NCBI RefSeq assembly: GCF_002277895.1 | Contig: NZ_CP023000.1 | Location: forward strand, 558,001-622,000 | Source of the DNA: Rhizobium sp. 11515TR | GTDB taxonomy: Bacteria; Pseudomonadota; Alphaproteobacteria; Rhizobiales; Rhizobiaceae | Length of the DNA stretch: 64,000 nt | Reading direction: 5' to 3' | In this document: positions 1-64,000 of the stretch, in pieces | Layout of the letters: every line of letters begins with the position of its first letter | Numbering within the stretch: position 1 is the first letter of the stretch | The notes under the pieces: generated by a model | What the model saw: the letters and a program-made list of their open reading frames with translations, nothing else | The model's database searches: none | What the model was told of the DNA's origin: nothing | Made by a program: the position numbers and the translations under genes

Positions 1-1
1 C

Positions 2-1141
2 ATTTCGGATATCGGCAATGCCGATCAGCGGGCCGTCCTTGACCGTATCGCTGCCGATTTTACCAAGAAGATGGGGACGAAAGTCACCATCAACAATATG
101 GATCACGAGGCTCACAAGACGGCCATCCGCAGCTATCTCGTCGTCGGTGCCCCGGATATCTGCTTCTGGTTCTCCGGCAACCGCATGAAGGCTTTCGTCG
201 ATCGCGGACTGTTCGACGACATTTCCGACCTGTTCGCCAAGGAAGGCTATAGCAATAAGCTCGGCGCTACGATGACGGCGGTCACCGTCAACGGCAAGCA
301 GTACGGTCTGCCGCTCGGCGGCATTCTCTGGGGTCTTTTCTATCGCAAGGACGTCTTTGCCGAGAAGGGCTGGACGGCGCCTAAGAACTGGGACGAATTC
401 CTGAAATTCGGCGAAGCGGCGAAATCGGCCGGCATGACACCGATCAGTATGGGTACGAAAGAACTCTGGCCGACCGGAGGCTGGTTCGACCACATGAACC
501 TGCGCATCAACGGTCTCGACAAGCACCTCGCCCTCATGGAAGGCAAGATCCCTTATACCGACCCGATGCTGAAGCCGGTCTTCGACAAATGGGAAGAACT
601 CATCAAGGCTAATTTCTTTTCCGCAAGCGGCCCATCCTTCGGCTGGGAACAGGCGGGCGCGGCTCTCGCACAGAAGAAGGCGGCGATGATGGATCTCGGA
701 GGCTTTATCAAGTCCGCCTTCCCAGCAGGCGACGAGGCCCAGATCGCCTTCGCCCCCTTCCCGGAAATCGTATCCGGCGTCGAACGCTATGAGGATTTCT
801 CGGTCAACTCGGTGCACATCCCGGCCAAGGCGAAGAACCGGCAAGGTGCGCGCGATTTTCTCGCCTACTTCTACCAGCCTGACAATCTCGGCGCATTCCT
901 CGAAGCCGAAGGCACCATTCCGCCGCGCAACGATTGCCCGCCGAGCAAGGACCCCTTGGTCAACATCGCCGTGGAATCGCTCAAGGGCGTGAAAGGTACT
1001 TCGCAATATTATGACCGCGACACCGATCCGGACATGGCGCAGGACGGCATGAAGGGCTTCCAGGAGTTCACGGTCAAGCCCGAGCGTCGCGACCAAATCC
1101 TGGCGCGGCTCGAAAAGACCCGCGCGCGCATTTTCAAATAG
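2..1141 (+). CDS. ABC sugar-binding protein, 5'-truncated by window edge
   Basis: Extracellular solute-binding protein of the family-1 (MalE/UgpB-like) type, which would bind a sugar in the periplasm and deliver it to the two permeases downstream. The frame is open to the first base of the window, so the signal peptide and true start lie outside; the ATG at 71 is internal. The visible part has the usual order for this family: an N-terminal lobe with PDICFWFSGNR, a hinge region with YGLPLGGILWGLFY, and a C-terminal lobe ending in RLEKTRARIFK. Two MalFG-type permeases, an ATPase and a GH42 beta-galactosidase follow on the same strand, so a galactoside such as lactose is the likely ligand. The set resembles the lacEFG-lacZ-lacK genes of Agrobacterium, in a different order. 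Confidence 0.88.
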   Translation: MSDIGNADQRAVLDRIAADFTKKMGTKVTINNMDHEAHKTAIRSYLVVGAPDICFWFSGNRMKAFVDRGLFDDISDLFAKEGYSNKLGATMTAVTVNGKQYGLPLGGILWGLFYRKDVFAEKGWTAPKNWDEFLKFGEAAKSAGMTPISMGTKELWPTGGWFDHMNLRINGLDKHLALMEGKIPYTDPMLKPVFDKWEELIKANFFSASGPSFGWEQAGAALAQKKAAMMDLGGFIKSAFPAGDEAQIAFAPFPEIVSGVERYEDFSVNSVHIPAKAKNRQGARDFLAYFYQPDNLGAFLEAEGTIPPRNDCPPSKDPLVNIAVESLKGVKGTSQYYDRDTDPDMAQDGMKGFQEFTVKPERRDQILARLEKTRARIFK

Positions 1142-1258
1142 TCCTCCCGGACCAAGGCGCGGCGGGCATCGGCTTTAAGCCCTCACCCCGCCGCGCCTGC
1201 CTTGAAAAGCCCGCACCTTGCGAAGTGCCTCGAATTATCGAACCAAGAAGTCTGAGCC

Positions 1259-2134
1259 ATGTGGAAAAAACACAGGAACTGGCTGACGCCTGTCCTCTTC
1301 ATCGTGCCGGGATGCATCCTGTTCGGAACGATCATCATCGCTTCCTCGGTGGAATCGATCTGGATTTCATTCTTCAATTGGGATGGCGTCGGGCAGAAGA
1401 GCTGGGTGGGACTGGCAAACTATTCCGAACTCTTTGCCGATCCGCAATTCTACGTCTCGCTGAAGAACAACATCATCTGGCTCGTTATGTTCATGGCGGC
1501 GCCGCCGCTTGGACTGGCGCTGGCGCTGCTCGTCAACCAGCAGATCGCCGGCATGCGGATCTTGAAGTCGCTTTTCTTCATCCCGCTCGTGCTTGCGACG
1601 GTCACGGTCGGCGTCGTGTTCGGCTGGGTCTATGATCCGAACTACGGGCTTCTTGCTCTCATCTTCAATCTCTTCGGCGCGACGGCGCCTGCCCTGCTCG
1701 CGGACGAACATTTCGTCACTTTCGCCGTGGTCGCCGCCGCGCTCTGGCCGCAGATCGCATTTTGCATGGTGCTCTTTCTTGCAGGCCTCAACAATCTGAG
1801 TTCCGATATCATCGGGGCCGGACGTGTCGATGGCGCCCGCGGCTGGAACATGCTCTGGCACGTCGTTCTGCCGCAATTGCGCCAGGTGGGTTTCATCGCT
1901 CTTGCCGTGACCGTTGTCGGCGCCTTGCGATCCTTCGACATGATCGCGGTGATGACATCGGGCGGTCCCTTCGGCTCGTCGGAAGTGCTGGCCTACCAGA
2001 TGTACGAGCAGTCGATCTTCTCCTATCGCTTTGGCTATGGCGCGGCGATCGCCACCATCCTCTTTGCAATCATGATCGTTTTCATCACCTGGTATCTGCG
2101 CGTCATGGTGCGCATGGAACGGGAGACACGCTGA
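1259..2134 (+). CDS. Sugar ABC transporter permease, MalF/UgpA type
   Basis: First inner-membrane permease subunit of the carbohydrate importer, 291 aa. Hydrophobic segments begin near residue 13 (LFIVPGCILFGTIIIAS) and continue to the C-terminus, giving about six membrane spans. The EAA-type coupling loop that docks on the ATPase is visible around residue 185 (GAGRVDGARGWNMLWHVVLP). The stop codon overlaps the next permease start by one base (TGATG), so the two are translationally coupled. Substrate follows from the neighbours (binding protein upstream, beta-galactosidase downstream), not from this sequence. Confidence 0.9.
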   Translation: MWKKHRNWLTPVLFIVPGCILFGTIIIASSVESIWISFFNWDGVGQKSWVGLANYSELFADPQFYVSLKNNIIWLVMFMAAPPLGLALALLVNQQIAGMRILKSLFFIPLVLATVTVGVVFGWVYDPNYGLLALIFNLFGATAPALLADEHFVTFAVVAAALWPQIAFCMVLFLAGLNNLSSDIIGAGRVDGARGWNMLWHVVLPQLRQVGFIALAVTVVGALRSFDMIAVMTSGGPFGSSEVLAYQMYEQSIFSYRFGYGAAIATILFAIMIVFITWYLRVMVRMERETR

Positions 2135-2985
2135 TGTATCCTCGCCCCATCCCCGAAGAAAAGCCCGCGCTTCGCGGCCTTTATGCCGGCTTCGTCGGAC
2201 TTATCCTGATCCTCTGGCTGCTGCCGCTCTTCGCGGTCATGTTGACCGCCTCCAAGACGGCCGATGAAATCATGGCCGGCAAATACTGGACATGGCCCGA
2301 GCATTTCAATCTCGTCGAGAATTTCCAGGCGGTCTTCCAGCAGACCAACATGTGGGGCTATTTCATCAACAGCCTCATCATCACCTTGCCTTCTGTATTG
2401 CTGGTCCTCATATTCTCGACGCTGACCGGCTATGTGCTCGCGCGCTATAATTTTCGCGGCAATGCCTTGCTCTTCTCGCTCTTCGTCGGCGGCAACTTCC
2501 TGCCTGCGCAGATCATGATGATCCCGGTGCGCGATCTCATGGTCTCGGTTGGCCTCTACGACACCTATTTCGCGCTGATCATCTTCCATGTCGCCTTCCA
2601 GACCGGCTTTGCGACCCTGTTCATGCGCAATTTCATCGCGGCACTGCCGGACGAGTTGTTTCAGGCAGCGCGCGCAGAAGGCGCGTCCCCCTGGCAGACG
2701 ATGCGCCATGTCGTCATACCGCTGATGCGGCCTGCCCTTGCCGCGCTTGCAATCCTGATCTTCACCTTCGTCTGGAACGATTACTTCTGGGCGATCGTGC
2801 TCACACAGAGCGACGTCGTGAAGCCGGTAACGGCGGGCCTGAACAATCTCAGAGGCGAGTGGACGTCCGCCTGGAATATCGTGGCGGCGGCAACCTTGTT
2901 CGTCGCCGTCCCGCCGGTCCTGATGTTCTTCCTGATGCAGAAGCATTTCATCGCGGGCCTGACCATGGGCGCCGTCAAAGGCTGA
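2134..2985 (+). CDS. Sugar ABC transporter permease, MalG/UgpE type
   Basis: Second permease subunit, 283 aa from the ATG that overlaps the upstream stop codon. The longer open frame running upstream from 1762 lies inside the previous gene and is not used. It has about six membrane segments and a clear EAA loop (ARAEGASPWQTMRHVVIPL) around residue 180. It would pair with the MalF-type subunit to form the channel, with the MalK-type ATPase encoded next. Confidence 0.9.
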   Translation: MYPRPIPEEKPALRGLYAGFVGLILILWLLPLFAVMLTASKTADEIMAGKYWTWPEHFNLVENFQAVFQQTNMWGYFINSLIITLPSVLLVLIFSTLTGYVLARYNFRGNALLFSLFVGGNFLPAQIMMIPVRDLMVSVGLYDTYFALIIFHVAFQTGFATLFMRNFIAALPDELFQAARAEGASPWQTMRHVVIPLMRPALAALAILIFTFVWNDYFWAIVLTQSDVVKPVTAGLNNLRGEWTSAWNIVAAATLFVAVPPVLMFFLMQKHFIAGLTMGAVKG

Positions 2986-3024
2986 CGCTTTCCGCACCGC
3001 GCGAACAGATTTGGAGTATCACTT

Positions 3025-4176
<1,152 letters not shown>

Positions 4177-4193
4177 AGAAAGCTTGTGACCTC

Positions 4194-6335
4194 ATGAAAG
4201 TTTTGGAAAGAAAGCCGCTCTCGGTCTGGCGGACGCTCAATCTCGACGGCTTCATGGTCGGCGTTCCGCATTATCCCGAACATATCGACGAGAGCTATTG
4301 GGACCGCGATGCCGAACGCATGGCGGCTGCCGGTTTCAATACGGTTCGCATGGCGGAATTCGCCTGGCATATCATGGAGCCGCATGAGGATCATTTCGAC
4401 TTCTCGCTCTTCGACAAGGCGATTGCCGGCCTGGCCAAGCACGGCATCAAGACCATTCTTTGCACGCCGACGGCAACGCCGCCGCGCTGGCTGACGGCGA
4501 AGTACCCGGAAGTCCTGCGCGTCGATGCCAATGGCAGGCAGGCAAGCCATGGATCGCGCCAGCATTGCGACACGACGAGCCCTGTACTGCGCCGGCACAG
4601 CCGACGCATCACGCGCGCCATGGCCGAGCATTATCGGGACAATCCTGATGTCATCGGCTGGCAGACGGATAACGAGCTCAATACGACGACTTCCGAAAGC
4701 TATTCGCCCTCGGCACTTATCGAGTTCCAGAAGTTCTGCCGCGCGAAATATGGAACGATTGAAGCCCTGAACTTTGCCTGGGGCGGCGATTTCTGGGCGA
4801 CCGCGTACCAAACCTTCGACCAGCTCGTCTTCCCGCAGCCGATGAATCCGTCCTTCTCCAGCCCTGGTCACGTGCAGGACTATCACCGCTTCCTCGCCTT
4901 CGCGACGGCTCTCTTCCAGCACGATCAGGTGGACATCCTGAGGGCGATCAATCCCGCATGGTTCATCTTCCATAATCTTGGCAACCTGGCCGACATCGAT
5001 TTCCGCGGCCAGTTCGGCCAGGATCTCGATTTCATCGGCTTCGATATCTACCCGTTCCTCTATGACGAGATGCGCCGCGGCGGCGGGCATGCGATCACGC
5101 AGGCCTTTCATCTCGATCAATGCCGCGCCTATTCCGGCAATTTCATCGTTCCGGAACAGGCCTCGGGTCTCGGCAGCCAGCCGGGCTTTTCCTCGTCCGT
5201 GCCGGAGCCCGGCGAGATGCGCCGCATGGCGATGACCTCGGTGTCGCGCGGTGCTGACGGCCTGATGTTCTTCCGCTGGCGGCCGGCGCATTTCGGCGCC
5301 GAGATCTACTGGAACGGCATTATCGACCACGATGACATCCCGCGCCGCCGCTACGAGGAAGCCAAGCAATTCGCGTCCGACATCCGCAAGATCGAGGATA
5401 AGCTGCTCGGCACCACCGTCCGTATGGATATTGCCATCGCCGGCGCGGATTTCGACAATCAGGAAGCCTACAAGACCTATGCGATCGGCCTGCCTAGCCC
5501 GATGCAGGATGCAGCCCATCTGCACCGCGCATGCTATGAGGCCGGCATAGCCTGCGGCTTCATCCATCCGGAAGATGATCTGTCGCGCATCAAGGCCCTC
5601 TATGTTCCCCATTGGGTCATGTGGAAGGAGGAGTGGTCGCCAGCCGTGGAGAAGTTCGTCGCCAATGGCGGCACGCTCATCCTGTCGGCAATGACAGGCA
5701 CCCGCGACGACAACAATCACATCATCCGCACCCAGGCGCCGGGCAATGCGCTCTCGGAGCTTTCGGGCGTGCGTGTCTATGAATTCGGTCCTGTCTCCGC
5801 TCCAGGAGCGGATGGACTGTTCACCGGTTTCCGCGAAGGCGGAATCGGCAGCCATCAACCATCGCGACGTCCGGCCGCAACCTCGGCTTCGCGCAAATAC
5901 GCTTATACGATCGGCAATCGTCAGCTCGAGGCCGGGCACCTTTACGAGAAGCTGGAGATAACGGCGGATACAGAGATCATCGGCCGCTGGTCCGACCGGT
6001 TCCTGGAAGGAACGCCGATGCTGACGCGCCGCCGGCATGGCAATGGCGAAGTCTACTATCTCGGCACCTACCTTACCGCGCCGCTCGCGGAGGCCATTCG
6101 CGAGGTACTCGTCAGCAACGATGTTGCCGCGCCGCTGGTGCAGGATCTGCCTAATGGCGTCGAAGTGTCACTGCGCGAGGGTGGCGGCAGGAGGTTGCTG
6201 TTCGTGCTCAATACCGAGCATGAAACGAAGATCGTCAATCTGCCGGCCGGGACCGACCTGCTGACGGGCAAAGCCATATCAGGTGCAACCGAGCTCGCCG
6301 GCTACGGCGTATTGGTGATCGAGCAATCAGTCTGA
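4194..6335 (+). CDS. Beta-galactosidase, glycoside hydrolase family 42
   Basis: Intracellular beta-galactosidase that would hydrolyse the imported galactoside, 713 aa, the normal length for GH42. The TIM barrel comes first: GVPHYPEH near residue 23, then the general acid/base in WQTDNELN (N160-E161), the nucleophile candidate E321 in FIVPEQASG, and FFRWRPAHFGAE in the active-site wall. The C-terminal part (residues 400-700) matches the trimerisation and small beta domains of the family. No signal peptide is visible, which fits uptake before cleavage. It is the last gene of the operon and is followed by a hairpin terminator. Other beta-galactosides or arabinosides are possible substrates. Confidence 0.9.
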   Translation: MKVLERKPLSVWRTLNLDGFMVGVPHYPEHIDESYWDRDAERMAAAGFNTVRMAEFAWHIMEPHEDHFDFSLFDKAIAGLAKHGIKTILCTPTATPPRWLTAKYPEVLRVDANGRQASHGSRQHCDTTSPVLRRHSRRITRAMAEHYRDNPDVIGWQTDNELNTTTSESYSPSALIEFQKFCRAKYGTIEALNFAWGGDFWATAYQTFDQLVFPQPMNPSFSSPGHVQDYHRFLAFATALFQHDQVDILRAINPAWFIFHNLGNLADIDFRGQFGQDLDFIGFDIYPFLYDEMRRGGGHAITQAFHLDQCRAYSGNFIVPEQASGLGSQPGFSSSVPEPGEMRRMAMTSVSRGADGLMFFRWRPAHFGAEIYWNGIIDHDDIPRRRYEEAKQFASDIRKIEDKLLGTTVRMDIAIAGADFDNQEAYKTYAIGLPSPMQDAAHLHRACYEAGIACGFIHPEDDLSRIKALYVPHWVMWKEEWSPAVEKFVANGGTLILSAMTGTRDDNNHIIRTQAPGNALSELSGVRVYEFGPVSAPGADGLFTGFREGGIGSHQPSRRPAATSASRKYAYTIGNRQLEAGHLYEKLEITADTEIIGRWSDRFLEGTPMLTRRRHGNGEVYYLGTYLTAPLAEAIREVLVSNDVAAPLVQDLPNGVEVSLREGGGRRLLFVLNTEHETKIVNLPAGTDLLTGKAISGATELAGYGVLVIEQSV

Positions 6336-6350
6336 TACCACCTGTGACCT

Positions 6351-6388
6351 CTCCGGCGCCGAGGATGAAACTTCGGTGCTGGAGTTTT
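6351..6388 (+). terminator. Rho-independent terminator after the GH42 operon
   Basis: An imperfect hairpin (arms CTCCGGCGCCGA and TCGGTGCTGGAG, with G-U pairs) is followed at once by TTTT. It lies between the convergent beta-galactosidase and quinate dehydrogenase genes and probably ends the plus-strand operon. Confidence 0.65.
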
Positions 6389-6420
6389 GGGATTGAGGCT
6401 CTTCAATTATTGATCGGCGT

Positions 6421-7290
6421 TTAGGCGCGCAACGAATTGAAGTGCTGTATCATACGCTCGGCAGCCGGACGGATGCCAGTGAAGAGTTCGAAAGCCTTCA
6501 CCGCCTGGAATACCGCCATGCCGCCGCCGTCGAGAACGCGGCACCCTGTCTGTCGGGCGCGTTTCACCAGCGCGGTCTCGATCGGGAAATAGACGATTTC
6601 CGCGACCCAGAGACGATCCGACAAAAGTTGCGCGTCGAGCGGCAATCCGGGATGGGCGGCCATGCCGGTCGGTGTTGCATGAACCAGACCATCGGCGACA
6701 TCCAGTGCCGCGGCAAGATCATGACCGACCAAGAAACGGCAAGCGGCATGTGCCGGCTGAAGTTGGTCGACGAGGGCCTGCGCGCGCGAAGGGTCGAGAT
6801 CGAATATCTCCACGGAATGCGCGCCCATTTCAGCCACTGCATGGGCGACGGCAACGCCGGCGCCGCCCGCGCCAAGCTGCACGACGTGATCAAGCGAAAC
6901 GCCTGCCAACCCGCGCCGGAAGCTTTCGGCAAACCCCCACCAATCGGTATTGTGGCCGATCCTGCGCTTTCCACGAAAAACGATCGTATTGATGGATCGC
7001 AGCGTCTGGGCATCAGGTGAAAGCTCATCCACCAGCGCGACGGCAGCCTGCTTGCAAGGGTGAGTGATATTGAGGCCGGCAAACCCCTGCGCTTCGGCTT
7101 CGTCGACAAGAGCTGGCAGATCCGACACCGAGAGACCACGGGCGTCGATGTCGATGAGATCGTAGCGGTAGGACAGGCCGCAATGCTCGCCTTCGCGCAT
7201 ATGCATGGCTGGCGTCAGCGATCGGCCGATCCCGGCGCCGATCAATCCGACGTGAAGTTGACGAGGAACAATAACGGCTTGAGTGTTCAA
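6421..7290 (-). CDS. Quinate/shikimate dehydrogenase (AroE-family, catabolic type)
   Basis: AroE-fold oxidoreductase, 289 aa, predicted to oxidise quinate or shikimate to the 3-dehydro acid. The start is the TTG at 7290, preceded by GGGAGGAAAGA; an upstream extension lacks a ribosome site. Substrate motif RSLTPAMH has Ser24 and Thr26; biosynthetic AroE normally has Ser at the second place, and Thr is known in quinate-active enzymes. Catalytic Lys80 (NITHPCK) and Asp116 (NTDWWGF) are present, with a GAGGAG nucleotide loop at 140-145. After it comes EIFDLDPSRA with acidic residues 164/166 where NADP enzymes carry basic residues, suggesting NAD. A TetR gene, dehydratase and transporter lie upstream on the same strand, so a degradative role is likely. 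Confidence 0.85.
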   Translation of the reverse strand: MNTQAVIVPRQLHVGLIGAGIGRSLTPAMHMREGEHCGLSYRYDLIDIDARGLSVSDLPALVDEAEAQGFAGLNITHPCKQAAVALVDELSPDAQTLRSINTIVFRGKRRIGHNTDWWGFAESFRRGLAGVSLDHVVQLGAGGAGVAVAHAVAEMGAHSVEIFDLDPSRAQALVDQLQPAHAACRFLVGHDLAAALDVADGLVHATPTGMAAHPGLPLDAQLLSDRLWVAEIVYFPIETALVKRARQTGCRVLDGGGMAVFQAVKAFELFTGIRPAAERMIQHFNSLRA

Positions 7291-7341
7291 TCTTTCCTCC
7301 CGAGCAGCAAAACAAAGCCATGCTGCGGCCTGCATACAAAA

Positions 7342-7359
7342 TGTACGAACTAGTACGTA
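7342..7359. promoter_or_regulatory. Predicted TetR operator before the quinate dehydrogenase
   Basis: Near-palindrome TACGAACTAGTACGTA centred on ACTAGT, in the gap between the TetR gene and the dehydrogenase. The run ATGTACGAACTAGT is identical to one in the palindrome at 11648-11665 upstream of the transporter. Two copies in front of the two transcription units of the same pathway mark it as the likely binding site of the cluster's TetR protein. Confidence 0.7.
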
Positions 7360-7428
7360 AAGTCAATATAAGGCGTGATGGAGCACCGCGGGAAAACGCC
7401 AAAGCCAATCAGATGACGCTGCGCCTCG

Positions 7429-8100
7429 TCAGGCCATTTCGGATGAAGGATGTCTCAGAAATGCAAGGATCGCATCGACGATTAGGGACTTGTGCCGCTT
7501 CTTCAACGCTTCGGACGACAGGTCACGCTCGAAGATCGCCCCGAAAGTATGCCGATTGGAAACGCGAAAGAAGCATTGGGCGCTGATCATCATATGCAGA
7601 TCGACCGGGTCTACCCTGCGCACGAAGCTGCCATCGGCGTAGCCCCGTTCAAGGATGTCCGTGATGATATCGATGACGGCGATGTTCATCTGCGACAGGA
7701 CGACCGAACGCTTCATATGTTCGGCGCGATGAATGTTTTCGATACTGACCAGCCGTACGAAATCCGGATTTTGGTCATCATGATCGAAGGTGCTTGCGAT
7801 CAATTGCGCCATAGCCTGAACGGGCGGCATGTTTTCGAGATCGAGCTCGCTCTCCAGCGTGCGGATCTTCGTATAGGCCTGCTCGAGAACGGCAAGATAG
7901 AGCCCTTCCTTGCTGCCGAAATAATAGTAGATCATGCGCTTGGACGTCTTGGTGCGCTCGGCGATCTCATCGACGCGCGCACCGGAAAAACCGGCTGCAA
8001 CGAATTCCTCGGTGGCGATCTTGAGAATATTTTCCTTGGTCGCGTCTGGATCGTTCTTTCGCGTAAGACGCTCGATCTTGGCCGCTTGCGCTTTGGTCAT
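7429..8100 (-). CDS. TetR/AcrR family regulator of the quinate/shikimate cluster
   Basis: One-component repressor, 223 aa from the ATG at 8100 (a TTG at 8148 would add 16 residues). The N-terminal helix-turn-helix is clear: ENILKIATEEFVAAGFSGAR followed by VDEIAERTKTSKRMIYYYFG. The C-terminal ligand domain (residues 70-220) is divergent, as usual. It sits between the dehydratase and dehydrogenase genes on the same strand, so it very probably senses a pathway compound and controls both transcription units through the two ACTAGT-centred palindromes. Ligand identity is inference. Confidence 0.85.
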   Translation of the reverse strand: MTKAQAAKIERLTRKNDPDATKENILKIATEEFVAAGFSGARVDEIAERTKTSKRMIYYYFGSKEGLYLAVLEQAYTKIRTLESELDLENMPPVQAMAQLIASTFDHDDQNPDFVRLVSIENIHRAEHMKRSVVLSQMNIAVIDIITDILERGYADGSFVRRVDPVDLHMMISAQCFFRVSNRHTFGAIFERDLSSEALKKRHKSLIVDAILAFLRHPSSEMA

Positions 8101-8183
8101 GCCTTGCCCGTCTTCCTGGGTCTGTCCCTGCCCAACATTGAAGATCAAAGCTTTAACACAGGCTTCACGCGAATGTGGAGAGC

Positions 8184-10070
8184 CTAAAGTTTCGGCAGAC
8201 CAATCGGTCGCAGATGCCGTCTCAGCGCAGCGATGCGGAAAATAGCATTCGCCGCACCATATCCACGATAGCCGCTACGCTGGACAATTTCGAAGAAGAA
8301 GCCTTCGCCGTAGGTGGGGCTGTAAAGCTGGAAGTATTCGCCGTAATCGTCGCGGTCATAGAGGATGTTGTGCGCCTTCAGGCGGTCCGTGAAAGCCGGC
8401 TCGAGGCCGAACCTCGCCTCCAGGTCGTCGTAATAGTTGGGCGAGATCACCAAGGTGGCAAAGCCGTTATCCGACAGGGCGGCCGCGGCCGCAAAGATAT
8501 CATCGGTCGCAAAGGCCAGGTGCTGGATGCCGGAGCCAAAAGTTTCGGCGATGAAATACCCGGCGAGCGTGTTGCGGTTTTCAGCGCCGTTCAGCGTGAT
8601 GCGCAAGCTGCCCGGCTCGTTTTCGACGACCTGGCTGCGAACGACCCCAGCGGGATCGATAATGTCGACCATCGGTGTCTTATGTGCATTCAATATCGCC
8701 GTATAAAAGAGCAGCCAGGTCAGCAGCTCCTCGTATTTCATCGTTTGCGCAACATGGTCTATGCCCGTCAGCCCGACAGGCCGCAAATCGGTATCGTCGT
8801 TGACAGGATCGAATTCGATCTCCCATATGCGGCCGAGCGCGTTCCTGCGATCGAGGAAATACAGGATGCCGCCGCCAACGCCCCTGACACTAGGCATTTC
8901 GATCTCGCCGGGATTCAGTGGTTGTTCAAAACGTTCGGCACCCAGCGCCACGGCCCGCGCGACTGCGGCTTCGGCATCATCCACCCATAACCCCATCGCA
9001 TAGGCCGACTGCCCGTGCAAAGCGTAAGACGCGCCCGCAAACCCGTCCGGATCGGTATTCACGACCAGATTGATGTCGCCTTGCCGGAAGACATCGACGC
9101 GCTTGCTCTTGTGGCGCCCGACATGGCGAAAGCCCAGGGCACGCAGCCGATCAGAAAGGCCGGACGCCTCCGCTTCATCGACGGTAAATTCGATAAAGGC
9201 AACGCCCTCCACCTCGGCACGTGCCGGCATGGGCGGCAAGGTAAGGCTGCTGTTTTCCGCACGGCGAACCTGGTCGCCGAGATAGACGAGCGACCGCCTG
9301 CCATCGACGGCGATGGCGGTCGGAGAGCCGCCGCGAAACTGGTCGTTGAAAATCTCCAACGAGAGATAGCCGTCGTAACCCGTCACAGCGACGGCCTTCA
9401 TGAATTCGAGCACAGGAAGGTCGCCCTCTCCCGGCATGTTGCGGAAATGGCGGCTCCAATAGAGCAGATCCATGTCGATCAGCGGCGCATCGGCAAGCTG
9501 AATGATAAAGATCTTCTCTCTCGGGATCGACCGGATCGAATTGACATCGATCTTGCGCGAAAGCGTATGGAAGCTGTCGAGAATAAGACCGATATTCGGA
9601 TGATCGGCCCGACGGACGATTTCCCAGGCATCGCGGTGATCGTGAATATGCCGACCCCAGGCAAGCGCCTCATATCCGACCCGCAGGCCGCGTTTGGCCG
9701 CCCTCTCGCCGAGCTCGAAGAAGTCGGCTGCGGCACGATCAATCCCGCCCAGCGCCGCGGACGAGACATTCGAACAAACGAGAACGAGCTCGGTCCCCAT
9801 CTCTTGCATCAGGTCGAATTTGCGTTCAGCCCGATCGAAGGTTCGGCTGCGCAAGGGTTCCGGCATGCCTTCAAAGTCCCGGAAGGGCTGAAAGAGCGTG
9901 ATCTCCAGCCCATGATCCCTCACCATCTGACCGACCTGGCGCGGTGATTCATCGAAGGCGAGAAAGTCGTTCTCGAAGATTTCGACCCCATCGAAACCTG
10001 CCTTGGCAATGGCTTGAAGCTTTTCTTTGAGATCACCGCTGATCGAAACGGTCGCAATCGAGGTTTTCAT
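8184..10070 (-). CDS. quiC: 3-Dehydroshikimate dehydratase fused to HPPD-like domain (QuiC type)
   Basis: Bifunctional-looking protein, 628 aa, predicted to convert 3-dehydroshikimate to protocatechuate, the entry to the beta-ketoadipate pathway. Residues 1-270 are a sugar-isomerase-like TIM barrel with candidate metal ligands E134 (VGYEALAWG), D165 and H168 (LDSFHT), Q191 (IIQLADAP) and E239 (LSLEIFND), the set expected for this dehydratase family. Residues 290-628 are two vicinal-oxygen-chelate modules like 4-hydroxyphenylpyruvate dioxygenase, with GIDHVAQT, GIQHLAFAT and GFFFEIVQR supplying a His-His-Glu site. This two-domain layout is that of the QuiC1 class of Pseudomonas. The transporter is upstream and the regulator 83 bp downstream. 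Confidence 0.88.
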   Translation of the reverse strand: MKTSIATVSISGDLKEKLQAIAKAGFDGVEIFENDFLAFDESPRQVGQMVRDHGLEITLFQPFRDFEGMPEPLRSRTFDRAERKFDLMQEMGTELVLVCSNVSSAALGGIDRAAADFFELGERAAKRGLRVGYEALAWGRHIHDHRDAWEIVRRADHPNIGLILDSFHTLSRKIDVNSIRSIPREKIFIIQLADAPLIDMDLLYWSRHFRNMPGEGDLPVLEFMKAVAVTGYDGYLSLEIFNDQFRGGSPTAIAVDGRRSLVYLGDQVRRAENSSLTLPPMPARAEVEGVAFIEFTVDEAEASGLSDRLRALGFRHVGRHKSKRVDVFRQGDINLVVNTDPDGFAGASYALHGQSAYAMGLWVDDAEAAVARAVALGAERFEQPLNPGEIEMPSVRGVGGGILYFLDRRNALGRIWEIEFDPVNDDTDLRPVGLTGIDHVAQTMKYEELLTWLLFYTAILNAHKTPMVDIIDPAGVVRSQVVENEPGSLRITLNGAENRNTLAGYFIAETFGSGIQHLAFATDDIFAAAAALSDNGFATLVISPNYYDDLEARFGLEPAFTDRLKAHNILYDRDDYGEYFQLYSPTYGEGFFFEIVQRSGYRGYGAANAIFRIAALRRHLRPIGLPKL

Positions 10071-10153
10071 TGTTTCATCCCGTTACTTGACGATTTTCAA
10101 CAAACTCATCCGCGATCGCGACACGTCATTGCTGCTCAGATCGGGGCTGGCCG

Positions 10154-11494
10154 CTAGATCGCCCGATCGGCGTGGCGAACGGAAGCTGCCAAGCGTCGTT
10201 CATCCCTGCCAAGTTGATCGATCGGCGTTCGGTAGGTCTCCGTTGCGGTTGCGGCGGAAATGGCGGCAATCAAGGCTGTGATCGAGGTAAAGACGGCAAC
10301 CGGCACCCAACCCATCGGCCCTGTGCCCATCACAGCTGCGCTGATGGTCGGCGCGAAGCCGCCGAGCGCAAAACCGATCTGGGTTCCGACGGCCATGCCG
10401 GACAGACGCACGCGGGTATCGAACATTTCCGCATAGAGCGCCGGCCAGATGCCGTTCGATGCACTGTAGACCACGCCGGAAAGCAGGATGCCGAGGACGA
10501 AGACGAGCATGAGGTTGTTCTGGCTGATGGCCCAGATGTAGGGCCAGATCAGCACTGCGCAGCCGATGGCGCCAAAGATGAACACGGGCTTGCGGCCGAT
10601 GCGGTCTGCGAGAATGGCCCATGCAGGAATCGCGCCCAGCGCCACGATGTTGGCAAGCACCAGAACGGTCAGCATCGTCGAGCGATCGATATGCATGGTG
10701 TTGACGGCATAGGATAGCGTGAAGACGCTGAAGATCGTGCTGACGACGGAAATCAGCGCCGCAAAGATGATGCGCAGGACATCCGCCCAATAATTGGTGA
10801 GCAGCGAGACGAGCGGCAGTTTTGTAACCGCGCCCTTCTTGGTCTCCTCCAAAAAGGCCGGAGTTTCCGCAAGCGTGCGGCGAACCCAGAATCCGACGAT
10901 GACCACTACGAAGCTCAAGAAGAACGGGATACGCCAACCCCATGACATCAACGCGGCTTCATCGAGCTTTCCAAGCGGAATGAAGACCAATGTCGCAAGG
11001 ATCAGTCCGGCCTGTGTTCCGCTCAGCGTGAAGCTGGTGAAGAAGGCGCGTCTATTTTCTGGCGCGTGCTCAAGCGTCATGGAGCTGGCGCCGGCCTGTT
11101 CACCGGCAGCCGAAATACCTTGCAGCACGCGCGCCAGAACCAGAAGAATGGGCGCCAGGATGCCGGCCTGATTATAGGTCGGCAGGCAGCCGATGATGAA
11201 AGTCGAAAACCCCATAAGGAGCAGAGTGAAGGTCAGCACCTTCTTGCGGCCAAATTTGTCGCCGACGTGACCCAGGACGACTGCCCCCAGCGGCCGCATG
11301 ATATAGGCAACGCCAAAGGTCGCGAATGAGGCGATGGCCGCCGTTTGCGGGTCTTCCGCCGAAAAGAAGATCTTCGGGAAAATGAGCGCTGCTGCGGTAC
11401 CGTAGACGAAGAAATCATAATATTCGACGGCGCTTCCCAACCAGCTCGCAAGAGCCGCGCGCTTGGGTGTTTTATGTTCGATTTGTCTTTTCAT
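10154..11494 (-). CDS. MFS transporter, metabolite:H+ symporter (shikimate/quinate uptake)
   Basis: Twelve-span major facilitator of the MHS subgroup (ShiA/ProP-like), 446 aa. The start is the ATG at 11494 behind GGGGAGGAACGACC; the frame stays open upstream but lacks coding character there. Diagnostic motifs are SWLGSAVEYYDFFVYG at the first helix, GHVGDKFGRKK in the loop between helices 2 and 3, and LADRIGRKP in the second half. It heads the minus-strand set transporter-quiC-tetR, so it most likely imports shikimate or quinate. A predicted operator lies about 155 bp upstream. Confidence 0.85.
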   Translation of the reverse strand: MKRQIEHKTPKRAALASWLGSAVEYYDFFVYGTAAALIFPKIFFSAEDPQTAAIASFATFGVAYIMRPLGAVVLGHVGDKFGRKKVLTFTLLLMGFSTFIIGCLPTYNQAGILAPILLVLARVLQGISAAGEQAGASSMTLEHAPENRRAFFTSFTLSGTQAGLILATLVFIPLGKLDEAALMSWGWRIPFFLSFVVVIVGFWVRRTLAETPAFLEETKKGAVTKLPLVSLLTNYWADVLRIIFAALISVVSTIFSVFTLSYAVNTMHIDRSTMLTVLVLANIVALGAIPAWAILADRIGRKPVFIFGAIGCAVLIWPYIWAISQNNLMLVFVLGILLSGVVYSASNGIWPALYAEMFDTRVRLSGMAVGTQIGFALGGFAPTISAAVMGTGPMGWVPVAVFTSITALIAAISAATATETYRTPIDQLGRDERRLAASVRHADRAI

Positions 11495-11647
11495 GGTCGT
11501 TCCTCCCCAGAGCATTCGGATGTCGAGAACATATCGCAACCGTGCGCATCCGGCCTCCGCCTGCACCCGCTTGCAAGGACATCCGAGATCATCCTGACAG
11601 TCTTCGATGCTGCATGATGCAGCACCGTCACTCCTCGTCAGCAATAA

Positions 11648-11665
11648 TGTACGAACTAGTTCGTT
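11648..11665. promoter_or_regulatory. Predicted TetR operator before the transporter operon
   Basis: Contains the perfect 14-bp palindrome ACGAACTAGTTCGT preceded by ATGT, as at the second site at 7342-7359. It lies in the 434-bp gap between the transporter and the Lrp-family gene. Apart from this site I see no gene or further clear element in 11495-11928. Confidence 0.72.
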
Positions 11666-11928
11666 TTGTAAAGCGCCGCCAGCCTGCCATCCCGCAGCGC
11701 GTTGTTGCGAGCAATAGAAACAATGCGTTGAAGCAGCTTTTGCCTCACAGCCTGAGGCGTGAAGGCCTTGTAGTCTGGCTGAGCGCGCCTGCAGAGGCCG
11801 CATCATTATTTGTTGAAAATCTTGAAGGTCAGGCAATATGAGCCGGACCAAGGATAATTCCTTCTCGCCTGGTACATGTAGAAGATAGGCGAGTACGGCG
11901 TGCCCTCGATTATCCCGCGACCCGCGGC

Positions 11929-12414
11929 TTACCGGCCGGCCTCGTTGCCATCTGCCAGCGGCACGAACAATCCAAGCTTGACGTCACGCAGCACCACATT
12001 CGTATGCATGCGCCGGATCTGCGGATTTTCCGCCATGATCACGGCGGCAATATCGTCATAGTGCTCGACATCCCTGGCAGTGACGATCGCAATGAGGTCG
12101 ACGGCGCCGGTGACGTAATAGACCTGCTGGATATGATCCTGCTTTTCCGCCCAAAGGCGGAACTTGGCAAGTGCATCGTAATTGTCCCGCTCGATCTCCA
12201 TGCCGACAATGAACACCATTGGAGTTCCGGTCGCCTTGCGGTCGACAACTGCGATTTCCGCCTTGATGATACCGTCCTCGCGCAGCCGTTTCAGGCGCCG
12301 TTGCACAGCTGAAGTCGAAAGGCCGACCTCCTCCGCGATCGCTTCGGCGGTGAGCTGGCAATTGCGCTGGACGATATCGAGAATATCGCGATCAAAGCGA
12401 TCCAGATTTTCCAT
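11929..12414 (-). CDS. Lrp/AsnC family transcriptional regulator
   Basis: Feast/famine-type regulator, 161 aa. The N-terminal winged helix-turn-helix is plain (DRFDRDILDIVQRN, then LTAEAIAEEVGLSTSAVQRR) and the C-terminal half is the effector-binding RAM domain (FIVGMEIERDNYDALAKF; VTGAVDLIAIVTARD). A good ribosome site (AAAGGAG) precedes the ATG. It is divergent from an amino acid ABC importer with a homocysteine S-methyltransferase, so it probably controls that uptake locus in response to an amino acid, as Lrp-type local regulators usually do. A palindrome lies in the shared gap. Confidence 0.88.
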   Translation of the reverse strand: MENLDRFDRDILDIVQRNCQLTAEAIAEEVGLSTSAVQRRLKRLREDGIIKAEIAVVDRKATGTPMVFIVGMEIERDNYDALAKFRLWAEKQDHIQQVYYVTGAVDLIAIVTARDVEHYDDIAAVIMAENPQIRRMHTNVVLRDVKLGLFVPLADGNEAGR

Positions 12415-12490
12415 TCACGCTCCTTTCGACGTCAATGAAATTAGGTGACGATATCTCTATTCCATCACAAAAGATGCGCAAGGAATACAT

Positions 12491-12511
12491 TTTTGCATTT
12501 TATATGCAAAA
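12491..12511. promoter_or_regulatory. Inverted repeat, candidate Lrp-type operator
   Basis: Perfect 8-bp arms TTTTGCAT and ATGCAAAA around a 5-bp AT spacer, in the 171-bp gap between the Lrp-family gene and the divergent importer ATPase gene. Size and AT-richness suit an Lrp/AsnC site. The surrounding region is AT-rich compared with the genes and probably carries both promoters. Confidence 0.6.
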
Positions 12512-12585
12512 TAATCGGAAATTGCGCGCAAATTCTGCTCTCCTTCACGATATTCTCCGCAAATTGTTTTTCATCGGAATTATAT

Positions 12586-13365
12586 ATGACAGAACTGTCC
12601 TCCCAGGCTCTTCGCGTGGAAGATCTCCACAAGAGCTTTGGGTCACATCAGGTCCTCAAGGGTGTTTCAACGACCGCCCATCAAGGGGACGTGATTTCCA
12701 TCATCGGCTCGTCCGGCTCCGGGAAAAGCACGTTTCTGCGCTGCATAAACCTGCTTGAAATGCCCGATCGCGGCCGCATCGTCGTCAACGGCGAGGAAGT
12801 CGCGCTGAGGCAGGGACGCCATGGACAGATGCATCCGAAAAGCTGGCGGCAGATCGAACGCATCCGCAGCGGATTGGGCATGGTATTTCAAAGCTTCAAT
12901 CTATGGGCGCACATGACCGTTCTTGAAAACATCATCGAGGCTCCGGTGCATGTCCTCGCCGTCCCCCGTCGCGAGGCGATCGAAAAGGCAGAGGCTCTTC
13001 TCAATAAAGTCGGGCTTTACGACAAGCGCGACGCCTATCCCGCCTTTCTATCCGGCGGTCAGCAGCAAAGAGCAGCGATCGCTCGCGCGCTTTGCATCGA
13101 CCCGGCAGTGATGCTCTTCGACGAGCCGACATCGGCGCTCGACCCCGAACTGGTCGGCGAAGTCCTCAAGGTCATCCGCGACCTCGCAGAGGAGGGTCGA
13201 ACCATGCTGCTGGTCACGCACGAAATGCGCTTTGCCCGCGATGTCTCGAACCACGTTCTCTTCCTGCATCAGGGACGGATCGAGGAGGAAGGGCCGCCTA
13301 AGCAGATCTTCGACGCCCCGATCAGCACCCGCTGTCGGGAATTTACCGGCATGCTGACGTCTTGA
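12586..13365 (+). CDS. Polar amino acid ABC transporter ATP-binding protein
   Basis: ATPase of the HisP/GlnQ class, 259 aa from the ATG at 12586 (the frame is open further upstream through the AT-rich regulatory gap). Walker A is GSSGSGKSTFLR, Q-loop VFQSFNLWAHMTVLENI, signature LSGGQQQRAAIARAL, Walker B VMLFDEPTSALDPE and switch THEMRFARD. The insert with RQGRHGQMHPKSWRQIERIR after the first strand is typical of histidine/lysine/octopine-type ATPases. It is the first gene of a five-gene run: ATPase, binding protein, two permeases, homocysteine S-methyltransferase. Confidence 0.92.
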   Translation: MTELSSQALRVEDLHKSFGSHQVLKGVSTTAHQGDVISIIGSSGSGKSTFLRCINLLEMPDRGRIVVNGEEVALRQGRHGQMHPKSWRQIERIRSGLGMVFQSFNLWAHMTVLENIIEAPVHVLAVPRREAIEKAEALLNKVGLYDKRDAYPAFLSGGQQQRAAIARALCIDPAVMLFDEPTSALDPELVGEVLKVIRDLAEEGRTMLLVTHEMRFARDVSNHVLFLHQGRIEEEGPPKQIFDAPISTRCREFTGMLTS

Positions 13366-13409
13366 TCCACATCCCATTCGCAGACAACACCATTAGGAGA
13401 ATCCCTTTT

Positions 13410-14183
13410 ATGAGACTGGTTTCCACTCTATTCGCCGGGCTTGCCCTCGCGCTTTCTTCGATGACCGCGCAGGCCGAGGTTCGCTTCGGCATCATGAACG
13501 AATCCTACCCGCCCTTCTTCGCCAAAGATGCCTCCGGTAAATGGCAGGGCTGGGAAATCGATATGATGGACGCCGTCTGCGAGCAGATGAAAGAGAAATG
13601 CTCGATCGTCGAACTTTCCTGGGATGGCCTCATTCCGGCGCTTCAGAGCAAGAAATTCGATGTCATCTGGTCATCGATGTCGAATACGGCCGAGCGTTCG
13701 AAGATCATCGATTTCACCGACAAATATTATAACACGCCCAGCACGCTGATCGGCCCGAAGGATCAGAAGACCGGCGCCACAGCAGACGACGTCAAGGGCA
13801 AGACCATCGGCATCCAGGTGTCGACGATCCAGTCGGAATATTACAAGAAGTATTTTGCCAAGGTCGCCGACGAAAAGACCTACCAGACGCTCGACGAGGC
13901 ATTTCAGGACCTCGCTGCAGGCCGCATCGACTACGTCTTCGGCGATTCCCTTGCGCTTGATGCCTTCCTGAAAAGCGACAGCGGCAAGGATTGCTGCGCC
14001 AAGATGGGCGACGTCGCCGACGACAAGGAAGTTCTCGGAGCCGGCGTTTCCGGCGGTCTGCGCAAGGAAGACACCGAGCTGAAGGCAAAACTCAATGCGG
14101 CGATCGCCGCGGTGCGCGCCAGCGGTAAATATGACGAGATCACCAAGAAGTATTTCAGCTTCGATATCTACGGCGCCAAGTAA
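13410..14183 (+). CDS. Polar amino acid ABC transporter substrate-binding protein
   Basis: Periplasmic family-3 binding protein, 257 aa, starting at the ATG at 13410 behind AGGAGA. A signal peptide ends at TAQA-EVRFG (about residue 21). Family marks follow: FGIMNESYPPFF, GKWQGWEIDMMDAVCEQM, SMSNTAERSKIIDFTDKYY and GIQVSTIQSEYYKKYF, as in lysine/arginine/ornithine and octopine binders. The pocket sequence does not name the ligand. A homocysteine S-methyltransferase at the end of the operon makes S-methylmethionine or a related methyl donor a reasonable guess. Confidence 0.9.
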   Translation: MRLVSTLFAGLALALSSMTAQAEVRFGIMNESYPPFFAKDASGKWQGWEIDMMDAVCEQMKEKCSIVELSWDGLIPALQSKKFDVIWSSMSNTAERSKIIDFTDKYYNTPSTLIGPKDQKTGATADDVKGKTIGIQVSTIQSEYYKKYFAKVADEKTYQTLDEAFQDLAAGRIDYVFGDSLALDAFLKSDSGKDCCAKMGDVADDKEVLGAGVSGGLRKEDTELKAKLNAAIAAVRASGKYDEITKKYFSFDIYGAK

Positions 14184-14195
14184 ACGATCGCGGCG

Positions 14196-14921
14196 ATGGC
14201 GACCTCTCCTCAGGGCATTCTGGATCTGCTCTCCCCCTATCCGCCCGGATGGGGTGGAGTACTCTTGACCGGGGCTGCCTCCACGGTCGCCATCTCCGCC
14301 GGCGCTTTTCTGATCGGCCTTCTGCTCGGTACGGGCGGCGCGCTGGGCAAGCTCTCGGGCATAAGGCCGCTCCGGCTGCTGCTCGAACTCTATACGACCA
14401 CCGTCCGTGCCGTTCCCGAGCTGATCCTGATCGTAGGGCTATATTATGCGGGCATGGATGGCCTCAATCGGCTCCTCATTGCACTCAATCTGCCGGCCTT
14501 CGAATTGAATGGCTTCGCCGTCGCGGTCGCCGTGCTCGGCTTCGTGCAGGGCGCCTATATGACGGAAGTCCTGCGCGGCGCGATCCTGGCGATCCCCGTT
14601 GGCCAGATCGAGGCGGCAAAGGCATTCGGCATGGGGCCACAGCTTCGCTTCCGCCGCATTATCCTGCCCGCCTTGCTGCCGAATGCCTTGCCCGGTCTTG
14701 CCAATCTATGGATGTCGATCACCAAGGACAGCGCTCTCGTCGCGGTCGTCGGCTACCAGGAGCTGGCTCTCGCCACACGCCTGGCCGGCGCAAGCACCAA
14801 ACACTACTTCATTTTTTTCCTGGCATCCGCGCTCATCTATCTTGCTCTCACACTGGTCTCGAATGCCATATTCAATCTGGTCGAGCGGCGAGTACGGCGC
14901 GGCCAGCCGAAGCTTGCGTGA
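14196..14921 (+). CDS. Polar amino acid ABC transporter permease, HisQ type
   Basis: Inner-membrane permease, 241 aa, with about five membrane segments and the family loop EAAKAFGMGPQLRFRRIILP. The opening region LLTGAASTVAISAGAFLIGLL is the usual first span. It would form a heterodimer with the next gene product. Spacing to neighbours is 12 bp on each side, consistent with one transcript. Confidence 0.9.
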   Translation: MATSPQGILDLLSPYPPGWGGVLLTGAASTVAISAGAFLIGLLLGTGGALGKLSGIRPLRLLLELYTTTVRAVPELILIVGLYYAGMDGLNRLLIALNLPAFELNGFAVAVAVLGFVQGAYMTEVLRGAILAIPVGQIEAAKAFGMGPQLRFRRIILPALLPNALPGLANLWMSITKDSALVAVVGYQELALATRLAGASTKHYFIFFLASALIYLALTLVSNAIFNLVERRVRRGQPKLA

Positions 14922-14932
14922 GGAGTGCCGGC

Positions 14933-15622
14933 ATGACCTTCTCATGGATATCATCCTATTGGCCGCTTCTTTTGACGGGAGCCGTGCAAACGCTGTCGCT
15001 GCTTGCGATTTCCGTCGTCTTCGGTTTCGTCATTGCCATCGGCCTCGCCTTCGCCCAGGTCAGTGGCGGCCCTATCCTGCGAACCCTTGCCCGTGGCTAC
15101 TGCACCTTCTTCCGGGGCACGCCGTTGCTGATACAGCTCTGGTTGCTCTACTACGGCGTCGGCTCTCTTCTGCCAATGATCCCGGGTATCCGTCAGAGCC
15201 TGTTCTGGCCGATCCTGCGCGAAGGTTTCTTCTTCGCAGCCGTCAGCTTCACGCTGAACTATGCAGCCTATGAGGCGGAGGTTTTGCGCGGCGCGTTGCT
15301 TGCCGTTCCAAAAGGCGAGCTGGAAGCCGGCCGCGCATTCGGCATGCGCCCCCTGACGCTCACCCGACGCATCTGGCTGCCACGCGCCATCCGCATCGCA
15401 TTGCCGACGATCGGCGGAGAAATCGTCATGCAGCTGAAGGCGACACCGCTCGCCTTCACCGTCACCGTGATGGACCTCTACGCCGTTGCCACCAAAGTTC
15501 GCCAGGACACACTTCTGGTCTACGAACCGCTTGTTGTCGTCACAGTCTTCTATCTCATCATCACAGCCATCATCGCGCGAAGCTTCCGTTTCCTGGAAGC
15601 GCAGGTGCCGGTGCGGCGCTAA
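14933..15622 (+). CDS. Polar amino acid ABC transporter permease, HisM type
   Basis: Second permease, 229 aa, from the ATG at 14933 behind GAGGAGTGCCGGC; the long open frame upstream overlaps the previous gene and is not coding. Features are LLLTGAVQTLSLLAISVVFG as first span, the short motif FFRGTPLLIQLWLLYYG shared by HisM/GlnP permeases, and the coupling loop EAGRAFGMRPLTLTRRIWLP. Partner of the HisQ-type subunit. Confidence 0.9.
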   Translation: MTFSWISSYWPLLLTGAVQTLSLLAISVVFGFVIAIGLAFAQVSGGPILRTLARGYCTFFRGTPLLIQLWLLYYGVGSLLPMIPGIRQSLFWPILREGFFFAAVSFTLNYAAYEAEVLRGALLAVPKGELEAGRAFGMRPLTLTRRIWLPRAIRIALPTIGGEIVMQLKATPLAFTVTVMDLYAVATKVRQDTLLVYEPLVVVTVFYLIITAIIARSFRFLEAQVPVRR

Positions 15623-15685
15623 CCCACGGCACGAAGGAGAGAGCAAACCTCTCCGCAAATCCGAGCCATTCTGGAGATCCCATTC

Positions 15686-16606
15686 ATGAGCAAACCCCTG
15701 ATCCTCGACGGCGGCATGAGCCGCGAACTGCTGCGTCTCGGCGCGGAACTGAAGCAGCCGGAATGGTCGGCGCTGGCGCTCGTCGATTCGCCCGCGATCG
15801 TCCGGCAGGTCCATGACGAATTCATCGCCGCCGGCTCAGATGTCGTTACGACCAACAGCTACGCACTCGTCCCTTTCCATATTGGCGAGGAGCGGTTCTG
15901 GAAGGAAGGAGCCGATCTCATCACCCTTTCCGGACGGCTGGCGCGCGACGCCGCCGATGCGTGCAAGGATCGAAAAGTCCTGGTCGCCGGTTCGTTGCCG
16001 CCAATCTTCGGCTCCTACGAGCCGCAGAATTTCGATCCGTCACGGGTACAGGACTATCTCAAGGTTCTGGTTGAAAACCTCGATCCCTATGTCGATGTCT
16101 GGCTCGGGGAAACCCTCAGCCTGATCGCAGAGGGAGAGGCGGTGCGGGCCGCAGTCGCTGAAACCGGCAAGCCGTTCTGGATCTCCTTCACGCTAGCGGA
16201 TGATGCCGCGCAAAGGAATGGAGCCTCGCCCAAGCTTCGCTCCGGCGAACCCGTCGAGGATGCGGCTCGCTGGGCCGCCTCATCCGGCGCCGACGCACTC
16301 CTGTTCAACTGCAGCAAACCGGAAGTCATGCGAAAGGCCGTCGATGCAGCAGCGGAGGTTTTCAAGCAGGGCGGCAACAATCTCCAGATCGGCGTCTATG
16401 CCAATGCTTTCGAGGGAGAACAAGGCGAGTCGGCCGCCAACGAAGGCCTTCATGAGACCCGAGAGGATCTGAATGATGACGCCTATTCGCGCTTCGCCTG
16501 CTCGTGGGTCGATGCCGGCGCGACGATGGTCGGCGGCTGTTGCGGGATCGGCGCCGGGCATATCCATCGGCTGAAGAAGGCCCTCCTTTATCCTCAACGA
16601 GCGTAG
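15686..16606 (+). CDS. Homocysteine S-methyltransferase family protein
   Basis: Zinc-dependent methyltransferase of the MmuM/BHMT fold, 306 aa. It opens with LILDGGMSRELLRLGAEL, the usual start of this barrel, and the three zinc cysteines are visible: one in LLFNCSKPE (about residue 210) and two in MVGGCCGIGAGHI near the C-terminus. Enzymes of this family move a methyl group from S-methylmethionine (or a betaine) to homocysteine, giving methionine. It follows the amino acid importer by 63 bp on the same strand, so importer and enzyme may form an S-methylmethionine salvage unit. That substrate is inference. Confidence 0.85.
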   Translation: MSKPLILDGGMSRELLRLGAELKQPEWSALALVDSPAIVRQVHDEFIAAGSDVVTTNSYALVPFHIGEERFWKEGADLITLSGRLARDAADACKDRKVLVAGSLPPIFGSYEPQNFDPSRVQDYLKVLVENLDPYVDVWLGETLSLIAEGEAVRAAVAETGKPFWISFTLADDAAQRNGASPKLRSGEPVEDAARWAASSGADALLFNCSKPEVMRKAVDAAAEVFKQGGNNLQIGVYANAFEGEQGESAANEGLHETREDLNDDAYSRFACSWVDAGATMVGGCCGIGAGHIHRLKKALLYPQRA

Positions 16607-16662
16607 GAGAGCCTTCCACAAGCATCGACCCAGCAGGATCGGGATAGGTTGTATCAGAACGA

Positions 16663-17289
16663 TCAGGCAGCCTTGAAGGGAGCGCTTGCAGCCCTGTAGG
16701 CAATCAAATCCTCGATCGTCACAAGATGGAGGCCATGCCGCTCGGCGAAAACTTCGAGCTCTGGAAGACGCGCCATCGTGCCGTCGTCATTCGCCACTTC
16801 GCAGATGACGCCGGCCGGCGAAAGGCCGGCAAGCCGGGCCAGATCCACGGCTGCTTCCGTGTGCCCCGGACGCGACAGGACGCCGTTTGGATGCGCGCGA
16901 AGCGGAAAGATATGACCCGGCCGGGCAAATTCCTCCGGACGCGATCCGTCCCTGATAAGGGCCTGAACGGTTGCCGCCCTGTCGGCGGCAGATATTCCGG
17001 TCGTGGTTTCCGGGATGTAGTCGACCGAAACGGTGAAAGCGGTCTTCAGGACTTCCGTGTTGCGCGGCACCATCAACGGAATGTCGAGTTCGTCGAGCCT
17101 CTCGCCCTCCATCGGAACGCAGATGAGACCGCGGGCATGGTTCATCATGAACGCGATCGCCTGCGGTGTGACCGCTTCCGCAGCAATCACCAGATCGCCT
17201 TCGTTTTCTCGGTCGCGATCATCGACAACCACGATGATCTCGCCTCGCGCAATCGCAGCGATCGCATCTTCAATTTTCGAAATTGCCAT
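16663..17289 (-). CDS. ribB: 3,4-Dihydroxy-2-butanone-4-phosphate synthase
   Basis: Riboflavin pathway enzyme that makes DHBP and formate from ribulose 5-phosphate, 208 aa, the size of stand-alone RibB. The start is the ATG at 17289; the frame is open further up through the riboswitch but that part is not coding. Key motifs are [19 protein letters not shown] (metal-binding acids around residue 30), [24 protein letters not shown], and [24 protein letters not shown] with the second metal ligand histidine. No GTP cyclohydrolase II domain follows. An FMN riboswitch in its leader shows feedback control by flavin. Confidence 0.95.
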
Positions 17290-17398
17290 TTTCCTGCCTT
17301 TCAAGGGTTGCCGTTTGGAGCGGCGTGCATGGCCGGTTAAGGCCACCATTTTCCCTTGGGCGAACAAGCATGTGAACGCCACCACGACGCGGCGTCTC

Positions 17399-17546
17399 CT
17401 GCGTTGCTCTCTTCCATCCGGACTATACCGTCGGCTCCGGCATCTCACCGGATCTGCTGACCCTTCCGAAAGCTCGGAAGGCGCTCGCGGGCTCGAGAAA
17501 ACTCCCCATACCGCCGGTGGGGAATTACACCCCGCCCTGAGAACAA
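17399..17546 (-). promoter_or_regulatory. FMN riboswitch (RFN element) upstream of ribB
   Basis: Read on the minus strand, the leader carries the conserved RFN blocks in order: AGGGCGGGGTGTAATTCCCC, ACCGGCGGTATGGGG, AGCCCGCGAGCG, GTCAGCAGATCCGGTGAGAT, then GCCGACGGTATAGTCCGGAT and GGAAGAGAGCAACGC. The first and last blocks form the closing stem of the six-way junction. It ends about 110 bases before the ribB start, leaving room for an expression platform. FMN binding is expected to reduce ribB expression. Confidence 0.95.
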
Positions 17547-17648
17547 GTGGAAGATAAGGGATCAATGCCTCATTCCGCAAGAGGCTTTGATCGCCGAATC
17601 GTCGAGAATCCGATCCGCCCAATGAACGCACCGTTCCTCGTTGTCGAA

Positions 17649-18431
17649 CTACGACATGATCAAGCCGCCATCGACATTAATCGTCTGGCCGGTGATATAG
17701 GCCGCATCGTCGCTGGCAAGGAAAGTGACGAGACCGGCGACATCTTCGCCCGATCCGGCCCGTTTCATCGGAATGCCCTCGACCCATTCCTTCATGAGTT
17801 CGCCGGGGCCGTAATTGCCCAAAAGCTTGCCCCAAGCCTGGTCGTTATAGGCCCACATGTCGGTTTCGATGATGCCGGGGCAAAAGGCGTTCACGGTGAT
17901 ACCTTCCGTCGCGACTTCCTTGGCAAGGCTCTGGGTAATGCCGACGACACCCATCTTCGATGCCGCATAATGCGGTGTGTAGATGAAGCCGTCGCGCGCC
18001 TGGCCGGAGGCGGTATTGATGATGCGGCCGCCACGGCCATGCTTGCGCATGCGGGCGATCGCCTCCTGGGCGCAGAGGAAGACGCCTTTGGTATTGACCG
18101 CCATGACCTTATCCCATTCGCCCTCGGTCATATCCTCGACGCGGGCAATGGTGATGACACCGGCATTCTGGATGGAGATATCGACAGCGCCGAAGGCTGC
18201 CTCGGCAGCGTCGTAAAGGCCCTTCACGCTAGCCTTGTCCGTCACGTCGCCGACGAAGGAAATCGCCTTTCCGCCGTCAGCCTTGATCGCATCGGCGACC
18301 GCATGGACGGAATCCTCGTTGGCCGAGACCACTAGATTGGCACCTTCGCGTGCGAACCGCCGGGCGATCGCAGCCCCGATGCCGCGGCTTGCACCGGTGA
18401 TGACGACGGTCTTGTTTTCGAAACGCTGCAT
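17649..18431 (-). CDS. SDR family NAD(P)-dependent oxidoreductase (polyol/sugar type)
   Basis: Classical short-chain dehydrogenase, 260 aa. Nucleotide motif TGASRGIG is at residues 12-19, NAG at about 89-91, catalytic Ser in NTASGQ, YxxxK as YAASK, and the C-terminal GQTINVDGG is standard. The second strand ends in SANE rather than a basic pair, giving no clear NADP signal. It is the last gene of the minus-strand arm importer-SDR-TpiA-SDR, so it probably oxidises a polyol or sugar taken up by that importer. The exact substrate cannot be read from the sequence. Confidence 0.85.
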
Positions 18432-18507
18432 TTCCTATTCCTTTCGCGGTGACAGCCACACCAGGCGTCAGCTCAATGGCCGATCGCCCTGCCTGTTACT
18501 GGCGACT

Positions 18508-19245
18508 TCAAACGGCAGCCGAGATAATCCCGGCAAACTCCGATGCCGTCAGAGACGCACCCCCGACCAAAGCGCCATCGACATTGCGAACGCCGAAAAT
18601 CGCCTTTGCGTTCGACGTTTTGACCGAGCCGCCATAGAGGATCCTGACATCCTGCCCATCTTCTCCCAGCCCCTTTTCAAGCGCCTGGCGGATAGACGAA
18701 TGCATCTCTTCGATCTGCTCCAGGGTCGGAACCAGTCCTGTTCCGATCGCCCATACCGGTTCATAGGCGATCGTCGTGTTCGAACTGGTTGCGGTGTTGG
18801 GAATCGAGCCTTCAAGCTGAGCACGAACCACCTCGATCGCCCTTCCGTCGTCCCGTTCTGTCTGCGTCTCGCCGACACAAATGATGCTCGTCAGCCCCGC
18901 CTCGTGGACCGCGACAGCCTTGGCCGCAACTGCGGCATCCGCCTCCCTATAGGCCGAGCGCCGTTCGGAATGTCCCAAGATTACGAAACGAGCGCCGATT
19001 TCGGCGAGCATCTCGGCAGAAACATCTCCGGTATAGGCGCCTGAGATCTGCGCGTGGCAATCCTGTGCTCCAATGGCAATCCTCGACCCTCGCGCCCGTT
19101 CGACCGCCTTTTCCACCAGCGTGAAGGGCGGGCAGACGACGATGTCGCACGCCGCCTCGCCCGTTACTCCCTTCAGCGCCTCGATCTCAGCCAGGGAGGA
19201 AGCGAGACCGTTCATTTTCCAGTTGCCGGCAATCAGTTTCCTCAT
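18508..19245 (-). CDS. tpiA: Triosephosphate isomerase (cluster-encoded)
   Basis: TIM, 245 aa, from the ATG at 19245, four bases after the upstream SDR stop. All catalytic residues are in place: N8/K10 (GNWKMNG), H92 (LGHSERRSAYREAD) and E162 (YEPVWAIGTG), plus the phosphate loop YGGSVK and the end LVGGASL. It would interconvert dihydroxyacetone phosphate and glyceraldehyde 3-phosphate. Its place between two dehydrogenases in a sugar catabolic cluster suggests a dedicated isomerase, not the housekeeping one. In erythritol clusters a TIM homologue (EryH) acts on a tetrulose phosphate, so that alternative activity must be kept open. Confidence 0.9.
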   Translation of the reverse strand: MRKLIAGNWKMNGLASSLAEIEALKGVTGEAACDIVVCPPFTLVEKAVERARGSRIAIGAQDCHAQISGAYTGDVSAEMLAEIGARFVILGHSERRSAYREADAAVAAKAVAVHEAGLTSIICVGETQTERDDGRAIEVVRAQLEGSIPNTATSSNTTIAYEPVWAIGTGLVPTLEQIEEMHSSIRQALEKGLGEDGQDVRILYGGSVKTSNAKAIFGVRNVDGALVGGASLTASEFAGIISAAV

Positions 19246-19249
19246 CGCA

Positions 19250-20038
19250 TCACCAGCAGCAGAAGCCGCCATCGACGAGCAGATCGACGCCCGTCACGAA
19301 GCTTGCGGCATTCGACAACAGGAAGATGGCAGGGCCGACCATCTCGTCCACCGTTGCCATGCGCTGCATCGGCGTCTGCTCTTCGAAAAGCTTGGTCTGG
19401 TGAACCATTTCCGGACGCGTATTCATCGGCGTCGCGGTATATCCCGGTGAGATGGTGTTGACGCGGATGCCGCGACCGACCCACTCCATCGCGAGCGACT
19501 TCGACATGTGGATCACGGCGGCCTTGGAGGCGTTGTAATGGGCCTGGCTCAGGCCGCGATTGACGATGACGCCGGACATGGAGGCGATATTGACGATCGA
19601 TCCGCGTCCGTTCTTCAGCATCGCGCGCGCTTCTGCCTGGCAGGACAGAAAAACGCCCTTCAGGTTGATGTCCATCAGCGTCTGGTACTGGTCTTCTTCC
19701 ATTTCCTCCGCGGGATTGGCATTGGCGATACCGGCGGCATTGACTGCAAGCGTTAAGGCCCCAAGTTCCGCCTCGGTGCGCGCAACCGCCTCCCCGAGAG
19801 AGGACTTGCTGGTGACATCGGCCGCAATCTGGAGGGAGCGGCGGCCGGCTGCCTCGATATGCGAAGCCGTGTTCGCCAAGCCGTCGTCGGATCGACGGTC
19901 CAGAAGCGCGACGTCGGCGCCGCATTGGGCAAGACCGATGGCGATACGCTGCCCGATCCCGCTTCCGGCTCCGGTCACGAGCGCGACCTGTCCACTGAGA
20001 TCGAAAAGCTTCGGGGCATTCAGAGTGATGTCGGACAC
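19250..20038 (-). CDS. SDR family oxidoreductase (polyol dehydrogenase-like)
   Basis: Second short-chain dehydrogenase of the cluster, 262 aa. Motifs are TGAGSGIG (residues 22-29), NAAG, catalytic Ser in NIASMSG, YNASK for the Tyr/Lys pair, PGYTATPMN and the terminal VDGGFCCW. The second strand ends LLDRR, compatible with NAD through the Asp. Such SDRs oxidise sugar alcohols to ketoses (threitol, arabinitol, xylitol dehydrogenases) or reduce ketoses. It lies 20 bp downstream of the importer ATPase. Two different SDRs in one operon hint at a substrate with two oxidation steps, or two related substrates. Confidence 0.85.
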   Translation of the reverse strand: MSDITLNAPKLFDLSGQVALVTGAGSGIGQRIAIGLAQCGADVALLDRRSDDGLANTASHIEAAGRRSLQIAADVTSKSSLGEAVARTEAELGALTLAVNAAGIANANPAEEMEEDQYQTLMDINLKGVFLSCQAEARAMLKNGRGSIVNIASMSGVIVNRGLSQAHYNASKAAVIHMSKSLAMEWVGRGIRVNTISPGYTATPMNTRPEMVHQTKLFEEQTPMQRMATVDEMVGPAIFLLSNAASFVTGVDLLVDGGFCCW

Positions 20039-20058
20039 CGCTCTTCCTTTCTGTTTGT

Positions 20059-21537
20059 CTAGATTGTCGCCAGTTCCATGACCGAGACGTCATTGGCCTC
20101 GTCACGGTTCAAGATACCTGCCTGCTTGCCTTGGGCGAGCACGAGAATGCGGTTCGATACGCCGAGAACCTCTTCGAGATCGGAGCTGACGACGATGACG
20201 GCCACCCCCTGCTTTGCGAGGTTTACGATGATGTCGTAGATGCTGGCGCGCGCGCCGACATCGATGCCTCGGGTCGGCTCATCGAGGACGACGACCTTGG
20301 GGTCACGCATCAGCCACTTTGCGATGACGACCTTTTGCTGGTTGCCGCCCGACAGGTCAGAGGCATATTGCTCGGCGCGGCCTTTGACGCCGAACTTCGC
20401 CACAGCCTTTTCGGCGAAAGCACGTTTGATGCGTGATGTAATCCAACGCCCGCCGAGCTTGTCGAGATTGGCATAGATGATGTTTTCACTGATGCGATGG
20501 CCAACGACGAGACCCTGCTCCTTGCGATCCTCGGGCACCATCACGATGCCCTTGGCGATCGCATCGGCCGGATCGCGGAGCTTGAGCTCTTCACCCTCCA
20601 GCTTGATCGAGCCGGCGCTGATCGGATCGGCACCGGAAATGGCGCGGACGAGTTCGGTACGGCCGGCACCAACCAGCCCGGCAATGCCGAGGATCTCGCC
20701 AGCACGAACATCGAACGTTACGTCCCGGAAGGAGCCGTCAGGCGAACTCAGTCCACCGACCTGTAGAACAGGGCGATCCGTCGGTTCGGGAAGAGCCGGG
20801 AACATCCGGTCCAGCGAACGGCCGACCATGCTTTCGACGATGGTACGAACGGGGGTGGCGCTGTCGGCAAACTCCTGGACGCGCTCGCCATCGCGCAGGA
20901 CGACGATGCGATCGGTGATCTGCTTGATCTCTTCCATGCGGTGCGAAATGTAGATGATGCCGACGCCTTCGGACCGAAGCTTTCTTACCTGCTCGAACAG
21001 GGCCTCGGTCTCCGCCCCGCCAAGAGCGGCGGTTGGTTCGTCGAGGATCAGCAGCTTGGCGTTGAGCGCCAGCGCCTTGGCGATTTCGATGAGCTGCTGA
21101 TTGGCAGTCGACAGGCCCGCGACCTTTCGCGTCGCCGGTATATGTAAATTAAGGCGGGCAAGCTGTTCCTGCGCACGCCGAACCATCTGGGGGCGATCGA
21201 CAGCCCCGCTCTTCATCGGCCATCGCCCGATGAAGACATTTTCGGCGATCGAAAGATACGGCAGGAGCTGCAGTTCCTGGTGGATCAGGACGACGCCCTT
21301 GTCGATCGCCTCGCGTGGAGTGGCTGGGGCATAGGGCTGCCCTAGCCATGTCATCGCCCCCTCGGAAGGCGTGCGTGACCCGGCGATAATGCCCGACAAG
21401 GTCGACTTGCCGGCCCCGTTTTCACCGAGAAGCGCCACCACCTCACCCGGATAGACGTCAAGGCTGACATTCTTCAGCACCTGAAGCGGTCCATAACGCT
21501 TGGATATGCCCCTCAGGGAAAGAACGGGCTCAGTCAC
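20059..21537 (-). CDS. Sugar ABC transporter ATP-binding protein, RbsA type (two NBDs)
   Basis: Tandem ATPase of the monosaccharide/polyol class, 492 aa. The start is GTG at 21537 behind GAGGAGGTGCGCC. The first domain has GENGAGKSTLSG, IHQELQLLPYLSIAENVFIG, the divergent signature LSTANQQLIEIAKAL, and LLILDEPTAALG. The second has AGLVGAGRTELVRAI, PEDRKEQGLV, LSGGNQQKVVIAKWL and VVVLDEPTRGIDVGA. This asymmetry is normal for RbsA/XylG proteins. It works with the binding protein and permease directly upstream. Confidence 0.92.
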   Translation of the reverse strand: MTEPVLSLRGISKRYGPLQVLKNVSLDVYPGEVVALLGENGAGKSTLSGIIAGSRTPSEGAMTWLGQPYAPATPREAIDKGVVLIHQELQLLPYLSIAENVFIGRWPMKSGAVDRPQMVRRAQEQLARLNLHIPATRKVAGLSTANQQLIEIAKALALNAKLLILDEPTAALGGAETEALFEQVRKLRSEGVGIIYISHRMEEIKQITDRIVVLRDGERVQEFADSATPVRTIVESMVGRSLDRMFPALPEPTDRPVLQVGGLSSPDGSFRDVTFDVRAGEILGIAGLVGAGRTELVRAISGADPISAGSIKLEGEELKLRDPADAIAKGIVMVPEDRKEQGLVVGHRISENIIYANLDKLGGRWITSRIKRAFAEKAVAKFGVKGRAEQYASDLSGGNQQKVVIAKWLMRDPKVVVLDEPTRGIDVGARASIYDIIVNLAKQGVAVIVVSSDLEEVLGVSNRILVLAQGKQAGILNRDEANDVSVMELATI

Positions 21538-21565
21538 GGCGCACCTCCTCAAGATTTCAGGACGA

Positions 21566-22495
21566 TTACGGGTGGTTGGCGATGAAGCCGGCCACGTTTT
21601 CCTTGGTCGTCAGCGTGGCGTCCATGAGCTGCACCGCAGGCACCTTCTCGCCGGCGACGAGCTTGACGGCATTGGCGACCGCGTCGCGGCCCATCTTCTG
21701 CGTCTGCTGTGTCGCGGTCACGTCGAAAACACCCTTGCTGAGCGCTTCCAGAGCTGCCGTATCGCCGTCGAAGCCGCCGACAACGATCTTCTGGGATGGG
21801 TTTGCAACCTTGATCGCCTGTGCGGCGCCGAGCGCAAGTGCATCGGCCTGAGCAAATACGATCGATACATCCGGATTTGCCTGCAGCATGTTCTGCATGA
21901 TCTGGAAGCCCTCGTCCTGGGCCCACATGTTGGAATATTGTTCGGCAACCACCTTCACGCCTGGATTTGCCTTCAGCGATTCAGCGCAACCCTTGCTGCG
22001 GTCGACTTCAGGCGTGGTGCCTTTCTGACCGTGGATGATCACCATCTTGCCCTTGCCGCCGGCCTGCTTGAGGATGTAGTCGCAAACGCCCTTGGCGGAC
22101 GCGACGGAATCTGTTGCAAGGAAGGTGTCGCCAGGCGCGCCGTCGGCGTTGCGGTCGACGTTGACGACCGGAATACCGGCATTCTTGGCAAGCTTGACGG
22201 GAACGGTTGCAGCCGCGGCACCGGCCGGAATATAGATCAAAGCATCAATATTCTGGGTCAGCAGATCCTGGATCTGGTTGATCTGCGTCGGACCATCGCC
22301 CTTAGCATCCACGGTCACGACCTGAATGCCACGCTTCTTGGCCTCATCCTCGACGGACTGCTTGATCTGGTTGAAGAAGTTTGCCTGCAGATTTGCGACG
22401 GCCAGGCCGATCTTCTTGGTGTCTTTTGCCTGAACAGAGCCCAATGACATCGCCAGCACGGCGGCCGAGGCCAGAAGAATGCGCGCAAGTTTCAT
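21566..22495 (-). CDS. Sugar ABC transporter substrate-binding protein, RbsB type
   Basis: Periplasmic binding protein of the ribose/galactose class, 309 aa from the ATG at 22495 behind AAGGAGGAAATGAA. The signal peptide is LLASAAVLAMSLGSVQA, cleaved before KDTKKIG. Family motifs: GLAVANLQANFFNQIKQSVE, IDALIYIPAGAAAAT, VVNVDRNADG and VVGGFDGDTAALEAL. It should bind a pentose, tetrose, branched sugar or polyol. The catabolic partners (split transketolase, FGGY kinase, SDRs) limit candidates to compounds that can reach a ketose 4- or 5-phosphate. Confidence 0.9.
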   Translation of the reverse strand: MKLARILLASAAVLAMSLGSVQAKDTKKIGLAVANLQANFFNQIKQSVEDEAKKRGIQVVTVDAKGDGPTQINQIQDLLTQNIDALIYIPAGAAAATVPVKLAKNAGIPVVNVDRNADGAPGDTFLATDSVASAKGVCDYILKQAGGKGKMVIIHGQKGTTPEVDRSKGCAESLKANPGVKVVAEQYSNMWAQDEGFQIMQNMLQANPDVSIVFAQADALALGAAQAIKVANPSQKIVVGGFDGDTAALEALSKGVFDVTATQQTQKMGRDAVANAVKLVAGEKVPAVQLMDATLTTKENVAGFIANHP

Positions 22496-22610
22496 TTCAT
22501 TTCCTCCTTTTTTTGTGAACCCTTGGGCATATCCTCCCCCTCGGGCAAATGATCCGCTCCAAACCTTTCGGAGAGGAAATCGTTGGATCCGCCGGACGCG
22601 GACCCGAATA

Positions 22611-23591
22611 TCAGGCCCGCCGCCTGCGGATCGTTTCCGCACCGACCGCAAGTACGATGACGATGCCGATGATGACCTGCTGCAGGAATGGCGAGACGTT
22701 GAGCAGATTGAGGCCGTTGCGCAGGACACCGATGATCAGGACACCGATCAGCGTGCCGCCGATACCACCGGATCCACCGGAGAGCGAAGTGCCGCCAATG
22801 ACGACGGCCGCAATCGTGTCGAGTTCGTATCCAAAGCCGCTGGACGGCTGAACGGAATCGAGACGAGCCGCCAGCACGATACCGGCCAGACCGGCGAGCA
22901 CTGCGCTTGCGACATAGACCGCAATCGTCACGAGCTGGACATTGATGCCGGCAAGACGAGCCACTTCCGGATTGCCGCCCACGGCATAGAGCATGCGCCC
23001 CTCGGAGCGGAAGTGAAGGAACACCCAGGCCACGGCGACGACCGCGAGCATCAGGAAGACCGTTGCCGTCAGCACACCGAAATGCCGATCGATCGCGAGC
23101 ATCATGAACCAGTCGGGAAATCCGACGATCTGCTGGCCGTCCGTGATCATGTTCGCGACGCCGCGCGCAGCCGACATCATCGCCAATGTCGCGATAAAGG
23201 CCGGGACCCTGAAAAGGGTGACGAGAAGTCCGACGATCAGTCCGCTTACCGCAGAGGCGACAAGTGCGACTGCAATCCCGGCTGCAAGCGGCAAGCCGGC
23301 AATATTTGCCGTCCAGCCCATGACCATCATGGCGAGCGCAAGAACAGAACCAACGGAAAGGTCGATGCCGCCGATCAGGATGACGAAGGTCATACCGACA
23401 GCCATGATTCCGAGCACGGTGATCTGATCGAGAATGTTGAGGCCGTTGCGGAGCGACAGAAACGCATCGGTGCTGAGGCTCAAGAAAACGCAAAGAGCGA
23501 GCAATCCGACAAGCGGTCCGGTCGCGCCGGCGAGCTTTCTCAGCCACGCCACGGACGGACGGCTCTGTTCATTGACGTCGATCGCCACCAT
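22611..23591 (-). CDS. Sugar ABC transporter permease, RbsC type
   Basis: Membrane subunit of the importer, 326 aa. Of two adjacent ATG codons the second (23591) has correct spacing to GGGAGG. It has eight to ten hydrophobic segments and the family motifs GGIDLSVGSVLAL near residue 80, VPAFIATLAMMSAARG, AVGGNPEVARLAGI, IAAVVIGGTSLSGGSGG and GTLIGVLIIGVLRNGLNLL. First gene of the minus-strand arm; the divergent gap to the transketolase gene contains two predicted operators. Confidence 0.92.
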   Translation of the reverse strand: MVAIDVNEQSRPSVAWLRKLAGATGPLVGLLALCVFLSLSTDAFLSLRNGLNILDQITVLGIMAVGMTFVILIGGIDLSVGSVLALAMMVMGWTANIAGLPLAAGIAVALVASAVSGLIVGLLVTLFRVPAFIATLAMMSAARGVANMITDGQQIVGFPDWFMMLAIDRHFGVLTATVFLMLAVVAVAWVFLHFRSEGRMLYAVGGNPEVARLAGINVQLVTIAVYVASAVLAGLAGIVLAARLDSVQPSSGFGYELDTIAAVVIGGTSLSGGSGGIGGTLIGVLIIGVLRNGLNLLNVSPFLQQVIIGIVIVLAVGAETIRRRRA

Positions 23592-23647
23592 CATTCCTCC
23601 CTGGGACCTGCGGCTAGCTGCCATGCCTGCCGGCTAGGTTTTCAAGC

Positions 23648-23663
23648 TAGAATATTTATTCAC
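23648..23663 (-). promoter_or_regulatory. Predicted SorC operator, copy 1 (importer side)
   Basis: On the minus strand reads GTGAATAAATATTCTA, 57 bp upstream of the permease start. It is one of three near-identical sequences at the control points of this cluster (also 23788-23803 and 27218-27233), so it is the likely site of the cluster's SorC-family regulator. Confidence 0.7.
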
Positions 23664-23787
23664 ATATGCTGGAAAATTCATTACCAACTCGCATTAGCCC
23701 TGTCAACCGAGTCTTTTCGACCTGTTTTGACAACAAGCTCTCCATGGGGGCTTGACTAACGGTCCTTCTGTGCAAAAATATAAATAG

Positions 23788-23803
23788 ATGAATATTTATT
23801 CAC
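23788..23803 (-). promoter_or_regulatory. Predicted SorC operator, copy 2 (transketolase side)
   Basis: On the minus strand reads GTGAATAAATATTCAT. It lies directly before the ribosome site of the transketolase gene (about 11 bp before its start), where a bound protein would block transcription. It shares 14 consecutive bases with copy 1, on the other side of the divergent promoter region. Confidence 0.72.
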
Positions 23804-23814
23804 ACGAGGAAATG

Positions 23815-24624
23815 ATGGAGCCTTCCGAACTTGAACGCGTTGCTCGCCAGATACGTCTGCGAGACCTCCAGGCAGTCTACGAGGCAGGGGCCGGACATGT
23901 CGGCGGCGAGATGTCCGTGATCGATCTCCTGACCGCACTGTATTTCCGCGTGCTGCGCATCTGGCCGGATCAGCCGAAACATCCCGATCGGGACAGGTTT
24001 GTGCTGTCGAAGGGACATACGGCATGCGCGCTCTATGTCACGCTGGCAAAACGCGGTTTCATTCCGGAAGACGAAATCTCGACCTTCCTGAAGCCGCATT
24101 CGCGGCTCAATGGCCACCCCAATTGCAACAAGGTGCCGGGCGTCGAAACCAATACTGGTCCTCTTGGGCACGGCCTGCCGGTCGCGGTCGGCATGGCCAA
24201 GGCAGCCAAACTATCGGGCGCTAGCTACCATACCTATGTCATCACCGGCGACGGCGAGATGCAGGAGGGCTCCAACTGGGAAGCGATCATGGCCGCGGCG
24301 CAGTTCCGGCTTGATAACCTCACCCTAGTTGTCGACCACAACCGTTTCCAGCAAGGTGCCGCGCTCTCGGATACGAACGACATAGCACCTCTTCGTCCGA
24401 AGCTCGAAGCCTTTGGCTGGGACGTCAGCGAAATCGACGGCAACAACATGCATGAGGTCGTCCCGGCGCTCGAACACCGAAGCGATCGCCCGCATTGCAT
24501 CGTGGCCCACACCAACAAGGGGCATGGAATCTCCTTCATGCAGGATCGTGTCGACTGGCACCACAAGGTTCCGAATAAAGAACAATACGAAGTCGCATTG
24601 GCAGAATTGTCGGAGGCACTTTAA
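23815..24624 (+). CDS. Transketolase, N-terminal (TPP-binding) subunit
   Basis: Half-size transketolase carrying the thiamine diphosphate domain, 269 aa. Of the paired ATGs the second, at 23815, has the better spacing to ACGAGG. TPP and metal motif: TGDGEMQEGSNWEAIMAAA with VVDHNRFQQ closing it; LSKGHTACALY and LGHGLPVAVGMAKAA are active-site loops of the family. The catalytic Pyr domain is in the next gene, overlapping by one base, so the two form one enzyme. Split transketolases in sugar clusters often act on special ketose phosphates (for example apulose 4-phosphate). Substrate here is unproven. Confidence 0.9.
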   Translation: MEPSELERVARQIRLRDLQAVYEAGAGHVGGEMSVIDLLTALYFRVLRIWPDQPKHPDRDRFVLSKGHTACALYVTLAKRGFIPEDEISTFLKPHSRLNGHPNCNKVPGVETNTGPLGHGLPVAVGMAKAAKLSGASYHTYVITGDGEMQEGSNWEAIMAAAQFRLDNLTLVVDHNRFQQGAALSDTNDIAPLRPKLEAFGWDVSEIDGNNMHEVVPALEHRSDRPHCIVAHTNKGHGISFMQDRVDWHHKVPNKEQYEVALAELSEAL

Positions 24625-25580
24625 TGAACGCGCCTGTGAATGCACCCAAGCTCCATGACTGCCGAGACGCTTTCGCATCGACCCTCGAGCGCCTCGCGGT
24701 CGAGAATGAAACGATCGTCGCAGTCTGCAACGATTCGGTCGGATCCTCGAAGCTTGGCGGCTTCAAGTCGAAATTCCCCGATCGCCTGGTCAATGTCGGC
24801 ATCGCCGAGCAGAACATGGTCGGCGTCGGCGCGGGTCTCGCAAACGGCGGACGCCTCCCCTATGTCTGTGGCGCCTCGCCGTTCCTCACAGGCAGATCGC
24901 TCGAGCAGATCAAGGCCGACATCTCCTACTCGAATGCCAACGTCAAGCTCGTCGGCATTTCGTCCGGAATGGCCTATGGCGAGCTCGGTCCGACCCATCA
25001 CTCGATCGAGGACTTCGCCTGGACGCGCGTTCTGCCCAACCTCCCCGTGATCGCGCCTTGCGACCGCATTGAGACGGCGGCGGCGGTGGAGTGGGCAGCA
25101 AATTACAATGGCCCCTGCTTCCTGCGCCTGTCGCGGGTCGGCGTGCCCGACCTCCTGCCGGAAGGCCACAAGTTCGAGCTTGGAAAGGCCAATCTCCTGC
25201 GTGAAGGTTCCGATGTCACGCTCATCGCAAACGGAACGTTGACCCATCGCATGGTGAAGGCCGCCGAGTTTCTCGCGCAACGCGGCATAGAGGCCAGAGT
25301 GCTCAATCTCGCCACGGTTCGCCCGATCGACGAGGATGCCATCATTGCGGCCGCCAGGGAAACCGGGGCGATCGTGACCGCGGAAGAACATTCGATCTTT
25401 GGCGGGCTGGGATCGGCCGTGGCCGAGGTTGTCGTCGACAACGTCCCCGTCCCGATGACGCGCCTCGGCGTTCCCGGCATCTACGCGCCGACCGGATCGG
25501 CCGAATTCCTGCTCGACGAATTCGGCATGGCCCCCTCGGCTATTGCGGACGCCGCGCAAGCGCTTATCAAGCGCAAATAG
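24624..25580 (+). CDS. Transketolase, C-terminal (Pyr and C) subunit
   Basis: Second half of the split transketolase, 318 aa, starting in the TAATG overlap with the N-terminal subunit. It contains the Pyr domain with VGIAEQNMVGVGAGLA, whose Glu activates the TPP aminopyrimidine, then ELGPTHHSIEDFAWTRVLPN, and a C-terminal transketolase domain with VLNLATVRPIDEDAI and TAEEHSIFGGLGSAVAE. The combined length of the two subunits (587 aa) is near that of DXS or the shorter transketolases. It should transfer a two-carbon ketol unit to an aldose phosphate such as glyceraldehyde 3-phosphate. Confidence 0.9.
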   Translation: MNAPVNAPKLHDCRDAFASTLERLAVENETIVAVCNDSVGSSKLGGFKSKFPDRLVNVGIAEQNMVGVGAGLANGGRLPYVCGASPFLTGRSLEQIKADISYSNANVKLVGISSGMAYGELGPTHHSIEDFAWTRVLPNLPVIAPCDRIETAAAVEWAANYNGPCFLRLSRVGVPDLLPEGHKFELGKANLLREGSDVTLIANGTLTHRMVKAAEFLAQRGIEARVLNLATVRPIDEDAIIAAARETGAIVTAEEHSIFGGLGSAVAEVVVDNVPVPMTRLGVPGIYAPTGSAEFLLDEFGMAPSAIADAAQALIKRK

Positions 25581-25642
25581 ACGAACAGCACGCATTCAAG
25601 ACGGGGCGGCTTGCCGCCCCCGCCTTATCGTGAGAACCGGAT

Positions 25643-25744
25643 GATTTTAGGCCGAATCGGCCTAAAATCTGAATCCGCTCCAAAATCAAAGAAGTAGAGC
25701 ATGATGTCGCCCGAGAACCGCTTACATGTTTCGGCACCATGCTT
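25643..25744. repeat. Rhizobial intergenic palindromes (two units)
   Basis: Unit one, 25643-25669, is a near-perfect 27-bp palindrome with arms GATTTTAGGCCGA and TCGGCCTAAAATC. Unit two, about 25696-25744, begins AGAGCATGATGTCGCCCGAG and ends TTTCGGCACCATGCTT, the form of a palindrome family scattered between genes in Rhizobium genomes. They fill the gap between the transketolase and kinase genes and may act as a processing or attenuation point. Confidence 0.65.
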
Positions 25745-25758
25745 CGGTGGAGGATATG

Positions 25759-27225
25759 ATGCGGGCCATTCTGGCAATCGACCAGGGAACCACCAATTCC
25801 AAGGCGGTACTGGTCTCCGAGAACGGAGACATCATTGCCAGAGGCTCTGCTCCGGTAGGCATCTCCTATCCGCAGCCCGGTTGGGTCGAGCAGGATCCCG
25901 ATCGGATTTACGCATCCGTCTGTGAAGCGATCGCACTATGCCTGCAAAACGCGCCTGGCGCGACAATCGAAGCGATAGCGATCTCCAACCAGCGAGAATC
26001 CGTTACTATTTGGGATGCCGAGACGGGCAAGGCGCTTGGACCAGTTTTGAGCTGGCAATGCCGGCGCACGGCGCCGGACTGCGAGCGTCTCATCGCGGAC
26101 GGACATCTCAAGCGCGTGGAGGCGCTGACCGGCCTCCCCCTTGATCCGATGTTTCCCGGCCCGAAGTTCCGATGGCTTCTCGATCGGGTCGCCCGCGGAA
26201 AAAAGGTCCGCATCGGCACGATCGACAGCTGGCTCATTCATCGCCTTACCGGCCGCCGCAAGCATGTCTGCGACGCCTCGAACGCCGCGCGAAGCCAGTT
26301 GTTCGACCTTGAGGCCCAAGCCTGGAGCAGGGAATTGGGCGCGATTTTCGGGGTCGATATCCGGCTCCTTCCGGAAGTGCTCGACAGCTCCTCGGACTTC
26401 GGAACGACGCTTGGTCTTGCCGGCGTTCCGGATGGCACGCCAATCAGGTCGGCCATCGGCGACAGCCATGCGGCCTTGTTTGGCCACGGAGCCTTCAAGC
26501 CGGGCGACGGCAAGGCGACCTTCGGAACGGGCTCGTCCGTCATGACCACTCTTCCGCGCTTCATCGCACCGCGCAATGGCATCACCACAACGGTCGCCTG
26601 GCGCATCGCCGGACAACCGACCTTCGCATTCGAAGGCAATATCCTCGTGTGCGCCGCGAGCCTGCCATGGATGGCCGGCATCCTGGGCCTTCCGGACGTT
26701 ACCTCCCTTGTCGACCTGGCGGCAACCGCCGAGCCTGATGGCCCGGGCTTCGTGCCCGCCTTCGTCGGGCTGGGCGCACCTTACTGGAATTCCGACGCCC
26801 GCGCCCTTTTCTCGCAGATCAACTTCAGCACCACCCGCGCGCAGATGGCGCGCTCGGTCACCGACTCGATCGCTTTCCAGGTTCATGACGTGATTGCAGC
26901 GATGCAGGCACAGAGCGGTGGCGATCTCGGCACGCTTTACGTCGACGGCGGCCCGAGCCAGAACCGCTTTCTCATGCAGTGCGTATCAAACCTGGTAAAA
27001 CACGCTGTCATCCAGTGCGAGGCACCGGAAGCGTCGGCGCTTGGGGCAGCCTATCTTGCAGGTCTTTCGATAGGCTTGTGGCCGGATCTCGATGCCATCA
27101 CGGCGCTTCCGAGAAACAATAAGGTTATCGAGCCGGAAAACATCGACAGTACGGGCCTCCTGAACAGGTGGAATGATGCGCTGGCCCGCTCGACGTTGCG
27201 CACAACTCCGGTTAAAGGTGAATAA
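25759..27225 (+). CDS. FGGY-family carbohydrate kinase
   Basis: Sugar kinase related to glycerol/xylulose/apulose kinases, 488 aa from the second of two ATGs behind GGTGGAGGAT. It has the N-terminal phosphate loop AIDQGTTNSKAVLV, the substrate region ISNQRESVTIWD and LSWQCRRT, GTIDSWLIHRLTG, the phosphate-2 loop FGTGSSVMTT, and the adenosine motif YVDGGPSQNRFLMQ. It resembles GlpK most in layout, but lies in a ketose-type cluster. Together with the split transketolase it probably phosphorylates a ketose before two-carbon cleavage. Exact substrate unknown. The regulator gene follows, with an operator overlapping this stop codon. Confidence 0.87.
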   Translation: MRAILAIDQGTTNSKAVLVSENGDIIARGSAPVGISYPQPGWVEQDPDRIYASVCEAIALCLQNAPGATIEAIAISNQRESVTIWDAETGKALGPVLSWQCRRTAPDCERLIADGHLKRVEALTGLPLDPMFPGPKFRWLLDRVARGKKVRIGTIDSWLIHRLTGRRKHVCDASNAARSQLFDLEAQAWSRELGAIFGVDIRLLPEVLDSSSDFGTTLGLAGVPDGTPIRSAIGDSHAALFGHGAFKPGDGKATFGTGSSVMTTLPRFIAPRNGITTTVAWRIAGQPTFAFEGNILVCAASLPWMAGILGLPDVTSLVDLAATAEPDGPGFVPAFVGLGAPYWNSDARALFSQINFSTTRAQMARSVTDSIAFQVHDVIAAMQAQSGGDLGTLYVDGGPSQNRFLMQCVSNLVKHAVIQCEAPEASALGAAYLAGLSIGLWPDLDAITALPRNNKVIEPENIDSTGLLNRWNDALARSTLRTTPVKGE

Positions 27226-27233
27226 AAATTCAC
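27218..27233 (+). promoter_or_regulatory. Predicted SorC operator, copy 3 (autoregulatory)
   Basis: Perfect inverted repeat GTGAAT-AAAA-ATTCAC, overlapping the kinase stop codon and lying 13 bp before the SorC gene. It is the most symmetrical of the three copies and suggests the regulator controls its own gene. Confidence 0.72.
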
Positions 27234-27246
27234 CCCGGGATCAACG

Positions 27247-28200
27247 ATGGCTCGCCTTAACGAACTCCGCCTGATTTCAAGAGTTGCCCAGATGTACCAC
27301 ATAGAGGGCAAGCGGCAGGCGGACATCGCACAGCACCTTCGCCTGTCGCAGGCAACCGTGTCGCGAATGCTGAAGCGGGCCGAGGCGGAAGACATCGTGC
27401 GCACAAGCGTCATTCCGCCCGTGGGCACCTACAGCGATCTCGAAGGAGCGCTGCGCGAGAAATACGGTCTCCCCGAGGCGATTGTCGTCGAATGCACGGA
27501 GGATCGCGACGGTGCCATCATGGCCCGGATCGGCGAAGCTGCCGCGCATCTTCTGGAGGTGACGCTTGCGCCCGGCGAAATCATCGGCGTGTCGAGCTGG
27601 AGCCAGACGATCTTCAGGATGGTGGAAAACATTCATCCGCAGAAGAGCGCCCAGGCCAAGTACGTCGTGCAGACGCTTGGCGGCATGGGCGACCCGTCGG
27701 TCCAAACCCATGCCACCCAGCTGACCACCCGCCTCGCCCGACTGACCGGTGCCGAGCCGAAGCTTCTTCCAGTACAGGGCGTCACGACCTCCCGCGAGGC
27801 CAAACTCCTGATGCAGGCGGATCCGTTCGTGCGGGAGACCATGGATCTTTTCGGCAGCATCACGCTCGCCATCGTCGGCATAGGGGCCGTGGAGCCGTCG
27901 GAACTTCTGGCGAGATCCGGCAACATCTTCTCGTCGCGGGAGCTCGCCGATCTTGCCGAAGCAGGTGCAGTCGGCGATATATCGCTGCGGTTCTTCAACA
28001 AGGACGGCAAGCCTGTGAAGACGCCGCTCGACGAGCGTGTCATCGGCTTCCCGCTTGAAGATCTGGAACGAGTCGATCGGGTCATCGCGCTTGCCGGCGG
28101 AGCGAAGAAGACCGCGGCAATCGCCGGCGCCCTGAGGATAGGAGTTATCGATACGCTGATAACGGACAAGTTCAGCGCCGAGCGTCTTATAGAATCATAG
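27247..28200 (+). CDS. SorC/DeoR-type sugar-binding transcriptional regulator
   Basis: Regulator of 317 aa, the common SorC length. The N-terminal helix-turn-helix spans about residues 10-50, including KRQADIAQHLRLSQATVSRM. The remainder is the sugar-phosphate-binding domain with GVSSWSQTIFRMVENI, QTLGGMGDP and the end VIALAGGAKKTAAIAGALR, as in EryD and SorC. It should sense a phosphorylated intermediate of the neighbouring pathway. It closes the plus-strand arm. Three copies of a GTGAATAAAWATTC-type site at the divergent promoters and before this gene are its likely targets. Confidence 0.88.
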   Translation: MARLNELRLISRVAQMYHIEGKRQADIAQHLRLSQATVSRMLKRAEAEDIVRTSVIPPVGTYSDLEGALREKYGLPEAIVVECTEDRDGAIMARIGEAAAHLLEVTLAPGEIIGVSSWSQTIFRMVENIHPQKSAQAKYVVQTLGGMGDPSVQTHATQLTTRLARLTGAEPKLLPVQGVTTSREAKLLMQADPFVRETMDLFGSITLAIVGIGAVEPSELLARSGNIFSSRELADLAEAGAVGDISLRFFNKDGKPVKTPLDERVIGFPLEDLERVDRVIALAGGAKKTAAIAGALRIGVIDTLITDKFSAERLIES

Positions 28201-28268
28201 GCGACCACAGCGGCAACAATCTGTCGCCAATGAAATCGACAGGCCCACCCTGTCGAGAGATGCCGCCA

Positions 28269-28406
28269 TCACGCGATCTCCGCGAGCATGTCGCCCGTCT
28301 CGACTTCGCCGCCATCTATTTCGGTGATCTGCCTGATACGGTCGGCCTGCGGGGCTGCGATCTTGTTGAAGACCTTCATCGCTTCGATGATGAAGAGCGT
28401 CGGCCC
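28269..28406 (-). pseudogene. Remnant of a biotin carboxyl carrier protein gene (3' end only)
   Basis: On the minus strand about 45 codons read as the C-terminal part of an AccB-like biotinyl domain: FIIEAMKVFNKIAAP contains the biotinylation lysine in the canonical AMK setting, followed by EIDGGEVETGDMLAEIA and a stop. A TAG sits directly upstream in frame and no start or N-terminal part is visible up to 28546. The rest of the 346-bp gap between the SorC gene and the Na/Pi cotransporter shows nothing else clear. Confidence 0.7.
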
Positions 28407-28546
28407 CTATACGATGGGGTCAAAAGAACTTTTGATGGCACAGCGCTGCGACCGACGGAATAGCTATAACCAGCGGACGTATCGAAGCCACATCGGCGTC
28501 GCGCATTCAGGCCCAGCCGTCCGACAGGTGGCTGAGATAAGCCTTT

Positions 28547-30232
28547 TTAATCATGTGCAGGCACTGCAACCGGTGGAACCGGGCTTGGTGTCCGGCTCTG
28601 CAAAAGTTCGCCACGCTCTTCCAGAACGGGATAGGCTGCGGCGGCAACGAGGTGGGAATTGATCTGCTTGAGGTCGCGCAGAAGGTCGAGGTGAAGTGAG
28701 CTGGTCTCGGCGGTCTCGATCCCGCCCTGGCGCAAACGCTGGAAATGGGCTTCCGTCCCCTCGCGCTCCGCCTTGCGGAAAATCACCTTCTCCTCCGCCA
28801 GCATGCGGGCGGCACTTTCATTCTGCGTCATGAACAGGGCAGCCGCGGTCTGGAGGTTCGACTGCAATCGGTCGAACAATGTTGCGAGTTCGAGCTGTCC
28901 TTCCTTCGAGAAGCTCAAACCTCGGCGCAGGCGTTTTGCCAGGTGCGGCAGAAGGTTCTGGTCGAGCACGTCGCCGGCATGTTCCATGTTCATCGAAAAC
29001 AGCAGTATTTCGTTCAGGCGCCGCCGGTCGGCTTCGCCGAGCTCATCGGGATCGATCGATGTCAGATAGGTCTTTACCGCCGTGTTCAGGCTATCGAGGA
29101 TATTGTCCAGCGACCGCAATCGCGTCAGCGCCTTTCGATCCGTGTCCGACAAGGCAGACTTGGCGCCTGCAAGCATTTCCGAGAGCACGTCCACCAGTCT
29201 CAGCGCCTCGCGCGCTGCCGCGCCGAGAGCAACCACGGGCGTTTCCTTGGCCGCCGGATCGAGATATCTCGGGCGGGTCGGATCGGCCTCGTCGATCTTC
29301 TGCGGCAGCAACTTGGTCAATAGATCGGCATAGGGCCGCAATAGCGGCATGAACACCACGGCCAAAACGACATTGAAGGCAGTATGAAAATTGGCGACAG
29401 CGCGGGCGCTGTCGCTATCGATCATTGCCGACAGGCGCGCGGCTGGTTCCAGCAGGCCGATCATCGCGATCACACCGACAATGCGCGTCAACATATTGCC
29501 GATGGGCAGCCGCTTCACCGATAGATCCGTTCCCGATTGCCCTTCGATGAGTGGGTTGATCGCGGTGCCGAGATTGGCGCCGAGAACGAGCGCAAAGGCC
29601 TGGTCGACATCGACGAGCCCCTTGCTTGCAAGCGACATGATGAGCAGCACCACGGCCACGCTGGAATGGGCAGCCCATGTCAGAACGGCTGCGAGAAGCA
29701 TGCTCAGCACCGGCGTCGCAGCGATCGCATCAAGGACGTAGGCGAGCGCCTTCGATCCCTCATACTGCGTCATCAGGTCGAGAAGCTGGTGCAGCGCCAA
29801 AAGCATGAAGCCAAGCCCGATCATGACGCGGCCAAGATCGTGCACGCGTGAATTCCCGGTTCGGCGGAACATCAGCACGCCGATCAGGATCAGCGCCGGC
29901 GAAGCCGCTGCGACATTGAAAGACAGCACCTGGACGATGAGCGTCGTGCCGACATTGGCTCCCAGCATGACGGCGAGCGCCGGCACGAGATCCACCAGCC
30001 CGCCGGCCGCGAAGCCCGAGGCCATGAGGCCGGTAGCCGTGCTGCTCTGCAGGATAGCGGTGACGCCGATCCCGGCAAAAAATGCCTTCGTGCGATTGCT
30101 GAGCGCACGGCCGAGAAAGGAGCGCAGATCGGGGCCGAAGGCGCGCTGGATACCGGTCTGCACCATGCGCGTACCCCAGAGCAAAAGGGCGATGTGGCCG
30201 GCCAGAGCAACGAGGCCGAGAATAAGCGCCAT
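28547..30232 (-). CDS. Na/Pi cotransporter family protein with PhoU-like domain
   Basis: Membrane transporter of the NptA/YjbB type, 561 aa from the ATG at 30232 behind GGAGGTCCATC. The first half has two inverted transport repeats: the first carries QSSTATGLMASGFAAGG followed by GANVGTTL, the second AHSSVAVVLLIMSLASKG followed by GANLGTAINPL. The QSS-type triplets bind sodium and phosphate in this family. The last 200 residues are a helical PhoU-like domain (LRSLDNILDSLNTAVKTYL onward). Probable role is sodium-coupled phosphate movement. No clear PhoB box was found in the 397 bases upstream. Confidence 0.88.
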   Translation of the reverse strand: MALILGLVALAGHIALLLWGTRMVQTGIQRAFGPDLRSFLGRALSNRTKAFFAGIGVTAILQSSTATGLMASGFAAGGLVDLVPALAVMLGANVGTTLIVQVLSFNVAAASPALILIGVLMFRRTGNSRVHDLGRVMIGLGFMLLALHQLLDLMTQYEGSKALAYVLDAIAATPVLSMLLAAVLTWAAHSSVAVVLLIMSLASKGLVDVDQAFALVLGANLGTAINPLIEGQSGTDLSVKRLPIGNMLTRIVGVIAMIGLLEPAARLSAMIDSDSARAVANFHTAFNVVLAVVFMPLLRPYADLLTKLLPQKIDEADPTRPRYLDPAAKETPVVALGAAAREALRLVDVLSEMLAGAKSALSDTDRKALTRLRSLDNILDSLNTAVKTYLTSIDPDELGEADRRRLNEILLFSMNMEHAGDVLDQNLLPHLAKRLRRGLSFSKEGQLELATLFDRLQSNLQTAAALFMTQNESAARMLAEEKVIFRKAEREGTEAHFQRLRQGGIETAETSSLHLDLLRDLKQINSHLVAAAAYPVLEERGELLQSRTPSPVPPVAVPAHD

Positions 30233-30629
30233 GATGGACCTCCATTTGCCTGCGATCCCGGACAAATGCCGAGCATCAATATCGCGATTATCTAACTTTC
30301 TTTAGCCGACTATGTTTCTTTGTCTTGACGTCTTTTGCAAGGCCAGATTGTCACAAACCAATAGAATAAGAATTTTTGCATTAAAATCATAATGATAGGC
30401 CACCCCTGAATCCTATCATCGTTCATTAGGAATATCCATTTTTCCGGGAGAGGCCGGCCTGAAAACGACGCTTTTCTGTCTGCGACGAGATTGTCTGAGG
30501 ATCGCCGCTTTGCCTTTTTGCTTTGATCCGTCCAAGGTCTGGCCAATATAGCACAAAAGCCTCCACATGCCGTGCGGCGGGCCCACCCACGGCCACCGGT
30601 TGGAAAGGTAGACTGGCGAGGAGTTCGAG
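30233..30629. other. Intergenic gap between divergent genes, no gene seen
   Basis: A gap of 397 bp between the Na/Pi cotransporter and the MBL-fold gene. It is AT-rich around 30290-30430 and probably holds both promoters. I see no convincing ORF, RNA or repeat, and no direct repeat matching a Pho box. Confidence 0.5.
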
Positions 30630-31436
30630 ATGACGCATTTTATCTGCATTACATGTGGCACACAGTTCGGCGAAGGCGACGGACCACCTCCGGCCTGCCC
30701 AATCTGTGAAGACGAGCGTCAGTTCGTACCTCAATCGGGGCAGGAATGGACCGATATGGCGAGCCTCGGCCAGAAGCATGAGGTAATCTGGAGCGAGGAA
30801 GCCGAAGGCGTTTTCAGTCTGCAGATCTCGCCCCATTTCGGCATTGGCCAGCGCGTCTTTCTGGTCAAAGGACCTAACGGCAATATCCTCTGGGACTGCC
30901 TCAGCCTTATCGACGAGCCCAGCAAGGCACGGATCGCCACCATGGGCGACTTAAGCGCGATCGCGATCTCCCACCCTCATTTCTATTCATCGATGACCGA
31001 ATGGAGTGCCGCCTGCGGAGGCGTGCCGATTTATATCCATGCCAATGATAGCGAATGGGTGCAAAGGCGCGATGCGGCGCTACGTCCATGGACAGGCGAG
31101 ACACTGTCGATTGGACAGGCAACCATGATCCGCTGTGGCGGCCATTTCGACGGCAGTTGCGTGCTCCATTGCCCCTGGCTCGAAGGCGGGCGCGGCGCGC
31201 TCTTCGTCGGCGACACGATGCAGGTGACCATGGACCGCAAGTTCGTCAGCTTCATGCGCAGCTACCCAAATCTTGTTCCGCTCGACGCCAGGGCCGTGAC
31301 GGCGATATCGGAAACCATCCGACCCTATCGTTTCGAAGCGATCTACGGCGCATTTCCCGGTCGAACGGTCGAGAGCGACGGCAACGGCGTGGTGGAACGT
31401 TCCGCGGAGAGATATCGGCAGGCGATCGCAAGTTGA
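30630..31436 (+). CDS. MBL-fold protein with N-terminal zinc-ribbon-like segment
   Basis: Protein of 268 aa starting behind GAGGAGTTCGAG. Residues 6-27 hold two cysteine pairs (CITC and CPIC), a small zinc-ribbon. The rest looks like a metallo-beta-lactamase-fold hydrolase: FLVKGPNGNILWDC, then AISHPHFYSSM where the family has HxHxDH, GGHFDGSCVLHCP, and LFVGDTMQV. The first metal motif keeps HxH but lacks the DH pair, so metal content or activity may differ from standard MBL enzymes. Function unknown. The gene stands alone, upstream of a phosphotransferase on the same strand. Confidence 0.75.
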   Translation: MTHFICITCGTQFGEGDGPPPACPICEDERQFVPQSGQEWTDMASLGQKHEVIWSEEAEGVFSLQISPHFGIGQRVFLVKGPNGNILWDCLSLIDEPSKARIATMGDLSAIAISHPHFYSSMTEWSAACGGVPIYIHANDSEWVQRRDAALRPWTGETLSIGQATMIRCGGHFDGSCVLHCPWLEGGRGALFVGDTMQVTMDRKFVSFMRSYPNLVPLDARAVTAISETIRPYRFEAIYGAFPGRTVESDGNGVVERSAERYRQAIAS

Positions 31437-31481
31437 GAATTTGCAACCGATGCTCCACCTCAAGCATAGGCCCACTCATAC

Positions 31482-32441
31482 ATGAAACAGAAAACACCAA
31501 TGCGGCGCACACCGGATGCCGCGCTTGCCGCCGCCATTGCCTCAGGGGTCACTGGTTGCACACCGGTTGCCGTTAGACGCTTCACAACCGGTGCACGGCA
31601 CTATGTCTTCGATCTTCAGTTCGCTGACCGGCGTCCAGCCGTCGTCCGCATAGGTGAGCCATCGGCTCGGGCTGAAATGGCCGGTGCAGTTTATCTTTCG
31701 GGATTATTGCGGCCCGGAGGTGTGCCGCTACCAGCCATTCTGGCCGAAAATATCGACGCAGAGTTTCCCTGGCTTCTGCTAGAACGCTTTCCCGGCATGG
31801 ATCTGGGTTCTGTCATCTTAAACCTCTCGGAAGAGAAGCTCGATGCGATTGCCTCACAGGTGGCGCATGCTCAGGCCATCACAGCAAGAACCAAGTCCGC
31901 GGGGCGCTACGGATATGCCGCACGAGCGGAACAAGCGCCGCATGGCACATGGTCGCAAGTGTTGCTTGCCAATCTTGCGCGTTCGCGAGGCCGGATCGGA
32001 TCTGCCGGATTGTTTGACATCGGGCTGGTTGACGCAATCGAACATGAGGTCGCTGCCAGACGCGGAGAGCTCGACAAGATCGAAGCCACACCTTTCCTCC
32101 ACGACACCACGACGAAGAATGTGATTGTGACACCAGAAGGCGCGTTCAGCGGCATCGTCGATGTCGATGATCTTTGCTTTGGCGATCCACGTTATCCTGC
32201 CGCTTTAACACTGGCTGCTCTGATGGCCTATGGTGGCCCCATGAGCTATGTCTTTGCGTGGCTCCGGCATGCCGGGCAAACCGATGACCGGCTTTTTCGT
32301 CTCTATACGAGCGTCCTCCTACTGGACCTGATGGCCGAGCATGGCCACATTTTCAACGGCAACGAGACTCCATCAGCGCCTGCAGTTCGAGCAAGGATGC
32401 AACACGCGCTTGAACTGAATCTCAAACTCGCACGGTCATGA
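31482..32441 (+). CDS. Aminoglycoside phosphotransferase-like kinase
   Basis: APH/choline-kinase-fold protein, 319 aa. The catalytic loop is FLHDTTTKNVIVT (the HxDxxxxN pattern in altered form: His, Asp and Asn present) and the metal-binding motif is GIVDVDDLCFGDPRYP. The N-lobe contains VVRIGEPSARAEMAGAVYL with a possible ATP-contacting Glu. Such proteins phosphorylate small hydroxylated molecules, not only antibiotics; substrate cannot be told. Codon use is less GC-biased than in neighbouring genes and the ribosome site is weak, which may point to a separate origin. Confidence 0.75.
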   Translation: MKQKTPMRRTPDAALAAAIASGVTGCTPVAVRRFTTGARHYVFDLQFADRRPAVVRIGEPSARAEMAGAVYLSGLLRPGGVPLPAILAENIDAEFPWLLLERFPGMDLGSVILNLSEEKLDAIASQVAHAQAITARTKSAGRYGYAARAEQAPHGTWSQVLLANLARSRGRIGSAGLFDIGLVDAIEHEVAARRGELDKIEATPFLHDTTTKNVIVTPEGAFSGIVDVDDLCFGDPRYPAALTLAALMAYGGPMSYVFAWLRHAGQTDDRLFRLYTSVLLLDLMAEHGHIFNGNETPSAPAVRARMQHALELNLKLARS

Positions 32442-32524
32442 ACGCTGTATAAATCAGGTTTCACTGCACTCCGGCGACCAATCTGCGATATCCATCCTTG
32501 TCTCCAGACCAATCGGCCGCGCCG

Positions 32525-32592
32525 AATTAGAGCCTCTCGGCGTTTCCTCGAATCGTGAAAACGCCATGCACTTTCCTGGAATTGCTCTAATT
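32525..32592. repeat. Nested intergenic palindrome at the 3' end of the kinase gene
   Basis: Outer arms AATTAGAGC (32525-32533) and GCTCTAATT (32584-32592) enclose an inner hairpin with arms GGCGTTT and AAACGCC (32539-32565). The layout matches intergenic palindromes common in Rhizobium. It overlaps the last codons of the histidine kinase and may serve as its transcription end point. Confidence 0.6.
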
Positions 32593-33972
32593 TTCCAGCG
32601 CCGCCTGCTTGTCCTTGACCAGCCGCGTCGGCAAATTGACGGTGACGGACAGCCCTCCGAGGCTGGAGCGGGCGAGCGTCAGCTTGCCGTCATAGGCTTC
32701 GACCAGATCCTTGGCGATCGCCAGGCCGAAGCCGGTTCCGGCGATGCTTTCGTCGAGCCGCCTGCCGCGCCGGATGAAAGCCATTTCCGCATCCTCGGGC
32801 AAACCCGGGCCATCGTCCTCGATGCACAGTTCCACGCCCTCGGGCAACTGCGATAGGCGAACCTTGACCTTGCCGGCCGCCCATTTCCTGGCATTGTCGA
32901 TCAGATTGCCGGTGATGTCGGCAAAATCCGCCTCATCGATCGCCAGCCACATCTCCGGCGGCGCCACGAGCTCGAAATCGATTTTCCGCTCGGCCGAGAG
33001 ACGACGCATGACCGAGATGATCTTCTGGAGATCGGCGCTGGCATCCATGACGCCGACGGTATGGGCGGCGGCGAGGCTTGCGCGGGTTTGCGCAAGCGTT
33101 CGCTTGATCTGCGCCTCCATCCGGCTCACCTCCGTCTGGATCGCCGCAGCCCGCTCCGACATGCCCTCCTCGGAGAGAATACGCGCGGTCGCCTCAAGCG
33201 CTGCGAGCGGGGTCTTCAGGCCATGCGCGAGATCGCCGGCGCGCGCACGCGCCTGTGTCAGTTGGGTTTCGCGCGATGCGAGCAGGCCGTTGAGGTCGTC
33301 CACGAGAGGCTGAACTTCTCGCGGAAACTGACCGGTGATCTTGCGTGCGGATCGCTCCTGTACCGCCATCAGGGCCGTGCGCAGGTCATTGAGCGGCCGC
33401 AACCCATAGCGCAGGAATACCACGACTGCCCCGATCAGGGCGACTGACAGCACGCCAAGAGAGGGCGCCATGGCATAGAAGAAGCGCCAGCGCGCCGGTG
33501 CAAGCTCGCTGTTGTCGAGCGCCATGACGATATCGACCATCTGGTCGCCCGTGGCCGAGGGGATCGAAATGGACCGTTCGACGGCGAGAAGACGGCTGCC
33601 GTTTGGCCCTTTCATATCCGTCGCCCGTCCGGCATCGCGAGGCCGGGCACGCAGCCAAGGCAAGTTCTGCTCCCAGAGCGATTGGGAGCGCAGCTCGACA
33701 GTGCCATTGCGGCCGACCTGCCAATAGAAGCCACCATTCGGAATGCCGAAGCGGGGATCGGTCGGCGTGTCATCAAGGAAGAGCTGATTGGACGAATTGA
33801 TATCGACTGCGGCCAGAAGAACGCGCAACTCTTCGTCTATCTCCGAGAGGGCGAGAGCCCTGACGGCCAGCCCGGATATGGCATTGATGCCGACCCCCGC
33901 CAGAAAGGTTGCGACGATGATCGCCACCACCGAACCCAGCAGCAACCGCCCTCGCAGCGAGAACGGTGTCAT
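32587..33972 (-). CDS. Sensor histidine kinase (FeuQ/PhoQ-like)
   Basis: Membrane histidine kinase, 461 aa. One span is near residues 9-30, a periplasmic sensor domain covers about 35-165, a second span about 168-188, then a HAMP-like linker. The phosphorylated histidine is H250 in AGDLAHGLKTPLAAL, and the ATP domain has NLIDNARKWA, EDDGPGLPED and GTGFGLAIAKDLVEAYDG. The start overlaps the response regulator stop by four bases (ATGA). The order PepSY-like gene, regulator, kinase resembles feuN-feuP-feuQ of Sinorhizobium, which responds to osmotic or envelope state. Orthology is likely but not proven. Confidence 0.88.
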   Translation of the reverse strand: MTPFSLRGRLLLGSVVAIIVATFLAGVGINAISGLAVRALALSEIDEELRVLLAAVDINSSNQLFLDDTPTDPRFGIPNGGFYWQVGRNGTVELRSQSLWEQNLPWLRARPRDAGRATDMKGPNGSRLLAVERSISIPSATGDQMVDIVMALDNSELAPARWRFFYAMAPSLGVLSVALIGAVVVFLRYGLRPLNDLRTALMAVQERSARKITGQFPREVQPLVDDLNGLLASRETQLTQARARAGDLAHGLKTPLAALEATARILSEEGMSERAAAIQTEVSRMEAQIKRTLAQTRASLAAAHTVGVMDASADLQKIISVMRRLSAERKIDFELVAPPEMWLAIDEADFADITGNLIDNARKWAAGKVKVRLSQLPEGVELCIEDDGPGLPEDAEMAFIRRGRRLDESIAGTGFGLAIAKDLVEAYDGKLTLARSSLGGLSVTVNLPTRLVKDKQAALEN

Positions 33973-34640
33973 GATGGCGGCGCCTCGCGCGGGATGATGT
34001 AGCCCTGGCCGCGCCGGGTCTCGATGACGGTGCCATCGAACTTGCGCCTGAGGCGTGCGACGACCACTTCGAGCGCGTTCGACAGAAGCTCCGTCTCTTC
34101 GTCATAAATGCTGTCGGCGATCTGCGTTCGGGAAAGCACGGTGCCGGCATTGTGCATCAGATAGGCGAGAAGCCGGTATTCCAGCGCCGTCACCTGAACC
34201 GGCTGCCCGCGAAACGAAACGGTGCGCTGGCGTGTATCGAGCTCCAGCACGCCATTGGAAAGGATCGGGGAGGACTGCCCCGCGGCGCGGCGCATCAGGG
34301 CGCGCACGCGGGCCAGAAGCTCCTCCATACGGAAGGGCTTGGTCAGATAATCGTCGGCACCCGCATCCATGCCGTCGACCTTGTCGCGCCAGCCATCTCG
34401 CGCCGTCAGTATGATAACAGGCATGCCCCGCTTTTCTGCGCGCCAACGCCGCAGCACCGTCAGGCCGTCAAGCTTCGGAAGTCCGAGATCGAGGATGACA
34501 AGATCAAAATGCTCAATATCGCCGCGATACCAGGCTTCCTCGCCGTTGCTCACGGTTGAGACGACATAATGCTGATCCTCCAGGCAGCGGCGCATATCCG
34601 CCACGATACTGGGCTCATCCTCAGCAATCAGAATGCGCAT
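33969..34640 (-). CDS. OmpR-family response regulator (FeuP/PhoP-like)
   Basis: Two-domain regulator, 223 aa. Receiver domain has the acidic pair in LIAEDEPS, phospho-acceptor D51 in VILDLGLPKLDG, Thr in ILTAR and Lys in DYLTKPF. The C-terminal winged helix spans about 125-220 with VTALEYRLLAYLMHNAG and VVVARLRRKFDG. It is co-translated with the kinase (four-base overlap) and lies two bases after the PepSY-like gene, so all three are one operon. Confidence 0.9.
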   Translation of the reverse strand: MRILIAEDEPSIVADMRRCLEDQHYVVSTVSNGEEAWYRGDIEHFDLVILDLGLPKLDGLTVLRRWRAEKRGMPVIILTARDGWRDKVDGMDAGADDYLTKPFRMEELLARVRALMRRAAGQSSPILSNGVLELDTRQRTVSFRGQPVQVTALEYRLLAYLMHNAGTVLSRTQIADSIYDEETELLSNALEVVVARLRRKFDGTVIETRRGQGYIIPREAPPS

Positions 34641-34642
34641 TC

Positions 34643-34969
34643 TCAGCGTCTCTCGATCACGGCGAGCGTCGCGCCGTCGAGTACTATATCACCACGTTTG
34701 CCATCCGGCTTCAACACACGCACGGCGTAAGCCTGACGCCCGGCCCGGCGCACCCGCTTGATTCGCAGCACCTTGCCCGGCATCTCGCGCGCAACGACCG
34801 CATAGATGTCGCGCAGCGGCCGCAAACTGCCGGCATCTTCGACCAGAACACTGCTATGCGAACGAGCTAATACCTGCATGCCTGGCGAGCTCAGCAAAGC
34901 CGCCACCAAGAGAACGGACAGCCAGCGGGGCCAGCCAGCTCTTCGCCCGAATATGCGCAATGATATCAA
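34643..34969 (-). CDS. Small exported PepSY-like protein (FeuN-like position)
   Basis: Protein of 108 aa at most; the TTG at 34969 is a weak start and the TTG at 34960 has better spacing to AAGGA. After a basic stretch comes a signal peptide, WLSVLLVAALLSSPGMQVLA, so it should be periplasmic. The rest (ILREM-like helix DIYAVVAREMPGKVLRIKRV, then YAVRVLKPDGKRGDIVLDG) looks like a single PepSY module. Small PepSY proteins upstream of such regulators often restrain the sensor kinase; FeuN does this for FeuQ. That role here is inferred from position only. Confidence 0.7.
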   Translation of the reverse strand: MISLRIFGRRAGWPRWLSVLLVAALLSSPGMQVLARSHSSVLVEDAGSLRPLRDIYAVVAREMPGKVLRIKRVRRAGRQAYAVRVLKPDGKRGDIVLDGATLAVIERR

Positions 34970-35087
34970 TCCTTCTTTCGAGAGGGCTCGCAGGGCTCGA
35001 CCTGCAGCAAACCAAGCATAGCTTTCCCAACATTACAATTCACTGACAACGCCCGTAAGAGAGCTGCAAATTGAAGGGTGTATAAGC

Positions 35088-38000
35088 ATGGGCAGATGGC
35101 ACGCTGATTGTGCCAAGTTTCGTTCCGCAGAAGTTACCATGACTATCCAGATTTCGTCGATTACCCCAAATGCCAGCCTCTCGGTTTCCTCAGGCGGCAT
35201 TCGGCCTGAGTTCGCCCGCAATGAAACCCTGGTGGACATCTTCAAGGCAACGGTCGCCCGCAGCCCCGACAAGACGGCACTCAGCCTGATCGGAACCGAC
35301 CAGGCGATGACCTATGCCGAGCTCGACCGGCTCTCCGATGAGGCGGCGCGCGCGCTGAGCCGTCGCGGCATCGGCCCCGGCGATTTCGTCGGCCTTTGGT
35401 TCCAACGCTCCCTTGAGCTACATGTCGCGCTTCTGGCGATTCTCAAGGCCGGAGCTGCCTACATTCCCTTCGATGCGTCTGCTCCTGCCGATCGCGTGGC
35501 CGTCAGTCTCGCCGATTGCGGCGCGAAATGGCTGCTGACGCATGACGAAAAGGCGGCCCTCGCACCCGAATCCGACGGCCAGACCCTGATCCTCAAGACA
35601 CTCCTTGCAGAAGACGATGATGGTGTCGCGCCGCGCGCCGCCGTTCACGACGATCCCGCCTATGCCATCTACACCTCCGGCTCCACGGGCAAGCCGAAGG
35701 GCATCGTCATCACGCACCGGAACATCTGCCATTATCTGCGGGCGGGTAATGACGTCCTCGGCATGGTCGAATCGGATGTTGTCCTGCAGCAGGCTTCGGT
35801 CGCCTTCGACCTTTCGCTCGAAGAGATATTCGTTCCCTATCTGGTCGGTGCGACGCTGAAAGTGGCGACATCCGCCGTCATGGCCGAGCTGGACAGGCTC
35901 GCAGATGTGCTGGAAGCGGAAAAGATCACGGTCATTGACACCGTGCCGACGCTGCTCACCATGCTGGAACGCGATGTCGAAAGCCTGCGCGTCATCATCG
36001 TCGGCGGCGAGGCCTGCCCTCCGGCAATCGTCAGCCGCTTCTCCAAGCCGGGCCGACGCCTGATCAATACCTACGGCCCGACTGAGACGACGGTGGTCGC
36101 GACCTACGCGGAACTCGATTCTTCCCGACCGATCACGATCGGCTGCCCCATCGCCAACACGACTGCCTACGTCGTCGACGAAAACCTGCAGCTCGTTGCT
36201 CGCGGCGATACCGGCGAATTGCTGATCGGCGGACCGGGCGTTGCTGCCGGCTACAGAAACCTGCCGCAGCTGACCGCCGCGAAGTTCATCGCCAACCCCT
36301 TTGCCGGCCATGACGACCCGGTGCTTTACCGCAGCGGCGACGCTGTTCTGATGGACGAGGAAGGGCAGCTCCATTTCCTCGGACGCATCGACGACCAGGT
36401 CAAGATTCGCGGCTATCGCATCGAGCTCGGCGAGATCGAAACCGTCGTCGGCGAACTTCCTGACGTGAAGGCCGCATCCGTCGTCGTCCATCGGCCGCCG
36501 GATGGTGAGGAGATGCTGGTCGCCCACATCGTTACCACGGGCAGCAGCTTCGATCGCGACAAGGCGCGCGCCGTGCTTGCAGCCAAGCTGCCGCCCTACA
36601 TGGTGCCGGCCGCCTGGCATAGCCATGTCTCGCTGCCGCGGCTTCCCTCCGGCAAGATCGACCGCAAGACGCTTGCCGCCATTCCGCTGGTGGCCGATCA
36701 GCCAACCCAGGCACAAGAGCCGCCGCGCACGTGGACAGAAGCACAGCTGCTGAAGGCCGCCACGGAAGCGCTTCGGCTGCGCTCAATCGGTTTCGAAGCG
36801 GACTTCTTCACCGAGCTCGGCGGCCATTCCATGCTGGCGGCGCGTTTTGTTTCCGAAGTACGCAAGATCCCGCTGCTCGCCAGCATTGCCCTGCGCGACG
36901 TCTATGCCGGCCGCACCCTGCGCGGCATTGCTGCTCTCCTGGAGCAGCGCGTAGAGAGCACCTCGGGGCAGGAGCGCAAGAATTTCGAACCGGTGCCGTT
37001 ACGCCGGCGTTTTCTCTGCGGTCTCGCTCAGGCCGTGGTATTGCCCTTCATCGTTGCGATCGCAACGTTGCAATGGATCGGCCTGCTGCTCGCCTCGATC
37101 CTGCTGATCGACGACGGTGCATCGGTCTGGAATGAAATCCTCATTCTCGGCGGCGTCTATCTCGCTCTCAATCTTGGCGAGAAGCTGCTCGTCGTAGCCC
37201 TCAAATGGCTCGTCATCGGCCGCACAAAGCCCGGTGTGTATCCGCTCTGGGGCACCTATTATTTCCGCATCTGGCTGATGCAACGCATCGTCCAGCTCAC
37301 CGCTCCGAAATTCCTCAAAGGTTCGCCGCTAATCCGCGTCTATATGCGCGCACTCGGCGCCAAGGTCGGCAAGGATGCGATGATCGACGAGTTCGAGGAA
37401 GGCGCGATCGACCTTGTGCGCATCGGCGCAAGATCCAGCCTCGGCGTCAAGATCAAGCTCGCCAATGTCGAAGTCATCGGCAATGAGATCCATGTCGGCA
37501 CGATCGATATCGGCGAAGGCGTGCAGGTCGGCAATGGCTCCGTTATCGGCCATAACGTCAAGATCGACGACGGCGCCGTCATCGGCGATCTGACGGCGAT
37601 TGCCGCTGGAACGCATGTGGAAGCCCATACGCGCTGGGACGGTTCGCCGGCGCGCGAGACGGGTCATGTAGAGCACGAGGACGTGCCCGCTCATCCGGAG
37701 CTTGGAACCGCCGGACGCGTCTTCCAGTTCGCAGCCTATTTCGTTGCCTACAATCTCAGCCTCGTCGTCGGCCTGCTTCCGATCTTCCCGGCCTTCTATC
37801 TGTTCTCCGCCGTGCAGGAGCTCTACGCACCGGGATCGGACGAAGCTCTGTCCTGGGGAATGATCGCCGCGCTCTCCTGGCCGGCCGCCTTCCTGCTGAT
37901 CGTCGTGTCCATGGCTGTTGTCGTGGCGCTCAGATGGGTGCTGCTGCCTCGCGTCGTGCCGGGCCGCTACTCCATCTTCGGCAATCTCTATTTCCGCAAA

Positions 38001-39182
38001 TGGGTTGTCGGCCTGACCACCGAGGCCATGCTGGAAACCCTGAATTCGCTCTACGCCACCGTCTTCATGCGCAATTGGTACCGTCTGATGGGGGCCAAGA
38101 TCGGCAAGGGCACGGAGATTTCGGCAAACTTCGCCGGTCGATACGACCTTATCGAAATGGGCCGCGACAACTTCATCGGTGACGAGACCATCTTCGGCGA
38201 CGAGGAAATCCAGAACGGTTGGATGATACTCAAGCGCCTTAAGACCGGTGATCGCTGCTTCTTCGGCAACTCCTCCGTCATCTCGCAGGGTGCCGTGATC
38301 GAAAGCGATTCGCTCATCGGTATCAAGACGCGCCTGCCCGACTCCCTGCACGTCAAGTCTGGCGAAACCTGGTGCGGCAGCCCCGCTTTCCAGTTCCCGA
38401 CGCGCGAGAGGCTGCAGGCCGCCGCCAACACCACCTATGCACCGCCGCTCCGCATGCGCCTTGTACGCATCCTGTTCGAGGCCATGCACACGTCGCTGCC
38501 GACCGCCATCCTCATCGTCATGGCACTTGCCATGTCCGACATGTTGGCCAACGAAATCGACAACGGCGCCTGGGGCAGCCTGTTCTGGACCCTGATGGCC
38601 GCGGGCCTGGCGACCTCTGGTATCCTGTATCTCGTTGCCGTCGCATTCAAATGGACGCTGATTGGCACCTACAAGCCGATGAACCGGCCGATGTGGTCAT
38701 GGTGGGCCATGCGCACCGAAGCCGTCGCGGTCTTCTACGGCGGCCTCGCCAGCAAGATGCTGCTCGACTATCTACGCGGTACGCCCTTCCTGCCCTGGCT
38801 GCTCCGTCCCTTCGGCACCAAGATCGGCCAAGGGGCATGGATCAACAGCACCGATATCTGCGAGTTCGATTGCACCCATATCGGCGACCATGCGGTCCTC
38901 AATATGGGCTCCTGCCCGCAGACCCATCTCTATGAAGACCGCATCATGAAGGTCGGCCGCATCACGATCGGCGACGGCGTCTCCATCGGCTCAGGCAGCA
39001 CCGTGCTTTACGAGGCCAATGTGGGCAATTTCGCCGAAATCGGACTGTTGACACTGGTCATGAAGGGCGAGGCCATCCCGCAAGGAACGTCATGGGTCGG
39101 CGCACCCGCCCAGGCGGTTCAAACCGAGCAAGAGCCGGCTCCCGTTGCTCAGAAAGAGGCCCTGCCCTCCGCCGCAGCGTGA
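35088..39182 (+). CDS. Pls/PosA-type membrane non-ribosomal peptide synthetase
   Basis: Single-module synthetase of 1364 aa (an ATG at 35139 would give 1347). Residues 45-530 are an adenylation domain: core motifs YTSGSTGKPKG (195), FDLSLEEIF (240), NTYGPTETTV, YRSGD, GRIDDQVKIRGYRIELGE and LPSGKIDRK. A carrier domain follows with LGGHS (Ser581). There is no condensation or thioesterase domain; instead about six membrane spans separate three tandem domains with hexapeptide-repeat character (about 755-850, 1000-1110, 1240-1330). This is the design of epsilon-poly-L-lysine synthetase, where the C-terminal part links amino acids through isopeptide bonds. Aligned to GrsA the pocket code reads D-L-E-D-I-G-T-V-V-K, suggesting a basic amino acid. 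A phosphopantetheinyl transferase gene follows at once. Confidence 0.88.
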   Translation: MGRWHADCAKFRSAEVTMTIQISSITPNASLSVSSGGIRPEFARNETLVDIFKATVARSPDKTALSLIGTDQAMTYAELDRLSDEAARALSRRGIGPGDFVGLWFQRSLELHVALLAILKAGAAYIPFDASAPADRVAVSLADCGAKWLLTHDEKAALAPESDGQTLILKTLLAEDDDGVAPRAAVHDDPAYAIYTSGSTGKPKGIVITHRNICHYLRAGNDVLGMVESDVVLQQASVAFDLSLEEIFVPYLVGATLKVATSAVMAELDRLADVLEAEKITVIDTVPTLLTMLERDVESLRVIIVGGEACPPAIVSRFSKPGRRLINTYGPTETTVVATYAELDSSRPITIGCPIANTTAYVVDENLQLVARGDTGELLIGGPGVAAGYRNLPQLTAAKFIANPFAGHDDPVLYRSGDAVLMDEEGQLHFLGRIDDQVKIRGYRIELGEIETVVGELPDVKAASVVVHRPPDGEEMLVAHIVTTGSSFDRDKARAVLAAKLPPYMVPAAWHSHVSLPRLPSGKIDRKTLAAIPLVADQPTQAQEPPRTWTEAQLLKAATEALRLRSIGFEADFFTELGGHSMLAARFVSEVRKIPLLASIALRDVYAGRTLRGIAALLEQRVESTSGQERKNFEPVPLRRRFLCGLAQAVVLPFIVAIATLQWIGLLLASILLIDDGASVWNEILILGGVYLALNLGEKLLVVALKWLVIGRTKPGVYPLWGTYYFRIWLMQRIVQLTAPKFLKGSPLIRVYMRALGAKVGKDAMIDEFEEGAIDLVRIGARSSLGVKIKLANVEVIGNEIHVGTIDIGEGVQVGNGSVIGHNVKIDDGAVIGDLTAIAAGTHVEAHTRWDGSPARETGHVEHEDVPAHPELGTAGRVFQFAAYFVAYNLSLVVGLLPIFPAFYLFSAVQELYAPGSDEALSWGMIAALSWPAAFLLIVVSMAVVVALRWVLLPRVVPGRYSIFGNLYFRKWVVGLTTEAMLETLNSLYATVFMRNWYRLMGAKIGKGTEISANFAGRYDLIEMGRDNFIGDETIFGDEEIQNGWMILKRLKTGDRCFFGNSSVISQGAVIESDSLIGIKTRLPDSLHVKSGETWCGSPAFQFPTRERLQAAANTTYAPPLRMRLVRILFEAMHTSLPTAILIVMALAMSDMLANEIDNGAWGSLFWTLMAAGLATSGILYLVAVAFKWTLIGTYKPMNRPMWSWWAMRTEAVAVFYGGLASKMLLDYLRGTPFLPWLLRPFGTKIGQGAWINSTDICEFDCTHIGDHAVLNMGSCPQTHLYEDRIMKVGRITIGDGVSIGSGSTVLYEANVGNFAEIGLLTLVMKGEAIPQGTSWVGAPAQAVQTEQEPAPVAQKEALPSAAA

Positions 39183-39189
39183 GCGTGGG

Positions 39190-39807
39190 ATGACGGCCCC
39201 TCGATTCGAGGTCGTCCTGACGGTCGCAGATGCGATCGCCATCCTCGTCCGCCCGATGCCTGGCGGGCGAGCGGAGCGTGATCAGATCGCGCAAACAGCC
39301 TTGAGGACAGCTACGCGGCGGGACGATCTTTCCATCTATCGCCGACCGAGCGAGCGGCCGGCGCTAAGGCAGCCCTATCACGAGCTGGGTGTTTCGCTTT
39401 CACATCGCACCGATCTGCTGCTGGCGGGCTTTGCGCCCAATAATGCTGTCGGCGTGGATATAGAGGTCGAAGATATCAACGGCTTCGAGCCGGTAGCGTT
39501 TGCCGCCGACCACTTCTCGCCAAGGGAAGCGGCCGCGGTTACCACGTTCGATAGCGCGATCGCGCTGGAAGTCTGCTACCGCCTCTGGGTCGCCAAGGAG
39601 GCTGCGCTGAAGATCAGCGGCCGCGGCATCTTCGACGGGCTGGACGAACCTGATCTGGCGACCCAACTGAACCTCCTGCGCAGCGATGGCGCGACCATCC
39701 GTCTTGGCGCTGGATCGCGGCTGCCGCCAATTGCGCTCACCGTAACCCGACTTGGCGGGACCGCGGATCAAGCCGTCTATTGCGCCCTTGCCAGGGATAT
39801 GAGCTGA
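39190..39807 (+). CDS. 4'-Phosphopantetheinyl transferase
   Basis: Sfp-type transferase, 205 aa from the ATG at 39190, seven bases after the synthetase stop. It attaches the phosphopantetheine arm of CoA to carrier-protein serines. Diagnostic motifs: ELGVSLSHRTDLLLAGF, AVGVDIEVEDINGF (metal-binding GxDxE), and RLWVAKEAALKISGRG (the WxxKEAxxK motif). The tight spacing shows it is made together with the synthetase, and it very likely activates Ser581 of that protein. Confidence 0.9.
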   Translation: MTAPRFEVVLTVADAIAILVRPMPGGRAERDQIAQTALRTATRRDDLSIYRRPSERPALRQPYHELGVSLSHRTDLLLAGFAPNNAVGVDIEVEDINGFEPVAFAADHFSPREAAAVTTFDSAIALEVCYRLWVAKEAALKISGRGIFDGLDEPDLATQLNLLRSDGATIRLGAGSRLPPIALTVTRLGGTADQAVYCALARDMS

Positions 39808-39883
39808 ACGCCCATTGCTCGATAGGAAGCATTTCGGCCGGCACGACGCGGCTTGAAGCCGCGTCCCATCCATACCGTAGATT

Positions 39884-40831
39884 TCACGGCCGCGGCGGCG
39901 CGTCTGTGTCTTGGCGCGAAGCAAACCAGTTTGCCAGGGTCGCGCCGGAAATATTGTGCCAAACGGAGAAGATCGCACTCGGAACGGCAGCGATCGGCGA
40001 GAAATAGGCTGTGGCCAGCGCTGCACCCAGGCCTGAATTCTGCATGCCCACTTCGATCGCCAGCGCCTTGCGTTTGTAGAAATTGAGGCCGAGCACCTTC
40101 GAGGCATAATAGCCGAAGAGGTAGCCGAGACCGTTGTGCAGGACGACAACGGCGAAGATCAGCAGGCCGGACTGCACGATGGCCGCCTTCGAGGCACCAA
40201 CGACGGCGGCAACGATCAGCACGATGCCGATGACGCTGACGAGAGGCAGGACCGGGATCGCCGTACGAACCAGACCGGGCACGGCCTTTTGCGCGATGAA
40301 GCCAAGCAGCAGCGGCACGATGATGACCTGCACGATACTGATGAACATCGACCAGGCATTGACAGGCAGATACTGGCTCGCGAACATCCATACAAGGAAC
40401 GGCGTGACGATGGGCGCTGCGAGCGTCGTCACACTCGTGCAGGCGACCGACAGTGCCACATCGCCACGGGCAAGATAGGTCATGACATTGCTCGAGGTGC
40501 CGCCTGGGCAGCAGCCGACCAGAATGACGCCGGCGGCGACTTCCGGCGGCATCGGAATGATCCGCGTCAAAAGCAGTGCCAGCGCCGGCATGATGCCAAA
40601 ATGTGCGATGACGCCAATCGCGACCTCATGAGGACGACGCGCCAGCTCGCGAAAGTCGTCAACGGATATCGTCAGCCCCATGCCGAACATGATGATACCG
40701 AGAAGGACGACGATCCAGGGTGCGAACTGCTTGAAGACATCGGGCAGGAAAAAGCCGAGAACGGCAAACAGGATGACCCATATGGAAAAAGTCTTGCCGA
40801 CGAAGGCGGAAAAGGATGCCAGGAATTTCAT
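39884..40831 (-). CDS. Bile acid:sodium symporter (BASS) family transporter
   Basis: Membrane protein of 315 aa with about nine or ten spans, starting at the ATG at 40831 behind CCGGAGATTCC. Typical signatures are MFGMGLTISVDDFRELARRP, LVGCCPGGTSSNVMTYLARGD (the crossed-helix region) and EVGMQNSGLGAALATAYF. Bacterial members move pantothenate-like, keto acid or other organic anions with sodium. Substrate unknown. It converges on the phosphopantetheinyl transferase; a short hairpin at 39845-39865 (GACGCGGCTT/AGCCGCGTC) sits between them. Confidence 0.88.
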   Translation of the reverse strand: MKFLASFSAFVGKTFSIWVILFAVLGFFLPDVFKQFAPWIVVLLGIIMFGMGLTISVDDFRELARRPHEVAIGVIAHFGIMPALALLLTRIIPMPPEVAAGVILVGCCPGGTSSNVMTYLARGDVALSVACTSVTTLAAPIVTPFLVWMFASQYLPVNAWSMFISIVQVIIVPLLLGFIAQKAVPGLVRTAIPVLPLVSVIGIVLIVAAVVGASKAAIVQSGLLIFAVVVLHNGLGYLFGYYASKVLGLNFYKRKALAIEVGMQNSGLGAALATAYFSPIAAVPSAIFSVWHNISGATLANWFASRQDTDAPPRP

Positions 40832-40988
40832 GGAATCTCCGGGGGAAGGAGCATAATGATATCTGGCCGGTCTAAACACGGCGCATCGCGTGTCAAGGCT
40901 TCGAATTGCCGGATCTGTCCACTTCCAGCATCCATACGACATAAATACATGAAGGGCGCAGCAGGTTTGTCTTTCAAGGAGCCGATGC

Positions 40989-41687
40989 ATGACTGTTACC
41001 GATCCCGAACCGATGTCTCGCAAAAAGGCCATATCGTACGCGATCGGCCTGCCGCTGGCGCTGCTCGTGCTGATCTTTCTGCCCGCCGGCCGCCTCGACT
41101 GGTGGCCCGGATGGGCTTTCATCATTTTCCTGGTGGTAATCTATGGGATAGCGTTGCTGATCATGCGGCGCGTGAACCCCGTCATCTTCAGAGCGCGCAG
41201 TCGCTTCCAGGCCGGGACCAAAGGCTGGGATCTCATTCTGGTCTCGCTTATCCTGCTTGGGATGATCGCCGAAATACCGCTCGGAGCCCTTGATGCCGGC
41301 AGAATGGGATGGTCGGCGATGCCAATCTCCATCGTGCTCCTCGGCTATATCCTGCTCGCGGCAGGCATTGCGCTCGGCACATGGGCTCAGGCCGTCAACC
41401 GCTTCTTCGAACCCGGCGTCCGCCTCCAGCGCGAACGCGGCCAGCACGTCATCAGTGACGGTCCCTACGCCTATGTGCGTCATCCCGGTTATGTCAGCGC
41501 GATCTTGGTATTTGCGGGGCTGGCACTGGCACTCGGCTCCTGGTGGGCCTTGATCCCCGCCGGCTGGGCAAGCGCCGTGCTGGTCCTGCGCACGAGCTGG
41601 GAAGACGCGCTGCTTCATGGCGAATTGGAAGGCTATGCCGACTATTCCAGGCGCGTTCGGTTCCGCTTGCTGCCGGGTATCTGGTGA
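40989..41687 (+). CDS. Isoprenylcysteine carboxyl methyltransferase-like membrane protein
   Basis: Integral membrane methyltransferase of 232 aa with about five spans. The C-terminal SAM-binding signature of the ICMT/PEMT group is present: DGPYAYVRHPGYVSAI near residue 158, then WEDALLHGELEGYADYSRR close to the end. In bacteria such proteins methylate lipids or unknown small molecules; prenylcysteine is unlikely. Divergent from the BASS transporter, with a good ribosome site (CAAGGAGCCGATGC). Confidence 0.8.
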   Translation: MTVTDPEPMSRKKAISYAIGLPLALLVLIFLPAGRLDWWPGWAFIIFLVVIYGIALLIMRRVNPVIFRARSRFQAGTKGWDLILVSLILLGMIAEIPLGALDAGRMGWSAMPISIVLLGYILLAAGIALGTWAQAVNRFFEPGVRLQRERGQHVISDGPYAYVRHPGYVSAILVFAGLALALGSWWALIPAGWASAVLVLRTSWEDALLHGELEGYADYSRRVRFRLLPGIW

Positions 41688-41706
41688 TACTCGATTTCGG
41701 CCGGCG

Positions 41707-42204
41707 CTAGGCTTTGGCATGCCAGAGGGAGCGGAGGCCACCGGCCTCTCCTTTCAGCGGATCCCTTGCGGGCGCGCCAAGTTTGTCGATCATTGCCTGC
41801 TGCTCGGCCGTAGGCATCTCGCGGCAGAGATCGGCCTCCTGACCTGGTGGATAGCCGCCGATTACAAGCAGATCCTTGCTCGCCTCCAGCCGGCAATGGC
41901 CGGTTCCGGCCGGCAGCAGCAGGGCATCGCCGGCCTCGACCGCGATTTCCTTGCCGGCAGGCCCGCCGATCATCAGCCGGGCCTGACCTGCGGCGATGCC
42001 CAATATTTCATGGGCCGTGGAATGAAAATGGTGAAAGGAATAGACGCCGTTTCGCCAGAGGCCGCCCCACCCATTGGTTCGAAAGAGCCGTTCGAAAGCG
42101 TCAGCCCTGTCAGGCCCATCAAGCACCTGACGATAGACGATAGCCGGAAATCGCTGGTTATTGGGGACCCAGCCGGATCGCTCGAATTGGATTGCCTGTT
42201 CCAT
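41707..42204 (-). CDS. Cupin domain protein
   Basis: Single-cupin protein, 165 aa. Motif 1 is seen as YSFHHFHSTAHEILGIAAG with three His and one Glu as metal ligands, and motif 2 as GDALLLPAGTGHCRLEA. About 45 residues precede the barrel and a C-terminal tail contains MPTAEQQAMIDKLG. Cupins of this form are often metal-dependent sugar or small-molecule binding proteins. I cannot assign a reaction. Convergent with the methyltransferase and divergent from the PfpI-like gene. Confidence 0.78.
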   Translation of the reverse strand: MEQAIQFERSGWVPNNQRFPAIVYRQVLDGPDRADAFERLFRTNGWGGLWRNGVYSFHHFHSTAHEILGIAAGQARLMIGGPAGKEIAVEAGDALLLPAGTGHCRLEASKDLLVIGGYPPGQEADLCREMPTAEQQAMIDKLGAPARDPLKGEAGGLRSLWHAKA

Positions 42205-42335
42205 ACGATCTCTCCCTGTCGATTGCCATCATAACCGCCGGATCCCGCTGCAGTTCCCGGAAAACCGGGAACGATTGCCTGCGGCTAGGGTTTGGGCCTG
42301 GCATTCCAATCGAAGATATAACGAAAGGATAAATC

Positions 42336-42896
42336 ATGCCTTCCATCAATTCCGCACATATCCTCATTCTGGCGACGGATGGCTACGAGCGTTCGGAACT
42401 TCGCGTGCCTCTGGACGAACTGAGGAAGCGTGGCGCTGACGTCAAGGTTGCCTCTGTCAAGAAGGATAGTATCAGGAGCTGGGATAAGACCGATTGGGGC
42501 GACAGCGTCGACGTCGATCTCATGGCCAAGGATGTCGACGTGAATCAGTTCGATGCGCTGGTGCTGCCGGGCGGTCAGATCAATCCCGACAAGCTGCGCC
42601 TTGAAGGAGATGCCATGCGGGTCGTCCGTGAATTCGTGAATTCCGGCAAGGTCGTCGCCGCCATCTGTCACGCACCCTGGCTGCTAGCCGAGGCCGATGT
42701 GTTGCGTGGGCGTCAGGCAACCTCCTATTGGTCCATCAAGACAGACGTCAAAAATGCCGGCGCGACCTGGAAGGACGAAAAGGTCGTGACAGATCAGGGC
42801 ATCATCACCTCGAGATCGCCCGACGACCTTCCTGCTTTCATCGATAAGATCGTCGAAGAGGTTCAGGAAGGTCCGCACCAGCACCGCGCGGCCTGA
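42336..42896 (+). CDS. DJ-1/PfpI family protein (type 1 glutamine amidotransferase-like)
   Basis: Protein of 186 aa in the PfpI subgroup. The nucleophile elbow is VVAAICHAPWLLAEADVLRG with the reactive Cys and following His; VLPGGQINPDKLR is the usual loop before it, and an acidic residue near the N-terminus (DGYERSELRVPLDEL) can complete the site. Family members act as stress chaperones, deglycases or peptidases, and the annotations conflict. The neighbours give no pathway link. Confidence 0.88.
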   Translation: MPSINSAHILILATDGYERSELRVPLDELRKRGADVKVASVKKDSIRSWDKTDWGDSVDVDLMAKDVDVNQFDALVLPGGQINPDKLRLEGDAMRVVREFVNSGKVVAAICHAPWLLAEADVLRGRQATSYWSIKTDVKNAGATWKDEKVVTDQGIITSRSPDDLPAFIDKIVEEVQEGPHQHRAA

Positions 42897-42947
42897 GCGA
42901 TCAGCTCTCACGGAACTCGTAAAACCCCGGTATCGAATGTGAACTGA

Positions 42948-42981
42948 CCCCGAAAAGTTGGACTCAACTTTTCGGGGTTTT
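42948..42981 (+). terminator. Strong hairpin with T-run after the PfpI-like gene
   Basis: Perfect arms CCCCGAAAAGTTG and CAACTTTTCGGGG around GACT, followed by TTTT. It works as a terminator by form. The text GTGAACTGACCCCGAAAAGT also resembles the terminal repeat of IS3-family elements, so it could be an insertion-sequence end left behind. Confidence 0.75.
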
Positions 42982-43118
42982 CGCATTCTCCGCCTCCGAT
43001 AGAACGGAACCGGCATTAATCGCATATTGACTGGTACGGCTGGCTTTGATCTGTTGACCCAACATGACAATGCCTGATGTCCGCGCGAGGTTACGGGCGT
43101 CCGGGAGGAAAGCAGGGC

Positions 43119-43937
43119 GTGACGATGGAGGCTGTGAGGGCGGTCAGCCTGAAACAGGTGGCGATTTCCTTTGAAATGGCCGGTAAGACACGGTTCGACG
43201 CCGTGGCGGCGACCAATCTGAATGTAGAGGCGCATGAGTTCGTGGCTATTGTCGGCCCGACGGGCTGCGGCAAATCCACACTTCTCAATGCAACGGCGGG
43301 GCTTTTGACGCCGGCGTCGGGGACGGTCGAAGTCTTCGGCCAACCCCTCAAATCCATCAACCGCCAGGCAGGCTACCTCTTCCAGCAGGATTCGCTGATG
43401 CCGTGGAAAACGGTTCTCGAGAACGTCGCGATCGGGCTTGAGATCGCGGGCACAGATAGAGCCGAGGCAAAAAGGATTGCGCGGGATTGGCTGGGGCGTG
43501 TCGGCCTTGCCACATTTGCCGATCGTTTCCCGCGCATGCTCTCAGGCGGCCAGCGCAAGCGGGTCGGTCTCGCTCAGGTGCTCATCCGCAATCCCAAACT
43601 GCTCCTGATGGACGAGCCCTTCGGCCCGCTCGATGCGCAGACCCGCCTGATCATGGGCGACCTGCTGCTGAAACTCTGGACTGAGGACCGCAAGGCGGTG
43701 ATGTTTGTCACCCACGATCTCGATGAGGCGATTGCCCTTGCCGACCGTGTCGTCATCATGTCCGCCGGTCCGAAGTCCCGCATTATCGGTGACTTCAAGG
43801 TGCCGCTGGAACGGCCGCGCGAAATCGGCGAAATCCGGCACGATCCCGTCTTCAACCAGCTTCATCGTGATATCTGGCAGGCGCTGCGCGACGAGGTGAT
43901 GACCGCCTATCGCCAGAGCAGCGGAGAGATCGCATGA
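43119..43937 (+). CDS. ABC transporter ATP-binding protein, SsuB/TauB type
   Basis: ATPase of the nitrate/sulfonate/taurine class, about 272 aa. The GTG at 43119 is well placed after GGGAGGAAAGC; the ATG at 43125 is an alternative. Walker A GPTGCGKSTLLNA, Q-loop LFQQDSLMPWKTVLENV, signature LSGGQRKRVGLAQVL, Walker B LLLMDEPFGPLDAQTR and switch VTHDLDEAIALADR are all present. First gene of a three-gene importer, overlapping the permease start by four bases. Substrate could be a sulfonate, nitrate, pyrimidine precursor or similar. Confidence 0.9.
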   Translation: MTMEAVRAVSLKQVAISFEMAGKTRFDAVAATNLNVEAHEFVAIVGPTGCGKSTLLNATAGLLTPASGTVEVFGQPLKSINRQAGYLFQQDSLMPWKTVLENVAIGLEIAGTDRAEAKRIARDWLGRVGLATFADRFPRMLSGGQRKRVGLAQVLIRNPKLLLMDEPFGPLDAQTRLIMGDLLLKLWTEDRKAVMFVTHDLDEAIALADRVVIMSAGPKSRIIGDFKVPLERPREIGEIRHDPVFNQLHRDIWQALRDEVMTAYRQSSGEIA

Positions 43938-44704
43938 ACCGCTCCCTCCTTCTCCTGCTGCAGATCCTGGTGGCGCTGGTCATTCTGGTCCTCTGGCATC
44001 TGGCGACGAATACCGGCCTCTTCGGAAATCCGAAGATCATATCCTTCTTCTTTGCCGATCCGCTCAAGGTCGCGCAGCGTGTCATCCAGTGGTTCGCTAG
44101 CGGATCGATCTGGTATCATCTCTGGATCACGCTATCGGAATCGATCCTTGCCTTCCTACTCGGCGCCTTCGGCGGGGTCGTCTTTGGCTTCTGGTTCGCC
44201 CGCAGGCCTCTAATCGCGGCTGTCTTCGACCCCTACGTGAAGGCGGCGAATGCACTGCCCCGCGTCGTGCTGGCGCCGATTTTCGCGTTGTGGTTCGGCC
44301 TCGGCATCTGGTCCAAGGTGGCGCTCGGCATCACGCTCGTCTTCTTCATCGTCTTTTTCAACGTCTATCAGGGCGTCAAGGAGGTCAGCCAGCCGGTGCT
44401 GTCCAATGCCCGCATGCTCGGCATGAACGAGCGACAGCTGCTGCGCCATGTCTATCTGCCCTCCGCGCTTTCCTGGGTGTTTTCCAGCCTGCATACCTCG
44501 GTCGGCTTTGCCGTCGTCGGTGCCGTGGTCGGCGAATATCTCGGTTCCGCCGCCGGTCTCGGCTACCTCATACAGCAGGCCGAGGGTGTCTTTGATGTGA
44601 CGGGTGTCTTTGCGGGCATGGTGGTTCTGACCGCTTTCGTCCTGCTGGTGGATTGGGTCATGACGATGGTTGAACGACGGCTGCTTGCCTGGCGCGGCCA
44701 ATAG
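43934..44704 (+). CDS. ABC transporter permease, SsuC/TauC type
   Basis: Inner-membrane permease, 256 aa, with six spans. Characteristic stretches are LWITLSESILAFLLGAFGG, AANALPRVVLAPIFALWFG and the coupling loop NARMLGMNERQLLRHVYLPS. Four-base overlap (ATGA) with the ATPase gene. Forms the channel, probably as a homodimer. Confidence 0.9.
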   Translation: MNRSLLLLLQILVALVILVLWHLATNTGLFGNPKIISFFFADPLKVAQRVIQWFASGSIWYHLWITLSESILAFLLGAFGGVVFGFWFARRPLIAAVFDPYVKAANALPRVVLAPIFALWFGLGIWSKVALGITLVFFIVFFNVYQGVKEVSQPVLSNARMLGMNERQLLRHVYLPSALSWVFSSLHTSVGFAVVGAVVGEYLGSAAGLGYLIQQAEGVFDVTGVFAGMVVLTAFVLLVDWVMTMVERRLLAWRGQ

Positions 44705-44735
44705 CGCAAAGAAACAGGGACGTGGAGGAAAAACT

Positions 44736-45767
44736 ATGGAACGCAGGACATTTCTGATCGGGACGGCGAGCTTCGGAATTGGCGCTTCGCTTGCGGGCAT
44801 TCTACCAGCAGTGGCACAGGACGCGAAGCCGGAAAAGCCGAATCTGTTGATCGGCGTCGGCGGCAAGCCATTGCTTTATTACCTGCCACTGACGATCGCC
44901 GAACGGAAGGGCTTCTTCAAAGAAGAGGGTCTCAACGTCACCATCAATGATTTCGCCGGCGGTTCGAAGTCGCTGGAGGGACTGATCGGCGGCTCCCTCG
45001 ATGTCGTCGCCGGCGCCTATGAACATACGATCCGCATGCAGAACAAGGGCCAGGATATCGTCGCGATCTGCAATCTCGGCCGCTTTCCGGGGATCGTCAT
45101 CGCGGTGCGCAAGGATCTCGCCGGCGAGATCAAGTCGATGGCGGACATGAAGGGCCGCAAGATCGGCGTGACCGCGCCAGGCTCATCGACGGCGCTGATG
45201 TTCCAATATGCCATGCTGAAGAATGGGCTGAAGACCGACGATGCGTCGCTGATCGGCGTCGGCGGCGGGGCCGGCGCGGTAGCCGCGGTCAAGAGCGGTC
45301 AGATCGACGGCCTTTCCCATCTCGATCCGGTTATCGCGCAGTTGCAGTATGATGGCGACATCACGGTGCTTCTGGATACGCGCACCGAGGCCGGTACGCG
45401 TGCGCTTTTCGGTGGTCCGAACCCGGCCGCGACCGTCTACATCAAGCACGAATTTGCGAAAGAGAACCCGATCACCACGCAAAAGACGGTCAATGCCTTC
45501 ATGAAGGCCCTGAAATGGATCGCGACAGCAAGCCCCGAAGATGTCGCGGGCGTCGTTCCGGAAGAATATCTGCTCGGCAATCGCGACCTCTACATGCAGG
45601 CCTTCAAGAATTCCAAGGAAATGTATTCCCCGGACGGCATGGTCACGCCGGAAGGCTATAATTCCATGATGGGCGTGTTGAAGACGCTCGATCCCGAACT
45701 CGCCAGTGCCGACGTGCCTTTCGAGAAGACATTCGATCCGACCTTTGCCAAGGCCGCAAAGACCTGA
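44736..45767 (+). CDS. ABC transporter substrate-binding protein, SsuA/NMT1 type
   Basis: Periplasmic binding protein, 343 aa from the ATG at 44736 behind GTGGAGGAA. The N-terminus ERRTFLIGTASFGIGAS has a twin-arginine pattern, so Tat export is likely, with cleavage near PAVAQD. The body matches the nitrate/sulfonate/THI5-like class: YYLPLTIAERKGFFKEEGL, GGSKSLEGLIGGSLDVVAGA, GRKIGVTAPGSSTALMFQY. Ligand not assignable. Last gene of the importer; a hairpin follows the stop. Confidence 0.9.
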   Translation: MERRTFLIGTASFGIGASLAGILPAVAQDAKPEKPNLLIGVGGKPLLYYLPLTIAERKGFFKEEGLNVTINDFAGGSKSLEGLIGGSLDVVAGAYEHTIRMQNKGQDIVAICNLGRFPGIVIAVRKDLAGEIKSMADMKGRKIGVTAPGSSTALMFQYAMLKNGLKTDDASLIGVGGGAGAVAAVKSGQIDGLSHLDPVIAQLQYDGDITVLLDTRTEAGTRALFGGPNPAATVYIKHEFAKENPITTQKTVNAFMKALKWIATASPEDVAGVVPEEYLLGNRDLYMQAFKNSKEMYSPDGMVTPEGYNSMMGVLKTLDPELASADVPFEKTFDPTFAKAAKT

Positions 45768-45778
45768 TCGAGGCAATA

Positions 45779-45807
45779 GGCGTGCCCGGCGGTTGGCCGG
45801 GTACGCC
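45779..45807 (+). terminator. Hairpin after the SsuABC-type operon
   Basis: Arms GGCGTGCCCGGC and GCCGGGTACGCC (one G-U pair) around GGTTG, twelve bases after the binding-protein stop. There is no T-run, so termination may need Rho, or the hairpin may protect the 3' end. Confidence 0.5.
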
Positions 45808-46031
45808 TAACCCCGCCGAGCCAAAATCCTATCAGATCGAGCAAGCGCCGGCGGGCCGGCGTGATGCCGGCAGCGGTTTTATGACGGACCTTTCGGGGCG
45901 AAGAATTTTTTCAAATTGACCGACGGATTTCGATCAATTGCGCGTTCAAGCAGCGCAAGATCTGACGAAAGCCTGAATGACAAGGATTCTTAAGATCGAG
46001 GCAGGCTGCGGTCCGATACTGGAGAATGAGA

Positions 46032-46307
46032 ATGGTTGCATCATTCAAAACGCCAGCGGGCCAGAAGCGGATATATTCGGCAAAACTGCTCGGCATGTTG
46101 CTCGTTTTTGCCCTTCCCTTCGCCGTGCGCGCAGAAGCCTGTGCAATCCCACCGCCAATTTTCACCATTGATGAGCCGTATCAGGCTCGCTTCCACGATC
46201 CACGATTGACGACCCTGATTGCTCGGCGCCGGCCATTTATCAAACCGCGGCTCGATAGCAACGTGACGGCCGCCTGGAGTGGACGCCCGACAATGGAGCG
46301 TCCCTAG
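46032..46307 (+). CDS. Small exported hypothetical protein
   Basis: About 91 aa. The ATG at 46032 has GGAG seven bases upstream; an ATG at 46026 is too close. A signal peptide is visible (KLLGMLLVFALPFAVRAEA), then a Pro-rich start CAIPPPIFTIDEPYQARF and a basic region TLIARRRPFIKPR. No family recognised. The sequence around it (45808-46031) is AT-richer than the genes and holds nothing else clear. Confidence 0.45.
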   Translation: MVASFKTPAGQKRIYSAKLLGMLLVFALPFAVRAEACAIPPPIFTIDEPYQARFHDPRLTTLIARRRPFIKPRLDSNVTAAWSGRPTMERP

Positions 46308-46377
46308 TGGCGATATCCGGAACGGCCCGATCGACCTACGCTTCAGACCCATCTGAGATGGTCAATGGAGGACCAGT

Positions 46378-47238
46378 ATGCATCTAACACGTCGGCAGTT
46401 TGCCATTCTGGCTTGCGCTTTGACGGTTCCGGCTGGCCGAAGCGCCGCGGCAAGTGACGATAACGCAGTGTTCTGGCAAGCAAACCTGGCAGATCGGTCA
46501 ATTGCCATTTTCGGCTATGAACGCATCGGTGCCGCACTGGTATCCGACATCGTTCGCGATGGAGAGCGGATATCCGATCAGGCAAGTTCGGTCTATACCG
46601 ACATCGGCCCGAATGCTCCGCACTTGAAGTACTCGACTAATATAAAACAAGTGCCACCGGTTCTTCCCGCTTTGCCGCCGACGGATGCAGACGATCTACG
46701 CCGCATTATGCCGACAGCAGCAGGTTCCCCGGTTGAACGCCTTCCAGGATACGTAGTGGCCTTATTGCTGATGGGCGAAGGACAACACTCATGGGCACCA
46801 AGTGTCGAGGGTGTGATCATGGATCATGTCCGCTCCGGTGGAAAGCAAATCTCCTCGCTGATAAGCGATACGGACCTGATGTCGATATGGTCGCCACCCG
46901 ATACGTTCACACTGAAAGCAGTTGGCGCACATCAAATCAGCTATCTTCTCGAGAAGCGCCGTCAGCTGGGGCCTATCGGTGGCTACATGGAAACACTTTA
47001 CGAGCAGCGGCGTGTATCTGAGATCACGCGGTTGCGAGAGGAAATCACCAAGGAAGGAGTCGTCAATCCGCTTGGCTCCCTGGCAGGTCCGCAATTCAAG
47101 GCGCTACTTTTCAAACAGGTCTTGAAAATTGACTCGACGAAGAATTTTCTCCTTCTCCCATTGGCTGTCTTACTCGGTAATGACGGCATCTTGGAACTCA
47201 TGAAATCAAACGGCTTTCAGATAACGGCATTAGTATAA
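46378..47238 (+). CDS. Exported hypothetical protein, distantly TraB/GumN-like
   Basis: Protein of 286 aa with a good ribosome site (TGGAGGACCAGT). The N-terminus HLTRRQFAILACALTVPAG fits a twin-arginine or Sec signal. Parts recall the TraB/GumN fold: FWQANLADRSIAIFGYERIG at the start, YVVALLLMGEGQHSWAPSVE and GVIMDHVRSGGKQISSL in the middle. The GxxH metal motif expected after the first strand is absent (FGYERIG), so if related it is altered. Codon use is less GC-biased than in most neighbours. Function unknown. Confidence 0.6.
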   Translation: MHLTRRQFAILACALTVPAGRSAAASDDNAVFWQANLADRSIAIFGYERIGAALVSDIVRDGERISDQASSVYTDIGPNAPHLKYSTNIKQVPPVLPALPPTDADDLRRIMPTAAGSPVERLPGYVVALLLMGEGQHSWAPSVEGVIMDHVRSGGKQISSLISDTDLMSIWSPPDTFTLKAVGAHQISYLLEKRRQLGPIGGYMETLYEQRRVSEITRLREEITKEGVVNPLGSLAGPQFKALLFKQVLKIDSTKNFLLLPLAVLLGNDGILELMKSNGFQITALV

Positions 47239-47602
47239 TGCTGCCGGTGCCGGTGAAAGCCACATACTACAAGGTATTTATCCCATTCGAGGGCCGATGA
47301 AACATGGCTCCGTTCGCGGCGATCAAGGGCACCGCGGCCTTGTCGCACGCTGGGAATCCGAACGTGATAGGCAGCTCCGGTCTCCCAGCCTCGAGGCACC
47401 GCGCAAGTTGAATTCCGGCCCCCTGTGACCGTCACGGCCATCGGCAGCGTGATCATCTGGATACAGCTAACGGTGGAATATCTTTACGCCAGATATGATT
47501 AGTAATCTTATTGTCATATGACGATAGCGAAAACCTGATACGGCGTTGACAGGCGTTTCAGCCAACTATCCTATTCCTTTAAGCAACGCACGGGGGAAAA
47601 GT
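47239..47602. other. Intergenic gap with a possible promoter for the LysM gene
   Basis: A gap of 364 bp. TTGACA at 47546-47551 followed about 15-17 bases later by TATCCT-like sequence is a possible sigma-70 promoter for the LysM operon. The part from 47239 to 47460 shows no convincing gene on either strand. Confidence 0.45.
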
Positions 47603-48730
47603 ATGATCGGCACACGATATCAGATCAAGGCGGGTGATACGCTCTGGTCTATCGCTCACGAGCATCTCGGCCATGGTGCGCAATGGCCGCGTATCTGGCG
47701 CTATAATAACCGCCGCGATGTCATTCGTGCCACCGGCCATGGAATTCCCGATCCGGATTTGATCCATGCCGGCAGCACAATTCTGATCCCCGTTCTGCCG
47801 GGTCAGCGCGAGCATGGCAGCAATGGTCATCACCATCCGCCGCATACGTCGCAGCATCATAATCCCTCGACATCCGCCACCACGCCGGCGCCGCATTCCG
47901 CCTCCCCGCAGCCGCTTCGCACCGGCAACCCGGCTACGGAACTGAAGAAGGAATTGCCGCACGTCTATTCGCCGATCTCGATCAAGTACCGCTTGAACGA
48001 TCTGACGATGCCCGTCATCGAGACTCCGACGGCGACGATCGAGTTCCGCATGACCGGTGATGTCGTCCTGATGACGGACAAGCGCTATCCGGCAACCTAC
48101 GTGAGCAACGGCGGACGGCTGGAGACACAGATCTCGCAGCAGGCCAACGTCGCCTTCGGCCAGCTCGTCGGCGACACGCGCTTCATCTACGATTCGAAGA
48201 AAAAAGAAGTGACCGTGCGCTCCATGCTGGTCAGCCAGAGCACAACGCCGAACGCGGCGGCCACCGCGGTTGGTGTCGAGTTCAGCTCCAGCAGCCCGAT
48301 ACCGAAGCTGCGCGCCGAGGTCCGTTTCCCCAAGCTGCAGGGCAGGATCGGCCCATTCCACTATGTCGCCATGAGCGTAGCCTTCGTCATTCTGATCACG
48401 CCAAAGGCTCACATTCCTCCGTCGGCACCCTCGCCCCAGGCCGTGCGTGACGCGGTACGCATCCGCGAGCCCGAGGAAGGGACCAACTGGAGCCGTGTCA
48501 TCGGCACCGGTCTGGTCATCGGCGCTGGCGTCATTGTCGTCGGCACCCTGGTCGAGGATTTCTTCTCCGGCGGCGTCGGCGTTGCCGATGATCCGGCCTC
48601 CTTCGCGGCCGCCGGCGCCTCGCTGACGCGCGGCCTTGCTATGCTTCGCGGCGCAGCCACCACAGCCCTGCCACGCGCAGCGGTTCCGGCCGCCGTACAC
48701 GTCGGCGCCCGGGTTGGACTGGCACATTGA
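47603..48730 (+). CDS. LysM-domain protein
   Basis: Protein of 375 aa from the ATG at 47603 behind GGGGGAAAAG. A LysM module fills residues 4-62: YQIKAGDTLWSIAHEHLGHG, WPRIWRYNNR and IHAGSTILIPVLPGQ. A His/Pro/Ser-rich linker (residues 70-110) follows, then a region without known family (RLNDLTMPVIETPTATIEFR) and a hydrophobic stretch VIGTGLVIGAGVIVVGTLV near residue 305. No N-terminal signal is visible, so the LysM part may lie in the cytoplasm or export may be non-classical. The stop overlaps the next start by four bases, so the two proteins probably work together. Confidence 0.82.
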   Translation: MIGTRYQIKAGDTLWSIAHEHLGHGAQWPRIWRYNNRRDVIRATGHGIPDPDLIHAGSTILIPVLPGQREHGSNGHHHPPHTSQHHNPSTSATTPAPHSASPQPLRTGNPATELKKELPHVYSPISIKYRLNDLTMPVIETPTATIEFRMTGDVVLMTDKRYPATYVSNGGRLETQISQQANVAFGQLVGDTRFIYDSKKKEVTVRSMLVSQSTTPNAAATAVGVEFSSSSPIPKLRAEVRFPKLQGRIGPFHYVAMSVAFVILITPKAHIPPSAPSPQAVRDAVRIREPEEGTNWSRVIGTGLVIGAGVIVVGTLVEDFFSGGVGVADDPASFAAAGASLTRGLAMLRGAATTALPRAAVPAAVHVGARVGLAH

Positions 48731-49551
48731 TCGTCTCACGGCGTCTTCTACTTGGCGCGGCAGTGGTTCTGGCCGGGAGCGGTTCTTACCTTCTCGGCCG
48801 GTCGACACCGAAAGAGGATGCTATTGCCAATCCTGATTCGTATGCGGCCAAGCTTGGCCGGCAACAGGGCCTGACGATCGGTTTTGGCGATCCATCGACC
48901 TTCTACGTGCCGCCCTATCTACCCGCCGATGCACCTGTAGAGGGGGTCGTGTTGAGCGCTGCCGACCACACCGCCGTAAAGGACTCGCTGCGCGGCATTG
49001 CCAGGGCTTTCGAAGCTTACCCGGAACAATGCCTCGGCCGGATCATCAAGGCGATCTTCATCGCGGGCAGGATTTTGATAGACGGCGCCGAAGCGGGCGG
49101 CACCTATGGGCTAGACTGGATATTTCTCGCCGCGCCCTCCAACGTATCGGCCGAGACGCGTCAGCTGACCGCCGAGCTTGGCGTGCACCACGAAACGAGT
49201 TCCTTCATCTGGTTGCGAAACGATGCCTTGCAACGAGCTTTCTCCGCACTCGAGCCGGCCGGTTGGCAATTTCAGAACAGCGCGACCGATCAGATCGCCC
49301 GCAATGGCCAGACCGCTCCGGCGGTGGAAACCGGTTTTCTCTCCGCCTATGGCGCAACGACCTCGGAGAATGACTTCAATACCTATGCAGAAATCGTGTT
49401 TTCCGATCCGGGGCGTCTGATAAAGCTGGCGGAAAGCGTGCCAGTCATTGCGAAAAAACTCGCACTGACACTCGATTCCTACATCGCTATCGATGAGCGG
49501 CTGCGCGAGACTTTCGCTCGAAGCGGTCTGCTGAAAGCGGCCGGGCGATAG
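48727..49551 (+). CDS. Exported protein, possible zinc metallopeptidase
   Basis: Protein of 274 aa starting at TTG in the TTGA overlap with the LysM gene. A signal sequence is present (RRLLLGAAVVLAGSGSYLLG). The centre holds GVHHETSSFIWLRND (His154-His155-Glu156) and about 60 residues later ENDFNTYAEIVFSD. An HHExSS motif followed by an acidic third ligand is seen in some little-studied zincin-like lipoproteins, so a peptidase is possible, perhaps acting in the cell wall space together with the LysM partner. This is a weak assignment; no family is certain. Confidence 0.65.
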   Translation: MIVSRRLLLGAAVVLAGSGSYLLGRSTPKEDAIANPDSYAAKLGRQQGLTIGFGDPSTFYVPPYLPADAPVEGVVLSAADHTAVKDSLRGIARAFEAYPEQCLGRIIKAIFIAGRILIDGAEAGGTYGLDWIFLAAPSNVSAETRQLTAELGVHHETSSFIWLRNDALQRAFSALEPAGWQFQNSATDQIARNGQTAPAVETGFLSAYGATTSENDFNTYAEIVFSDPGRLIKLAESVPVIAKKLALTLDSYIAIDERLRETFARSGLLKAAGR

Positions 49552-49668
49552 GCCGGCCAATAGCCTCGCTTCCAGGGCGTCGAAAAGGTCGATCGAAGCC
49601 GCGCCAAGATCGAAGCCCTTGGCGCGGCCGCGACGTGAGATCAATTCATTTAGAGATCGTGGCGTCGT

Positions 49669-50094
49669 TTACTGCTGGGCCGGCTCGGCTTTCTGAATCT
49701 TGTCCTGGACCTTCTTGACGAGTGCCGGGTCCTTCTTCGCGGCCGTCAGAATTGCGTTATATTCGTCTACCGACATCCCCGGAGAAGTCTGAACAGCCTG
49801 CACCATCTGCTTGCTTGCTTCGGTCTGCAGCTGTTGTTTCGCGGTCGGATCCTGTGTTGCGCCGATCTTGGCCGAATATTCCTGCCTGATCTTGTCCACC
49901 TGGAGATAAGCGACCGCAAAAGCCTCTATCTTTTGATCGCTGACTGGGGCAGCGGCAGCGTTGCTATCGGGCTGCTGCGCTTGGGCAGGTTGTTGTTCTT
50001 GCGTTGCTTGCTGTGCGAACGCTTGAGTGCTGAGAACCATCAGGCTCAAGGCTGCAGCGGTCAACGATGCAGCGGGGATATGACGAATAATCAT
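49669..50094 (-). CDS. Exported DUF4168-like protein
   Basis: Small periplasmic protein, 141 aa, from the ATG at 50094 behind AGAGGAATTCAG. Signal peptide SLTAAALSLMVLSTQAFAQQ, then a Gln/Ala-rich linker and a helical domain: KIEAFAVAYLQVDKIRQEY, ASKQMVQAVQTSPGMSVDEY, DPALVKKVQDKIQK. This order is that of DUF4168 proteins, which have no known function. Monocistronic by position. Confidence 0.8.
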   Translation of the reverse strand: MIIRHIPAASLTAAALSLMVLSTQAFAQQATQEQQPAQAQQPDSNAAAAPVSDQKIEAFAVAYLQVDKIRQEYSAKIGATQDPTAKQQLQTEASKQMVQAVQTSPGMSVDEYNAILTAAKKDPALVKKVQDKIQKAEPAQQ

Positions 50095-50439
50095 CTGAAT
50101 TCCTCTTAGTCGTGCGGGGGGAACACCTCTTTGATGGCGTAGAGCGAAGGTTGGCATATCGTTTTAGATTCAGCCGCCGGTTAGGGTTGAGGAACGATCC
50201 GGCGGCAATGTGGCCGTCAAACGTTTTCTGTGAGGCAATAGCGTGACGATCCCCTGGCCGTGACGCGGCGGCTTTATGGCGATCGAGATCCGACCAGCGC
50301 GAATTTCTTCCGAAGCCGCAATGCAGTTACCCGATGTGAAAGCCAGGAAACTGCGCGAACATGGCCGGGCTTCGGTCTTTATTGCTTGCACAGCCATCCC
50401 GCCATACAAAGGCGGAATGACTGTGATCCTTGTCTCGTT
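50095..50439. other. Intergenic gap, no supported gene
   Basis: A gap of 345 bp between two minus-strand genes. Short frames on both strands (70-80 codons) exist, but none has a ribosome site or recognisable composition. I see no clear RNA or repeat. Confidence 0.45.
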
Positions 50440-51612
50440 TCAGGGAAGAGTGACGACCTCGACCCAGTTCGCGCCGGCGTCGACGGGATAACGGCCGATC
50501 GGCGTGAGCGCACCGTTTGCCCGGTCGATGGCATAGACGGCGATCTTGTCGGATTTTTCTCCGGTCGCGATCAGGAAGCGGCCCGACGGATCGATGCGGA
50601 TGCCGCGCGGCTGCTCCTCGGTCGGATAATTGGCAACGTAAGTGAGGTTGCCGCTTCCCTCCGCCACATGGAAGAGGGCGATCTTGCTGGTGGTTCGCTC
50701 GGTCGTATAGAGGAATTTGCCGTTCGGAGTGATGCCGATGTCGGCAGCCCAGACCTTCGGCTTGCCGTCATCGACAGGTGCGACTGCCGGCGCCGTGGCG
50801 TTGAACGGCGGTGGAGGCGGCGGGGCAATGCCTGGAGACAGGCCGGTGTCGTCCGGAACGGATGCGACGCTTTCGACTTCGGTGAGCGTCCCCTTGGCCG
50901 GGTCGAGGCTGTAGTGAATGACATGGCCGGTCAGTTCGGTGACGACATAGACCGATTTGCCGCCCGGCGCGAAAATGATATGGCGCGGCCCGAAACCCGG
51001 CTTGGTGGCGATCTCAGGCGGATTATTCGGCTCCAGCATGCCGGTCTCGGCATTGAGCACGAACTGCAGCACCACGTCGGAGCCGAGATTGGTCGCAAAG
51101 ACATATTTGCCCTTGGGATCGCTGACGATCGAATGAGCATTGCGGCCGGTCAGGATCATCTGGCGAGTGCCGTCCGTCACACGGCCATCCGGGTCGATCG
51201 GCAGGACCGCGATCTTGTTTCCACCATAGGAGGAGGTGAAGAGCAGACGCCCGGAGGGATCGGTCGACACATAGGGCATGCTGTCGGGCAAGGCCGCGAC
51301 CGCACCCGGCGTCAGATTGCCGGTTGCCGCATCGATCGCCAGCGTCAGCACCCGGTAGGGCTGCGAGCGCACGACGGCATAAAGATGCTTCTTGTCGGGG
51401 CCGATGGTCATCGGCATCACCATCTTGCCCGCATCGAAAGTCGCCGCCGGCGTCAGGGTGCCGGTCCTCTCATCCATGCTGTAGCTGTCGATCTTCCCGT
51501 CGGTTGCCGCAGAGACATAGACGAATGTCCTGGCAAACATATCTTGTGTCGACGCAAGCATTGCCGAGGCCGCCATGATCGCGGCAAAAATTCCAGATTG
51601 TAATCCAACCAC
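50440..51612 (-). CDS. Beta-propeller lactonase family protein
   Basis: Seven-bladed propeller lactonase (6-phosphogluconolactonase/COG2706 type), 390 aa, starting at GTG 51612 behind GGAGGAGGACACTC. The N-terminus IFAAIMAASAMLASTQDMFA looks like a signal peptide, so it is probably periplasmic. Repeats follow the pattern HLYAVVRS, PSGRLLFTSSYGGNKI, PKGKYVFATNLGSDVV, GPRHIIFAPGGKSVYVVTEL, PNGKFLYTTERTTSKI, PRGIRIDPSGRFLIATGEKS. A Pro-rich loop (PPPPPP) is inserted near residue 270. Being in one run with KDG dehydratase and mannonate dehydratase genes, it may open aldono- or aldarolactones. Confidence 0.82.
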   Translation of the reverse strand: MVGLQSGIFAAIMAASAMLASTQDMFARTFVYVSAATDGKIDSYSMDERTGTLTPAATFDAGKMVMPMTIGPDKKHLYAVVRSQPYRVLTLAIDAATGNLTPGAVAALPDSMPYVSTDPSGRLLFTSSYGGNKIAVLPIDPDGRVTDGTRQMILTGRNAHSIVSDPKGKYVFATNLGSDVVLQFVLNAETGMLEPNNPPEIATKPGFGPRHIIFAPGGKSVYVVTELTGHVIHYSLDPAKGTLTEVESVASVPDDTGLSPGIAPPPPPPFNATAPAVAPVDDGKPKVWAADIGITPNGKFLYTTERTTSKIALFHVAEGSGNLTYVANYPTEEQPRGIRIDPSGRFLIATGEKSDKIAVYAIDRANGALTPIGRYPVDAGANWVEVVTLP

Positions 51613-51682
51613 GAGTGTCCTCCTCCTGCAAAGCGCGATCGCCGGCAGCGCCGACGATCATTTGCATGTGCTTGGCTGTGCC

Positions 51683-52603
<921 letters not shown>

Positions 52604-52630
52604 TTATCGATTGGTATGGGCGATTGGGTC

Positions 52631-53605
52631 TCAGGCGCCTTCGAGCGACTGGACGAGGGCGGCGATGTAGCCGTAGCAGAAGGCGAAGGCGACGCCGGTC
52701 GGGTCCCGGCCGCTGATGGTCGGCACATGATCGGGCATCAGCATGTATTGATAGCCGACTTCCTTGTAGACCTTCGCGGAGCGGACCATGTCCATGTCGC
52801 CCTCATCCGGGAAGGTCTCCATGAAGGAGAGCTTGCCACCGCGAATGTTGCGGAAATGGACGTTGAAAAGCTTGCCGCGCGTGCCGAACCAGCGGATGAT
52901 GTCGTCGATCTCCTCGCGTGGATTGTCGAGCATCTCGCCAACCGATCCCTGGCAGAAATTCAGTCCGTGATAAGGGCTTTCGCGCATCCGAACGAACTTC
53001 TTCAAGCCTTCGACGGAGCCGAGCACGCGCGTGACACCACGATAGCCCGGCGGTGTGTAGGGATCATGCGGGTGGCAAGCGAGGCGCACGCGATTGCTCT
53101 CCGCCACGGGCACGACCCGCTCCAGGAAATAATCGATGCGCTCCCAGTTCTCGTCTTCCGACAGAACGCCGGCCAAGCCAGGGGCGGCCTGATGGTCTGC
53201 CTTGTCCCAGCGGAAGCTCGCATTCATCGAACCGCCGCGTCCACGCTCTTCCGGCGTGCGCGGAATGCCGATGAGATTGAGATTGTATTTTGCCGCGGGA
53301 ATGCCGGCCGCCGCCACATCTTCGATGAGCTTGCAGACCGCATCGATCTGGCGATCGCGATCCGGTCCGGCAAGCAGAATATCAGGATAGGATGCCTTTT
53401 CGATCGGTTGAGACGGCAAGGGAAGCTGAATCATATCCAGAATCAGCCCGAAACTCTCGACCTTGTCGCGAAGGCGCTCAAGATCAGATAGCGTCCAGCT
53501 CTCCGGCTTTCCCGGCGGATCCGCACATATATGCTTCAGCCCCAATTGCGCAAAAACGCGATAATCGTCGTCGTCGCGCGCCTCGACCTGTGTTCCTACA
53601 TACAC
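52631..53605 (-). CDS. uxuA: D-Mannonate dehydratase, UxuA type
   Basis: Metal-dependent TIM-barrel enzyme, 324 aa, from GTG 53605 behind GGGAGAGACGCTCG. It would dehydrate D-mannonate to 2-keto-3-deoxygluconate. Metal-binding motifs are RLACHPHDPYTPPGYRG, GLNFCQGSVGEML, LFNVHFRNIRGGK and YMLMPDHVPTISGR. It is somewhat shorter than E. coli UxuA, as in many alphaproteobacteria. First gene of the minus-strand operon, divergent from a Dpp-type importer with AT-rich palindromes in the gap. Confidence 0.88.
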   Translation of the reverse strand: MYVGTQVEARDDDDYRVFAQLGLKHICADPPGKPESWTLSDLERLRDKVESFGLILDMIQLPLPSQPIEKASYPDILLAGPDRDRQIDAVCKLIEDVAAAGIPAAKYNLNLIGIPRTPEERGRGGSMNASFRWDKADHQAAPGLAGVLSEDENWERIDYFLERVVPVAESNRVRLACHPHDPYTPPGYRGVTRVLGSVEGLKKFVRMRESPYHGLNFCQGSVGEMLDNPREEIDDIIRWFGTRGKLFNVHFRNIRGGKLSFMETFPDEGDMDMVRSAKVYKEVGYQYMLMPDHVPTISGRDPTGVAFAFCYGYIAALVQSLEGA

Positions 53606-54050
53606 CGAGCGTCTCTCCCGTAAGATTGATCCATATCATATGACATAATATGAATTTTATGAGGTGTCGAGAGCTATTGCTGCTCCATGGCGGGCGATAA
53701 CGTCGCTGGCTCGCCAGCATATCTGCCCACATCGTCCATCAGGCGCATTCAGAGTCCTGACCTGCGGCGGTCACCAACAGGATTTTTAACCGTTGCCCAG
53801 CGCGGATTTTGCCGAGACAGGCACAATTGCTGGCATCGAAGGCTGCTTCGTCTCTCCGACCCTGTCAAAAGCCAGCCGCCAAGCCATATGGCAACTGATC
53901 GATTGTTACGCCAGTTTCCACTTTTGCCCCTTGTCATTCAGCATCAACCATCGGCACGGGCCTTGCCAACCATGCCGATCTTCGCTAAATCATAATATGA
54001 CATGCGGGTAACATCATACGTATTATATACTATCCGACGGAGGAGGCATA
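53606..54050. promoter_or_regulatory. Divergent control region with AT-rich palindromes
   Basis: No gene is visible in these 445 bp. Near the uxuA side, 53636-53653 is TCATAT-GACATA-ATATGA with perfect 6-bp arms. Near the importer side, 53990-54000 is the palindrome TCATAATATGA, followed by ATACGTAT at 54016-54023. The sites resemble each other and flank both starts, so one regulator, encoded elsewhere, may control both operons. GntR-type hexuronate regulators bind sites of this style. Confidence 0.55.
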
Positions 54051-55646
54051 ATGAAGCACTTTTCGAAGGCCATGTTTATGGGCGCTGCAATCGGTATGCT
54101 GACATTGGCGGCACCGCAGCTCCAGGCTGCCACGCCTAAAGATCAATTAGTGATCGGTACGTCGCTCGCGCAGGTCCTGTCCCTCGATCCGCAGCAGGCC
54201 ACCGAACCTAAAGCGCTTGAAATCCTTGCCAATCTCTACGATCGACTTGTCGCAACGACCGCGGATGGCAAGATCGTGCCGCAGCTGGCGGAAAGTTGGA
54301 CGGATGACGGCAAGTCGCTGACGCTGAAATTGCGGGATGCCGCTTTCGCTTCCGGCAATCCGGTCACCGCCAATGACGTCGTCTTCTCGCTGACCCGGCT
54401 GATGACGCTCAACCAGTCTGGTTCCTCCTATTTCAAGCGCATCGGTTATTCCACCGAAACGATCGCCAATCAGATCCATGCGGTCGACACCAAGACGGTG
54501 CGCATCGATCTGACGGACAAGGTGACGGCGGAAGGATTGCTTTATCGGCTGGCGCTGGGCGTTTCGAGCGTCGTCGATAGCGTCGAGGTGCAGAAGCATA
54601 TTGCGAACGGCGATTCCGGAAACGCATGGCTGCGTACCCATTCGGCAGGCTCCGGGCCGTTCACTCTGAACAAATGGACCCCGAACGAGATCGTCATTCT
54701 GGATGCAAACAAGGCCTATGTCGGCGGCGCACCGAAAATGCGGCGTGTCATCATTCGTCATGTGCCGGAAAGCCAGGTCGAGCGGTTGATGCTCGACCGC
54801 GGCGATATCGATATCGGCAATGCGCTGTCCAAGTCCGATCTCGAAACCTTCGAGACCAAGAGCAATTTCGTCATCCAGCGCGTGCCGACGGGTGGCTTCT
54901 ATGTGCTGGCTATGAACGCCGGCAACCAATATCTCGCCAACCCGAAGGTTCGTGAAGCCATCGCCTATGGCATCGACTATAAGGGCATCGAGAAGACCAT
55001 CATGGGTCCCTACGGTAGGGCACGAAACATTCCCGTTCCGGAAAACTTCGAATACGCGCTGCCGAATCCGGACTGGCACCTCGATGTCGCCAAGGCAAGG
55101 CAATTGCTCGCGGAAGCAGGTTTCAAGGATGGCTTTTCGCTGACGCTGAAAACGATATCGCAGACGCCGCGCATCGATCTGGCAACCGCCATTCAGGCCT
55201 CCCTCGGTCAGATCGGCATCAAGGTCGAGATTCAGCAGGGCAATGGTTCCGAGATCATCGCCGCCCACCGCGCGCGCAACTTCGACCTCCTGCTGCCGCA
55301 GACCAGCGCGCTGATGCCCAACGTTCTCGGCTCCATGGATGATTTCGCCAACAATCCCGACAACCGCCTCGAGGCCAACAATGCCGGTAATTTTGCCTGG
55401 CGTTCCGCCTGGGATATCCCTGGATTGACGGCACTTGCGGAAAAGACCTCAGTGGAACCTGACGCCAAGAAGCGGGCGGAACTTTATGGCCAGATGCAGC
55501 AGATGTTCGTCGATCTGAAGCCGGCGCTCCTGCCGCTTTTCGAGCGGTTCGAACCCCTTGTTCTCTCCGCCAGGGTCAAAGGCTATCTCGGACATCCCAA
55601 CCAGATGACCCGCCTTGAAAGCGTGACCAAGGCCGACGCCGAATAA
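54051..55646 (+). CDS. ABC transporter substrate-binding protein, DppA/OppA type
   Basis: Family-5 binding protein, 531 aa, behind GACGGAGGAGGCATA. Signal peptide MGAAIGMLTLAAPQLQAATP. Family motifs: SLDPQQATEPKALEILANLY, LAESWTDDGKSLTLKLRD, GSGPFTLNKWTPNE and NPKVREAIAYGIDYKGI. Members bind peptides, but also nickel, opines and oligosaccharides. Because the divergent operon degrades uronate-type acids, an oligosaccharide or sugar-acid ligand should be considered beside peptides. Confidence 0.9.
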   Translation: MKHFSKAMFMGAAIGMLTLAAPQLQAATPKDQLVIGTSLAQVLSLDPQQATEPKALEILANLYDRLVATTADGKIVPQLAESWTDDGKSLTLKLRDAAFASGNPVTANDVVFSLTRLMTLNQSGSSYFKRIGYSTETIANQIHAVDTKTVRIDLTDKVTAEGLLYRLALGVSSVVDSVEVQKHIANGDSGNAWLRTHSAGSGPFTLNKWTPNEIVILDANKAYVGGAPKMRRVIIRHVPESQVERLMLDRGDIDIGNALSKSDLETFETKSNFVIQRVPTGGFYVLAMNAGNQYLANPKVREAIAYGIDYKGIEKTIMGPYGRARNIPVPENFEYALPNPDWHLDVAKARQLLAEAGFKDGFSLTLKTISQTPRIDLATAIQASLGQIGIKVEIQQGNGSEIIAAHRARNFDLLLPQTSALMPNVLGSMDDFANNPDNRLEANNAGNFAWRSAWDIPGLTALAEKTSVEPDAKKRAELYGQMQQMFVDLKPALLPLFERFEPLVLSARVKGYLGHPNQMTRLESVTKADAE

Positions 55647-55665
55647 GCAATCGAAGGCAGCGATC

Positions 55666-56694
55666 ATGAAGGAACTATCCGTAGCCGAACTGGGCCGACG
55701 CATCGCGCATCTGATCGTCAGCCTGTTCATCCTCCTGTTGGTCACCTTCGTGATCGGCCGCGTCCTGCCGGCCGACCCGGTTGGGGCGATCGTCGGCGAA
55801 CTGGCCGATCCCGCCGCCTATGCGGCGATGCGCCAGCGGCTCGGATTGGATCTTCCCGTTTACGAGCAGTTCTTCATCTATCTGAAGGGGCTCGCCCATG
55901 GCGATTTCGGCACGGCGATCCTGACGGGAAATCCCGTCTCAGCCGATCTTGCCCAGGCCTTTCCGGCAACATTCGAGCTCGCGACGTTTGCAGTCATCAT
56001 CTCGACCTTCGTCGGCGTACCGCTCGGCCTGGTGGCGGCCCTGTTCCGTGACCGGCTGATCGACAAGATCGCGCGTGTCGTCTCTCTCGTCGGTCATTCC
56101 ATTCCGGTCTTCTGGTTCGGAATCGTCGGGCTTGTCGTCTTCTATGCGGGTCTGAATTGGGTCGGTGGCCCTGGCCGGGTTGATGTCTATTATGAAGGTA
56201 TCGTCACGCCGCAAACCGGCCTTCTGCTGGTGGACAGCCTCCTGCAAGGCGAAACGGACATTTTCTGGAATGCGCTGAGCCACATCATCCTGCCGGCCTT
56301 CATTCTCGCCTATGCGGCCGTTGCCTATATCACCCGCATGACCCGCAGTTTCACCCTGGAGCAGCTCAGCCAGGACTATGTAATCGCCGCCCGCGCCAAG
56401 GGCGTCGGTCCGGCGCGAACGATCGTCGGTCATGTCCTTCCAAACATTGCCGTACAGCTCATCACCATTCTCGCCATCTCCTATGGCGGGCTGCTTGAGG
56501 GCGCGGTGGTGACCGAAATCGTCTTCTCCTGGCCGGGCATCGGCCAATACATGACGAATGCCCTGATGATCGGCGACATGAATGCCATTCTTGCGGCAAC
56601 CATCATTGTCGGATTCTTCTTCATGCTTTTGAATTTTCTAGCGGATATCGCCTATGCAGTCTTCGATCCGCGCACCAGGGAGGCCGTCCGATGA
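55666..56694 (+). CDS. ABC transporter permease, DppB type
   Basis: Inner-membrane permease, 342 aa, six spans. Typical parts: LILLLVTFVIGRVLPADPVG at the first span, RQRLGLDLPVYEQFFIYLKG, and the coupling loop DYVIAARAKGVGPARTIVGH. Four-base overlap with the DppC-type gene. Confidence 0.92.
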   Translation: MKELSVAELGRRIAHLIVSLFILLLVTFVIGRVLPADPVGAIVGELADPAAYAAMRQRLGLDLPVYEQFFIYLKGLAHGDFGTAILTGNPVSADLAQAFPATFELATFAVIISTFVGVPLGLVAALFRDRLIDKIARVVSLVGHSIPVFWFGIVGLVVFYAGLNWVGGPGRVDVYYEGIVTPQTGLLLVDSLLQGETDIFWNALSHIILPAFILAYAAVAYITRMTRSFTLEQLSQDYVIAARAKGVGPARTIVGHVLPNIAVQLITILAISYGGLLEGAVVTEIVFSWPGIGQYMTNALMIGDMNAILAATIIVGFFFMLLNFLADIAYAVFDPRTREAVR

Positions 56695-57593
56695 GCGATG
56701 CGATCCATGCGGACATGACCGTCCGTCCGCCGAATATCATGAGCCGCATGATGGGTTCGCTGAGAAGCGCCAGCGGCAAGCTTGCTCATGAACCACTTGG
56801 CCTGGCGGGTTTCATCATCCTCGCCCTGCTATGCCTTATCGCGATCTTCGCGCCGCTTCTGGCGCCCTATGATCCGAACGTGCAGGTGCTTTCTGACGCC
56901 TTGAAGCCGCCAAGCCTTGCGCATCTGGCCGGAACGGACGAGTTCGGCCGCGATATCCTCAGCCGCCTGATCTTCGGCACGCGCATCACCATCCAGACGG
57001 TGCTGTCGATTTCGGTGATCGTCGGCCCGATCGGTCTTCTGATCGGTGTGGTTGCCGGCTTTTTCGGTGGTCGTATCGACGCGCTGCTGATGCGCGCCAC
57101 CGATATCGTGCTCTCCTTTCCGTCGCTGATCCTGGCGCTGGCCTTTGCCGCAGCGCTCGGCGCCGGCCTGGGCACTGCGATCATCGCCATTTCGCTGACG
57201 GCCTGGCCGCCGATTGCAAGATTGGCGCGCGCAGAAGCGCTCGTCGTCAGGAACACCGACTATGTCGCCGCCGCGCGGCTTTATGGAGCCTCCAGGCTGC
57301 GTATCCTCTTCTTCTACATCGCGCCGATGTGCGTCCCGTCGGTCATCGTGCGCCTGACGCTCAATATGGCAGGCATTATCCTGACGGCGGCGTCCCTCGG
57401 CTTCCTAGGGCTAGGCGCCCAGCCGCCGGCGCCGGAATGGGGCGCGATGATTTCCAACGGACGCAAATACATGCTCGATTTCTGGTGGGTCGCCGTCATG
57501 CCCGGCATTGCGATCCTTCTGGCAAGTCTGGCCTTCAACATCGTCGGCGACACACTGCGCGATATTCTGGATCCCCGCCATGCAAGATCGTGA
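56691..57593 (+). CDS. ABC transporter permease, DppC type
   Basis: Second permease, 300 aa. Markers are APLLAPYDPNVQ in the N-terminal loop, AGTDEFGRDILSRLIFGTRI, and the coupling loop YVAAARLYGASRLRILFFYI. About six spans. The gene overlaps both neighbours (4 bp and 14 bp). Confidence 0.92.
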   Translation: MSDAIHADMTVRPPNIMSRMMGSLRSASGKLAHEPLGLAGFIILALLCLIAIFAPLLAPYDPNVQVLSDALKPPSLAHLAGTDEFGRDILSRLIFGTRITIQTVLSISVIVGPIGLLIGVVAGFFGGRIDALLMRATDIVLSFPSLILALAFAAALGAGLGTAIIAISLTAWPPIARLARAEALVVRNTDYVAAARLYGASRLRILFFYIAPMCVPSVIVRLTLNMAGIILTAASLGFLGLGAQPPAPEWGAMISNGRKYMLDFWWVAVMPGIAILLASLAFNIVGDTLRDILDPRHARS

Positions 57594-58425
57594 TCTCCAT
57601 CCCATCCTCTCCGTTCAGGGCCTGAACGTTCGGTTCGGGCGCAACTCGCTCGCGGCGGTCTCGGATGTCAGTTTCGATGTCGGACGCGAGCGCGTCGGGA
57701 TCGTCGGCGAATCCGGCTCCGGAAAATCGACGACGGGGCGCGCTGTCATGCGCCTGCTACCGCCGAGCGCAAGCATCACGGCCAAAGGCATGACGCTCGA
57801 CGGCGTCTCCCTGCTCGACAGGTCGGAGCGCCAAATGGGTGCCCTGCGCGGCAAGGATATTGCTTTGATCATGCAGGATCCGCGTTATTCCCTCAATCCG
57901 GTGCTGACTGTCGGCAGGCAGATCGCCGAGGCGGCGCGGCTGCATCTGGGTTTGCGTGGCGGCAAAGCGCGGGATGCCGCGTGCGCCATGCTCGAGCGTG
58001 TCCGCATCACCGATCCGGAGCGCGTAATGGCGCTCTACCCGCACCAGATCTCGGGCGGCATGGGTCAGCGCGTCATGATCGCGATGATGCTCCTGGCAAA
58101 GCCGAAGCTCGTCATCGCCGACGAGCCGACGTCCGCGCTCGATGTCAGCGTGCGCAAAGACGTGCTCAGCCTGCTCGACGAACTGGTGCGCGAAAACAAT
58201 TCCGGGCTGCTGCTCATCAGCCACGATATCCGCATGGTCGCGGCCTTCTGTGAACGCATCATCGTCATGTATTCCGGCCGCATCGTGGAGACGCTGACCC
58301 GTCTCGAAGATGCGCAGCATCCCTACACGCGCGGACTGATGTCCGCATTGCCGGACCCGCACAAGCCGGTACGCCGCCTCGCAGTGCTCGACAGGGCAAA
58401 GTTTGATCTGGAGACCAGCCGATGA
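57580..58425 (+). CDS. ABC transporter ATP-binding protein, DppD type
   Basis: ATPase of 281 aa from the ATG at 57580, inside the end of the DppC-type gene. Walker A GESGSGKSTTGRAV, Q-loop IMQDPRYSLNPVLTVG, signature ISGGMGQRVMIAMML, Walker B LVIADEPTSALDVS and switch ISHDIRMVA. It lacks the extended C-terminal oligopeptide cluster of many DppD proteins and is shorter than usual (about 320 aa). Confidence 0.9.
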   Translation: MQDRDLHPILSVQGLNVRFGRNSLAAVSDVSFDVGRERVGIVGESGSGKSTTGRAVMRLLPPSASITAKGMTLDGVSLLDRSERQMGALRGKDIALIMQDPRYSLNPVLTVGRQIAEAARLHLGLRGGKARDAACAMLERVRITDPERVMALYPHQISGGMGQRVMIAMMLLAKPKLVIADEPTSALDVSVRKDVLSLLDELVRENNSGLLLISHDIRMVAAFCERIIVMYSGRIVETLTRLEDAQHPYTRGLMSALPDPHKPVRRLAVLDRAKFDLETSR

Positions 58426-59159
58426 TTAGCGTTCGCGATCTTGATGTCGTCTTCACCTCCGGCAAGACGAAGAACCATGTCGTCAGAGGGGTAAGCTTCG
58501 ATGTCGGCAAGGGGGAGACGCTTGGCATCGTCGGCGAGTCCGGATGCGGCAAGTCGACCGTGCTGCGTTGCCTCGCCGGCATGGAAAAGGGATGGTCGGG
58601 CAATATCGGTCTTGCCGGCAACGCTGTCGGCAAGACCCGTACGCGGGATGAACTGCGGCATGCTCAGATGGTGTTTCAAGACCCCTATGGGTCGCTGCAT
58701 CCCCGCCACCGTATCGGCACGGCGCTCGCCGAACCGCTGCGGGCCATGGGGCATGGCGATGTCTGGGTGAAGGTCGAAAAAGCATTGCGCCAGGTCGGCC
58801 TGCCGCCAGCCTTCGCCAACCGCTATCCGCATGAACTTTCCGGCGGACAGCGTCAGCGCGTCGCGATCGCCCGCGCCTTGATCCTCTCACCGCCGATCCT
58901 GCTGCTCGACGAGCCGACTTCGGCGCTCGATGTGTCGATCCAGGCAGAAATCCTCAATCTGCTTGCCGACCAGCGTGACGAGCGTTCCCTGACCTATGTC
59001 CTCGTCAGCCACGATCTAGCCGTCATCGCGCATATGTGCGATCGCGTGCTGATCATGAAGGGCGGGACCTTCGTCGACGAACTGACTAAGGCGGATCTGC
59101 AGGCCGGCACGACACACGACGCCTATACGCGCGAACTCTTCGAGGCGAGTTTCCTTTAG
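58422..59159 (+). CDS. ABC transporter ATP-binding protein, DppF type
   Basis: Second ATPase, 245 aa, four-base overlap with the first. Walker A GESGCGKSTVLRCL, MVFQDPYGSLHPRHRIGTAL, signature LSGGQRQRVAIARAL, Walker B ILLLDEPTSALDVSIQ and switch VSHDLAVIAHMCDR. Also shorter than typical DppF. Last gene of the five-gene importer. The 224 bp after it hold nothing clear. Confidence 0.9.
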   Translation: MISVRDLDVVFTSGKTKNHVVRGVSFDVGKGETLGIVGESGCGKSTVLRCLAGMEKGWSGNIGLAGNAVGKTRTRDELRHAQMVFQDPYGSLHPRHRIGTALAEPLRAMGHGDVWVKVEKALRQVGLPPAFANRYPHELSGGQRQRVAIARALILSPPILLLDEPTSALDVSIQAEILNLLADQRDERSLTYVLVSHDLAVIAHMCDRVLIMKGGTFVDELTKADLQAGTTHDAYTRELFEASFL

Positions 59160-59383
59160 GCGCATATGACCGATAGCCGATCGCTCCAATCTTCACGCGA
59201 AGGCAGATCGTCGTCCGATTCCTATCGGGATCATGATTACAATTTTCGTGGCCATGATTTTTCTATAGCGGAATTCAGAAGCCCCCCAGGACAGGTCGAT
59301 GTGTGGCCATTCGCCTGGTTTCGATATGGTCCATGATGCCCGGTGGGTTTGCATTCATCATATGATCCTGTAATCGAAGACAG

Positions 59384-59620
59384 ATGATGCACAAGTTTCT
59401 TGCTCTCCTCTTGATCGATCTTACGCTTTCCGCATGCGAGCAACGCGGCACCGAGGCCGTGGATTGCCCGTCGCAACCCCCCAATCTGGAAGCTATAGGC
59501 CCCAATGGCATGTATGAGTTCCGCGAGGATTGTGAGCCCAATGCCTTGACATGCATCGATCCCAACAAGAAGGCGCAAACGGGTGACGGTACCGTCATCT
59601 GCAGGGTCCGGAAGCAATAG
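59384..59620 (+). CDS. Small putative lipoprotein
   Basis: Protein of 78 aa. Signal with a lipobox-like end, FLALLLIDLTLSAC-EQ, so the Cys near residue 18 could be lipidated. The mature part has four further cysteines (DCPSQPP, EDCEPN, LTCIDP, VICRV), possibly disulfide-bonded. No family recognised; ribosome site weak. An antisense frame of 234 codons covers this stretch but looks non-coding. Confidence 0.5.
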   Translation: MMHKFLALLLIDLTLSACEQRGTEAVDCPSQPPNLEAIGPNGMYEFREDCEPNALTCIDPNKKAQTGDGTVICRVRKQ

Positions 59621-59832
59621 CCGCTGTTGCGAGCCTGCCGATCCTGACAAAAGGTTGCTTGGCGCGCAGCGCCTCATGCATGGGTTTCGTCTAGCGTGAT
59701 TGCCGGAACTTCGGAACGTCTGAGGACCGATGACCGCTGTCTCGGCGTTCAGATGGCACGCCCAGGCGCAGGGCATCGAACACGTGTCGAAACAGCGGCG
59801 GAGCCGAAATACGTTTGATGACAGCCATCGCC

Positions 59833-60465
59833 TCAGGTGCCGGGAATTGGCTCCCAGGCAGAATTGCCGGTCCTGGAGAATTGAGGGATGTGAGCGAGGC
59901 TCTGAACAAGGTCGCAATCGGATCCCAGCGTCTCGTGCCAATCGCGAGCCTCGGTCAGGATAACGCCAATGCCGACAACTTCGGCCCCCGCCTTACGCAC
60001 CAGTTCCAGCGAACCTTTGAGGCTCGACCCCGAGGCGACCACGTCGTCCACGACAAGCACACGCTTGCCCTTGAGAAGCGGGATCGCGGCGCGGTCCAGC
60101 AGCAGGCGCTGCTCGCCCTTGGAGGTGATGGAGGAGATGCGTTGTTCCAGCGCATTTGCCAAATGGATCTTCGGTGACTTCTGCAGCACCACATAGTTGT
60201 CGAGGCCGAGCGCCCGCGTCACTTCAATGGCGACGGGAATGCCGAGGGTTGCCGTGCCGACCACGATGTCGGGCTTGAGCGACGCGAATTTGGCGGCAAG
60301 CTTGATGCCGACGTGCTCACCGAATTTCACGCCGAGATCGATGACCATCATGAGGGAAATGGCAAAATCCGGTTTGATTGCCACGATCGGCAACTCAACG
60401 GCATAGCCGGCAACATCGACCTGCCAGTTCTGTCCGGTTCTCGGGTCCGCGGTCTCAGGGGTCAT
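59833..60465 (-). CDS. Phosphoribosyltransferase family protein (ECF-linked)
   Basis: Type I PRTase, 210 aa. The PRPP-binding loop is RVLVVDDVVASGSSLKG, and upstream loops are VVGTATLGIPVAIEVTRALG and NYVVLQKSPKIHL. The adenine/orotate class is closest in form. Its start overlaps the end of the ECF T-component gene by 11 bp, so it is the fourth gene of an ECF operon. A nucleobase imported by that transporter would be converted to a nucleotide here. A paralogue with matching C-terminal sequence (ILTE...SLGHIPQF) lies at the other end of the ECF genes. Confidence 0.85.
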   Translation of the reverse strand: MTPETADPRTGQNWQVDVAGYAVELPIVAIKPDFAISLMMVIDLGVKFGEHVGIKLAAKFASLKPDIVVGTATLGIPVAIEVTRALGLDNYVVLQKSPKIHLANALEQRISSITSKGEQRLLLDRAAIPLLKGKRVLVVDDVVASGSSLKGSLELVRKAGAEVVGIGVILTEARDWHETLGSDCDLVQSLAHIPQFSRTGNSAWEPIPGT

Positions 60466-61135
60466 GGGCCTTATCCTTCATGCTGAGGCGCTGCTCGACC
60501 ATCAGGCCGACTTCTCGCCAGGTTGTTCGCTTGTGTTTCAGATCATACCCGTAAAGGGTGAGGGAAAACGAGATGGCGTGCGCCATGCGGATCGCCTGGA
60601 CGAGCAGCGGAATGCCGCGTGCCAGCGCAAAACGCAATTTCGTCGGCAGGCCGACATCGTCGATCTCCATGCCGCGAGAACGCTGAGCGTCCGCAATACG
60701 CTCGAAATCATCGCGCAGCATCGGAATGACGCCGAAGGTCAGCGACAGGACGAGCGTGGCGATGGACGGCAGCCTCGCAGCACTTGCCGCTGCCAATATT
60801 TCGCCCGGCGAGCTTGTCTCCATGACGAAATAGAAGGCGGCCGTCGTGGTTACCAGCCTGGCGGCCATCGCCGCCGCGACCGATAAGGCTTCCGGCGTCG
60901 AAAGACCCTGCAACCAGAGATTTAACATCCAGCTCACCATGACCATGCCGGTCAGCAGTGTGGCGCCCTTGAGGTAACCGCGGAGACCGGGGACCCTCAA
61001 GCCCCATAGAAGGGCCAGGCAGATAAGCGCGAGGGGTACTCCGAACCGCCAGCCCGGGGCAAACCAGGCGGCCAGCATGATGATGAAGGCAATTCCCAGC
61101 TTGATAAAGAAGTTGAGCTCATGAAGCCGCGTCAT
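60455..61135 (-). CDS. ECF transporter T component (EcfT)
   Basis: Membrane coupling subunit of an energy-coupling-factor importer, 226 aa from the ATG at 61135 (ATGA overlap with the ATPase gene). About five spans; the coupling helices carry RIADAQRSRGMEIDD, the first of the two ARG-type motifs, and a second, altered one in SFSLTLYGYDLKHK. It joins the substrate-binding S component to the ATPases. Confidence 0.85.
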   Translation of the reverse strand: MTRLHELNFFIKLGIAFIIMLAAWFAPGWRFGVPLALICLALLWGLRVPGLRGYLKGATLLTGMVMVSWMLNLWLQGLSTPEALSVAAAMAARLVTTTAAFYFVMETSSPGEILAAASAARLPSIATLVLSLTFGVIPMLRDDFERIADAQRSRGMEIDDVGLPTKLRFALARGIPLLVQAIRMAHAISFSLTLYGYDLKHKRTTWREVGLMVEQRLSMKDKAHDP

Positions 61136-62706
61136 GCCGTGCTCCAAGCTGTCATATCGTAGGGGGCTTGCCAGCCGAGAGAACGGAAGGTGCCGTTTTC
61201 CCAGCCGTCTTCGGGTACTCCCTCGAACGCGATCCTGCCGTTGTCGAGGATCATCAGGCGGGTAGCCAGATCGTCGACCAATTCCAGATCGTGCGAGATC
61301 AGCATGACCGCCCGCCCCGAAGACTGCATTGACGAGATGAAACGTTCCAGCATTTGACGGCCTTTGATGTCCCTGCTCAAAAGCGGCTCGTCGATGATGG
61401 CAACGAGCGCGCCGGTCGCATCGGCGCAAGCGAGCCCCAGCAGTGCTTGCTGGCGAGCCGAAAGAGCAAACGGATTGGCTTCCGCCAAGTCGGAGAGTGC
61501 GTATCGCTCCAGCGCTGCCTTGGCGCGCGCAACGACGGCGGGGTCGCTCGACGATGCACTCGACGCCGTAATGGCAAAGATCACCTCGCCGATTACGGTC
61601 ATATTGAACAGGATATGGCGCATGTTCTGGGGAATGTAGGCAATCTTGCGCGCCCTTGCCGCGACAGACCAGTCGTCGGCCTTTGTCCCGTCGAGAAGGA
61701 TGGAACCCGAGGTGGTTTTCACCAGCCCAAGGATCGATTTGAACAGCGTCGTCTTTCCGGCGCCGTTACGGCCGATGAGCGCCAGCACGTCTCCAGCCCG
61801 GACATCGAAACTGACGTCCTTCAGCACAGGGTTGCCGCGCGATCGGGAAAGCTGGCTCGTCAGGCCCGAAACGGTCAACAGCGGGCGACCCGGCTCGACA
61901 GTCTGCCGCGCCGGCCGGGCGCGCATCGGCGGCAAAATGCCGGCGTCGATCCAGGCGGCACCGTGCTTAAGCACCGTCTCCGGCGGCATGCTCGGAGAGA
62001 CGCCGCCGCGACGCAACAAGGCAATGCTGTCTATCACGGAGCGGAGTGCCAAAGGGTCCTGCTCCGAGATCAACAATGTCGGGGTACGGTCCAGCACTTT
62101 CAGCAGGATATTGGATAGCCGCACGCGCGCGGCGGGATCAAGCCCGGTCGTCGGTTCGTCCAGCACCAGAATCGATGGGCTGGAGACGATCGCCGCAGCA
62201 ATGGTGACCATTCGCCGCTCACCCCCCGAAAGGGTCAGAACCCGACGGCCGCTCAAGGCCTGCAGCTTGAATTCGGTCATCAGTTCGGTCAGCCGATCCC
62301 GAATCGCGTTGCGCTCGATTCCCCTGTTTTCCAGCGGAAAGGCGATGACGTCCTCGACGCAGATGTCCCAAAGCTGGTCTTCGCTATTTTGCGACACGAA
62401 GCCGATCGTGCCGAATAGCTCCTTCTTTGTGAAGGAAAGCAGTGGGCGGCCAGCAAGCTCCACCTGCCCGGAGAATTCGGCAACTGGAATAAAGCGAGGA
62501 ATCAGGCCTGCGGCAACGCCGAGCAATGTCGACTTGCCGCTGCCCGCTTCACCACAGACGAGAAGCCGTTGCCCCTCGTCAAGCATAAAACTGGTTTCGG
62601 CAAGCACCGGCGCAGCGCCGCCGAAACCGATCGTCAGATTGGCAATATTGAGCACTTGTTGATCCAGATCGGGTTCAGAAGCGCTTGAAACCGGCGGGAT
62701 GCGCAC
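61132..62706 (-). CDS. ECF transporter ATPase with two fused NBDs
   Basis: Fused ATPase, 524 aa, beginning at GTG 62706 inside the S-component gene (32 bp overlap). The first half has CGEAGSGKSTLLG, GFVSQNSEDQLWD, signature LSGGERRMVTIAAAI and LVLDEPTTGLDPA. The second half has IGRNGAGKTTLFKSI, IPQNMRHILFNMTV, but the signature is altered to LSARQQALLGLACAD, with IIDEPLLSRD as Walker B. One composite ATP site may therefore be weak. YkoD-like duplicated ATPases have the same general plan. Confidence 0.88.
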   Translation of the reverse strand: MRIPPVSSASEPDLDQQVLNIANLTIGFGGAAPVLAETSFMLDEGQRLLVCGEAGSGKSTLLGVAAGLIPRFIPVAEFSGQVELAGRPLLSFTKKELFGTIGFVSQNSEDQLWDICVEDVIAFPLENRGIERNAIRDRLTELMTEFKLQALSGRRVLTLSGGERRMVTIAAAIVSSPSILVLDEPTTGLDPAARVRLSNILLKVLDRTPTLLISEQDPLALRSVIDSIALLRRGGVSPSMPPETVLKHGAAWIDAGILPPMRARPARQTVEPGRPLLTVSGLTSQLSRSRGNPVLKDVSFDVRAGDVLALIGRNGAGKTTLFKSILGLVKTTSGSILLDGTKADDWSVAARARKIAYIPQNMRHILFNMTVIGEVIFAITASSASSSDPAVVARAKAALERYALSDLAEANPFALSARQQALLGLACADATGALVAIIDEPLLSRDIKGRQMLERFISSMQSSGRAVMLISHDLELVDDLATRLMILDNGRIAFEGVPEDGWENGTFRSLGWQAPYDMTAWSTA

Positions 62707-63247
62707 TCTTCAGAATTTTCAGGGCCGGGATGATCAGAAGCGGCGTGCCGACAACCATCGGGACGATGTCGGACAGGCCGAGATAGCCAAAACCCCACCA
62801 GAATGGGAAAATGCCGAGATAGGCAAGGCTTGCAGACACTGCTGCCACCATAACGAGCCCGACGATAAGGCAGACCGCGGCGATCTTGATCAGCCCGCTG
62901 CGATCGAAAGCCGTCTTGGCAGGATCGAAAAGCAGCCCGGGCACAAGGCCGGTCAGGCCGACCATGATGCCGTCAACAAGAAGCGAATGCGCAGGTATGA
63001 AGGTGCCAGCCAGCAGCGACCAGACGATGGTGCCGAGATAGCCGCAAATGAAGCCGCTGCGCCAGCCGAGCAGAATGCCGATCACCGACGGCAGAAAGGC
63101 GAAAATGCGCCACTGAATGACGCCGGGCACGAGCTGGATTGGATTGGCATAAGCCCAAAGCACGCCAGTCGCGGCAGCTGCCACGATCGAGAGCACGATA
63201 GGAAAGAGTGTATTGCCGTCGGTTTGTGAAACGGTCGCTGGTTGCAT
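62675..63247 (-). CDS. ECF transporter S component
   Basis: Substrate-binding membrane subunit, 190 aa with about six spans (IVLSIVAAAATGVLWAYA; IFAFLPSVIGILLGWRSG; DGIMVGLTGLVPGLLF; DIVPMVVGTPLLIIP). First gene of the ECF set, so the order is S, A, T, PRTase. The sequence does not match vitamin-specific S components that I can recall in detail. The PRTase neighbours favour a nucleobase or related heterocycle. Ligand unproven. Confidence 0.8.
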   Translation of the reverse strand: MQPATVSQTDGNTLFPIVLSIVAAAATGVLWAYANPIQLVPGVIQWRIFAFLPSVIGILLGWRSGFICGYLGTIVWSLLAGTFIPAHSLLVDGIMVGLTGLVPGLLFDPAKTAFDRSGLIKIAAVCLIVGLVMVAAVSASLAYLGIFPFWWGFGYLGLSDIVPMVVGTPLLIIPALKILKSAHPAGFKRF

Positions 63248-63704
63248 GATCTTGGTCCCTTTAAAAAGTAATTTCCAGAAATTCTCGGAAAACCCATTGG
63301 ACGGCCCTCCGCGATCATTCAGGCGCAGTTTCGCGCTCTCTTATTGACGCATCCGATTACTCAGATCCCGGACTTCGTCCAATCACGAACGGAGGCCAGG
63401 ACATTATACTCTACAGACCCCCGGGTCCCCCATGGGCTACTGTTTCAGCCCCCTAAAACTCACGGGCGCGATGGAGAAAAGGCCAGCGTAACGCGCAGAT
63501 TGGAATTGCAATAGCGATGATTGCCCGCTCACGGAAGTTCTCTCCAACATTCAAACGACGTATAGAAATTCAAATCACGAAAACCACCCATGATTGCATA
63601 TGAAACTTGATCTAGCACACGCAGTATCGGCAGGCCAACCCAATCATGCGTACAGCGACGAACGAGTGCGGCAAAGACAGCTCAGCAAATAGCCGGCACC
63701 CTGC
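63248..63704. other. Leader of the ECF operon with hairpins, no gene
   Basis: A gap of 457 bp between the two minus-strand genes. On the minus strand it contains a GC-rich hairpin (GACCC/GGGTC around 63418-63430), a TATAAT sequence at 63403-63408 and a further stem with GGAC/GTCC. The long leader could hold a promoter and a regulatory RNA, but I could not match it to a known riboswitch. Confidence 0.4.
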
Positions 63705-64000
63705 CTATATCCGCGCTGCGTCTTTCTGGGCCACGGAACGTTTCCGCCGGATCTGCCTGACAGGCCTGCTGACCGAAGCGCGGTCTTCTGCCCAGGCATG
63801 CTTTTCGGTCGCGGCATCCGGCGTCGCCACTCCATCGACAACATCGAACTGCGGAATATGGCCCAGACTGGTCACCAGCTTGGCGTCCTCTCCAAGCAGG
63901 TTCCGCCAAGAATGACCTTCGGTCAGAATGGCGCCCGCACCAATTATGTTTGCGCCGGCGCGACGCACGAGCCTAATTGCCGCCGCCATGCTGGAACCGG
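63705..64000 (-). CDS. Phosphoribosyltransferase family protein, 5'-truncated by window end
   Basis: Only the C-terminal 97 codons are inside the window. They start within the PRPP loop (GSSMAAAIRLVRRAGAN) and continue ILTEGHSWRNLLGED and LVTSLGHIPQFDVVDG, matching the equivalent part of the PRTase at 59833-60465 closely. A basic C-terminal tail (RPVRQIRRKRSV) is extra. The ATG at 63989 is internal. It is upstream of and codirectional with the ECF genes. Confidence 0.8.
   Translation of the reverse strand, partial: GSSMAAAIRLVRRAGANIIGAGAILTEGHSWRNLLGEDAKLVTSLGHIPQFDVVDGVATPDAATEKHAWAEDRASVSRPVRQIRRKRSVAQKDAARI

Follow-up and report, generated by a model that had tools for sequence, protein, structure and literature searches.

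A Pls/PosA-family synthetase adjoined by a phosphopantetheinyl transferase and a divergent two-component system in Rhizobium sp. 11515TR

Introduction

Before 2023, cationic poly-amino acids had been reported among bacteria from actinomycetes alone, and the named characterised members of the Pls/PosA family yield oligomers or polymers (PMC10522769). Two of its enzymes are Pls, the ε-poly-L-lysine synthetase of Streptomyces albulus (7WEW), and PosA, the δ-poly-L-ornithine synthetase of Acinetobacter baumannii. In the adenylation (A) domain of PosA, loss of D217 and E221 abolished activity, and the S313A substitution led to a 183-fold loss of efficiency with ornithine; the pocket position associated with monomer chain length is Phe in the PDAP/PDAB enzymes, Met in PosA and Ala in Pls, and the ε-poly-β-lysine synthetase has the pocket DGESISVVNK (PMC10522769). 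A further signature, DLEDIGTV(T/V/I)K, is listed, unassigned, from Archaea, Rhizobia and Methylobacterium (Patel and Gulick, 2023; PMC10522769). In the text available from the same source, no experimental structure is reported for the polymerisation part of the family (PMC10522769). For the regulatory genes described below, the relevant precedent is FeuN of Sinorhizobium meliloti, a negative modulator predicted to be cotranscribed with feuPQ (PMC3616915, PMC5539429).

Here we analyse a 64,000-nucleotide stretch of DNA from the root-associated Rhizobium sp. 11515TR (the window), which encodes an intact Pls/PosA-family synthetase. Our reading of the locus, to which we give a probability of roughly 60%, is that of a sensor-controlled Pls/PosA-type synthetase of a short, isopeptide-linked cationic homo-oligomer.

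Results

An intact synthetase and an adjoining phosphopantetheinyl transferase

The open reading frame list of the window gives 35088-39182 (+) for the synthetase; in Rhizobium sp. CCGE531 the homologue is annotated from a position corresponding to 35139, and 35139-39182 (+, 1347 aa) is therefore the better gene call. TIGR02353 matches residues 630-1324 at 556.1 bits (cut-off 423.1), the only match above cut-off in the genome, and Pfam places AMP-binding at residues 35-372, AMP-binding_C at 432-506, PP-binding at 537-601 and a hexapeptide match at 791-817, with no condensation or thioesterase family found in the protein at E 0.001. A sequence-only reading had assigned the protein to the Pls/PosA family, with one adenylation and one carrier domain and neither condensation nor thioesterase domain, and the searches bear this out. 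The carrier domain (residues 537-601; 36747..36941, +; PF00550 23.6 bits against 20.8) retains its serine, S564 at 36828-36830, a residue whose loss, together with a lack of any adenylation, had been named as counting against that assignment. The serine is present in 129 of 132 aligned rows, the exceptions being a PosA fragment that ends earlier and two rows (L169, L172) with Ser in the right frame.

Seven bases past the synthetase stop at 39182, as the sequence-only reading had also noted, begins the gene of a 4'-phosphopantetheinyl transferase (PPTase; 39190..39807, +, 205 aa; PF01648 (ACPS) 42.7 bits against 25), whose start matches that of the annotated homologue. The protein contains the stretches GVDIE and WVAKEAALK, kept with small changes in relatives, which we take to be the superfamily motifs GVD-E and WxxKEA. 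dN/dS is 0.01-0.23 over all five genes of the locus, indicating purifying selection; the synthetase has 0.08-0.13 in comparisons with three relatives, and the PPTase 0.19-0.23 in comparisons with two. None of the 22 genus copies of the synthetase with at least 83% identity, 11515TR included, has an internal stop, and the synthetase and PPTase are therefore not chance open reading frames.

Of the 77 loci whose downstream flank reaches 1 kb or more, the PPTase adjoins the synthetase in 19, and it does so too in G087 and in Rhizobium tropici CIAT 899. The earlier view of the two genes as a self-contained unit thus stands as to their adjacency but not as to self-sufficiency, since five relatives with the synthetase and the two-component system described below (L014, L015, L021, L028 and L159) have no adjoining PPTase, and another PPTase, in a reading frame of at least 241 aa, was found in 6 of 6 searched genomes of this kind.

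A divergent two-component system and an intergenic repeat

Divergent from the synthetase lie the genes for a small secreted PepSY-like protein (34643..34969, −, 108 aa; NCBIfam PepSY 14.8 bits, below the cut-off of 60; N-terminus signal-like by eye), an OmpR-class response regulator (33969..34640, −, 223 aa; Pfam; dN/dS 0.01-0.03) and a PhoQ/FeuQ-like sensor histidine kinase (32587..33972, −, 461 aa; Pfam). In NCBIfam, the regulator matches PmrA at 201 bits, RppA at 198 and PhoP at 182, and the kinase matches PhoQ best at 151.5 bits, with the next family at 92.7, all of these below their own cut-offs. PhoP/PhoQ proper was rejected, as both proteins fall short of the equivalog cut-offs (kinase 151.5 vs 497, regulator 181.6 vs 336). 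The order of small secreted protein, OmpR-class regulator and kinase is the same as what we take to be that of FeuN-FeuP-FeuQ. The sequence-only reading had been right to join synthetase and PPTase, but it omitted these three divergent genes, which are the steadier partner in Rhizobium and Labrys.

Neighbouring genes in relatives were traced with the window proteins as queries, all-versus-all clustering of open reading frames being unusable in this high-GC DNA with its antisense frames. The two-component system (TCS) adjoins the synthetase in 18 of the 58 loci having at least 3 kb upstream, namely 16 of the Rhizobium group (12 named Rhizobium and 4 isolates, 92-97% identical, listed as "Rhizobiales bacterium") and 2 of Labrys. 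The PPTase adjoins the synthetase in 14 of these 16 and in neither Labrys locus, and the small protein adjoins regulator and kinase in all 18 as well as in L158-L161. Three more genomes have the TCS beside the synthetase, namely L158 and L159 of the genus Labrys and R. tropici CIAT 899. The last carries both copies of the repeat described below, and its identity to 11515TR is 97% in the synthetase, 87% in the PPTase, 94% in the small protein, 99.6% in the regulator and 97% in the kinase. The Labrys TCS is the same TCS, since its kinase reaches 604-609 bits and no other kinase of the 11515TR genome exceeds 178.

Between the divergent genes lies a direct repeat, HTTRCA-N5-CTKRCR, with an 11-bp period (35032..35048, +), which is a candidate response-regulator site. 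The pattern was derived from an alignment of 11 intergenic regions, and the pattern search returned a second copy in the opposite orientation (35054..35070, −) that had been left out of the derivation. These are the only two matches in the window, both intergenic (0.19 expected; two reached in 1 of 100 shuffles). Across 80 loci the repeat occurs in 18, exactly those with the TCS, and the second copy in 14 of the 18, being absent from L014, L015 and both Labrys loci. This co-occurrence derives its weight mainly from the Labrys branch, with its one repeat copy, because the Rhizobium-group loci are closely related to one another. Genome-wide, the extended pattern with at most 3 mismatches matches this intergenic site alone (control 0), and the strict box shows no enrichment (2 matches, compared with 3 in the reversed control); we therefore claim no repeat regulon. 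The FeuP box, TTCA-N7-TTCA, has the same period but different letters (PMC3616915, PMC5539429), and none was seen on the intergenic + strand, read by eye. A sigma-70 scan of 34500-40200 gave no promoter-like site between the divergent genes. The same interval holds five terminator-like stems (3.2 expected), one of which, at 35097-35115, lies directly before the synthetase start.

The synthetase is probably controlled by the adjoining sensor system. Incidental linkage, in which the TCS would act independently as a FeuPQ-like envelope regulator and the repeats would serve autoregulation only, seems to us somewhat unlikely. It would fit the single repeat copy in Labrys and the 40 of 58 loci in which the TCS does not adjoin the synthetase, including the same-clade Devosia locus L022 and the Rhizobiales MAGs L024 and L025 (PPTase-bearing), and because of these 40 loci the TCS cannot be required for the enzyme. 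It would also fit L155, a locus of the 11515TR genome with small protein, regulator and kinase in the same order and no synthetase, which is probably this strain's own FeuNPQ, separate from the synthetase locus. Against it, the same divergent arrangement of synthetase and TCS recurs in the R. tropici group, R. rhizogenes-type strains and Labrys, on a chromosome in Labrys and on differently sized plasmids in Rhizobium, and members of the R. tropici group have two repeats in opposite orientations between the synthetase and the TCS genes.

The terminal membrane domain and a nearly invariant motif

The terminal membrane/polymerisation domain (residues 630-1324; 37026..39110, +) is 34.8% identical to that of PosA. 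An AlphaFold2 model of residues 601-1347 (mean pLDDT 84.7, pTM 0.85) predicts three helix pairs and three β-helical units, in agreement with the membrane spans and three hexapeptide-like domains noted earlier from the sequence. Foldseek and VIA searches, which covered mostly unit 1, with its acyltransferase-like fold, returned single β-helix proteins, mostly acyltransferases, at Z 8.2 or less; the modelled units may thus be said to resemble known acyltransferases, with middling scores only. A sequence search gave no solved structure of the entire domain; the 60 listed of 175 matches are short-stretch matches of hexapeptide type.

Alignment blocks reveal the motif N1255-x5-Q1261-x-H1263-x2-E1266-x4-K1271 in the third β-helical unit (38901..38951, +). 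Its Q, H, E and K are present in 128 of 132 rows, and PosA carries the motif as well; of the four exceptions, two have the motif in the right frame, one is a fragment, and L097, which has an internal stop, keeps H, E and K with a gap at Q. This near invariance may mark the condensation site, and it offers a concrete candidate for the family's polymerisation step. H1263 was considered as a counterpart of the catalytic His in galactoside acetyltransferase (LacA), but a unit-3 profile search gave no alignment showing this.

We consider it unlikely that the protein, though related to Pls/PosA, makes no polymer and instead transfers one activated amino acid to an amine or hydroxyl of a lipid, polyamine or envelope sugar, as a membrane aminoacyl transferase governed by an envelope-stress sensor. 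The acyltransferase-like terminal domain would suit such a role, no characterised product was found for this pocket class, and PhoQ/PmrA-like TCSs typically govern envelope decoration. Nevertheless, PosA itself has both the terminal domain and its Q-H-E-K motif, and the characterised members described in PMC10522769 make oligomers or polymers, as we propose for the 11515TR enzyme.

The adenylation pocket and the candidate monomer

For the adenylation domain (residues 35-506 by Pfam limits; 35241..36656, +), no single-A-domain chain in the PDB matches better than PosA (371 bits, residues 15-418), and 80 of 165 residues around the pocket are identical between the two; Pls (7WEW) scores 285 bits. 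Alignment to PosA, a method that yields the published PosA code from the whole posA gene, gives the pocket code DLEDIGTVVK (D224, L225, E228, D267, I287, G289, T311, V319, V320 and the A10 lysine K506). The PosA residues D217 and E221 correspond to D224 and E228, which provide the Asp/Glu for the α- and side-chain amines that goes with a single A domain in this family; these acids and the A10 lysine are kept in relatives (132-row alignment).

The code differs from that of PosA, DMEHNGTVSK, at L225, D267, I287 and V320, so that the enzyme is not PosA proper, and because V320 takes the position of S313, whose replacement by Ala is so costly in PosA, ornithine is not assured as the monomer. L225, at the chain-length position, is neither the Ala of an ε-poly-L-lysine synthetase proper (lysine) nor the Phe of a PDAP/PDAB synthetase. 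The ε-poly-β-lysine synthetase proper was also rejected: its code differs, and the sole TIGR00238 (lysine aminomutase) match lies on another replicon. DLED-type pockets make up 94 of 112 aligned rows, the protein itself counted, in a set chosen for closeness to it. DLEDIGTVVK presumably resembles lysine and β-lysine codes, a likeness that is not decisive.

The code is an exact match, in its V variant, to the signature listed by Patel and Gulick (2023). For this group we found no product in the available text of PMC10522769 or in the open-licence literature, and no mention of a TCS/PPTase locus in the former. Code strings searched in the open-licence literature gave only the bacitracin lysine code, and none was tied to a known product. 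The sequence-only remark that such systems are little explored in rhizobia holds in that the signature is uncharacterised there, but not in full, as it was in print from rhizobia in 2023 (PMC10522769).

We infer that the monomer is ornithine, lysine or β-lysine rather than diaminobutyrate. A diaminobutyrate polymer (PDAB type) is highly improbable: Leu would fall between the Phe of PDAP/PDAB and the Met/Ala of PosA/Pls in the PMC10522769 scheme, if the residue sizes run as we take them to, but none of 14 diaminobutyrate aminotransferase matches in the genome exceeds the cut-off (best 260.8 against 401.6 bits) and none is annotated within 9 kb of a close homologue (in an incomplete gene table), in contrast to a Streptomyces family member of code DFECLSAVTK with dat and aspartate kinase directly downstream.

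Discussion

Polymer formation and a cationic product follow, in our reading, from family membership and the conserved pocket Glu, and we infer the active site, signal and regulation. In a sensor-controlled synthetase of a short cationic homo-oligomer, the PPTase, or another where it is missing, would attach phosphopantetheine to S564, and the A domain would adenylate a diamino acid, with E228 holding the side-chain amine, before loading the carrier. The membrane domain would be a pseudo-trimer of acyltransferase-like β-helices, probably with one working site (Q1261/H1263/E1266/K1271), which would add the carrier-bound residue at the side-chain amine of the lengthening chain and release or pass the short isopeptide oligomer toward the periplasm. 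The TCS and small secreted modulator, as in FeuN-FeuP-FeuQ, would detect acid, divalent cations or cationic peptides as a condition of the envelope, and the response regulator would drive the divergent promoters via the repeat.

It is conceivable, with the odds clearly against it, that a widespread alphaproteobacterial branch makes a cationic oligomer of an as yet unassigned monomer class, its synthesis being switched in Rhizobium and Labrys by a dedicated PhoQ/FeuQ-like sensor and modulator. If true, a self-made polycation would coat or condition the envelope under acid, low-cation or host cationic-peptide stress at roots and in nodules. The probable dedicated switch makes the product, monomer and biological role accessible through gene removal, and R. 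tropici CIAT 899, which carries the whole set, is a genetically tractable relative and belongs to a non-pathogenic species.

Compared with known systems, the synthetase shares the A-T-terminal architecture of PosA and Pls, and with PosA also the D217/E221 equivalents and the Q-H-E-K motif, while Leu replaces the chain-length Ala of Pls (PMC10522769). A plasmid Pls/PosA gene of Sphingomonas parapaucimobilis (NZ_CP155753) likewise has a PPTase immediately downstream, but its code is PosA-like (DMEHNGTVTK) and no TCS is annotated in the stretch viewed, in contrast to the TCS-bearing locus here. The family and the pocket signature were thus already known, and the present analysis adds the TCS-extended locus and its repeat.

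A maintained Pls/PosA synthetase

The best-supported reading of the locus is that a Pls/PosA synthetase makes a short isopeptide-linked cationic oligomer and is switched by a dedicated envelope sensor. The family assignment, the intact gene, the acid in the pocket and the linkage are established here; the polymer, its monomer, the active site, the signal and the role are inferences. The synthetase (35139-39182, forward strand; 1347 aa) matches Pfam AMP-binding, AMP-binding_C, PP-binding and hexapeptide repeats, and the Pfam search found no condensation or thioesterase domain in it. It scores 556 bits against TIGR02353 ("Pls/PosA family non-ribosomal peptide synthetase", NCBIfam; cut-off 423), so the domain search proposed in the sequence-only reading bears out the Pls/PosA-type assignment, with a single adenylation and carrier domain and neither condensation nor thioesterase domain. 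This is the sole match over the cut-off in the genome (7,070,317 bases, three contigs); in the genome announcement, antiSMASH predictions include one nonribosomal peptide synthetase, given without detail (PMC6256449).

The synthetase is real and maintained. Matches at E 1e-150 or better occur in 28 of 148 genomes of the genus sample; 22 of these (the window genome among them) encode a protein with at least 83% identity to the window synthetase, with internal stops in none, and six are of a different type (31-33% identity). Comparison with R. tropici SARCC-755, CCGE531 and R. rhizogenes NBRC 13257 gives dN/dS values of 0.08-0.13 for the synthetase, 0.01-0.03 for the divergent response regulator, 0.04-0.09 for its kinase and 0.09-0.23 for the adjacent small protein. 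The PPTase, not found in the 24-kb stretch of NBRC 13257, gives 0.19-0.23 against the other two strains. More widely, TIGR02353 is matched in 51 of 297 genomes of the order sample (1e-40 or better) and 27 of 398 of the phylum sample (1e-60).

Adenylation pocket and candidate monomer

Alignment to PosA, the delta-poly-L-ornithine synthetase of Acinetobacter baumannii, places D224, L225, E228, D267, I287, G289, T311, V319 and V320 plus K506 in the pocket; the identical procedure, run on the complete posA gene of a different A. baumannii strain (L176), returns the published code, DMEHNGTVSK. E228 corresponds to PosA E221, the indispensable residue that binds the side-chain amine, and V320 stands where PosA has S313, whose loss costs 183-fold with ornithine (PMC10522769). 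Together, these pocket residues suggest that the substrate is likely a diamino acid, with ornithine not assured. The genome also carries a chromosomal lysine-2,3-aminomutase-family gene, but this may be EpmB and so does not decide for beta-lysine. The evidence speaks against diaminobutyrate, because no diaminobutyrate aminotransferase over the cut-off was found in the genome, whereas a Streptomyces member of the family (Streptomyces sp. NBC_01527; L177, 1-7593; code DFECLSAVTK) has dat and an aspartate kinase directly downstream.

The enzyme family, and even the DLEDIGTV-type pocket signature, were already in print in 2023: PMC10522769 gives "D L E D I G T V T/V/I K" as one of its unique signatures, with Archaea, Rhizobia and Methylobacterium as sources, and the window synthetase carries it. 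DLED-type pockets make up 94 of 112 rows, the window protein counted, in a set that favours near relatives (best 80 of 261 loci kept) and holds some genomes twice. In the tree, built from 60 rows after L097 was dropped from the 61 chosen, the DLED rows form a single group of 49 with support 99, adjoining two PosA-code rows that bear a long-branch warning. The genus Rhizobium likely holds at least two Pls/PosA product classes; the three read of the six distant-type genomes (L145, L146, L148) have the code DFEALGTVTK.

A predicted condensation site in the terminal domain

An AlphaFold2 model of residues 601-1347 (27 aligned rows; mean pLDDT 84.7, pTM 0.85) has three helix pairs and three beta-helix units, in keeping with the membrane spans and three hexapeptide-like domains claimed earlier, and its layout agrees with the PosA model in PMC10522769. 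In structure comparison, predicted unit 1 resembles galactoside and maltose O-acetyltransferases (Z ~8, "middling" by the tool). Conservation is uneven across the units. In unit 3, 128 of 132 rows have Q1261, H1263, E1266 and K1271, and 125 have N1255 as well; two of the four misses are rows read in the wrong frame, whose right frame has all five residues, another is L097, which has an internal stop, H, E and K, and a gap at Q, and the fourth is a PosA fragment. No invariant histidine was found in the parts of units 1 and 2 inspected. We infer a single predicted condensation site, in unit 3.

The sensor system and the PPTase as neighbours

The PPTase (39190-39807, forward strand; PF01648) starts seven bases after the synthetase stop, as the sequence-only reading had it. 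The adjacency thus holds, and calling the pair a self-contained unit goes too far. Of the 77 loci with at least 1 kb downstream (best 80 of 261), 19 have a PPTase adjoining the synthetase, 14 of the Rhizobium group and five of Devosia and Rhizobiales MAGs. In six of eight genomes searched (G384, G354, G339, G150, G198, G121) none stands beside the synthetase, and all six have one elsewhere, in a frame of at least 241 aa. The PPTase is therefore a frequent yet dispensable neighbour. The window genome has four PPTase genes, this copy included; one further 270-aa PPTase frame (contig C3, 880000-896000; L183) lies ~8 kb from an aminotransferase-like stretch inside a 2749-aa frame, probably a separate PKS/NRPS locus. 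On a Sphingomonas parapaucimobilis plasmid (L179, 1117-5678), a Pls/PosA gene with a PosA-like code is followed directly by PPTase and GNAT genes, so synthetase and PPTase are paired in a different pocket class too. On Azospirillum plasmids (L180, L122) a fumarate hydratase gene follows the synthetase, and their incomplete gene tables annotate no PPTase or two-component system directly beside it.

Divergent from the synthetase lie a 108-aa small secreted protein (34643-34969; weak PepSY match), an OmpR-class regulator (33969-34640; nearest PmrA 201 bits, RppA 198, PhoP 182) and a sensor kinase (32587-33972; nearest PhoQ 151 bits, next 93), none of which reaches an NCBIfam equivalog cut-off. 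All three are upstream of the synthetase in 18 of the 58 loci with at least 3 kb upstream (best 80 of 261; 150 bits, within 3 kb), and the regulator-kinase pair is absent by these thresholds in 40. The 18 comprise 12 named Rhizobium, four "Rhizobiales bacterium" isolates (92-97% identity) and both Labrys loci. With 604-609 bits for the Labrys kinase versus 178 for the best other kinase of the window genome, the Labrys system is the same one. Four added stretches (L158-L161) supplied two new loci, L160 being L028 and L161 being L015; both new loci, congeneric with Labrys, have the system beside the synthetase, L158 with the whole set, PPTase included, and L159 without PPTase. The complete set is also present in R. 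tropici CIAT 899, together with both intergenic repeats. Rhizobium, Labrys, Devosia and PPTase-adjacent MAG rows form one clade in the tree (16 rows, support 100); the three Devosia/Rhizobiales MAG PPTase loci with enough flank are without the two-component system. In Rhizobium and Labrys, the sensor system is a more constant neighbour of the synthetase than the PPTase. A sensor kinase gene also ends ~230 bases upstream of the Streptomyces gene in L177, a second instance of a sensor neighbouring a Pls/PosA gene.

The divergent genes are separated by 169 bases, of which a single stretch of ~50 bases gives a convincing alignment of Rhizobium with Labrys. This contains HTTRCA-N5-CTKRCR, a direct repeat of 11-bp period, at 35032-35048, and a second copy, in the opposite orientation, at 35054-35070; the pattern was written after seeing the alignment, with the second copy left out. 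These are its only matches in 64 kb (0.19 expected; two reached in 1 of 100 shuffles), and the strict box was not enriched genome-wide (2 matches versus 3 in the control). Among the best 80 of 261 loci, those with the repeat are precisely the 18 that have the sensor system, 16 of them close kin, some of the other 62 having short upstream flanks; 14 loci have it twice, and L014, L015, L021 and L028 have a single copy.

Comparison with known systems

The literature searched yielded no earlier mention of the sensor linkage, the repeats or the unit-3 motif, which are additions as far as that search reaches. The window genome has another three-gene sensor locus (L155, contig C1 near 1749708), with an 84-aa secreted protein and a regulator and kinase 50% and 33-34% identical to those of the window, which is probably FeuN-FeuP-FeuQ. 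The FeuP site proposed in Sinorhizobium meliloti, TTCA-N7-TTCA (PMC3616915), has the same period as the window repeat. S. meliloti strains with feuQ/feuP insertions competed less well under polymyxin B, while deletion of feuP increased resistance to the host peptide NCR247 (PMC5539429). These phenotypes would point to acid, cations or cationic peptides as the first candidate stresses.
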